From the NCBI GenBank assembly GCA_014730235.1, contig WJIO01000267.1:1-33465 (forward strand): DNA of 33,465 nucleotides. Direction: 5' to 3'. Position numbers and translations under genes: made by a program. The notes under the pieces are model-generated. The model did not search any database, was not told where the DNA came from, and saw nothing but the letters and a program-made list of their open reading frames with translations. This stretch comes from Candidatus Poribacteria bacterium (GTDB lineage: Bacteria > Poribacteria > DTPJ01 > WJIO01). This document shows positions 1 to 33,465 of this stretch, piece after piece; position 1 is the first letter of the stretch; every line of letters starts with the position of its first letter.

Positions 1-34
1 AGTTGTCATTCCTGCGAAAGCAGGAATGACAACT
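1..34. repeat. Stand-alone palindromic repeat (GTCATTCCTGC hairpin)
   Basis: A perfect inverted repeat with 15-bp arms and a GAAA loop. Its core arms, GTCATTCCTGC and GCAGGAATGAC, recur inside the MITE copies at 5704-5823, 17634-17753 and 30751-30936. The unit resembles widely dispersed bacterial hairpin repeats that translate spuriously as VIPAKAGIQ. It touches the window edge, so it could be part of a larger element to the left. Confidence 0.8.
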
Positions 35-167
35 AAATTATATTAAATTATATCCATCTTTTAACGATTACGAAATTGATAGCGATTCGGTTAAATATAA
101 TAAAAGCTGCGTAGGTTGTTAGTGTTTTGCCTAAACTTTAGTGTTGTCGATAAGTCGAATTTTTACT

Positions 168-196
168 TTGACTTTTTGAGATTAATATGTTATTCT
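168..196 (+). promoter_or_regulatory. Candidate sigma70-type promoter
   Basis: TTGACT at 168-173 and TATTCT at 191-196 are separated by 17 bp (5/6 and 4/6 matches to consensus). It points toward the gene at 453, but the leader would be about 250 nt and would run through the MITE at 243-333. In DNA this AT-rich such matches can occur by chance. Confidence 0.35.
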
Positions 197-242
197 AGGA
201 ACAGCGGTTGAAATATCTTACCAAAATTTACTTTAAAAACAT

Positions 243-333
243 GATTCTTCCGACTTGAGTGTGGAAATGAAAATAACATCGTCTAAATAAGAGAAAATTT
301 TCAAATTATTTCCATACTTAATCCTGAAGAACT
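243..333. mobile_element. MITE copy A (91 bp) with perfect 8-bp target duplication
   Basis: The left end (243-268, starting GATTCTTCCGAC) and the right end (308-333, ending CTGAAGAACT) are diverged inverted repeats matching the ends of the other copies. The 8 bases just outside are identical on both sides: AAAAACAT at 235-242 and at 334-341. This is a target-site duplication. The copy lacks the central GTCATTCCTGC hairpin and has no coding capacity. Confidence 0.85.
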
Positions 334-452
334 AAAAACATAACAAATCAAAAAGGTGAATATTGGAAGGGGAGGAGGATGATTTACCAGGAAATTTCTT
401 GTTAAATGGGATTATGCTGGTGACCAAATCATTTTAAAAGGGAGTATGGAAA

Positions 453-3400
453 ATGAAATCAAAAATTGTATTTGCTGTATTGTTTCTGACTGTATTTTGT
501 TTTAGCTCCTATGGGATTGAAGTAAGTGTATCTAAAATCGAGGCCCAACCCGGTTCAACAGCAGTGGTGGATATAAGCCTGGATACTGCTGCTGGGGTTG
601 CTGGCGCTGATATAATGCTGGAATATGATCCGGCTTCGCTGGAAGTCGTTGATGCCCAGGTGACTCCCCTGGTGTCAAGTTTATTGCCCACAATAAACTA
701 CAGCGATCCGGGTATAGTAAGTCTATCCATGGCCGGAACAGCCGCTTTGACAGAAGGCAGCGGGGCCATAATGGAGATAAGCTTTAACGTCAAACCTGAT
801 GCAACAGGGGAAATACCTCTGACACTTTCGGAAGTTGCCCTGTATGATGAATTAGCCGGGGATATTCCTGATGTCACTGCAGTTGATGGAAATATAACCT
901 TACCTGCGCCATCACAGGAAGAAATCAACAAAGCCATCGCCCGTCGTCCCTATGAGGATGTTATCAATCAGCAAAACTTAGATGCAATAGACGAAATCTT
1001 TGCCCCTGATTATTTGGAACACTTACCACCAAATCCTGATCTTCATGGTCCTGATGGCGTGAGGGCATATATCGAATCGCTTCTTGCCGATTTTCCCGAT
1101 ACCCATTTTGTTATCGAGGATCAGGTCGCCGAAGGGAATATGGTGGTTAGTCGCTGGACAATTACAGGTACACAAAAAGGTGATTTTATGGGTATCCCAG
1201 CTACTGGTATATCCACGGCATCAACAGGAATTAGTGTATTCCATATTGAAAATGGAATGATTTTGGAAGGCTGGATTCACTCCGACTTTCTGGGAGTTAT
1301 GCAGCAGCTTGGTGTTATTGAACCCGGACGGCCAGCACCGGAAAATTATACCTGGGGAGAACCATCAGAAGTAACTGGTGATCCGGGTGATATGGAAGTA
1401 AATAAAATCATTGCAGAAAGATATGTTAATGAGTGCTGGAATCAGGGTAATCTGGATGTGTTGGATGAAATTCTGCATTCTGAAATTCTGGTTCATAACC
1501 CGGTTATTCCCGTTGCAATAGACACTATTGAGGTTGTTAAAGAAAATACTGCGGGTTATCTCAATGCTTTCCCCGATATGAATGTAACTGTTCTGGCTAC
1601 AATAACCGAAGGTGATAAGCTTGTTCAGTTATGGTCAACCTCAGGAACTCACCAGGGAGAACTCATGGGTATTTCGGCTACCGGCACAAAGGCAAGCTGG
1701 TCAGGAACAACCATTTATCGCTTCGTTGATGGCAAGATAGCAGAAGTCTGGTGGGCTTATGATGTTCTTGGCCTGATGCAGCAGTTATCAGCCGCCGCGA
1801 CGGAAATGATGAATGAAGCCATCAGTGCTCGGATATGGGATGAGATATGGAATCAGGGTAATCTTGATCTGGCGGATGAATTGGTTGCAGAAGATTTTGT
1901 CCTTCATGATCCTGTCAGCGGTGATGTAGCTGGACTTGAAATCTTCAAGCAGTTCGTTGGCATGTACCATACTGCGTTCCCGGATTTCCAGTTTACCGTT
2001 GAAGATCGCATGGCTGTTGGTGATAAGGTAATGATAAGATTTTCCTTCCAGGGAACCCATGAAGGTGAACTCATGGGAATGCCAGCCAGTGGTAAACAGA
2101 TAAATCTGACGGGAATAGTTGTAGAACAATATAAAGATGGTAAAGCTGTAGAATCATGGTCCGAATGGGATGCTCTGGGTCTGATGCAGCACCTTGAGGT
2201 TATTCCACCTAATCGCGAAACCTATGGTTGGGCCCCACCATCTGGAATAGAGGGCGATCCCGGCGATCCAGAAGCAAATAAAGCTGTTGTTATACGGTAT
2301 ATCCAGGAATTTTGGAATGATAAGAACCTGGATGTATTGGATGAACTTGCTCATCCAGAGGTTTTCAGTCATACCCCTGTTGAGACTATAAATCCTATAG
2401 TTGGCATAGAAACAGCCAAAGAAGTTGCTTCTGGTTACATGGAAGCTTTTCCTGACCTTCACGTTGTGGTGGATGATCTCTTCGCCAAGGATGATTTGGT
2501 ATTAGAGCGCTGGACAGCTACAGCTACCCATCAAGGTGAGATATTGGGTATTTCACCAACGAATAAAAAAGTTATATACACTGGCTTTACCTTATATCGT
2601 CTTGTTGAAGGAAAGATGACCGACGTCTGGTGGGCCTGGGATAGTCTGGGATTGATAAATCAACTGACGACGGAAGAGGAAGATTATTCAAATGTCTTCT
2701 TTACCCAATTATCACCGGGTCTAAACATGATATCCCTTCCACTAAAACCAATCGAACCTTATACGGCTCGTTCCTTTGCCGAAGAAATAGAAGCGACAGT
2801 AGTTATCCGATATGATACGGAAGCCAAAAAATTCATGGGCTTTACTATGGATGCACCTGATGATGGTTTTCCCATCGAAGGTGGAATGGGCTACATTGTC
2901 AACTTGCCCTCCGGCAGCGTGGTAACATTTACCGGCGCAGCATGGACAAACGAACCACCAGTGGATACGGCTGCACCACCTGCTGTATCTGATGCGTGGG
3001 CTTATGTAGTCAGCGGACAAATTCAGGATGGTGAGATAATGAAGTTGGGTGCTGGTGGCTATACCGTCAATGTTCGCAACCTGAGAACCCATGTAGAATT
3101 ATCCCAGAAGGTAAAAGGTGACGGATACTTTGCCGCTGCATACGCTGATCTTAACCGTAACGCTGTTGTAGAAATCGGCGATAAAATAGAAGTCTCAGTC
3201 ACTGATCTAAACGGCGGAATCGTATCAGGCCCGTTTGTCCGGGAAATAACCCCGGATAATATAAGAGATGCTGTTGTGAATATCAACCTGCGTCTTGGTG
3301 AAATTATACCGGAAAGATCAACCTTGCTTCAGAACTATCCCAACCCCTTTAACCCTGAAACATGGATTCCCTATTATCTGAATGAAGGATCAGATGTAAT

Positions 3401-3605
3401 CGTCAGTATATACAATTCTATGGGGCAGTTGATCAGAACCCTGGATATTGGATATAAAGCCGCTGGAATTTATGTAGACAGGTCAAAAGCCGTTTACTGG
3501 AATGGCAAGAATTCGGCAGGAGAAAGGGTAGCCAGTGGACTTTATTTCTATTCCATAAAAGCTGGTGAATTTTCGGCTACCCGGAAGATGGTTATCAAGC
3601 AGTAA
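453..3605 (+). CDS. Secreted cohesin / four SnoaL-like domains / C-terminal sorting-domain protein
   Basis: A 1050-residue exported protein. Residues 1-21 look like a signal peptide. Residues 22-151 resemble a cohesin-type beta-sandwich (GADIMLEYDP, ending with a DGNITL strand). Four SnoaL-like (NTF2-fold) domains follow at about 155-291, 314-446, 451-582 and 607-738. They share the pattern NLD..DE, H.P, FPD, GTH.GE.MGI, GKI and LGLMQQL. Residues 748-835 form a further beta-rich module. Residues 955-1050 form a FlgD-like C-terminal sorting domain (NYPNPFNPETWIPY, final MVIKQ) of the kind linked to outer-membrane secretion and surface anchoring. GGGAG lies 9 nt before the ATG. It is the only plus-strand gene here. 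SnoaL domains occur in cyclases, isomerases and binding proteins; the substrate is unknown. Confidence 0.9.
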   Translation: MKSKIVFAVLFLTVFCFSSYGIEVSVSKIEAQPGSTAVVDISLDTAAGVAGADIMLEYDPASLEVVDAQVTPLVSSLLPTINYSDPGIVSLSMAGTAALTEGSGAIMEISFNVKPDATGEIPLTLSEVALYDELAGDIPDVTAVDGNITLPAPSQEEINKAIARRPYEDVINQQNLDAIDEIFAPDYLEHLPPNPDLHGPDGVRAYIESLLADFPDTHFVIEDQVAEGNMVVSRWTITGTQKGDFMGIPATGISTASTGISVFHIENGMILEGWIHSDFLGVMQQLGVIEPGRPAPENYTWGEPSEVTGDPGDMEVNKIIAERYVNECWNQGNLDVLDEILHSEILVHNPVIPVAIDTIEVVKENTAGYLNAFPDMNVTVLATITEGDKLVQLWSTSGTHQGELMGISATGTKASWSGTTIYRFVDGKIAEVWWAYDVLGLMQQLSAAATEMMNEAISARIWDEIWNQGNLDLADELVAEDFVLHDPVSGDVAGLEIFKQFVGMYHTAFPDFQFTVEDRMAVGDKVMIRFSFQGTHEGELMGMPASGKQINLTGIVVEQYKDGKAVESWSEWDALGLMQHLEVIPPNRETYGWAPPSGIEGDPGDPEANKAVVIRYIQEFWNDKNLDVLDELAHPEVFSHTPVETINPIVGIETAKEVASGYMEAFPDLHVVVDDLFAKDDLVLERWTATATHQGEILGISPTNKKVIYTGFTLYRLVEGKMTDVWWAWDSLGLINQLTTEEEDYSNVFFTQLSPGLNMISLPLKPIEPYTARSFAEEIEATVVIRYDTEAKKFMGFTMDAPDDGFPIEGGMGYIVNLPSGSVVTFTGAAWTNEPPVDTAAPPAVSDAWAYVVSGQIQDGEIMKLGAGGYTVNVRNLRTHVELSQKVKGDGYFAAAYADLNRNAVVEIGDKIEVSVTDLNGGIVSGPFVREITPDNIRDAVVNINLRLGEIIPERSTLLQNYPNPFNPETWIPYYLNEGSDVIVSIYNSMGQLIRTLDIGYKAAGIYVDRSKAVYWNGKNSAGERVASGLYFYSIKAGEFSATRKMVIKQ

Positions 3606-3615
3606 ATCACAAAAA

Positions 3616-3651
3616 TATAAGCTGCGGGATGTATACATCCCGCAGCTTATA
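3616..3651. terminator. Bidirectional palindromic terminator between convergent genes
   Basis: A perfect inverted repeat with 18-bp arms (left arm core AAGCTGCGGGATGTA) and essentially no loop. It lies 10 nt after the stop of the plus-strand gene and 18 nt after the stop of the minus-strand etfA. An A/T-rich tract flanks each side. The position between two converging 3' ends fits a shared intrinsic terminator. Confidence 0.8.
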
Positions 3652-3669
3652 AAATTTATATCATTTCTT

Positions 3670-4869
3670 TTACTTACCCAGCTTCTTCCGGAAAGTATCC
3701 GTAAGAACCGGTACGATATCAAACAAGTCTGCGACAATACCAAAAGTTGCCACGTCGAATATAGGAGCATCGGGGTCTTTGTTTATTGCTACTATTATGT
3801 CAGATGTCTGCATGCCGATAAGATGCTGAATAGCCCCTGATATACCGCAGGCGATATACAGCTTGGGATGCACTGTTTTGCCCGTCTGACCTACCTGATG
3901 GTAGGAGGGTATCCAGCCAGCATCGACAGTAGCCCTGGAAGCCCCTACTGCCCCTCCAATAACTTCCGCCAGTTCCCTTACCACGCTGAAATTCTCAGCT
4001 TTACCAAGCCCACGACCACCGGAGACTATAATTTCAGCTTCCTGGAGATTTACGTTGATATCGGCAGCCTGTATAACTTCCAGAATCTTTGTGCAGATGT
4101 CTTCAGCTTCAAGGGCGATGTCCTTTACCTCGATGACTTTACCCTCGCGGGAAAGATCAGGTTCCAGGGGTATCATGACGTTTGGACGCACTGTGGCCAT
4201 CTGGGGGCGATGATTGGGGATAATAATGGTGGCCATAAGGTTGCCGCCAAAAGCCGGTCTTGTCTGTACCAGAAGTCTTCTGTCAACGTCTATTTCCAAC
4301 TCTGTGCAGTCGGCTGTAAGACCTGTCTGTATACGGGCAGCGACCCTTGGAGCAAGAGAACGACCTAAGCTGGATGCACCAAACAGGACAATTTCGGGAA
4401 AATACCTTTCAATAAGGGATACGAGGGCTTTCGTATATACGTCTGTCTGGTACTGCTCAAGAAGAGGATGGTTGACGTAATAAACCTGATCTGCACCGTA
4501 GTGTATAAGCTTTTCAGGCATATCTGATACATCCGAACCAAGTAAGACAGCAGAAAGGGTAACGTCCAGCTTATCCGCAAGGATTCGGCCTACGCCCAGT
4601 AATTCCATTGCAACGTTCATTAAAATTCCGTCGCGCTGTTCTGCAAAAACCCATACACCTTTGTATGCACTGAGATCAACATCTTCTCTTGCTTCTCTTT
4701 CGATTACTATGGCGTTTTGCTTTTTACATGCAGTAACACAAGCGCCGCAGAGGGTGCAGGCATCCAGATCAATGACGGCTTTTTTCTCAACAAGCTTTAC
4801 CGCGCCAAAGGGACAGGCTTTGACACAAAGGGAACAACCAATACATTTTTCTTCAATTACATAAATCAC
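3670..4869 (-). CDS. etfA: Electron transfer flavoprotein alpha subunit with N-terminal ferredoxin domain
   Basis: The FAD-carrying alpha subunit of electron transfer flavoprotein, which accepts electrons from acyl-CoA dehydrogenases. The N-terminal 55 residues form a two-[4Fe-4S] ferredoxin module with two CxxCxxCxxxC motifs (CIGCSLCVKAC and CTLCGACVTAC). The ETF alpha N domain follows, then the C-terminal FAD domain (VSGGRGLGKAENF, GASRATVDAGW, HQVGQTGKTVHP, NKDPDAPIF). The GTG at 4869 is preferred because AGGTGG sits 7 nt upstream. An in-frame TTG at 4890 would add seven residues (MRIGGWI). The gene follows etfB within 25 nt and is surely cotranscribed. Fd-domain EtfA proteins occur in anaerobes and in some bifurcating or membrane-linked systems; which applies here cannot be decided. 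Confidence 0.93.
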   Translation of the reverse strand: MIYVIEEKCIGCSLCVKACPFGAVKLVEKKAVIDLDACTLCGACVTACKKQNAIVIEREAREDVDLSAYKGVWVFAEQRDGILMNVAMELLGVGRILADKLDVTLSAVLLGSDVSDMPEKLIHYGADQVYYVNHPLLEQYQTDVYTKALVSLIERYFPEIVLFGASSLGRSLAPRVAARIQTGLTADCTELEIDVDRRLLVQTRPAFGGNLMATIIIPNHRPQMATVRPNVMIPLEPDLSREGKVIEVKDIALEAEDICTKILEVIQAADINVNLQEAEIIVSGGRGLGKAENFSVVRELAEVIGGAVGASRATVDAGWIPSYHQVGQTGKTVHPKLYIACGISGAIQHLIGMQTSDIIVAINKDPDAPIFDVATFGIVADLFDIVPVLTDTFRKKLGK

Positions 4870-4891
4870 AATCCATCCACCTATTCGCAAA

Positions 4892-5674
4892 TTACACGAT
4901 ATTCATATCTCTTAATTCGGCAAAAAGGGCCTGGGCTATTTCCTCCGGTTCCCCTGCCAACATTGTACCTTTTCCCCTTGGTTCGGGGTTAAAGGTTTTT
5001 ATAACCTCTGTAGGAGATCCGGTTTTACCTATACGCTCAGGATCGGCGTCTATATCCTCTGGCTTCCAGACAGGTATTTCCACTTTCTTGGCTTTTAACA
5101 CACCTCTCAGGGAAGCGTGTCTCGGTTCGTTAATTTCTTTAACAACTGTCAAAGCCGCAGGAAGTTTAGTCTGGAGTACTTCACAGCTATCCTCAAGGAC
5201 ACATTCGGCTGTGACATGACCATCTTCTACATTGATCTTGCGGACATACGTCAACTGGGGAAGATTCAGCATTTCTGCGACACCGGGGCCAACCTGAGCG
5301 GTATCACCGTCTATAGCCTGTTTACCAAACAACAGCATGTCATAATCACCGAGTTTGTTTATGGCAGTCGCCAGAGTGTATGCAGTGGCGAGGGTGTCGG
5401 CAATGGCAAAACGCCTGTCGCTCAACAGTATTCCCTGATCTGCGCCCATGGCGACGGCCTGGCGCAGTGCTTCCTCTGCCTGGGGTGGTCCCATACATAT
5501 AACAATAACCTCTCCGCCATGCTCTTCCTTTAATTGCAGGGCGGATTCGATGGCGTTTTCATCAAATGGATTGATAATAGACGGTACACCGTCCCGGATC
5601 ATGGAATTTGTTTCTTTGTCGAAACGCACCTGACTGCTGTCGGTTACCTGCTTTATACAAACAATTATTCGCAT
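4892..5674 (-). CDS. etfB: Electron transfer flavoprotein beta subunit
   Basis: A 260-residue ETF beta subunit, the usual family length, partner of the downstream EtfA. Recognisable features are the N-terminal MRIIVCIKQVTD, the nucleotide-binding DGDTAQVGPG region, and the beta-subunit signature around residues 177-196 (VKEINEPRHASLRG, LKAKK). AAGGAA lies about 8 nt before the ATG. The gene is separated from the acyl-CoA dehydrogenase gene by a 120-bp MITE that also carries a promoter-like pair pointing to etfB. The neighbourhood suggests that the dehydrogenase and this ETF form one electron-transfer pathway. Confidence 0.95.
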   Translation of the reverse strand: MRIIVCIKQVTDSSQVRFDKETNSMIRDGVPSIINPFDENAIESALQLKEEHGGEVIVICMGPPQAEEALRQAVAMGADQGILLSDRRFAIADTLATAYTLATAINKLGDYDMLLFGKQAIDGDTAQVGPGVAEMLNLPQLTYVRKINVEDGHVTAECVLEDSCEVLQTKLPAALTVVKEINEPRHASLRGVLKAKKVEIPVWKPEDIDADPERIGKTGSPTEVIKTFNPEPRGKGTMLAGEPEEIAQALFAELRDMNIV

Positions 5675-5703
5675 TTGGCGTTTCCTTGATATTAAATTTA
5701 TTT

Positions 5704-5823
5704 GGTTCTTCCGGGTTTAGTGTGGTTATAATTGAAAATTCTCTCAGCTTGTCATTCCTGCTTTTGCAGGAATGACAGCATAAAGAAGTCTCTTATCTTT
5801 ACCACACTAAACACCGAAGAACC
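5704..5823. mobile_element. MITE copy B (120 bp) between the acyl-CoA dehydrogenase gene and etfB
   Basis: The ends at 5704-5726 and 5801-5823 are inverted repeats (GGTTCTTCC...TGTGGT), with two mismatches. The centre holds the palindrome 5751-5776 (arms GTCATTCCTGC and GCAGGAATGAC, loop TTTT). The flanks 5696-5703 (ATTTATTT) and 5824-5831 (ATTTATCT) match at 7 of 8 positions, a slightly decayed target duplication that includes the stop codon of the dehydrogenase gene. The interior is closely similar to copy C. Confidence 0.85.
5725..5755 (-). promoter_or_regulatory. Promoter-like pair carried by MITE copy B, facing etfB
   Basis: On the minus strand ATGACA (5750-5755, from the edge of the central palindrome) and TATAAC (5725-5730, overlapping the MITE end) are 19 bp apart. 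Each matches consensus at 5/6. Transcription would start about 45 nt before the etfB ATG. The long spacer makes this a weak prediction. Confidence 0.3.
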
Positions 5824-5825
5824 AT

Positions 5826-6962
5826 TTATCTCAATATATGTCCAGCGATAACATTGCGCTGTATCTCAGAAGTCCCTTCAACTATCTCAAAGAGCTTGGA
5901 TTCGCGGAAAAACCTTTCGACACTGTAATCGCACATTAAACCATAGCCACCGTGAATCTGGACTGCCTGATTTGTGGCTCTATGGCAAACTTCGGAGGAG
6001 AACAGCTTTGACATGGCAGCTGGAAGGCCAAAAGACTTGCCCTGATCATGCAGCCATGCAGCTTTACGCATAAGTAGATCAGCCGTTTCGATTTCTGTGG
6101 CCATGTCCGCCAGCTTATGCTGTATGGCTTGGAAATTTGCTATACGCTGACCGAACTGGACTCTTTCTTTGGAATATTGAAGGGCTTTTTCGTATGCAGC
6201 TTTGGAAAGACCTATAGCTCCGACTGACATTCCTATTCTTCCAACATCCAGAGTTTCCATGGCTACTCTGAACCCCCTGTTTAATTTACCCAGAAGGTTT
6301 TCTTCCGGTATTCTGCAATCCTGGAAAATCAATTCCTTATTGGCCAGGGCTTTAAAGCAGAGCTTATCATCCTGAGGGCCAAAGGTAAAACCCGGAGTAT
6401 CTTTTTCTATGATAAAAGCGCTCATACCGCGAGCACCGCGTCCCGGTTCGGTCTTTAGAGTTACAACGTAAGTTTGGGCTTCGCCTGCGTTGCTGATAAA
6501 TATCTTGGTGCCGTTTACAATATATTCATCACCATCTTTAACAGCAGTGGCAATACCTGAGCCGGCATCAGAACCGGCGTTTGGTTCTGTAAGACCAAAG
6601 GCTCCGACCACTTCGCCCTTACAAAGGGGGGTAAGGTATTTTTTCTTTTGCTCTTCTGTACCAAATTTATAAATAGGATACATGCAGAGTATATTTGCGC
6701 CATATACAGCCCCGGTTGTACTGCAAGCTTTGGCAAGTTCTACACCAACCAAAGCCCATGTGAGTAGATCCGATCCAAGTCCTCCATATTCTTCAGGAAA
6801 GGGAATTCCGCTTAGATCATATCTGGCCAGCATTTCGATATTGTCCCAGGGGTATTTTCCACAGGCATCAATCTCATCGGCTTTTGGTGCAAGCTCTTCT
6901 TCACATATTTCTCTAACTGCTTCTAATATTGCTTCTTGTTCTTCTGTAAGATCAAAATTCAT
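5826..6962 (-). CDS. Acyl-CoA dehydrogenase
   Basis: A 378-residue flavoprotein of the short/medium-chain acyl-CoA dehydrogenase family. It oxidises an acyl-CoA to the trans-2-enoyl-CoA and hands electrons to ETF. The alpha-helical N domain (MNFDLTEEQEAILEAVREI) is followed by the FAD-binding signature FGLTEPNAGSDAGSG, the beta domain, and a C-terminal helical domain ending GGYGLMCDYSVERFFRESK and EGTSEIQRN. The Glu before GTSEIQ (about residue 362) is at the catalytic-base position of short-chain and butyryl-CoA enzymes. Chain length cannot be read from the sequence. The gene follows rnc by 29 nt and precedes etfBA, so it is the likely electron donor to that ETF. A MITE has inserted right at its stop codon. 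Confidence 0.95.
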   Translation of the reverse strand: MNFDLTEEQEAILEAVREICEEELAPKADEIDACGKYPWDNIEMLARYDLSGIPFPEEYGGLGSDLLTWALVGVELAKACSTTGAVYGANILCMYPIYKFGTEEQKKKYLTPLCKGEVVGAFGLTEPNAGSDAGSGIATAVKDGDEYIVNGTKIFISNAGEAQTYVVTLKTEPGRGARGMSAFIIEKDTPGFTFGPQDDKLCFKALANKELIFQDCRIPEENLLGKLNRGFRVAMETLDVGRIGMSVGAIGLSKAAYEKALQYSKERVQFGQRIANFQAIQHKLADMATEIETADLLMRKAAWLHDQGKSFGLPAAMSKLFSSEVCHRATNQAVQIHGGYGLMCDYSVERFFRESKLFEIVEGTSEIQRNVIAGHILR

Positions 6963-6991
6963 ATTTATTCAACAATGCCAGTGATATATAA

Positions 6992-7846
6992 TCACTCGCT
7001 TTCGTTTTCCCTCCTTCGATCGATAATGGTTTCCAGAGCCTTTTCTGCGGCTCTCTGTTCTGCTTCCTTTTTATTTCTTCCAATACCTTTACCGTATGAC
7101 TCCCCGGCTAATTTTACTTCGACTTCAAATATTTTATCATGATCCGGTCCCGTTTCTGAAATAACCTTGTATACAGGGGGTTTCCGGGAGCCAGCCTGCC
7201 AGTATTCCTGTAAAGCAGTTTTATAATCTCTTTTTAACTCATCTCTGTCAAGTTCATAAATCTTATCTTTAAGTATGGATAAAACAAATTCCTTTGTATT
7301 TTCAAAACCACCATCCAGGTATATAGAGGCAACAATAGCTTCCAGAGCATTGGATAGATTAGATGGTTTTTCTCGTCCACCAGTAGCCAATTCTCCTACC
7401 CCAAATTTGATATAATCACCTAAATTCATTTCTTTAGCACACATAGCAAGAGTTGATCTGCTGACAGCAACGGCTTTCAGTTTGGAAAGCTGACCTTCTG
7501 TATATGTGGGGAAGTTATTGTATAAAAAGAGATTCACGATTAGCTCAAGAACTGAGTCTCCCAGAAATTCCATCCGTTCATTACAGTTAAAGTGCTCTCC
7601 CTCTCCACCTACAAAAGATTTATGAGTAAGGGATAGCTCCAGTAAGCAGATGTTATTGAATTTATATTTTAGCTTTTCTTCAAGCTGTTTTAATTTATTT
7701 AATCGCTCTTCATCAATATCTTCTGTTTTATTCTGCTTTTCGGGAAATGCTGGAGATGGAGAAAATGATAAATCATTTTCAATATTAAATTCTTTATCTT
7801 TTTCCTGATCAATTATATTTTCAGCAATATCTTCTTTATCAATCAT
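6992..7846 (-). CDS. rnc: Ribonuclease III
   Basis: Double-strand-specific endoribonuclease that processes rRNA precursors and structured mRNAs. It has 284 residues from the preferred ATG at 7846, which has AAAGGT 6 nt upstream and overlaps the end of fabF by 8 nt. Residues 1-50 are an acidic, low-complexity extension not needed in the core family. The catalytic domain carries NERMEFLGDS (about 89-98) and NALEAIVASIYLDGG. The C-terminal dsRNA-binding domain spans about 207-275 (DYKTALQEYWQ..., RNKKEAEQRAAEKAL). At the position of the E. coli Asp114 metal ligand this protein appears to have Asn, while the following Glu (E117 equivalent) is kept. A longer in-frame start inside fabF (7948) is unlikely. 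Confidence 0.93.
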   Translation of the reverse strand: MIDKEDIAENIIDQEKDKEFNIENDLSFSPSPAFPEKQNKTEDIDEERLNKLKQLEEKLKYKFNNICLLELSLTHKSFVGGEGEHFNCNERMEFLGDSVLELIVNLFLYNNFPTYTEGQLSKLKAVAVSRSTLAMCAKEMNLGDYIKFGVGELATGGREKPSNLSNALEAIVASIYLDGGFENTKEFVLSILKDKIYELDRDELKRDYKTALQEYWQAGSRKPPVYKVISETGPDHDKIFEVEVKLAGESYGKGIGRNKKEAEQRAAEKALETIIDRRRENESE

Positions 7847-9086
7847 CTCCATACCTTTTAACAACGAGGGTGGCGTTATGGCCACCGAATCCAAAAGCGT
7901 TGGTAAGGGCAGAGTATAATTCAACCTCACGGGGTTTATTAGGCACACAATCTATATCACACTCTGGATCAAGATTTTCATAATTTATTGTAGGTGGGAT
8001 AATCCCTTGATTCACGGCTAAAGTAGTAGCGACGAATTCCACTGCACCGGCTGCACCCAGAAGGTGTCCAGTCATGGATTTAGTTGAGCTTATGGGTAAG
8101 GAGTTGATGTTTTCATCAAAGACGGATTTAAGGGCTGCAACTTCACCTTTATCACCCAAAGGTGTTGATGGACTATGGGCATTTACGTAATCAATATCTT
8201 TTGGGCTTAAATCAGCGTCCTTTATTGCCCTTGCCACAGCCTCCGCTGCACCTGAGCCATCGGGTAGAGGAGCGGTTGTTTGATGAGCATCGCAGCTCAT
8301 TCCAAATCCCACTAATTCCGCGTATATATAGGCATCCCGGTTAAGGGCGTGTTCCAGAGATTCAAGTATTATTATCCCTGCTCCTTCACCCATAACAAAT
8401 CCATCCCGCTTTCTATCAAAGGGTCTGCTGGCGTGTTCCGGATCATCATTTCTTGTGGACATGGCCTTCATAGAGCAAAAACCAGCATAAGACAGAGGAG
8501 TGATAGCTGCTTCTGAACCGCCGGCAAACATAACATCCGCGTCACCATATTGTATGGTTCTAAAGGCACTTCCTATACAGTGATTGCCTGATGCACAGGC
8601 AGTAACTTCACAGAAATTAGGTCCTCTTAACCCCAGATATATGGCGATCTGTCCTGGGGCCATGTTTGCGATTTCATGGGTAACAAAGTGTGGGCTTACC
8701 CTTTTTGGTCCTCTATCCATAAGTATCTTGTGCTGTTCTTCAATTACAGCAATTCCACCTATTCCGGAACCAACTACCGCGCCTACATTATAAGGATCGT
8801 CCTTGCTCAGATCCAATTTTGCATCCTCTTTTGCCATCAAAGCACATGCTATGGCATATTGAATAAACTTAGCCGTACCCATTTTGATTACATCTTTTCT
8901 AGTGAGAAAGAGGGAAGGATCAAAATCTTTAACTTCTGCTGCAATCTGAGTGGCAAAATCGGTTGTATCAAAATAGGATAATTTACCTATACCGTTTTTT
9001 CCCGCGCAGAGGGATTCCCAAAATATTTCTTTATTATTTCCTATGGGAGTAATTACTCCCATACCAGTAATAACTACTCTTCGCAT
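7839..9086 (-). CDS. fabF: Beta-ketoacyl-ACP synthase II
   Basis: The condensing enzyme of fatty-acid elongation, adding malonyl-ACP to acyl-ACP. At 415 residues it has the standard length, and the start is MRRVVITGMGVITPIG. The Cys-His-His triad is visible: Cys in TACASGNHCIG, His in NAHSPSTPLGD and His in SMTGHLLGAAGAVE. The C-terminus NAFGFGGHNATLVVKR is typical. It lies downstream of acpP, with a strong hairpin (9094-9157) in the 74-bp gap. Its ribosome-binding site is weak, so expression may depend on that structure or on coupling. It overlaps rnc. Confidence 0.97.
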   Translation of the reverse strand: MRRVVITGMGVITPIGNNKEIFWESLCAGKNGIGKLSYFDTTDFATQIAAEVKDFDPSLFLTRKDVIKMGTAKFIQYAIACALMAKEDAKLDLSKDDPYNVGAVVGSGIGGIAVIEEQHKILMDRGPKRVSPHFVTHEIANMAPGQIAIYLGLRGPNFCEVTACASGNHCIGSAFRTIQYGDADVMFAGGSEAAITPLSYAGFCSMKAMSTRNDDPEHASRPFDRKRDGFVMGEGAGIIILESLEHALNRDAYIYAELVGFGMSCDAHQTTAPLPDGSGAAEAVARAIKDADLSPKDIDYVNAHSPSTPLGDKGEVAALKSVFDENINSLPISSTKSMTGHLLGAAGAVEFVATTLAVNQGIIPPTINYENLDPECDIDCVPNKPREVELYSALTNAFGFGGHNATLVVKRYGDD

Positions 9087-9093
9087 CTTATTT

Positions 9094-9157
9094 CGATACC
9101 CGATGCTGGATACCAGGTGCTAGTAACTAGAATGCTAGCATCTGGTATCCAGTATCG
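9094..9157 (-). promoter_or_regulatory. Hairpin between acpP and fabF
   Basis: An 18-bp stem (9106-9123 with 9135-9152, one mismatch, arm core CTGGATACCAG) encloses an 11-nt loop. CGATAC/GTATCG at the outer edges can extend the stem across a bulge. It begins 4 nt after the acpP stop. No U-tract follows in the transcribed direction, so it is not a typical terminator. It more likely stabilises the acpP message or separates the expression levels of acpP and fabF. It could also be a dispersed repeat. Confidence 0.65.
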
Positions 9158-9160
9158 AGA

Positions 9161-9394
9161 CTACTCCAGATGTGCGTTCAGGTAATCAATAACGTCCCGA
9201 ACTGTTCTAATTTTTTCGGCATCCTCATCAGGAATTTCAATATCAAATTCCTCTTCAAAGGCCATAACTAATTCTACAGTATCCAGGGAATCTGCGCCCA
9301 GGTCATCAATAAAAGACGCATCGGTTGTTATTTCGCTGGCTTCGACTCCCAACTGTTCAACAATTATCTCTTTGATTCTATCTTCTGATACCAT
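9161..9394 (-). CDS. acpP: Acyl carrier protein
   Basis: A 77-residue acidic carrier protein that holds growing acyl chains on a 4'-phosphopantetheine arm. The attachment Ser is Ser36 in [11 protein letters not shown], the same position as in other bacterial ACPs, and the helix II region [17 protein letters not shown] is standard. The ATG at 9394 is chosen because GGAGGT lies 10 nt upstream and the length matches the family. An in-frame TTG at 9415 would add seven residues and would place the ribosome-binding site inside the gene. It sits between fabG and fabF as in the common fab operon. It also supplies octanoyl-ACP to LipB encoded further upstream. Confidence 0.97.
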
Positions 9395-9454
9395 ATTATC
9401 CAGTACCTCCGACAATATTTATGAGTGTAGCTAAAACTCATTATAGGTTCAGGT

Positions 9455-10192
9455 TTACATTACCAGTCCACCATCTACCTGTATTACCTGACCGGTAATG
9501 TATCTGGCGGAATCGGAAACCAAAAAAGCCGCTAAGTTGGCTACATCCTCGGGAGTTCCATAAATACCCAGAGGTATAATATCCAAAACTTCCTTTTTCT
9601 GGTTTTCCGTTAAAGCATCGGTCATTTTAGATTTTATAAATCCCGGGGCAATAGCATTTGCTCTTACTCCCCGGCGACCGAGTTCTTTGGCTGTTGATTT
9701 TGTTAATCCTATGATACCCGCTTTGGATGCAGAATAATTGGCCTGTCCGGCATTACCGGTTATTCCCATCACAGAAGCGATATTAACGATATTACCTGTC
9801 CGCTGTTTCATCATAGGCCTTGCAACAGCCTTTGTACAATTAAAAGCACCCTTTAGGTTAACAGCAATAACTGCATCCCAGTCAGATTCTTTCATCCTGA
9901 CTATGAGGTTATCACGGGTTATACCTGCATTATTTACCAATATGTCTAAATGACCAAGATCATCTATAACTTTTGTTACCATATCTTCAACTGCCTGTAA
10001 ATCTGTGACATTCGCTTGCATTGAAGTAGCATTGGCACCCTCTGCTCTGAGTTCCTCAGCAGTTTCGTGAACTTCTTCCATAAGGTCACAGATAACAACA
10101 GTAGCACCATCCTGGGCCAGCCTTTTGGCAATGGCTTTACCTATGCCTCTTGCTGCTCCAGTAATTACAGCAACTTTACCTTCCAGTCCCAT
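9455..10192 (-). CDS. fabG: 3-oxoacyl-ACP reductase
   Basis: NADPH-dependent reductase of the fatty-acid cycle, a 246-residue short-chain dehydrogenase/reductase. It shows the cofactor motif TGAARGIGKAI near residue 12, NNAGITRDNL, the catalytic Ser in NIASVMG, and YSASKAG (Tyr and Lys). The C-terminal ITGQVIQVDGGLVM is characteristic of FabG. The ATG at 10192 is chosen because AGGGG lies 7 nt upstream. A GTG at 10219 would extend the protein into the fabD stop region. It starts 16 nt after fabD and precedes acpP. Confidence 0.97.
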   Translation of the reverse strand: MGLEGKVAVITGAARGIGKAIAKRLAQDGATVVICDLMEEVHETAEELRAEGANATSMQANVTDLQAVEDMVTKVIDDLGHLDILVNNAGITRDNLIVRMKESDWDAVIAVNLKGAFNCTKAVARPMMKQRTGNIVNIASVMGITGNAGQANYSASKAGIIGLTKSTAKELGRRGVRANAIAPGFIKSKMTDALTENQKKEVLDIIPLGIYGTPEDVANLAAFLVSDSARYITGQVIQVDGGLVM

Positions 10193-10208
10193 AAAAAATC
10201 CCCTTGAA

Positions 10209-11156
10209 TTATAAAACACTTAACGGATTAGTATTATCAAGTAAACTGTCAGAATTATATGTCTGAACGTTTTTATCAATTCTATGTATAAGACCTGAAA
10301 GAACTTTTCCCGGGCCAAATTCCATAAATGATTCAATACCTTCATCAATCATCCTGCTGATAGATGTTTCCCATTGTATAGGACTTGACATTTGCAGTGC
10401 CAGGATTTCTCTTATTTTATCCGGGTCATCTATATAATCACCAGTTACATTTGCTACAAAAGGAATTTCAGGTCTGGCAAAACAGGCTTTATTCAAAACT
10501 TTGCGGAGACCAATTTCAGCAGAATGCATTAGCGGCGAATGAAATGCACCGTGAACGCTTAAAGGCTGGCATCTTCTTGCCCCGGCTTCACGAGCTAAAT
10601 CCACAGCTTTTTGAATTCCCACCTGGTCACCTGATATAACAACCTGACCAGGACAATTGTAATTTGCTGGTCCGACAATTCCGAATTTTTCTGCTTTTTT
10701 ACATATGGATTCGATTATTGAGTTATCTTTTATGCCCAGTATGGCCACCATAAAGCCGGCTTTTTCTGAAGCAGCCTTAGCCATCAAGCGTCCTCGCTCT
10801 TTTACAATTTCAAGGGCTTCTTTAAAATCAAGAACACCGCTGGCTATCAGTGCTGAATATTCACCAACGCTAAGTCCTGCTGTTGCTGATGGTATTAAAC
10901 TGCATACTGGACAATCTATTTCTTCGCTGAGAATTCTGTAAGCGGCAATACTGCAAGTCAGAACTGCAGGTTGGGTTATCTTTGTGTCCGCCAGTTGATT
11001 ACCAGAACCATTGCAACAAAGATGAGTTATATCTATATCAAGTATATTGCCGGCTTCCTGGAAGGTTTCTCTACCTTTTTCATACTTAACCAGGTTTTTC
11101 CCCATGCCCTCGTATTGAGAACCTTGCCCGGAAAATAAAAATGCTGTTTTTCCCAT
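10209..11156 (-). CDS. fabD: Malonyl-CoA:ACP transacylase
   Basis: Transfers malonate from CoA to ACP, supplying FabH and FabF. It has 315 residues with the N-terminal FLFSGQGSQYEGMG, the nucleophile elbow GLSVGEYSAL (Ser; Leu replaces the His of the usual GHS), and the catalytic His in SVHGAFHSPLM. The C-terminal FMEFGPGKVLSGLI is standard. It starts 6 nt after the fabH stop with only a weak ribosome-binding site, suggesting translational coupling. Confidence 0.96.
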   Translation of the reverse strand: MGKTAFLFSGQGSQYEGMGKNLVKYEKGRETFQEAGNILDIDITHLCCNGSGNQLADTKITQPAVLTCSIAAYRILSEEIDCPVCSLIPSATAGLSVGEYSALIASGVLDFKEALEIVKERGRLMAKAASEKAGFMVAILGIKDNSIIESICKKAEKFGIVGPANYNCPGQVVISGDQVGIQKAVDLAREAGARRCQPLSVHGAFHSPLMHSAEIGLRKVLNKACFARPEIPFVANVTGDYIDDPDKIREILALQMSSPIQWETSISRMIDEGIESFMEFGPGKVLSGLIHRIDKNVQTYNSDSLLDNTNPLSVL

Positions 11157-11162
11157 CCCAGA

Positions 11163-12155
11163 TTAAAGTCTTATAGCTATTGCAGCCCATGTCAAACCAC
11201 TTCCGAAAGCTACAATAAGAACGATATCCCCAGACCCCACTTTTTCGTTTCTTATAGCTTCATCCAGAGCTACAGCCATAGTTGCAGATGATGTATTGCC
11301 ATATTTATCAACGTTGATGAACATCTTCTCTTCAGGAAGTCCCAATCGTTCGCCAACGGCATCAATAATACGTTTATTAGCCTGATGTGGAATACACAGG
11401 GTAACATCATCCAGAGTTAAATTACCCAGTTCCAGAGCTTTTAAGCCGGATTCTGCCATTGCTTTAACACCTAATTTAAAAAGCTCTCTTCCCCGCATTT
11501 TTATATAATGCATCCTTTTATCTACTGTTTCATGAGAGGCTGGATTTCTTGATCCCCCCGCAGGTAAACTTAAGAGATTACCACCGGAAAAGTTACCATC
11601 AGCAGAAAGATATGATGAAATCACACCTTTATTATCCCTTGTTGCCTGAAATACAGCAGCACCTGCTGCATCCCCAAACAAAACGCAGGTGCTTCTATCC
11701 GTCCAATCGGTAATTTTTGAAAGGGTTTCCGCGGCGATGACAAGAACTGTTTTATAGGTTCCTGATTTTATAAACTGATCTGCAATGGATATTCCATAAG
11801 GGAAACCCGAACATCCTGCTGATATGTCAAAAGCAGCGGCATTGGATGCACCGATACCTTTTTGAACAAAACATGCAGTTGATGGAAATGACATATCAGG
11901 TGTGACAGTCGGCAAGACAATAAGATCGATTTCTTCTGGATCAATATTTGCTTTTTCTATGGCTTTTAATGCAGCTTGAATGGCGAGGTCAGAACTGGCG
12001 GTATTTTCATCAACAATATGTCTTTCCACCATTCCTGTTCGTCTTCGTATCCATTCATCGCTGGTATCAACCATTTTTTCCAGGTCAAAGTTTGTCAGGG
12101 TTTTTTCAGGTGCAAAAGATCCAGTTCCAATAAGAGCAGAATTAAGTAATTCCAT
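11163..12155 (-). CDS. fabH: Beta-ketoacyl-ACP synthase III
   Basis: Starts fatty-acid synthesis by condensing an acyl-CoA (usually acetyl-CoA or a branched primer) with malonyl-ACP. It has 330 residues. The catalytic Cys lies in ISAGCSGFPYG (about residue 113), the His in CIPHQANKRI, and the Asn in KYGNTSSATM. The DTSDEWIRRRTGM motif near the N-terminus is typical. AAGGT lies 10 nt before the ATG, within the end of plsX, and the two genes are separated by 3 nt. Confidence 0.97.
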   Translation of the reverse strand: MELLNSALIGTGSFAPEKTLTNFDLEKMVDTSDEWIRRRTGMVERHIVDENTASSDLAIQAALKAIEKANIDPEEIDLIVLPTVTPDMSFPSTACFVQKGIGASNAAAFDISAGCSGFPYGISIADQFIKSGTYKTVLVIAAETLSKITDWTDRSTCVLFGDAAGAAVFQATRDNKGVISSYLSADGNFSGGNLLSLPAGGSRNPASHETVDKRMHYIKMRGRELFKLGVKAMAESGLKALELGNLTLDDVTLCIPHQANKRIIDAVGERLGLPEEKMFINVDKYGNTSSATMAVALDEAIRNEKVGSGDIVLIVAFGSGLTWAAIAIRL

Positions 12156-12158
12156 TTA

Positions 12159-13163
12159 CTAGTTACCTTGTTTTATATTCTGAAGACTTTGCTCAATGCG
12201 TTCATTGACTTTATGAGAAACGGATTCAGATGCTGCGCGTATGGCGCTTTTGATTGCGTTGGGAGAAGATTTTCCATGACCTATCAAACAAACTCCATTT
12301 ATACCCAGTAACGGAGCTCCACCGTATTCTTCATAATCAATCTTTTTTCCCAGCTTGCGTAAAGTAGGGCTGGCTAAAAGAAATCCAATTTTAGCAAGAA
12401 AACTTTGGCTAATCTCTTCTTTTACAAGCTTATAAATGACTTCTCCCATTCCCTCAACAAGCTTCAGGATCACATTACCTACAAAACCATCGCATACTAA
12501 AACATCGGTTTTTCCTGAAACTACATCACTACCCTCTATATTTCCTATAAAGTTAATAGGATAATCTTCCATAAGGGAATAAGCCTCTAAAGTTAAGGCA
12601 CTTCCTTTTGATTTCTCTTCGCCAACGCTTAGTAATCCCACACGTGGATTTTCTTTGCCAATTATTTCTCTTGCATATATTTCACCCATTAATGCAAAAT
12701 GCAATAAATCCTCAGCCCTGCAACCTCCTGCATTAGCTCCTACATCTATTACAATTGTAGAATCTATTACATTTGGAAAAACCATTGCCAAAGCAGGACG
12801 GGATACACCTTTTAGCTTGCCTAAAAATAAACGAGCTGTAGCGTAGACTGCGGCTGTATTCCCAGCGCTTATCATTGCATCAGCTTCTTTATTTTTAAGA
12901 AGACGGGCGGAAATAGCAATAGAAGAATCCCTTTTATGACGAATGGCATCAGCAGCAGGTTCATCCATTTGAACCACCTGTGATGCTGGAATTATCTCAA
13001 TCTTGCTATTTTCTAGATCATAATTCTTAAGCCTTTCTTCTATAACGTCCTGAGGCCCTACTAAAAGGATTTCTAATTGGTTTTCGCGGGCGGCTAAAAC
13101 AGCCCCTTCAATAACAGCATCCGGGGCGTAATCTCCACCCATTGCATCAACAGCGATCCGCAT
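12159..13163 (-). CDS. plsX: Phosphate acyltransferase PlsX
   Basis: Converts acyl-ACP to acyl-phosphate, the acyl donor for PlsY in phospholipid synthesis. It has 334 residues and begins MRIAVDAMGGDYAPDAVIEG, the diagnostic N-terminus. SAGNTAAVYATARLFLGKLKGVSRPALA, VIDVGANAGG and YGGAPLLGINGVCLIGHGKSSPNAIKSAI follow. The order yceD-rpmF-plsX-fabH-fabD-fabG-acpP-fabF is conserved in many bacteria. A 116-bp gap separates it from rpmF and contains a 10-bp inverted repeat, so a secondary regulatory site is possible there. Confidence 0.97.
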   Translation of the reverse strand: MRIAVDAMGGDYAPDAVIEGAVLAARENQLEILLVGPQDVIEERLKNYDLENSKIEIIPASQVVQMDEPAADAIRHKRDSSIAISARLLKNKEADAMISAGNTAAVYATARLFLGKLKGVSRPALAMVFPNVIDSTIVIDVGANAGGCRAEDLLHFALMGEIYAREIIGKENPRVGLLSVGEEKSKGSALTLEAYSLMEDYPINFIGNIEGSDVVSGKTDVLVCDGFVGNVILKLVEGMGEVIYKLVKEEISQSFLAKIGFLLASPTLRKLGKKIDYEEYGGAPLLGINGVCLIGHGKSSPNAIKSAIRAASESVSHKVNERIEQSLQNIKQGN

Positions 13164-13196
13164 ATATTCTCAAATTTGTTTGTGTTTTTACGATTT

Positions 13197-13255
13197 AAGC
13201 ATTTTCCAGGATAGTTTATAAATTCAGAAATACTATTGAAAATGTGAAAATGCTT
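13197..13255. repeat. 10-bp inverted repeat in the rpmF-plsX gap
   Basis: AAGCATTTTC at 13197-13206 is matched by GAAAATGCTT at 13246-13255, with about 39 nt between. It lies in the leader of plsX. It could be an mRNA stem or an operator-like site, but AT-rich chance similarity is possible. I see no FapR-type operator. Confidence 0.3.
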
Positions 13256-13279
13256 ATATAAATGCAAATTCAGTAATTG

Positions 13280-13465
13280 TTATTCTTCTTCGGTAATTTC
13301 AAAGGCCTGTCTGCCTCTATAATAACCACATTCAGGACAAGCTCTGTGAGGTAGCTTTACCTCGGAGCAGTTAGGACAGATATTTACAGACCGGGCCTTT
13401 AGCGAATCGTGACTTCGACGTTTATTTCTGCGGGATTTAGATGTCTTTCTTTTTGGAACAGCCAA
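13280..13465 (-). CDS. rpmF: 50S ribosomal protein L32
   Basis: A 61-residue ribosomal protein with the diagnostic N-terminus [19 protein letters not shown]. Its zinc ribbon is formed by CPNC and CPEC, separated by 13 residues. The start codon is TTG at 13465: the family always begins M(A)VPK, and GGAGG lies 8 nt upstream inside the last codons of the DUF177 gene. It follows that gene by 3 nt, as in most rpmF loci. Confidence 0.97.
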
Positions 13466-13468
13466 GGT

Positions 13469-13999
13469 TTACACCTCCAATTTTTTCTTCAAATCGAGCT
13501 CTTTTATAAGGTCACCGAATTTTTTATTTTTTATTTCTTCAATTTCCGTATTGCAGTCACAATCTCCGGTATTTAAGTCTTTTCCACACTTTGGACACAA
13601 GCCCTTACAGGTTTCCGAACATAAGATCCGGGGTGGAATTTCAAGAAACAGACATTCTCTGAAATCCTCAGTAAAATCAATTACATCATCCAGGTAATAT
13701 CTGATACCAATTCCTTCTGGTGGGTCATAAACCGTATTAGGCATAGGCCGATATTGGTTTTCTGATGTACCTTCCAAAATCATGGTAGAAGGTTTCAAAC
13801 ATTTTGCGCATTCTGTCTGGATTGTAACTGCCAGATTTGCCTTTACGTATATTTTGTCGTTTTGTTTAAAAAGATCAAGTTTTACAGAAATAAGATCAGT
13901 AAAATCTACATTTTCTATTTCAAAATCGATTTCCTCTGGTTTACATTCAGCTTCATAAATACTAAAACCTTCTTTTATATTTTCAATTTCGATTTTCAA
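13469..13999 (-). CDS. yceD: DUF177 / YceD family protein
   Basis: A 176-residue protein of the YceD (DUF177) family, usually encoded directly before rpmF and linked to 23S rRNA or large-subunit maturation. It carries CAKCLKP in the middle and a Cys-rich C-terminal cluster (CSETCKGLCPKCGKDLNTGDCDC in two parts) that may bind zinc. The start is TTG at 13999 with GAGGG 7 nt upstream and no better in-frame ATG nearby. It is the first gene of the fatty-acid operon, with a good promoter about 70-95 nt upstream. Confidence 0.88.
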   Translation of the reverse strand: MKIEIENIKEGFSIYEAECKPEEIDFEIENVDFTDLISVKLDLFKQNDKIYVKANLAVTIQTECAKCLKPSTMILEGTSENQYRPMPNTVYDPPEGIGIRYYLDDVIDFTEDFRECLFLEIPPRILCSETCKGLCPKCGKDLNTGDCDCNTEIEEIKNKKFGDLIKELDLKKKLEV

Positions 14000-14066
14000 T
14001 TTTCTGCCCTCTTAATTTATTATTATCGGAGCAATCTAACCAGAAGCTACAGAGAAAACCTTGATA

Positions 14067-14095
14067 AGTATAGCATCCTTGATTATTTTTGTCTA
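14067..14095 (-). promoter_or_regulatory. Sigma70-type promoter of the yceD-rpmF-plsX-fab operon
   Basis: On the minus strand TAGACA (14090-14095) and TATACT (14067-14072) are separated by exactly 17 bp, each 5/6 to consensus. The predicted start near 14060 gives a leader of about 60 nt to the yceD TTG. It lies in the only sizeable gap between lysC and the fab operon. Confidence 0.7.
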
Positions 14096-14109
14096 GCGAA
14101 AAACATTGA

Positions 14110-15321
14110 TTACGATGGTATAAACTTCCTGTGTATAGCTTTGACAGCTTTCTCTGTATCCTCTGTTTTAACTACACAGGATATTTTGATTTCTGATGTG
14201 CTTATCATTTGTATGTTTATATCTTCTTCTGCTAATACTTCAAACATTTCAGCAGCAACACCAGAATGACTTTTCATTCCTATACCAACTACCGATACCT
14301 TCGCAACATCTTCATCATATGCTATATCAGTAATACCAATATTTTCTCCTACCTTTTTGAATATTTCTAAGGCATCTCTTAGATCAGATTTTGATACAGT
14401 AAATGATATATCCGCTTTTTCGTTTTTAGATACAGTCTGCACTATCATATCTACATTAATCTCGGCAGATGCCAGAGCCTTAAAAATACTGTAGGCAATA
14501 CCAGGTCTATCAGGAACTCCGAATATTGACATTTTAGCCTGGTTCTTATCGTGAGTTACTCCTCTGACTACAACACCTTCCATAGCTTCTCCTTCTTTTG
14601 TAACAATTGTGCCTTGATTTTCATTGAAGCTTGATCGTACATGCAGTGGTACGTTATATTTTCCGGCAAATTCAACAGCCCGGGAGTGAAGAACTTTAGC
14701 TCCAAGACTTGCCATTTCCAGCATTTCTTCGTAAGAGATAGTATCAATTTTCTTTGCTTCAGGAACTATCCTGGGATCAGCAGTATAAACTCCGTCAACA
14801 TCCGTATATATCTCACACACATCAGCTTCTAATGCAGAGGCCAGGGCCACAGCCGATGTATCCGATCCACCTCTCGAAAGAGTGGTTATAGCATCATCAT
14901 CTGTAGATCCCTGAAAACCAGCGACAATTACAATGTTACCTTCATCCAGCATTTTAGTAATGCGTTCAGCCTGAACTTCTGTTATCCGGGCTTTGCTGTG
15001 AACGTTATCAGTCCTTATTCCAGCCTGATACCCGGTAAGGGAAATTGCGCAGTGTTTACTATTACATATAGCCATAGCCAGAAGGGCGATAGAATGTTGC
15101 TCGCCAGTGGCCAGGAGCATATCCATTTCCCTTGCAGGTGGCTCATCAGTTATTTCATGAGCTAATTCTATCAATTCATCTGTCATTCCCGCCGGAGCTG
15201 AAACAACTACCACCATATCATTCCCGGCTTCTTTATTCTTTATTACTCTTTGGGCAACTACCTTAACCCTATCCACATCGGCAACCGATGTGCCCCCATA
15301 TTTTTGTACGATCAATCCCAA
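14110..15321 (-). CDS. lysC: Aspartate kinase
   Basis: First enzyme of the aspartate family pathway, phosphorylating L-aspartate. It has 403 residues. The kinase domain shows IVQKYGGTSVADVDRV, VVVSAPAGMTDELIELA, TLSRGGSDTSAVALA and EIYTDVDGVYTADPRIV. Two C-terminal ACT domains (about 265-335 and 345-400; IQMISTSEIKISCVV in the second) imply allosteric feedback by lysine and/or threonine. The start codon is TTG at 15321 with AGGAGG 9 nt upstream. It lies 18 nt after the ApgM-like gene, in the threonine gene group. Confidence 0.96.
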   Translation of the reverse strand: MGLIVQKYGGTSVADVDRVKVVAQRVIKNKEAGNDMVVVVSAPAGMTDELIELAHEITDEPPAREMDMLLATGEQHSIALLAMAICNSKHCAISLTGYQAGIRTDNVHSKARITEVQAERITKMLDEGNIVIVAGFQGSTDDDAITTLSRGGSDTSAVALASALEADVCEIYTDVDGVYTADPRIVPEAKKIDTISYEEMLEMASLGAKVLHSRAVEFAGKYNVPLHVRSSFNENQGTIVTKEGEAMEGVVVRGVTHDKNQAKMSIFGVPDRPGIAYSIFKALASAEINVDMIVQTVSKNEKADISFTVSKSDLRDALEIFKKVGENIGITDIAYDEDVAKVSVVGIGMKSHSGVAAEMFEVLAEEDINIQMISTSEIKISCVVKTEDTEKAVKAIHRKFIPS

Positions 15322-15339
15322 GTTCTTAATCCTCCTCTC

Positions 15340-16536
15340 CTATTCCTTTGACATTCTTACTAAATATGACATGAGTTCATGTCCCTTATCAAAATTAAGA
15401 CTGCTGGATTTTGCAGCCGCTTCACTAAAACTATTTATGCCGTCACTTTTAACTTCTGTTCCGCATACTGTAAATGGAATACTGCCATGAACATGAGTTC
15501 TTTCAATTATCGGCGTAAGGTGATCAGGCATAACCAATAAAATATAATCCTCGCCTCTCTCTTCCATACCTTTAAGTATTGTACCTGCAACCTTGCTGTC
15601 AAAATCCTCAATAGCCTTTATCTTTGCCGCTATATTACCAGCATGGCTTGCTTCATCCGGTGCTTCTACATGCACCCAGACAAAATCCTTTTCTTTCAGG
15701 GAATCCAGAGCATATTGAGCTTTACCCAGATAATTGGTATCTAGGTAACCCGTAGCACCGGGAACTTCAATTATATCAAGACCTGCGTAATAACCTATAC
15801 CCTTTATTAGATCAACAGCCGATATAACCGAACCGGTAAAACCGTATTTTTCCATCAACGTTGGCATCTGAGGTGCTTTTCCTTGTCCCCAGAGCCAGAT
15901 CATATTCCCAGGATTTTTACCTTTTGCCCTACGTTTTTTATTTACAGGATGATCATCCAGAATAGCTTTGGAATTCTGCATCAAATCCCTGATGATCTCC
16001 TGCCCTTCGCCTTTTGGCAGGTAATCGGCATAGGGTTTATCGGTAATATCATGGGGTGGAGTGCAGTCCAGATTTATTGAACCATGCTTATGAACCATCA
16101 GGTGTCTGTAACTTACACCGGCATGAAACATTATTTCCTCTGTGCCCAGATGTTTATCTACCAATTCAATAAGCTCTCTAGCTTCCTCCGATGATATATG
16201 CCCTGAACTGTAATCCAGCATTATTTTATCATCAACACAAACAATATTACATCTATAGGCAACTTCATCATCATCCAGCTTAACGCCCATGCTTCCGGCT
16301 TCCAGAGGTCCACGACCTTCGTAATAGATAACCGGATCATAACCTAAAACTGCCAGATTGGCTACATCGCTTCCAGGTGGCATATCTTCAGGTATTGTAT
16401 TAACCAAACCCGATATACCTCTCCCAGCTATCTGATCTATGTAAGTGGTATCAGCAACTTCCAGAGGGGTTTTGCCATCCAGTTCATCAATAGGATAATC
16501 TGCCATTCCATCTCCAACAAGGATAATATACTTCAT
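15340..16536 (-). CDS. ApgM-family phosphoglycerate mutase-like protein, probable homoserine kinase
   Basis: A 398-residue member of the archaeal-type cofactor-independent phosphoglycerate mutase family (alkaline phosphatase superfamily). Metal-site motifs are GDGMADY (Asp9), PPGSDVANLAVLGYDP (Ser56), DEASHAGN, MPDHLTP and RTHVHGSIPF. A subgroup of this family is annotated as a proposed homoserine kinase where classical ThrB is absent. Here the gene lies between thrC (2 nt) and lysC (18 nt), and hom is nearby. No GHMP-type thrB is seen in the window. The context therefore favours homoserine phosphorylation over glycolysis, but the sequence alone does not settle this. Confidence 0.85.
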   Translation of the reverse strand: MKYIILVGDGMADYPIDELDGKTPLEVADTTYIDQIAGRGISGLVNTIPEDMPPGSDVANLAVLGYDPVIYYEGRGPLEAGSMGVKLDDDEVAYRCNIVCVDDKIMLDYSSGHISSEEARELIELVDKHLGTEEIMFHAGVSYRHLMVHKHGSINLDCTPPHDITDKPYADYLPKGEGQEIIRDLMQNSKAILDDHPVNKKRRAKGKNPGNMIWLWGQGKAPQMPTLMEKYGFTGSVISAVDLIKGIGYYAGLDIIEVPGATGYLDTNYLGKAQYALDSLKEKDFVWVHVEAPDEASHAGNIAAKIKAIEDFDSKVAGTILKGMEERGEDYILLVMPDHLTPIIERTHVHGSIPFTVCGTEVKSDGINSFSEAAAKSSSLNFDKGHELMSYLVRMSKE

Positions 16537-16538
16537 TT

Positions 16539-17603
16539 TTACCCCTCGTCTAATCTAAGATGCTTTACTACAGCATCCTCTGTGGCAGGAATGGATTCAG
16601 GTTCTTCTATCATTTCAATTGCTCTATCCGGATCTTTTAATCCATGTCCTGTTAGAATACATACAATACAGTCGTCTTTTTTAAAGTAACCTTTTTCATT
16701 TAGTTTTTTTACTCCAGCTATTGATGCTGCTGAAGCTGGTTCAACGAATACACCTTCCAATTCTGCCAGCATTTTATATGCCTCAAGAATTTCATCATCT
16801 TTTACTGAATCTATAAGACCCCCTGATTCGTCTCTGGCCATTTCTGCCTGCTTCCAGCTTGCGGGATTACCTATTTTTATAGCCGTTGCTACAGTGTCGG
16901 GTTTATCTACAATGCAACCTTTCACTATTGGACAGGCTCCGGCAGCCTGAAAACCTATCATTTTAGGCAGGGAATCTATTATACCATGATTTTTGTACTC
17001 TTTGTAACCCCTCCAGTAGGCTGTAATATTCCCGGCGTTGCCAACAGGGATGGCATGATAATCCGGTGCTTTTCCCATAACATCGCATATCTCAAAAGAG
17101 CCGGTCTTTTGACCCTGGATGCGATAGGGGTTAAGAGAATTTACCAGAGTAATGGGATATTTACTTGTTATAGTTTTGACCAGCTTTAAGGCATCATCAA
17201 AATTCCCCTGAATAGGTACAACCTTAGCCCCATGTATCAAGGCCTGAGATAGTTTGCCAAGAGCTATTGCTCCTTTAGGGATCAACACAATGCTGTCTAT
17301 TTTTGCCTTGGCAGAATATGCGGCGGCTGATGCAGAGGTATTACCAGTGGAAGCACACATAACGGCTTTTGAACCTTCTTCAAGAGCCTTTGAAACAGCC
17401 AGAGTCATACCTCTATCTTTAAATGAACCAGTGGGATTCATACCTTCGTATTTAAGATAAATTTGTAAATTTCCACCTAATTCTTCACTCAGGTTATCCG
17501 CTTTTACCAACGGTGTATTACCTTCATGTAAAGTTATTACAGGGGTTTTATCCGTAACAGGTAGATACTTCCTGTATGTATTTATTACACCTTTCCATTC
17601 CAT
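16539..17603 (-). CDS. thrC: Threonine synthase
   Basis: PLP-dependent enzyme converting O-phosphohomoserine to threonine, 354 residues, the short class. The PLP lysine lies in NPTGSFKDRGMTLAVSKA. CASTGNTSASAAAYSAKA and the phosphate-binding PVGNAGNITAYWRGYKEY are visible. AAGGA lies about 9 nt before the ATG. A MITE fills most of the gap to the upstream nucleoside hydrolase. The next gene downstream (2 nt) is the presumed homoserine kinase that would make its substrate. Confidence 0.96.
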   Translation of the reverse strand: MEWKGVINTYRKYLPVTDKTPVITLHEGNTPLVKADNLSEELGGNLQIYLKYEGMNPTGSFKDRGMTLAVSKALEEGSKAVMCASTGNTSASAAAYSAKAKIDSIVLIPKGAIALGKLSQALIHGAKVVPIQGNFDDALKLVKTITSKYPITLVNSLNPYRIQGQKTGSFEICDVMGKAPDYHAIPVGNAGNITAYWRGYKEYKNHGIIDSLPKMIGFQAAGACPIVKGCIVDKPDTVATAIKIGNPASWKQAEMARDESGGLIDSVKDDEILEAYKMLAELEGVFVEPASAASIAGVKKLNEKGYFKKDDCIVCILTGHGLKDPDRAIEMIEEPESIPATEDAVVKHLRLDEG

Positions 17604-17633
17604 TTATATTTTTCCTTAATTCAAAATATTTTG

Positions 17634-17753
17634 GGTTCTTCCGGGTTTATTGTGGTTACAATGGAAAAATCTCTCAGATTGTCATTCCTGCTTTCGCAGG
17701 AATGACAGCATAAAGAATTTTCTTATCTTTACCACAATAAACCCGGAAGAACC
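17634..17753. mobile_element. MITE copy C (120 bp) upstream of thrC
   Basis: The ends at 17634-17656 and 17731-17753 are perfect 23-bp inverted repeats (GGTTCTTCC...TGTGGT). The centre is the palindrome 17681-17706 with a TTTC loop. The interior nearly matches copy B. The flanking 8-mers, ATATTTTG and AATTTTCT, do not match well, so the target duplication is decayed or was never present. Confidence 0.85.
17655..17685 (-). promoter_or_regulatory. Promoter-like pair in MITE copy C, facing thrC
   Basis: ATGACA (17680-17685) and TGTAAC (17655-17660) on the minus strand are 19 bp apart, at the same positions within the element as in copy B. The -10 is weaker than in copy B. Confidence 0.2.
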
Positions 17754-17760
17754 AATTTTC

Positions 17761-18645
17761 TTAAGAAACCAGTCTATCCACCAGTAAATCTTCAAAAGCT
17801 TCCATATTTTTCCATTCAGTGGCACACCTGATGACTTTTGCGTTTTCGTCTATAACGGTATAACCGTCGTCGGTAACTCTGATTGGCAGGTCTTCCATAA
17901 CGAGAAGATCCTCAGAAAATGCCAGATATATGGCTACTGTATCAAAAAGGGTTGAGCTTCGCTTTTCTGATTCTGGTGAATATTTTGCCCATATCCTGTA
18001 ATTTTCAATAAGGGCTTTGATAACCGGGTCTTCACATTCAAAGACCGTCTTATATTTTTCGCCAGTCAGATGCACCAGACCGCAGGTATCCAGCGGGGTT
18101 ATAGTCATGTCCCAGCCTGCGGTAAATACCTTCTGGCAGTCTTTAACGTGATTCACCACGTTACATTCGGCGGATATTTTATCGCTTCCACCATAGCCTT
18201 TACGAATACTGCCGTGCATACCTACGAACCTGGCTTTCTGAGCGATATTTGGTTCTATTTCCAAGGCTTTACCTATGTTTGGTACAGGACCGATGCAGAT
18301 TAGAGTTATAGGTTCAGGAGAATTCATAATAGTCTTAATTAGGGCATCAACACCATCTTCATAAACTTCACCCGGATATGATGCAAGATCATAATCTTCC
18401 ACCCAGGGATTTTGAGGGCCTGATTTATCACTGAAGCTGATTCCTGTGCCAACAGGAATATCTGTTCGGTTTGCAACTTCCAGCATTTTGGCCGTAATTT
18501 TTGAACGGTATTCAGTGTTGCCTGTATCTGTAACCACCAACTTAACATCAAGTTCAGGACATTTCAGCATCATGGCCAAAGCCCAGGTGTCGTCTATATC
18601 ATTCCCTATGTCTGTATCCAGAATAACAGGTATTTTTTCACTCAT
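17761..18645 (-). CDS. Inosine-uridine preferring nucleoside hydrolase family protein
   Basis: A 294-residue N-ribohydrolase family protein, expected to cleave the glycosidic bond of a ribonucleoside. The calcium-binding signature DTDIGNDIDD is near the N-terminus (VILDTDIGNDIDDTWAL), followed by VVTDTGNTEYRS. A later region, AGWDMTITPLDTC, fits the family. Substrate specificity cannot be told. The ATG at 18645 is preferred: an upstream in-frame TTG (18687) would lie inside the Uma2 gene, and AAAGGG is 13 nt before the ATG. It follows the Uma2 gene by 17 nt and has no evident link to threonine synthesis. Confidence 0.9.
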   Translation of the reverse strand: MSEKIPVILDTDIGNDIDDTWALAMMLKCPELDVKLVVTDTGNTEYRSKITAKMLEVANRTDIPVGTGISFSDKSGPQNPWVEDYDLASYPGEVYEDGVDALIKTIMNSPEPITLICIGPVPNIGKALEIEPNIAQKARFVGMHGSIRKGYGGSDKISAECNVVNHVKDCQKVFTAGWDMTITPLDTCGLVHLTGEKYKTVFECEDPVIKALIENYRIWAKYSPESEKRSSTLFDTVAIYLAFSEDLLVMEDLPIRVTDDGYTVIDENAKVIRCATEWKNMEAFEDLLVDRLVS

Positions 18646-18662
18646 AATAAAAATGTTTCCCT

Positions 18663-19301
18663 TTATAGAAGTTTTAATTCCCGGCAAATCTGCAAGACTG
18701 TTGGCAATGGTTCTTGCCAGAGCCAGGAAACTTTAAGCCAAAATCCTTTTATAACTTCAGAATAAAAGATACCTTCATCATCTGGTAATACTGGATGATA
18801 ATGATTATCACTACCAAGATAGTAAAACTCAACTTCTTTTCGAATAGGATCAATAAGCCAGTATTCCTTTACTCCTGCTTCTTCATACTCAATAAACTTT
18901 TCACCTCGATCTCGGTTTATACTTTCTCTGGATATGATTTCCAGAGCCATATCAGCAGGACCATCAAGATATGTATCTTTTACAAGATCAATATTATCCG
19001 GGGATACATAAAGAATATCGGGTTCTCTACCAGAGGGCTTTTCGGTAATTCGCATTTGAAATGGCGAACGTATAACCATTCCAAGTTTTTTTTGCTCTGT
19101 ATATGTTTTCAGTATTGCCTCTATAAAAGAGCCAATATTTTGATGGTCTTTGGAAGCAGAAGGTGTAATAATAACTTCTCCATCAACCCATTCAGCATGT
19201 TTTCCATCATATTTAACAAGAAAATCCTCGTAACTGATATTCTTAGTGTCCACTATCTCAATTTCAGGTTCAACAGATATATCTTTCATTAGTATAACCA
19301 T
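18663..19301 (-). CDS. Uma2 family putative endonuclease (DUF820)
   Basis: A 212-residue protein of the Uma2 family, whose fold is related to PD-(D/E)XK nucleases. The motifs are DGEVIITPSAS, REPDILYVS, ADMALEIIS, RDRGEKFIEYEEAGVKEYWLIDP and the hydrophobic C-terminus. These genes are abundant in cyanobacteria, Chloroflexi and Poribacteria, and no defined biological role is established. It sits between hom (12 nt) and the nucleoside hydrolase, interrupting the threonine genes. The start may be at 19301 or the ATG at 19289; neither has a good ribosome-binding site. Confidence 0.9.
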   Translation of the reverse strand: MVILMKDISVEPEIEIVDTKNISYEDFLVKYDGKHAEWVDGEVIITPSASKDHQNIGSFIEAILKTYTEQKKLGMVIRSPFQMRITEKPSGREPDILYVSPDNIDLVKDTYLDGPADMALEIISRESINRDRGEKFIEYEEAGVKEYWLIDPIRKEVEFYYLGSDNHYHPVLPDDEGIFYSEVIKGFWLKVSWLWQEPLPTVLQICRELKLL

Positions 19302-19313
19302 CTTTCAGAATCA

Positions 19314-20651
19314 TCAGACAATGGCCAGATTATCCTCTTCACCATCCATCGTTTCCACACGTATTAACATACTCTTGGGAGTTACTACGGACAAAGCATC
19401 TATTTCCTTTAACGCATTCTGCATATTTTTTTCAACTGCTTCATGGGTCATCATGACAATGGGAACGGTTTTCCCTTCTCGGCGTTCTTTCTGAATGACT
19501 GATGATATACTAATACTGTTATCACCAAGAATTCCTGATATCTGCGCCAAAACACCGGGAGAATCCAGAACCTGAACCCTTATATAATATCTTGTTTCTA
19601 TCTCTGCAACGGGCTTAATAGAATATTCAGTATTATCCAGAACTGGTGACGGTAAAAGCTGTGAGTTTGCATTTGCAGCTATGGTCTTTGATATATCCAC
19701 AATATCGCTCAAAACCGCGCTGGCAGCCGGCATCTGCCCCGCCCCTCGTCCATAAAACATGGTAGATCCGGTGGCATTTCCCACGACGTATATTGCATTG
19801 AAAACACCCTCAACGCTGGCCAGCATGCTCCTTTCTGGAAGCATGGTTGGATGAACCCTTACTTGTAATTTATTATTATCAACCAGCTTTGCTATGGCCA
19901 GGAGCTTTATTCGATAGCCAAGTTCACTAGCATATTGAATATCCCGTTGAGTAACCCGGGTAACACCTTCAACAAAAACACTGTCAAGTTTAACATCCGA
20001 TTCATAGGCCAGGGAGGTAAGGATAGCGATCTTATTGGCTGCATCAATACCCTCAATATCACTGCTGGGATCAGCTTCGGCATAACCCCTTTCTTGGGCT
20101 TCTTTGAGGGCCTCACTGAAATCCATACCTTTATCAGTCATTTCAGACAGAATATAATTAGATGTTCCATTTACTATGCCATAGATGGCCTGAATTCGAT
20201 TTGAAACCAAACCTTCCCGCAAAGACCTTATGATGGGTATGCAACCACCAACGCTGGCTTCAAAGCCTATTCTGACTTTATTTTCTTTTGCTATCTTGAA
20301 CAATTCTTTTGAATATAAAGCAAGAACAGCCTTGTTGGCTGTAACCACATGTTTTCCGGCTTTTAATGCAGAACGGATGAAATCTGTAGCAGGATTCAAA
20401 CCACCGATAGTCTCTACCACAATATCTATCTCACGATCTTCTATGATCTCGGAAACCCTGGTAGTCAGCAAGGAGGGATCAACTGCTGTATCCCTGGGGG
20501 TAGTTATATCAAGATCGGCAATTTTACCTAATTTTATAGAAAAACTTCCGGGTTTCATCATGTATTGATCCTGATTCACAAGTATCTTAACCACCCCGGA
20601 ACCTACGGTTCCCCAACCTATGACGCCGACTTTGATCTCATGTTCTTTCAT
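19314..20651 (-). CDS. hom: Homoserine dehydrogenase
   Basis: NAD(P)H-dependent reduction of aspartate semialdehyde to homoserine, 445 residues. The Rossmann motif is VGVIGWGTVGSGVV. FEASVGGCIPIIRSLREGL, GIVNGTSNYILSEM and RGYAEADPSSDIEGIDAANK are characteristic of the catalytic domain. A C-terminal ACT domain (about 350-425; YYIRVQVLDSPGVLAQISGILGD in two parts) suggests feedback control by threonine. The ATG overlaps the lipA stop as ATGA, so translation is probably coupled. Confidence 0.96.
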   Translation of the reverse strand: MKEHEIKVGVIGWGTVGSGVVKILVNQDQYMMKPGSFSIKLGKIADLDITTPRDTAVDPSLLTTRVSEIIEDREIDIVVETIGGLNPATDFIRSALKAGKHVVTANKAVLALYSKELFKIAKENKVRIGFEASVGGCIPIIRSLREGLVSNRIQAIYGIVNGTSNYILSEMTDKGMDFSEALKEAQERGYAEADPSSDIEGIDAANKIAILTSLAYESDVKLDSVFVEGVTRVTQRDIQYASELGYRIKLLAIAKLVDNNKLQVRVHPTMLPERSMLASVEGVFNAIYVVGNATGSTMFYGRGAGQMPAASAVLSDIVDISKTIAANANSQLLPSPVLDNTEYSIKPVAEIETRYYIRVQVLDSPGVLAQISGILGDNSISISSVIQKERREGKTVPIVMMTHEAVEKNMQNALKEIDALSVVTPKSMLIRVETMDGEEDNLAIV

Positions 20652-21538
20652 TTATTGCCACCTTTAATCATGTCAAATGCTTCTTTAGCGTTAAACGAAC
20701 TACGGACAAATGGAGCTGAAGCCACATACTTAAAACCCATTTTCTGAGCTTCTTTTTTTATATCATCAAAGACTTCCGGTCTTATATATTCTTTTGTCTC
20801 AAAATGCACTTTTGAAGGGCTTAAATATTGCCCTACAGTAAGAATGTCACATCCTGCATCCAACAGATCTTTGATAACCTCTGAAACTTCCTTACGGGTT
20901 TCACCAAGACCCAGCATGATGCCGGATTTTGTTAGCAAATCCGGAGCGATTTCTTTTGCCTTTGCTAAAATATCCAGGGAACGCTGATAATCTGCCATAG
21001 GACGCACAGAAGAATATAAACGGGGAACTGTCTCCACGTTATGGTTGAAAATATCAGGCCTTCTCTCCAATACTATTTTTAAAGCTTCTATATCACCTTG
21101 AAAATCGGGTGTCAGGACTTCAACAGTTGTCTCAGGACTTTTACCATGTATTTCGCTTATTGTTCTGGCAAAATGTCCGGCACCACCGTCAGACAGATCA
21201 TCCCGGGTTACTGAAGTTATAACCACATGTTTTAAATTCAGCTTTTGAACCGCTGTTGCCAGTCTTTTAGGTTCATCACCATCAACTTTTTCCGGTTCGC
21301 CGCTGTTTACAGCGCAAAAGCGACAATTTCTGGTGCATGTATTACCTAATATCAAAAAAGTTGCTGTACCTTTGCCAAAACACTCGGCAATATTCGGACA
21401 AACAGCACTCTGGCAGACTGTGTGCAGATTCAAATATTTTAATAATTCCCGGACCCATTTTTGTTGAGAATTAACACTTACCCTTTTTTTCAGCCATTCC
21501 GGTCTATGTTTTGTTATAGCTTTTTGATTGTTTGTCAT
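20648..21538 (-). CDS. lipA: Lipoyl synthase
   Basis: Radical-SAM enzyme that inserts two sulfurs into a protein-bound octanoyl group to make lipoate. It has 296 residues. The auxiliary-cluster motif is CQSAVCPNIAEC (C-x4-C-x5-C) and the radical-SAM motif is CTRNCRFC. HNVETVPRLYSSVRP and MLGLGETRKEV also fit the family, and the C-terminal Arg-Ser motif lies in FVRSSFNA. A promoter is predicted 40-70 nt upstream, yet no clear ribosome-binding site precedes the ATG. It pairs with lipB just upstream and overlaps hom. Confidence 0.97.
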   Translation of the reverse strand: MTNNQKAITKHRPEWLKKRVSVNSQQKWVRELLKYLNLHTVCQSAVCPNIAECFGKGTATFLILGNTCTRNCRFCAVNSGEPEKVDGDEPKRLATAVQKLNLKHVVITSVTRDDLSDGGAGHFARTISEIHGKSPETTVEVLTPDFQGDIEALKIVLERRPDIFNHNVETVPRLYSSVRPMADYQRSLDILAKAKEIAPDLLTKSGIMLGLGETRKEVSEVIKDLLDAGCDILTVGQYLSPSKVHFETKEYIRPEVFDDIKKEAQKMGFKYVASAPFVRSSFNAKEAFDMIKGGNK

Positions 21539-21576
21539 CGTTGTTAAAATGTATATTAATATACTAAGATTCTAAT

Positions 21577-21605
21577 ATTTTACCATTTCTGAGTAATAAT
21601 GTAAA
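21577..21605 (-). promoter_or_regulatory. Sigma70-type promoter of lipA-hom
   Basis: On the minus strand TTTACA (21600-21605) and TAAAAT (21577-21582) are 17 bp apart, each 5/6 to consensus. The start would be near 21570, giving a leader of about 32 nt to the lipA ATG. It lies in the 79-bp lipB-lipA gap. Confidence 0.6.
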
Positions 21606-21617
21606 GTTAATGATTTA

Positions 21618-22310
21618 TTAACCAGGCAAGGTAGGATTAATTCTGGTATGAATCGGTTTAACTTTAAAGATTTTACCAAAGACGGAAATGGTTTTATCCA
21701 TAACCTCATTCAGATCTATTTTGTAACCTAAAAGTTTTTCAAGGGAGGTTACACCCTTATCTGTAATTCCACAAGGTGTTATCATTTTAAAATGCGACAT
21801 ATCAGGATGAATATTAAGGGCAAAACCATGATAAGTAATCCATCTTCTGACGGCTACGCCTATGGCCGCGACTTTCTCATTACCTACCCATACTCCTGTA
21901 TAAGCATCTATTCTTTTTCCTTCTATTCCATATTGCGCCAGAACATCTATAATTACCTGCTCTAATTGACGCAAATACCAGTGAACATCCTTTTTGAACT
22001 GCTTCAGGTCAATTATAGGATAACCTGTCAACTGCCCCGGGCCGTGATACGTGACATCTCCACCGCGCTCTACCTCATATATTTCTATACCAGAAGATTT
22101 CAGCATAGATTCTGAAACCAGTATATTATCTTCGTGACCACTTCTACCTACAGTAATCACCGGTTTATGCTGAAGCAGAATCAGTGAGTTACGACCATCA
22201 TTAAGATGCCTATTCAGCAGTTGTTTTTGCATATTATGGGCGGATTTGTAATCCACTATGCCCATTTTTATTATATCTAATTCAGGAATAAATGAAGTTT
22301 TATCAGTCAA
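21618..22310 (-). CDS. lipB: Octanoyl-[ACP]:protein N-octanoyltransferase
   Basis: Moves octanoate from ACP to lipoyl domains of 2-oxoacid dehydrogenases and glycine cleavage H protein. It has 230 residues with RGGDVTYHGPGQLTGYPIIDL, KVAAIGVAVRRWITYHGFALNI and the thiol-acyl Cys in CGITDKGVTSL. The full length starts at a TTG (22310) with TAGGT 7 nt upstream. An ATG at 22265 is an alternative but has no ribosome-binding site. It follows the isomerase-like gene by 9 nt. Confidence 0.95.
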   Translation of the reverse strand: MTDKTSFIPELDIIKMGIVDYKSAHNMQKQLLNRHLNDGRNSLILLQHKPVITVGRSGHEDNILVSESMLKSSGIEIYEVERGGDVTYHGPGQLTGYPIIDLKQFKKDVHWYLRQLEQVIIDVLAQYGIEGKRIDAYTGVWVGNEKVAAIGVAVRRWITYHGFALNIHPDMSHFKMITPCGITDKGVTSLEKLLGYKIDLNEVMDKTISVFGKIFKVKPIHTRINPTLPG

Positions 22311-22319
22311 AATAAAAAC

Positions 22320-23156
22320 CTAATCAACCACCAGATAATTTTCTTCGATACCTTTAATTATAGCATTAATACCGTCAAGAGATTCTTTTGTGCTTTCGAT
22401 CTTTGAGCCATCAACTGTAGTGCAGTGAGTTTCCAGGGCTACTACTCCCTGATAATTATCTTTGTATAGAGCCTCCAGATGATCTTCATAATTTACCGCT
22501 CCTTGACCCACAGGTTTCCATATTCTCTCGCCGTTTTCATCAAATACCACGTCTTTTATATGTATATGTATTATCTTATCCTTTATTTTTTCATATCCAT
22601 CGGGGAAAGGTTTTTCTTCACCTGCGGCATAAGCATTTCCGGGATCCCATATAAGCTTGAGATTTGGCGAATCGAAATATTTAAATAACCTTAAAAGTTC
22701 ATCGCTGGTACCTATATTTCCAGAACTGACATTTTCAAAACCAAGAATTACGTTTTCCCGTTCAGCTATTTTTACAGCAAGCTCCATCTTCTCAAATATC
22801 TGATCCCACTTATCGTCTACATCATCTTCTTTCCAGAACGAAAACAGACGTACTATATTTGTATCAAATAAAGAAGCTATTTTAATCGATCTTATAAGAT
22901 GTTCTATATGCTCTGAATATTCTTCATCGTTATCCAGAGAACATCTGAGCGTTAAAGAATCTATGTTTGTTACTGTTAATCCGCTGAAACGTATAATCTT
23001 TAAGACTCTACTAAGGGTTGCATAGTCTACATCACAAATATTTGTACCCCAGACACTGTGAAGTTCAATATATTCCAATCCCCAGGATTTTGCTATTTCA
23101 ACTGCCTCTTCCAGATTATTGCTTATTTCGTCTGTTACTACTCCGATATTAAACAT
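22320..23156 (-). CDS. Sugar phosphate isomerase/epimerase family TIM-barrel protein
   Basis: A 278-residue AP-endonuclease-2-like (xylose isomerase-like) TIM barrel. Expected divalent-metal ligands lie in GFENVSS, WDPGNAY, IHIHIKD and VALETH. Such proteins epimerise or isomerise sugars, inositols or related keto compounds; the substrate cannot be read here. GAGGTG lies 5 nt before the ATG, and a strong promoter is predicted about 65-95 nt upstream. It begins the transcript that continues into lipB. It is only distantly related to the other isomerase-like protein at 23361-24131. Confidence 0.88.
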   Translation of the reverse strand: MFNIGVVTDEISNNLEEAVEIAKSWGLEYIELHSVWGTNICDVDYATLSRVLKIIRFSGLTVTNIDSLTLRCSLDNDEEYSEHIEHLIRSIKIASLFDTNIVRLFSFWKEDDVDDKWDQIFEKMELAVKIAERENVILGFENVSSGNIGTSDELLRLFKYFDSPNLKLIWDPGNAYAAGEEKPFPDGYEKIKDKIIHIHIKDVVFDENGERIWKPVGQGAVNYEDHLEALYKDNYQGVVALETHCTTVDGSKIESTKESLDGINAIIKGIEENYLVVD

Positions 23157-23219
23157 TGCAGCACCTCAATTTCTGGAAATGAATAATGATGACAAATAAC
23201 AATTAGTCAGTAGTTAGGA

Positions 23220-23249
23220 AGTATACTATGTTTTCCCGATCTGAGTCAA
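23220..23249 (-). promoter_or_regulatory. Sigma70-type promoter of the isomerase-lipB unit
   Basis: On the minus strand TTGACT (23244-23249) and TATACT (23220-23225) are 18 bp apart, each 5/6 to consensus. Its -35 side lies about 10 bp from the edge of the degenerate MITE copy D. Confidence 0.65.
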
Positions 23250-23256
23250 GCAGAAT

Positions 23257-23354
23257 TTGGTTTCTATGAAATAATTGTAAATGACACGTAAAGTAGATTT
23301 TTCTTGTATAATTTATGATTTTTCTTCATTACCACAATAACCCCAGAAGAACCA
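23257..23354. mobile_element. Degenerate MITE copy D
   Basis: The right end (23331-23354, ACCACAATAACCCC then AGAAGAACCA) clearly matches the family. The left end near 23257-23281 (TTGGTT...ATTGT) is only a partial match. The central palindrome is absent and no flanking duplication is recognisable. It is probably an old copy. Confidence 0.55.
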
Positions 23355-23360
23355 AACTTA

Positions 23361-24131
23361 TTAAATAATCTCCATTAAAAAATCCCTATCACGTTTCAGA
23401 GCTTTCAACTTATCCTCACCATGAACGAATTCCACTTCTATATAACCATCAAAGCCCTTTGATTTTAATATTTTCAGTATACGCTTATAATCAACAGCAC
23501 CTTCAGAAATACCACATGGTGTTACTTTTCCATCTGGTTCAACCTTTGCGTTCTGGGCATGGACATTAACCACATACTTACCGATCATCTCCGCTGCTTT
23601 GTAGGGATCATCTGCATCTTCAGAAAATCTGGGTTGATAGTAAGTTTTTAGATATGGGCTATTTATTTTTTCCATCAATGCAACTATATTTTCAGCTTTG
23701 TCAGTCAGATTGTTTCCATGCATCTCTATGGCCAGAATAATTTCACGCTTTTCCGCTTCTTCTGCCATCTCACCAAATACTGCAAATATCTTGTTTTTGA
23801 CATCCTCTGACATTTGTGATGAAGGGCCTCCTCCAGACCATACCCGCATTATTTCAGTACCCAGATTTTCTGTTATGTTAAATGCAGTATTCCATTGATC
23901 TTTGTAATTTTCCATAAGGGGATTAACATAAGAACCAAAGCTGAATATATCAAGTTCCCTTTCCTTTGCCATCTGACTTACTGACTTTATGTATTCAATA
24001 TCATATTCCATAGGTGTATGGGGTGGTTTACCCCAGATTTCTACACCATCAAAACCGCTTTTGGCGGCTATATCCAATACATCTTTCAAAGGTAATTCCT
24101 GAAACGCAATTGTGCATAATCCTATTTTCAT
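23361..24131 (-). CDS. Sugar phosphate isomerase/epimerase, hydroxypyruvate isomerase-like
   Basis: A 256-residue TIM-barrel protein of the AP-endonuclease-2 family. It starts MKIGLCTIAFQELPLKDVLD. Likely metal and catalytic positions are the Glu in AIEMHGN, the His in VVNVHAQN and the Glu in YIEVEFVHGE. The substrate is unknown. It starts 3 nt after the last gene of the five-gene membrane cluster and is surely cotranscribed with it, so it may serve that cluster or simply be carried along. Confidence 0.88.
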   Translation of the reverse strand: MKIGLCTIAFQELPLKDVLDIAAKSGFDGVEIWGKPPHTPMEYDIEYIKSVSQMAKERELDIFSFGSYVNPLMENYKDQWNTAFNITENLGTEIMRVWSGGGPSSQMSEDVKNKIFAVFGEMAEEAEKREIILAIEMHGNNLTDKAENIVALMEKINSPYLKTYYQPRFSEDADDPYKAAEMIGKYVVNVHAQNAKVEPDGKVTPCGISEGAVDYKRILKILKSKGFDGYIEVEFVHGEDKLKALKRDRDFLMEII

Positions 24132-24134
24132 AAC

Positions 24135-24794
24135 TTATCTCCCGTTTGATACTATGGAATTAATAAATGGTATATTTTGCAATAAAAAATCAACCCTACC
24201 TATTAAAAGAGAAATACGGGCCATAACGGTATAGCCAAAGGATGCCCCAAAGCCTATCATCAGGAATATTATACCTGCTTCAGAAAGACCACCGGATAAT
24301 CCCTTACGTTCCCTTGAGAAGAAGAAATATATAAGCGTGCAAATTACCCCCAGCATTATCATTACAGCATTTGTGATTGCCCATAAACTACTCTTATCAC
24401 CAAATGGCTGTATAGTTCCCTGAATCTGCCGGTAGATATCGGCTTGCATTATCACTGGTATTTTTACCCCGGCGCTGTAACCCATGAGAAAAGCAAATGG
24501 CCATCTTACCATCCAGTTATATCTGGGAACAAATCGGCTGAAAAGCATAAGACCCATGAGGGATGGTATAAGCACGCTGAATTCCCTGTATTTTCCCTCT
24601 GTTAAAGCAGATTTTAACGGATAATATATATATGGCAAAAAGTTGGTATGATAGGCAATGGCCAATAGATAACCGGCGGAAATACCCACAAAAAGATGTT
24701 CTGCAAATTTAAAGAGTGGGTTATCCTTATACAAAAAGCTGTATACGCATATAGTCAGACCAATTGCTACCCATATACCTATTGCATTAAACAT
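24135..24794 (-). CDS. Uncharacterised six-helix membrane protein (cluster gene 5)
   Basis: I do not recognise this 219-residue protein. Hydrophobic segments at about 5-22, 32-50, 73-88, 99-115, 133-155 and 168-190 predict six membrane helices. Charged loops (PRYNW, SRERKGL) lie between them. No known transporter signature is visible. Its ATG shares one base with the previous stop (TAATG), so it is translationally coupled to the 278-residue protein. It is the last membrane gene of the cluster. Confidence 0.85.
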   Translation of the reverse strand: MFNAIGIWVAIGLTICVYSFLYKDNPLFKFAEHLFVGISAGYLLAIAYHTNFLPYIYYPLKSALTEGKYREFSVLIPSLMGLMLFSRFVPRYNWMVRWPFAFLMGYSAGVKIPVIMQADIYRQIQGTIQPFGDKSSLWAITNAVMIMLGVICTLIYFFFSRERKGLSGGLSEAGIIFLMIGFGASFGYTVMARISLLIGRVDFLLQNIPFINSIVSNGR

Positions 24795-25630
24795 TATACC
24801 TTAACCTTTTTACGTGCCTTATGTCTTGAAATTAAATAAACTACATTACCCAGCAAAACAAGAAATATAATTGCTAAATGCGCCATTGACTGGGCGTTCA
24901 TACCCAGAGTAGCTTTCCCGGTAAGTTTCACCAGCTTTTCATATTCTGCCGCTCCTTTTAATCCCCCGATTAGACCCACAAGTTGTCCTGCCTTTAGGTA
25001 TGGATAAAGACCTGAAACCATTACACCAGTACAACCTGAAGCGATCTTCTGACCGTATCTTGAGCCTGCATAGGCGATCCATGCTTCAGGCGTATTACCT
25101 GAACCCAAATCAATCACTAAAGCTATATCTCTGTAGTTTTTGATATTCTTCATCATGGAAATTTCGGTTACAGGACGATTCATGTAGTCAGTGGGAAACG
25201 GATCTGCAATGTCTTCGCCTATACCCAGCATTGTAGCTTCGAAGTTCGGCTTATAACCAAGATAAACGTAGTCCTGAAGCTCCTGGTAACTACAGCTTTC
25301 AGCCATTTCTTTTAAAGCTGTATCACCTATAGTTGCGGCGCTAGAATACAATGTCATCCCGATAATTTTTAGCTTTCTGGAACAACAGTGTTTTAAAACA
25401 GCCAGGGACATGGGATATAATTCAGGCATTGTAGATGGGCTATAATTAAAACCCACCAGTACCACCGAACCCTCTGGCAAAGCCTCAATAAAGTCATATA
25501 CGCTTCTAACTGGTTGTGACACATACACAGGCATGTGAAAAGGCAGGATAAAAGGCACAAGCACAGCTACTGCTATTACCAGATATATATAACGCCTGTC
25601 TATATTGAGCAGTCTTTCAGTCAAAGACAT
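24794..25630 (-). CDS. Uncharacterised membrane-anchored alpha/beta protein (cluster gene 4)
   Basis: A 278-residue protein with one N-terminal helix (about 13-32) and one C-terminal helix (about 249-269) followed by a basic tail (RHKARKKVKV). The roughly 210 residues between look like a soluble alpha/beta domain with alternating strands (GSVVLVGFNYSP, LKIIGMTLY, DIALVIDLGSGNTPEAW), probably outside the cytoplasm. The strand-loop patterns suggest a Rossmann-like fold, but no catalytic motif is recognised. It is tightly coupled to the next gene. The two-anchor layout resembles the DUF6754 protein two genes upstream. Confidence 0.85.
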   Translation of the reverse strand: MSLTERLLNIDRRYIYLVIAVAVLVPFILPFHMPVYVSQPVRSVYDFIEALPEGSVVLVGFNYSPSTMPELYPMSLAVLKHCCSRKLKIIGMTLYSSAATIGDTALKEMAESCSYQELQDYVYLGYKPNFEATMLGIGEDIADPFPTDYMNRPVTEISMMKNIKNYRDIALVIDLGSGNTPEAWIAYAGSRYGQKIASGCTGVMVSGLYPYLKAGQLVGLIGGLKGAAEYEKLVKLTGKATLGMNAQSMAHLAIIFLVLLGNVVYLISRHKARKKVKV

Positions 25631-25665
25631 TTAATCGTTTCCCAAGAATAAACACATATCACTGA

Positions 25666-26328
25666 TCACTGACTACTACTGGCAAAATGCGATCTTTCGA
25701 TACCAAGAATAATCTTAAGGGATGTGCTTATAGCCCCTAAAGCTGCACCTATCATTATACCGCGTCGTGCTGCCATATTTGGGCCTGACATAACCCATTC
25801 AGCCACCTGTTCGGGCAAAAATGGAACTTTATCCACCCATGATTGAGGAGCTACAGCCTGCCACAGGAAATCACCTATAGGAACTCTTCCGAACATCACA
25901 ATCACAGCGGCAATCAACAAAAGTGTAGCATCCAGTGTCCTCGCTCTGAAAGCCCGATAAGCCGCTGATGCCATGAAAAAAGCCAGCAGGGAGAACATGG
26001 TAGCATCCAGGGGGATATTTATATTCTGGAATATCCATACAAATAGCTTTCCCCTTGTTCCTCCAATAATACCGGCAGAGGCTGTAACTATAAGTCCGGC
26101 AAAGACCACTACACTGTAAAACCAGCCTGGAGAACGTCGGGTTATTCTTCGAAAATGAAGTCTTACCAGAGTTCCAATGCCTATTATCAGAGCAAACACA
26201 CCGATAATCCTGGCCCAATTTAATATACCTCTATATACACTTATAAAACCGGGGTGGGGTATAAAAAACTGGATAAGCATAAATATACCGCATACAAAGC
26301 TTATTATAAGAGGTATTTGACGTTTCAT
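25666..26328 (-). CDS. Uncharacterised six-helix membrane protein (cluster gene 3)
   Basis: I do not recognise this 220-residue protein. Predicted membrane helices lie at about 4-22, 31-53, 66-90, 105-125, 130-150 and 188-206. An Arg-rich loop (RLHFRRITRRSPG) between helices 2 and 3 suggests a cytoplasmic face. The stretch between helices 5 and 6 (about 150-187) is amphipathic. It lies 24 nt after the FN3-membrane protein gene and 35 nt before the alpha/beta protein gene. Confidence 0.85.
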   Translation of the reverse strand: MKRQIPLIISFVCGIFMLIQFFIPHPGFISVYRGILNWARIIGVFALIIGIGTLVRLHFRRITRRSPGWFYSVVVFAGLIVTASAGIIGGTRGKLFVWIFQNINIPLDATMFSLLAFFMASAAYRAFRARTLDATLLLIAAVIVMFGRVPIGDFLWQAVAPQSWVDKVPFLPEQVAEWVMSGPNMAARRGIMIGAALGAISTSLKIILGIERSHFASSSQ

Positions 26329-26352
26329 AGATTTTACAATTTGCCTTTATTC

Positions 26353-27477
26353 TTACCTGAATAGATTAGTAAACCATTGGTAGCCCAAAAGCTGTAATAT
26401 AACCCCAATAATAATGCACGCAATGACAATCAGTTTGCCTATATCCTGACCCTTCAAACTTCCCAGCAGTAGGGGATCTTTAGAAAGATATGCGCTGGCG
26501 GCATAAAGCTCTTCGCCCATTAATGTGTAATCACAGGAAGCGATAAAGAAAGGTAATTGAGTAATAGAATCTGTACCTGCCACTTGGATCGTGCCGCTTA
26601 CGTTACCCACTTCAGCCAGTATAAGGGATTCGGCCATAAATGCGCCCATGTAAAATATAGCCGCAGGTTTCTCGCGAATAATCATACCATCAACAGCGGC
26701 GGCATAGGCAAACTGTTCTTCAGTTATGAAAAATACGTTTTCCTGTCTGTAAGTATCCGGTCTGCCCGCGTCCATATGGGCGTTGCGTATTATTTCACGT
26801 TCAATATTCATCACCACAGGATCGCTGCATGGAACTAAAAGCGGAGTTTCATATTCAGCCGCCATGCGGGAAATTCTGGAAAGGATGTTCATAGAGGCAA
26901 TAGTAGCCATGCTTCTTATGCCACCTATGCCTGAAACGTATAATATAGATTTGCCCATTTCCGTTGCTCTGCCGATGGCTTCATCAATGGCCTCAAGGCC
27001 GGGTATGCGTCGGATTGTGAGTTTTTTGCCCGATTTAGCGTGGTATATGAAAAATATCAGTATACCCGATATTATTAAAACACCCCCAGCAGTAGGCAAA
27101 AGAGATTTATCAAACCATTGGGCCTTCGGTACAACAGGGCCTATCATGGGTGAGTTTGCCACAACACCATCGTTATATATGGTCTGTATAATGTAATAAT
27201 AACCTTTACCTCGGGTGACTTTATTATCAATATATCTATTAACACCGGGTTCTGCATTTCCAATCGGTTTCATATCACCTATGGTTACCTCAGATCGGAA
27301 AATGCGATATGATTTTATCCTCGGGAATTCTGTATCAACTTCCCATTCAAGTATAATACTCCCTCCGTTGTCATTTGGCGTATCAATTCCCCTGAGATTT
27401 GCTGTTTCGGCTGTGGATATAATTGGCAGGATAGGAATGAAGAATAATATTATTATTGCTAAAATTTTCCGGTTCAT
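26353..27477 (-). CDS. FN3-containing membrane protein, DUF6754-like (cluster gene 2)
   Basis: A 374-residue protein. Residues 1-23 look like a signal peptide. Residues 25-115 form a fibronectin type III-like domain (SIILEWEVDTEFPRIKSYRIFR, GYYYIIQTIYNDG). A helix at about 128-147 and a final helix at about 348-366 bracket an alpha/beta domain (GLEAIDEAIGRATEMGKSILY, FFITEEQFAYAAAVDGMI, GTDSITQLPFFIASCDYTLMGEELYA in parts). That middle domain recalls the family annotated as DUF6754, from memory only. No function is known. It starts 10 nt after the barrel-sandwich/KOW protein gene. Confidence 0.8.
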   Translation of the reverse strand: MNRKILAIIILFFIPILPIISTAETANLRGIDTPNDNGGSIILEWEVDTEFPRIKSYRIFRSEVTIGDMKPIGNAEPGVNRYIDNKVTRGKGYYYIIQTIYNDGVVANSPMIGPVVPKAQWFDKSLLPTAGGVLIISGILIFFIYHAKSGKKLTIRRIPGLEAIDEAIGRATEMGKSILYVSGIGGIRSMATIASMNILSRISRMAAEYETPLLVPCSDPVVMNIEREIIRNAHMDAGRPDTYRQENVFFITEEQFAYAAAVDGMIIREKPAAIFYMGAFMAESLILAEVGNVSGTIQVAGTDSITQLPFFIASCDYTLMGEELYAASAYLSKDPLLLGSLKGQDIGKLIVIACIIIGVILQLLGYQWFTNLFR

Positions 27478-27487
27478 CGAAATCTCT

Positions 27488-28609
27488 CTATAAACTTGTG
27501 ATCTCTACATTAGCCCTGGGTAAGACAACTATTTCTGATATATCTTTTATCTTTACCTTTAGAACCCTTACTCTTGCCTCAGTTTCAAGTTCCTGAAGTT
27601 CAGATATTAATTCAGTAACTTCACCTAATTTACCGAAATATGGTTCTCTAATTATTCGGACTTCCGAACCTACAGACATCCGGGTCTGGCTATCATCTAA
27701 ATCAACTTGAGCGTCATTGACATCAGGAATAATAACCTCTGGTCTTATAACACCAGCCCGGATCTGTGTTGCACCACTTATAGATGCTTTCATACCCGCG
27801 TGGTTTTTAAACAGGTTAAAAGTTCTTTCAGCCATTGCTATTTTACCAAATCCCTCAGTTATCATGAGGGTAAAGGGTAGATCTTCAGAACCGGTTATGG
27901 CAACGCCTATTTCATACCCCAGTAATTCCTTCAGATCGTTATCGTCAATGCCGCCTGTGACAATACCTTTTATACCTATGTCTTCAGCTTTTTTAATAGC
28001 TTTAACACTTACCAGAGAACCACCTACAACAATTTTACCAGATAAATCATCCGATAGCTTATCAGGAGTTAAAATATCCCCTGGATTATCACAGGCTACG
28101 ACAAGTGTTCCGATGGCTTCGCCGCCTATGCCAAATATTCCCTGGATAAAAGTTCCGTAAGTTTCAATTTTAACACCTTCGTTTTCCAGTATGTCAATAA
28201 CTGTGCCTGATACATAGGCGTTTATCTCAACGGGTATTTCCGGCTTTCGGATTATAACCTGACCTGTAATGTCCGAAATGCTTTCAATTTTTCCATCCAC
28301 AGGGGAGCGCCACTGGGTTTTGAATAAACCAAATATGCCTTTTGTAGAGGCCAGAATTTCATCTTTATCTACAGGTTCACCGGCTTTTTTTAGCATTATA
28401 TACTTAACTTCATCAGGTTGAACACCCAATATATTGGCTACATTTGCGGATTGTACCTGACCGGGAAGTTGGGTTCTGGCCACGAAAGTCTCCGCATCCA
28501 CATGTTGGCCTATCTGGACAATAGTATCACCGGGTAGCGGCAAACGACGGAGTCTTACTAATTTTACCCCGCTGGAAACTTTTAAGCCGGGAGTATAAGC
28601 ATTAGTCAT
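27488..28609 (-). CDS. Uncharacterised barrel-sandwich/KOW domain protein (cluster gene 1)
   Basis: A 373-residue protein without signal peptide or membrane helix. Residues 20-145 look like a barrel-sandwich (lipoyl/RnfC-like) region: LPLPGDTIVQIGQHVDAETFVA, then WRSPVDGKIESI and VSGTVIDI. Residues 150-290 look alpha/beta (GKIVVGGSLVSVKAIKKAEDIGIKGIVTGGID). Residues 312-370 match a KOW-like motif (GSEVRIIREPYFGKLGEVTEL, LPRANVEI). No Cys cluster or lipoylation motif is present, so it is not RnfC. As the first gene of the cluster it could be a cytoplasmic partner of the four membrane proteins. No convincing ribosome-binding site precedes the ATG. Confidence 0.8.
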   Translation of the reverse strand: MTNAYTPGLKVSSGVKLVRLRRLPLPGDTIVQIGQHVDAETFVARTQLPGQVQSANVANILGVQPDEVKYIMLKKAGEPVDKDEILASTKGIFGLFKTQWRSPVDGKIESISDITGQVIIRKPEIPVEINAYVSGTVIDILENEGVKIETYGTFIQGIFGIGGEAIGTLVVACDNPGDILTPDKLSDDLSGKIVVGGSLVSVKAIKKAEDIGIKGIVTGGIDDNDLKELLGYEIGVAITGSEDLPFTLMITEGFGKIAMAERTFNLFKNHAGMKASISGATQIRAGVIRPEVIIPDVNDAQVDLDDSQTRMSVGSEVRIIREPYFGKLGEVTELISELQELETEARVRVLKVKIKDISEIVVLPRANVEITSL

Positions 28610-28640
28610 AGATTTTTTGTGAATCAGACACGCTAATAAA

Positions 28641-28727
28641 GATTAAAAATTTAATCGGGTAATCTCCTGTGCTTATATTTGTCATTCTGAGTTTTTCTTT
28701 TTTGCTCAAGCTTTTTCTAAAAGCTTG
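28641..28727. repeat. Small hairpins in the leader of the five-gene cluster
   Basis: A 7-bp palindrome (GATTAAA/TTTAATC, 28641-28656) and a 9-bp stem with TCT loop (CAAGCTTTT/AAAAGCTTG, 28707-28727) are present. The second is flanked by GTCATTCTGAG and CGAAGAATCTCAT, pieces of a repeat common in bacterial intergenic DNA. No U-tract follows in the minus direction, so I do not call it a terminator. Confidence 0.45.
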
Positions 28728-28863
28728 AAGCGAAGAATCTCATTTCCCTCCTTTGCAAAGGGGTATCAAAGAGAATTTTTTAGTGAGGTCTAGTGTTTAT
28801 TACCCGATTTATTAATCAATCTTCATAAGCGTGCCTGATCTTTAAGATTTATGGCTCCTCCGA

Positions 28864-28881
28864 ACTAAACCCGGAAGAATC
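28864..28881. repeat. Orphan MITE right end (copy E)
   Basis: ACTAAACCCGGAAGAATC matches the right terminus of the family. No left terminus or flanking duplication was found nearby. It lies 18 bp beyond the 3' end of the lipoprotein gene. Confidence 0.55.
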
Positions 28882-28898
28882 AGATTCTATGTTATTTA

Positions 28899-29999
28899 TT
28901 ATCGGACAAAAGTAAGAGTTCCCATAACTGGTACAAGACCTTTAAAAGACATGGCTTGTATTGTATATGTTTCACCAGCTACCATCTTTGGCGCATTGGG
29001 AAAATCTGCTTGAGCATTGACCGGCACTACACCATATTGAAAAGGCCCGGCAAGACCCGGCCCCTGTTCATCATTTGCTGTGAATCCCCATACAGGCAAA
29101 AAGCCTTTTGATACCATGAGGACATGTACAGGTTGGGATATCTGGATAGAAGGATTTGCACCAGCACCTACTGTTATTATAATATCGCCATCCTGATTAT
29201 CACCCGGATTTATCTGGTTATCGGGGACATCAGGCTGGTTAGGTACATTGGGTATGTCTCCACCATTCCCCGGGTTATTATCTGGTTCATCTGGCAGATC
29301 TCCTCCTCCAGTATCAGGAAATCCTCCACCGCCGATGTCAGGAATTCCAAGAGGTTCCGCGTTTTCTGCTTCCTGCTTTGATATGCTTCTTGTAGCACCA
29401 TCTTTGCCAAAATCGTAAAGTGTTGTGGTTACCTCACCGTTGTCTGTAGTCTTTACTACGCTGAAAGGAACTTCAGAACTTACTTCGTTTTCAGTAACAC
29501 CATATTGATCCGTTATTTTGTATTTAGTTGTATCCACAGTTTTACCCGTGGGAGTCGTATATTGACCATCGCCTATTTTTTCATACTTCTCAGTATTCTC
29601 TTCAACCATTCCGGGAACATCGGATATATCCATATCCATCCTGATAACCTTGTTCCCTTGCTTCATAAAAGCAAAAGCGGTGGTCTGGGTAGTGTAATCA
29701 ATCCATATCTGCATTATAGAAAGCTGACCACTTTCAGTAGTTTCATATTCCATAACGTAGCATTGTTTACCCTCAAGAGTATCAATTCCTATACTTTCCA
29801 TCTTGTATTCTCCGCCGGGGGTTGTATATTCTGACCATGAACCCGATGAAGGAATACTTGCATATCCATTTCCCGGATTTTCACCGTTCATATCCGGTCC
29901 TACAAGGTCTCCTTCTTCCTCATCATCTCCGCCGCAGCCTGTAAGTAAAACCGCTGTGAAGATGAGAAAAATAGAAATTATTGATAAATATCTAAACAT
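28899..29999 (-). CDS. Uncharacterised lipoprotein
   Basis: A 366-residue protein with a lipoprotein signal peptide and lipobox LLTGC (Cys22), followed by an acidic stretch (GGDDEEEGDLVGP). Residues 50-205 form a beta-rich region with Thr-rich repeats. Residues 214-272 are a Gly/Pro/Asn/Asp linker (GGGGFPDTGGGDLPDEPD). A beta domain of about 95 residues ends the protein (GFLPVWGFTAND, MVAGETYTIQAMSF). No family is recognised. GGAGG lies 7 nt before the ATG. It is 48 nt after the outer-membrane protein gene and shares its transcript; both probably act at the outer membrane. Confidence 0.85.
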   Translation of the reverse strand: MFRYLSIISIFLIFTAVLLTGCGGDDEEEGDLVGPDMNGENPGNGYASIPSSGSWSEYTTPGGEYKMESIGIDTLEGKQCYVMEYETTESGQLSIMQIWIDYTTQTTAFAFMKQGNKVIRMDMDISDVPGMVEENTEKYEKIGDGQYTTPTGKTVDTTKYKITDQYGVTENEVSSEVPFSVVKTTDNGEVTTTLYDFGKDGATRSISKQEAENAEPLGIPDIGGGGFPDTGGGDLPDEPDNNPGNGGDIPNVPNQPDVPDNQINPGDNQDGDIIITVGAGANPSIQISQPVHVLMVSKGFLPVWGFTANDEQGPGLAGPFQYGVVPVNAQADFPNAPKMVAGETYTIQAMSFKGLVPVMGTLTFVR

Positions 30000-30031
30000 T
30001 TATAAGCCTCCAGAATAAGAATAACAAATCC

Positions 30032-30055
30032 AATATATCTAATATATCTAATATA
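30032..30055. repeat. 9-bp direct repeat (AATATATCT), about 2.7 copies
   Basis: Two full units and one partial unit lie between the outer-membrane protein and lipoprotein genes. The repeat overlaps the stop codon of the former. It looks like simple AT-rich slippage. Confidence 0.6.
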
Positions 30056-30617
30056 ACTGTACTAATATTGCCCCAGTAAGCCATATTGTATCATGGCCAT
30101 TTATAACATATTTGGCCTGTCCGGTAAATTTCATATTAGAGCCAACAGGTATATCAACGCCACCACATACATGGAAAGCAATATCCAGATCAGTGTCGGA
30201 AGTATCTACACCAGACGCTCCCCACCAGGATTCATCAATTCCAGCAGTCCATTCAGAACTCCATCGGGAAATAGCAAGTCCCAGACCACCACCAGCAAAT
30301 GGTGTGAAACTTCCACCTGTGGTAAAATCATACTTGGCTGTTCCACCGATAATTATAGTCATCCATGACCATTCATAACCCGGTACTTCCCATGAATCAC
30401 CCCAGTAATCCACTGTTCCCTCAAGTCTTACCTGGGGAGTTATGGTTCCCAGATCACCAACAACACCAAGACCCAGAGTTGTATCAGCTTCTCCGTCGGG
30501 AAGCACAATACCCAATTGCCCCCCGATCCCTTTCAAAGCAATCTCAGCCGGGGTATTTAAAACAAAAAACAGCATAAACGATGAGACCAGAAGTATTGAC
30601 AACGTTAATTTTTTCAT
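30048..30617 (-). CDS. Putative outer-membrane beta-barrel protein
   Basis: A 189-residue exported protein. Residues 1-25 are a signal peptide (KKLTLSILLVSSFMLFFVL). The rest is Gly/Trp/Thr-rich with alternating strands (GGQLGIVLPDGEADTTLGLGV, TPFAGGGLGLAI), and the C-terminus ends in an aromatic residue (GAILVQLY), typical of outer-membrane barrels of the OmpA/OmpW-like size class. The substrate or role is unknown. AAGGAG lies 5 nt before the ATG. A 461-bp leader with a MITE insertion lies between it and larE. Confidence 0.8.
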   Translation of the reverse strand: MKKLTLSILLVSSFMLFFVLNTPAEIALKGIGGQLGIVLPDGEADTTLGLGVVGDLGTITPQVRLEGTVDYWGDSWEVPGYEWSWMTIIIGGTAKYDFTTGGSFTPFAGGGLGLAISRWSSEWTAGIDESWWGASGVDTSDTDLDIAFHVCGGVDIPVGSNMKFTGQAKYVINGHDTIWLTGAILVQLY

Positions 30618-30750
30618 TTTTTTCTCCTTAAAATTTAAGTGTTTTCCAGAAAATATTTACAACTGTTCCCTTAATGGGCGAAACCTATTATCCCCCCTTA
30701 ATAAGCTGTCAGGGATATGTTTTTTACTACATAATGCTGTAAAACATTTT

Positions 30751-30936
30751 GGTTCTTCCGGTTTTAGTGTGGAAATAATAAAATATTATCTAACAAAAAA
30801 ATATCCTCTGTTTGTCATTCCTGCGAAAGCAGGAATCCAGTAGATGAAAGGGTTTACTAAATCTGGATTCCTGCTTTCGCAGGAATGACATACTTATACA
30901 GGTTTTCATTTTTACCACACTAAACCCTGAAGAACC
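30751..30936. mobile_element. MITE copy F (186 bp) with perfect 8-bp target duplication
   Basis: The ends (30751-30772 and 30915-30936, GGTTCTTCC...GTGTGG) match at 20 of 22 positions. The flanking 8-mers are identical: AACATTTT at 30743-30750 and at 30937-30944. It is larger than copies B and C because its centre (30814-30889) holds a composite palindrome. It lies in the leader of the outer-membrane protein gene. Confidence 0.9.
30814..30889. repeat. Composite palindrome inside MITE copy F
   Basis: Two 27-bp arms (30814-30840 and 30863-30889) are perfect reverse complements around a 22-nt loop. Each arm is itself a small hairpin (ATTCCTGC/GCAGGAAT around GAAA or TTTC). The 26-bp palindromes of copies B and C look like this unit with its middle removed. 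Confidence 0.85.
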
Positions 30937-31041
30937 AACATTTTTATAATTGGTTCTAAAATTCTCCCTTTCCCAAAGGGGGATTGGAAATCTTAAAGAA
31001 TTTTCCTGAAGTTGCTGAAAAACCAAAAAAGATATTTCCAC

Positions 31042-31070
31042 ATTATAAAGCCTTATTATCCTTTAATCAA
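31042..31070 (-). promoter_or_regulatory. Sigma70-type promoter upstream of the outer-membrane protein gene
   Basis: On the minus strand TTGATT (31065-31070) and a perfect TATAAT (31042-31047) are 17 bp apart. The start would be near 31035, giving a leader of about 420 nt that passes through MITE copy F before reaching the barrel-protein gene. Confidence 0.5.
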
Positions 31071-31078
31071 GATTTTTT

Positions 31079-31879
31079 TCAGCTTTTTAGAACCTCATTC
31101 ATACTTCCTGTCCTGTAACCCTGGAGATCCAGTGTTACATATTTGTAGCCGATGTTTTTAAGCTTCTCAACAATTTGCTTCCGATTATCCATTACCCCGG
31201 CCATATCCGATTCAGCAACTTCTATCCGGGCTATCTGATCATGATGCCTTACACGAAGGTTAACAAAACCCATTTCCCGCAGGACATTCTCGGCTTTGTC
31301 AACAGTTTTTAGCTTCTTGTCTGTAATCTCTTCACCATAGGGGAAACGAGATGCCAGACATGCGTATGAAGGTTTATTCCACGTTGGAAGACCAAAATGT
31401 TTTGACAACTCTCTTATATCGTCTTTTGTTATCTTCGCCTCCAGTAACGGGCTCCGGGCTTCTGATTCAGCCAGGGCTTGCATGCCTGGTCGGTGATCCC
31501 CCTTGTCGCTGAAATTTGTGCCATCAATTACATACTTAAAACCTTTTTTATCGGCAAAATTCCGCAGTATTTTAAGTATTTCCCTTTTACAATAATAACA
31601 GCGATCCGGTGGATTCTCTGAAAATTTTGGTATATCCAAAGCCCTGGTTTTGATGGTATAATGTTCTGTGCCTATACTATCGGCGTATTCCTTTGCTTCC
31701 TTGAACTCCCAAAGGGGGTGTACTTCCGATTCTACAGTAACGGCTACAGCCTTTTCACCAAGAACATCATAGGCGATTTTGGCAAGAAATGTACTGTCAA
31801 CGCCGCCAGAAAAAGCAACTACAACGCTTTCCATAGAATGCAGTATGTTTTTAAGGGAATCAAGCTTTTTTTCCAGCAA
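31079..31879 (-). CDS. larE: LarE-type ATP-dependent sacrificial sulfur transferase family protein
   Basis: A PP-loop ATPase family protein. LarE supplies sulfur to the nickel-pincer cofactor of lactate racemase by giving up its own Cys sulfur. The motifs are VVAFSGGVDSTFL, RCYYCKREI, GTNFSDKGDHRPGMQALAE and YACLASRFPYGEEI; the Cys in the last (about 174-177) is at the position of the sacrificial Cys of Lactobacillus LarE. The TTG at 31879 is preferred because GAGGTG lies 6 nt upstream. The GTG at 31888 overlaps that site. It starts right after pdxJ. No larA, larB or larC is in the window, so another sulfur-transfer role is possible. Confidence 0.85.
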   Translation of the reverse strand: MLEKKLDSLKNILHSMESVVVAFSGGVDSTFLAKIAYDVLGEKAVAVTVESEVHPLWEFKEAKEYADSIGTEHYTIKTRALDIPKFSENPPDRCYYCKREILKILRNFADKKGFKYVIDGTNFSDKGDHRPGMQALAESEARSPLLEAKITKDDIRELSKHFGLPTWNKPSYACLASRFPYGEEITDKKLKTVDKAENVLREMGFVNLRVRHHDQIARIEVAESDMAGVMDNRKQIVEKLKNIGYKYVTLDLQGYRTGSMNEVLKS

Positions 31880-31889
31880 TATATTCACC

Positions 31890-32609
31890 TCAGGATTTAA
31901 TAACTTGCAGAAGTTCTTTAACGGCGTTTTCCAGACCTATGAATACTGCCCTGGAAAATACGCTGTGGCCTATGCTTACTTCCAGCAGATTTGGTATGGT
32001 TTTCATGCGTCTCATGTTTCGGAAATCCAGGTCATGACCGGCGTTTAAACCTAATTCCAGCTTATCGGCTAATTCAGCGCACTTTGCAAGCTTTTCAAAC
32101 TCCTTATCCTCGTTCTCGGTGCCAAAGGCCTGACCATAGGGTTCGGTAAAAAGCTCTACTCGATCCGCGCCTACGTCCTTAGCAGCTCTTATCTGGTCTT
32201 CATTGAGCATGCTGAATATACTAACCCTCATACCAGCGTCTTTTAGTGTTTCAACAACCTTTGGAAGTCGGGCTTTTTCTTTTATGACATTAACACCATT
32301 TTCCGTCGTAAGTTCGCCTTCTCGTTCCGGTACAAGGGTGCATTGTTCAGGTTTTGTCTTTAACGCAATATCAATCATCTCTTCCGTTGCAGCCATCTCA
32401 AAATTAAATTCTTTGTGTATAACAATCTTCCTGATAAGCTCCACGTCCCGATCCTGAATATGCCGCCGGTCACCTCTGAGATGTGCCGTTATACCATCCA
32501 CCCCGGCCACTAGTGCCACAGCGGCAGCATGAACCGGATCTGGCTCAGAACCACCTCGGGACTGTCTTAATGTGGCGGCTTTGTCTACGTTTATGCTTAG
32601 GTTTATCAT
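31890..32609 (-). CDS. pdxJ: Pyridoxine 5'-phosphate synthase
   Basis: Condenses 1-deoxyxylulose 5-phosphate with 3-amino-2-oxopropyl phosphate to make pyridoxine 5'-phosphate. It has 239 residues and starts MINLSINVDKAATLRQSRGG, followed by EPDPVHAA, ITAHLRGDRRHIQDRDV, NAGHDLDFRN and EVSIGHSVFSRAVFIGLENAV. AAGGAG lies 9 nt before the ATG. It implies the DXP-dependent vitamin B6 pathway. It is followed at once by larE. Confidence 0.97.
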   Translation of the reverse strand: MINLSINVDKAATLRQSRGGSEPDPVHAAAVALVAGVDGITAHLRGDRRHIQDRDVELIRKIVIHKEFNFEMAATEEMIDIALKTKPEQCTLVPEREGELTTENGVNVIKEKARLPKVVETLKDAGMRVSIFSMLNEDQIRAAKDVGADRVELFTEPYGQAFGTENEDKEFEKLAKCAELADKLELGLNAGHDLDFRNMRRMKTIPNLLEVSIGHSVFSRAVFIGLENAVKELLQVIKS

Positions 32610-32625
32610 TTTTGGATTCTCCTTA

Positions 32626-33113
32626 TTATTTAAACCACCATTCTATAAACTTTTCAGTTACTTCAAGAACAATCTTTGTTTTTTTCAAGAAATTACTTGC
32701 TATGCTTGGATTGTATTCTTCCGATGGTAATTTGATTTTATTATTGTCTATATCTTGATAACGGCTGAGTGATACATGGGGTTCGATTTGCAAACCAATA
32801 TCAGCAATTATTGTTAGTTTTTCTTCCCATTCAGATAATTTACGTTCTTCGATCTCTCTTCTTAAAACATCAGAAATAAAATGGGTTTTATAGAATTCTC
32901 CCCAAGCTGAAAGAATAGATTTTATACTTTTTTCTACGATTGCTGGCAATGATAAACAGCATTTTCAAACAATTCTGCTTCTATTAGTTTTTCAGCAGAA
33001 GATAAATCTCTTCTAGCTCCTGTAAGCCATGCTAATGACCACTGTTGATTAGTAGGTTTAGAAAGTTTTGTCGGAACTCTGTATTTTACAGGATAATGAC
33101 CATGCCCCAACAC
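32626..33113 (-). pseudogene. HEPN-domain protein, frameshifted
   Basis: Two reading frames together encode one HEPN-like protein. The first frame (33113 down to about 32940, start GTG or TTG near 33110) reads QQWSLAWLTGARRDLSSAEKLIEAELFENAVYHCQQ, shown here as parts of the typical N-terminal HEPN helices, and then meets a stop. The second frame (32937 down to 32626) continues with VEKSIKSILSAWGEFY and ends FIEWWFK. The join needs one extra base near 32938-32942, at the usual CQQ(A)VEK position of the family. HEPN proteins pair with MNT nucleotidyltransferases as toxin-antitoxin or modifying systems, and the MNT gene lies just upstream. The lesion may be real decay or a sequencing error. Confidence 0.75.
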
Positions 33114-33465
33114 CTTTTCTTATTATATTCTTTAATAAAACATATTTACGGGTTTCATCTATATGTTTCTTCAAATAATCGTTTTTATCGTATAAAATCT
33201 GAGCATCAAAGGCTATATCCAGATATAGTGGATTATGATTTCTAAAATTATTTTCACATTCAGTTTTAGATATCAAAATAGTATCCAGGGGATACGATTC
33301 ATCAGGAAAACATTCATTTATTCTTAATATATCTTCAATACGCTCAATTCTATTCTTGTCAATATTCTCTACAACTATGAGTAAATCAGTATCAGAATCC
33401 GCGGTATCTTCATTTCTCGCCACAGAACCAAAAACAGCAACTGATACTACGTTCAGATCATCTAT
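33058..33465 (-). CDS. MNT-type nucleotidyltransferase (5' end outside the window)
   Basis: The C-terminal 135 codons of a minimal nucleotidyltransferase. The active-site signature GSVARNEDTADSDTDLLI (GSxAR then DxD) is intact. The frame stays open to the window edge, so the true start is beyond 33465. The final residues (GAWSLSCKIQSSDKTF) overlap the start of the HEPN gene by about 56 nt. MNT/HEPN pairs often form type VII toxin-antitoxin systems in which MNT modifies and silences HEPN. Function here is inferred from the pairing. Confidence 0.85.
   Translation of the reverse strand: MDDLNVVSVAVFGSVARNEDTADSDTDLLIVVENIDKNRIERIEDILRINECFPDESYPLDTILISKTECENNFRNHNPLYLDIAFDAQILYDKNDYLKKHIDETRKYVLLKNIIRKGVGAWSLSCKIQSSDKTF

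Follow-up and report, generated by a model that had tools for sequence, protein, structure and literature searches.

A conserved five-gene cluster of Poribacteria as the possible membrane unit and adaptor of a larger ATPase-associated system

What kind of system is encoded by five closely packed genes of a Candidatus Poribacteria contig, which the first-pass annotation took for a single membrane complex and in which it recognized no known transporter, secretion or respiratory module? In the window, i.e. the whole stretch of 33,465 nucleotides analysed here, all five were found as co-directional ORFs on the minus strand, running from 28609 to 24135, with a sixth gene adjacent to them:

27488..28609, minus strand: BSH, 373 aa, soluble, with barrel-sandwich hybrid domains, a central swivelling alpha/beta domain and a C-terminal KOW domain
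26353..27477, minus strand: DUF6754 protein, 374 aa, with a signal/N-terminal helix, an extracytoplasmic FN3 domain, a TM segment, a cytoplasmic alpha/beta domain and a C-terminal TM segment
25666..26328, minus strand: TM6b, 220 aa, six-helix membrane protein for which no family was found
24794..25630, minus strand: AB, 278 aa, with two anchors and an extracytoplasmic alpha/beta domain of about 215 aa
24135..24794, minus strand: TM6a, 219 aa, polytopic, with five clear helices and a possible sixth
23361..24131, minus strand: TIM-barrel gene (AP_endonuc_2/xylose isomerase-like), adjacent, judged to lie outside the system

The gaps within the five-gene run measure 10, 24 and 35 nt and are followed by a 1-nt overlap (-1) at the AB/TM6a junction, which reads TAATG and by which TM6a is translationally coupled to AB; ORF coordinates and direct reading of the sequence thus bear out the tight packing described earlier (gaps of at most 35 nt, TAATG coupling). 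Terminator-like sites in the region occur at chance level (3 observed vs 4.2 expected). The TIM-barrel ORF begins 3 nt past the end of TM6a, and it had been proposed to join the cluster. Its profile was matched in only 2 of 20 enlarged poribacterial loci and TIM-like neighbors form a small cluster of eight loci, so the adjacency is not conserved and the gene is incidental to the system.

Among the five proteins only the DUF6754 protein was assigned to a family by Pfam, and none of them has a relative of solved structure. It is a clear member of PF20539 (E=7e-117, 389.6 bits against a cut-off of 27), a family without described function, and this match, the topology and the FN3 domain supported by an AF2 model (pLDDT 92.7) agree with its initial description as an FN3-containing, two-anchor DUF6754-like protein. 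Within the family the ectodomain is variable and the cytoplasmic domain conserved (mean identity 23% vs 62%). The Foldseek matches listed for the whole model are driven by FN3 and name no fold for the cytoplasmic domain, and a PDB profile search gave no credible match.

For BSH, the proposed soluble barrel-sandwich/KOW character is backed by Pfam matches among family members (best RnfC_N 5e-7, Biotin_lipoyl 1e-5, NQRA_N 0.0015, best KOW 5e-5) and by the AF2 model (pLDDT 88), which superimposes on KOW5 of SPT5 with 1.2 A over 60 residues. Foldseek matched only KOW and barrel-sandwich pieces, NqrA being among the proteins listed, with low whole-chain TM scores, and a PDB profile search with BSH found nothing credible. 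The RnfC_N and NQRA_N similarities raise the question of whether BSH could be the RnfC/NqrA-like peripheral subunit of a divergent redox-driven ion pump akin to Rnf/Na+-NQR. However, no flavin, NADH (51K), ferredoxin, Fe-S or SLBB domains were found in BSH, which differs from RnfC/NqrA also in its extra swivelling and KOW domains and in lacking redox membrane partners; TM6a and TM6b contain no conserved Cys and have no Pfam match to RnfA/D/E. The missing cofactor sites have already largely refuted this very improbable explanation.

For the remaining three proteins, Pfam scans of 38-53 relatives of each of AB, TM6a and TM6b yielded only scattered, inconsistent matches to known families, and PDB profile searches gave no credible match. 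Hydropathy predicts the two anchors of AB, described from the start as a two-anchor alpha/beta protein, and the six helices of TM6b; for TM6a, also thought to have six, only five are clear and the sixth is possible. AB possesses invariant residues E70, P73, D120, Q216, E231, H251 and N262; both soluble domains of the membrane unit (DUF6754 and AB) carry invariant polar residues, and TM6a is characterized by the motif SFLYKDNP-YKFAEH. Sequence homology within the pairs AB/DUF6754 and TM6a/TM6b was rejected (hhalign probabilities of 2% and 1.5%, respectively).

The examination of the neighborhood of the 374-residue DUF6754 protein revealed strict synteny across phyla. The order DUF6754-TM6b-AB-TM6a is retained in 135 of 145 copies of the unit (24/24 poribacterial and 111/121 others), among phyla that include Nitrospirota, Zixibacteria, Marinimicrobia, WOR-3, Gemmatimonadota, Methylomirabilota and Cloacimonadota, and the clustering therefore far exceeds chance. 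The same gene order is found in more than 12 bacterial phyla, almost always together with a MutL ATPase. In Poribacteria the system is near-universal (82 of 85 genomes); Nitrospira, Methylomirabilis, Gemmatimonadota and Marinimicrobia are also among the carriers, and it is kept even in genomes of 0.9-1.4 Mb. Median identity of the five proteins between phyla is roughly 37-51%, and BSH shows 44-55% identity across phyla. A search of 14 well-known control genomes found the hallmark gene in none of them, a possible reason why the system escaped notice: in the open-access literature searched we found no prior description of it and no mention of DUF6754, PF20539 or PF13941, other phrasings being equally fruitless.

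Complete loci read Y-X-MutL-BSH-DUF6754-TM6b-AB-TM6a, and this contiguous eight-gene form exists in Poribacteria and in other phyla. In the genome studied here Y-X-MutL resides on a separate contig (C106), whose end falls inside MutL; the protein is 78% identical to the MutL of locus L045. The five-gene account consequently holds for the core cluster and is incomplete, since a minimum of three further members of the system, Y, X and MutL, is missing from it. MutL adjoins BSH, along with X and Y, in about 40 loci, and in five genomes the two are fused in a single ORF of about 950-1030 aa, a weaker case of 862 aa being found in addition. Across 253 non-poribacterial genomes DUF6754 and MutL occur together in 61, DUF6754 alone in 4, MutL alone in 8 and neither in 180 (p=2e-44); for DUF6754 and BSH the corresponding numbers are 61, 4, 0 and 188 (p=2e-54), i.e. 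all 61 BSH-containing genomes outside Poribacteria also possess DUF6754. Some of the DUF6754-positive genomes in which BSH (four) or MutL (four) was not detected are fragmentary. Synteny, co-occurrence and gene fusion together establish the membership of the eight genes. One might argue that the five genes are mere neighbors without a common function, given that MutL, BSH and the membrane unit are far apart in the genomes of some Poribacteria, but the order, co-occurrence and fusion counts refute this notion, which we regard as practically negligible. None of the eight proteins matched PADLOC models and DUF6754 has no plasmid or phage matches, and we reject an origin from defence systems, plasmids or phages.

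The system MutL is a full-length member of PF13941 (E=1e-129), of the ASKHA type, with the nucleotide-binding motifs intact (DxGSTTTK, DIGGATTD and GSGG are preserved across 33 sequences); it shows weak FtsA/MreB-like similarity, and a single-sequence PDB search gave no credible match. MutL/GlmL proteins of this family are accessory ATPase-like proteins of B12-dependent glutamate mutase and ornithine aminomutase operons, where they are thought to act as ATP-driven reactivases or cofactor-loading chaperones. Indeed, GlmL-like PF13941 copies adjoin OraS/OraE-like (ornithine-aminomutase-like) genes, e.g. in locus L189, and, with the invariant polar residues of DUF6754 and AB in mind, MutL could be imagined to reactivate, or load a cofactor into, a membrane-bound DUF6754/AB enzyme. 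This seems decidedly unlikely: the system MutL shares the motifs of the family but is linked to X, Y, BSH (with which it forms a single protein in certain genomes) and the membrane proteins instead of mutase genes, no B12 enzyme recurs in the neighborhood, and no conserved Cys/His metal-ligand set is present in any membrane subunit. In addition, a conserved C-terminal extension (about 600 aa in total vs about 460 aa) sets it apart from GlmL encoded beside ornithine aminomutase, which lacks it.

Copy numbers reveal a further asymmetry. MutL and BSH are mostly present once; the four-gene unit, by contrast, occurs repeatedly, with one to seven units per MutL-BSH pair: 65 genomes gave about 126 PF20539 matches, against one full-length stand-alone BSH per BSH-containing genome. 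Tandem copies of the unit fall into different clades that are common to several phyla. The repeats are ancient paralogues that have diverged, variable in their outer domains and conserved in the inner ones. Concerning the envelope type, Omp85 is absent from 2 of 65 DUF6754-positive and 15 of 188 DUF6754-negative genomes, in a sample that is almost entirely Omp85-positive; the two exceptions, from one genus, keep only a divergent, partly scattered gene set. They weaken the idea of a role restricted to diderms and make a strictly outer-membrane role unlikely.

We infer that the five genes encode a membrane unit and the adaptor of a larger, ATPase-associated inner-membrane system, in which several membrane heads share one MutL-BSH engine; we tentatively assign this reading a probability of about 0.45. 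According to this model MutL would bind and hydrolyse ATP and, with BSH as the putative adaptor to the membrane unit, would dock on DUF6754 at its strongly conserved cytoplasmic domain. The membrane core would consist of TM6a and TM6b, while the choice of each unit's external binding partner would fall to two outer parts, the variable FN3 ectodomain in DUF6754 and the alpha/beta domain in AB. An ATP-driven conformational change would then pass through DUF6754 into the core, so that an envelope substrate is moved or assembled, one cytoplasmic engine serving several specialized heads; a role of the unit in transport or assembly is the one we favor. ASKHA proteins may also serve as scaffolds or chaperones instead of motors, which counts against an engine, as do the distant placement of MutL, BSH and the membrane unit in some Poribacteria and the DUF6754-positive genomes in which BSH or MutL was not detected. 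The same single MutL-BSH per several diverged units, the variable ectodomains above a conserved inner domain and the weak FtsA/MreB-like similarity of MutL would also suit a sensor or scaffold, with the units acting as different receptors, sensing the state of the envelope or binding a partner outside, that feed one ASKHA switch or polymer-forming scaffold (cf. FtsA, MreB, PilM). Yet the surroundings of the locus show no strongly recurrent kinase, cyclase, response-regulator or DNA-binding partner, and two polytopic subunits with a median identity of 43% exceed what a receptor needs, and we consider such a function unlikely.

Returning to the proposed MutL-BSH engine, a parallel in organization only is offered by the Group-II ECF transporters, in which a shared energizing module serves several substrate-specific membrane subunits; here no component matches an ABC ATPase or EcfT in Pfam, there is no S-component, and an ASKHA protein occupies the position of the ATPase. 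An ASKHA-fold cytoplasmic protein adjoining bitopic membrane proteins with outer domains is likewise seen in PilM-PilN-PilO of the type IV pilus and in GspL of type II secretion, but no component matches the PilM/PilN/PilO or GspL/M families. The comparisons with Rnf/Na+-NQR, ECF and type IV pilus/type II secretion systems agree with the initial impression that no known module is present. Because synteny is strict and no match of any component to a described complex was obtained, the homologs are neither scattered nor parts of a known assembly, and the proposal of a single, not-yet-described membrane complex is supported.

The DUF6754 family is placed here within an eight-gene system. More speculatively, and with considerable doubt on our part, the system may represent a previously undescribed class of ATP-energized envelope machine present in many phyla, in which the ASKHA protein MutL and a barrel-sandwich/KOW adaptor would be the common engine for diverged four-protein units with different outer domains, without an ABC, AAA+, rotary or known proton-motive energizer. 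About eight proteins without described function have been kept together across more than 12 phyla; if the MutL-BSH engine model is true, they would exemplify a new way of coupling ATP to membrane work and would provide a function for a large family whose sole annotation is that of a glutamate-mutase accessory.

The first-pass annotation had placed five uncharacterised membrane-complex genes at 24135-28609, and both the ORF coordinates and the reading of the gaps bear this out: the genes are spaced by 10, 24 and 35 nt, and the last two (AB and TM6a) are coupled by a TAATG overlap of 1 nt.

28609-27488, minus strand, ORF for BSH (373 aa)
27477-26353, minus strand, ORF for the DUF6754 protein (374 aa)
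26328-25666, minus strand, ORF for TM6b (220 aa)
25630-24794, minus strand, ORF for AB (278 aa)
24794-24135, minus strand, ORF for TM6a (219 aa)

A xylose-isomerase-like TIM-barrel ORF, previously counted with the cluster, begins 3 nt past the end of TM6a, and we judge its position incidental. Terminator-like sites around the cluster show no excess over shuffled sequence, and neither tRNAs nor Rfam RNAs were found in the window.

Elsewhere in the window, the plus-strand ORF at 453-3605 encodes a 1050-aa secreted-type protein that, unusually, combines a cohesin domain with four SnoaL-like cyclase domains in tandem and, at its C terminus, a FlgD-Ig/Por secretion-tail-like region. At 3670-6962 (minus strand) an ETF alpha with an N-terminally fused ferredoxin-like [4Fe-4S] domain has ETF beta and a gene resembling acyl-CoA dehydrogenases as its neighbours; electron-bifurcating ETFs are known to show this arrangement. 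At 32626-33423 (minus strand) a HEPN-domain ORF (PF05168, 9e-6) follows one for a nucleotidyltransferase-like protein, and the two look like a toxin-antitoxin pair of the MNT/HEPN type.

The sole curated family among the five proteins is PF20539 (DUF6754, E=7e-117); searches of NCBIfam, PADLOC and PDB with all five gave no credible match. Scanning the relatives of BSH rather than single sequences revealed two domains: the barrel-sandwich domain RnfC_N, in 17 of 25 members (best 5e-7), and KOW (5e-5). Modelled with AlphaFold (pLDDT 88), BSH matches SPT5-KOW5 at 1.2 A over 60 residues and, more weakly, barrel-sandwich and swivelling domains, in agreement with its initial description as a barrel-sandwich/KOW protein. 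The FN3 domain ascribed to the DUF6754 protein is likewise present in its model (pLDDT 92.7); after it come a helix, a domain of alternating alpha/beta structure and a helix at the C terminus. From hydropathy and the positive-inside rule, FN3 is predicted to be outside and the conserved alpha/beta domain inside, and AB to have a domain of ~215 residues outside. Mean identity between DUF6754 relatives is 23% in the FN3 ectodomain versus 62% in the cytoplasmic domain. Of the two supposed six-helix proteins, TM6b does have six, whereas TM6a has five clear ones. A conserved Cys/His ligand set is absent from every component. In five loci (L057, L073, L093, L094, L162) the outer region of DUF6754 is very long, with several FN3-like repeats; the longest spans ~950 residues ahead of the cytoplasmic domain, and other DUF6754 proteins are almost without one.

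Of 85 genomes from the phylum Poribacteria, 82 carry PF20539, as do 65 of 253 sampled from outside it; the 14 well-known control genomes all lack it. Scanning GTDB representatives gave at least 570 loci; among the hosts of the best 79 are Poribacteria, WOR-3/Stahlbacteria, TA06, Muiribacteriota, Mcinerneyibacteriota, Neomarinimicrobiota, Zixibacteria, Edwardsbacteria, Eisenbacteria, Latescibacterota, CSSED10-310, Phycisphaerae, Nitrospira, Gemmatimonadetes, Fermentibacteria, Cloacimonadota and Methylomirabilis. With ORFs of other genomes called mechanically, and counting only copies with sufficient flanking sequence, the neighbourhood proved conserved: the same-strand order DUF6754-TM6b-AB-TM6a is found in 24/24 poribacterial and 111/121 other copies. 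Across the phyla-spanning set, DUF6754 and BSH have a median pairwise identity of ~51%, TM6a and TM6b of ~43%, and AB of ~37%.

Clustering of the flanking genes of all loci, followed by iterated profiles, identified additional members: Y (~150 aa; 18 ORFs; weakly similar to bacterial-PH/EbsA), X (~115 aa; 39 ORFs) and the putative ASKHA-type ATPase MutL (~600 aa; PF13941 at 1e-129). Complete loci, two poribacterial ones (L044, L045) among them, have the order Y-X-MutL-BSH-DUF6754-TM6b-AB-TM6a. In the genome containing the window, Y-X-MutL is located on a separate contig, C106 (L184:5979-12220), downstream of gap-pgk-tpiA-secG-like genes, and MutL is incomplete, as the contig stops within it; in the poribacterial genome G046, MutL, BSH and the membrane unit occupy three distant places. 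The single cluster of five is thus conserved in order but incomplete: it is BSH plus the four-gene unit out of a partly dispersed system. Homologues of gap, pgk and tpiA were found again upstream of other loci. As the genome sample is mostly diderm (Omp85 in 321/338), we make no diderm-specific claim; two Omp85-lacking genomes of one genus retain the set in a divergent, partly scattered form. In a genome without detectable Omp85, strongly diverged versions of X-DUF6754-TM6b and of a BSH standing alone persist (L205:6822-9005, L194:8209-9354).

Among the 253 genomes outside Poribacteria (MutL threshold E<1e-30), 61 carry DUF6754 together with MutL, 4 carry DUF6754 only, 8 MutL only and 180 neither (Fisher test, p=2e-44), and for DUF6754 and BSH the corresponding counts are 61, 4, 0 (BSH only) and 188 (p=2e-54); these p-values overstate independence because related genomes are counted, although the sample covers about 200 families. 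Of the eight genomes with MutL only, five resemble ordinary carriers of GlmL, the PF13941 accessory protein found beside B12-dependent mutases, with a shorter MutL and higher PF13941 scores, and ornithine-aminomutase-like genes adjoin one such locus. One main rival to a role in transport or assembly is enzyme reactivation; the MutL of the system belongs to the same family and conserves the ASKHA motifs (DxGSTTTK, DIGGATTD, GSGG), but it lies outside the B12-mutase context, and its conserved C-terminal extension is absent from GlmL. Single-ORF MutL-BSH fusions of about 950-1030 aa in five genomes (one with two copies), and a weaker case of 862 aa in a sixth, make a good case for joint function of MutL and BSH. 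Fusions at L178-L183 and L190 lack the KOW part and coexist with separate genes in their genomes, and the flanking stretches covered contain no membrane unit. We estimate the probability of a single conserved system that includes MutL and BSH at about 0.9.

The 65 PF20539-positive genomes outside the phylum contain ~126 matches, with a maximum of seven in one genome, BSH is present as one full-length stand-alone copy per BSH-positive genome, and long MutL is usually single. In tandem arrays (L055, L070, L084), two or three four-gene units come after a single BSH. A tree of 152 DUF6754 domains, calculated with a quick method, mostly separates the copies from one array and places them in different clades shared with other phyla (L055, L138, L061), which argues that most units are differentiated paralogues of ancient origin rather than products of recent copying; one clade holds the main poribacterial copies (SH-aLRT 92). 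At L079:2263-9208, a single DUF6754-TM6b-TM6a set is surrounded by four AB genes, which suggests that AB is able to multiply independently.

The open-access literature searched contains no mention of DUF6754, PF20539 or PF13941 and, with other queries included, no description of the system; no plasmid or phage occurrence was found. A known defence system was ruled out (no PADLOC match). RnfC/NqrA share the barrel-sandwich domain with BSH, but an Rnf/NqrA-type redox system was rejected, every redox criterion tested having failed. A group-II ECF transporter was also rejected, as its ABC ATPase and EcfT are absent, though the system may work like one, with a shared energiser and several heads. 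In our tentative coupling model, to which we give slightly less than an even chance as stated, MutL would hydrolyse ATP, BSH would link MutL to DUF6754 through the latter's conserved cytoplasmic domain, and TM6a and TM6b would build the core. For the final output we favour transport or assembly, though at only about one chance in three, with sensing or scaffolding as the other main rival. Under the coupling model, the variable outer domains would choose the targets, and an envelope substrate would be moved or assembled.
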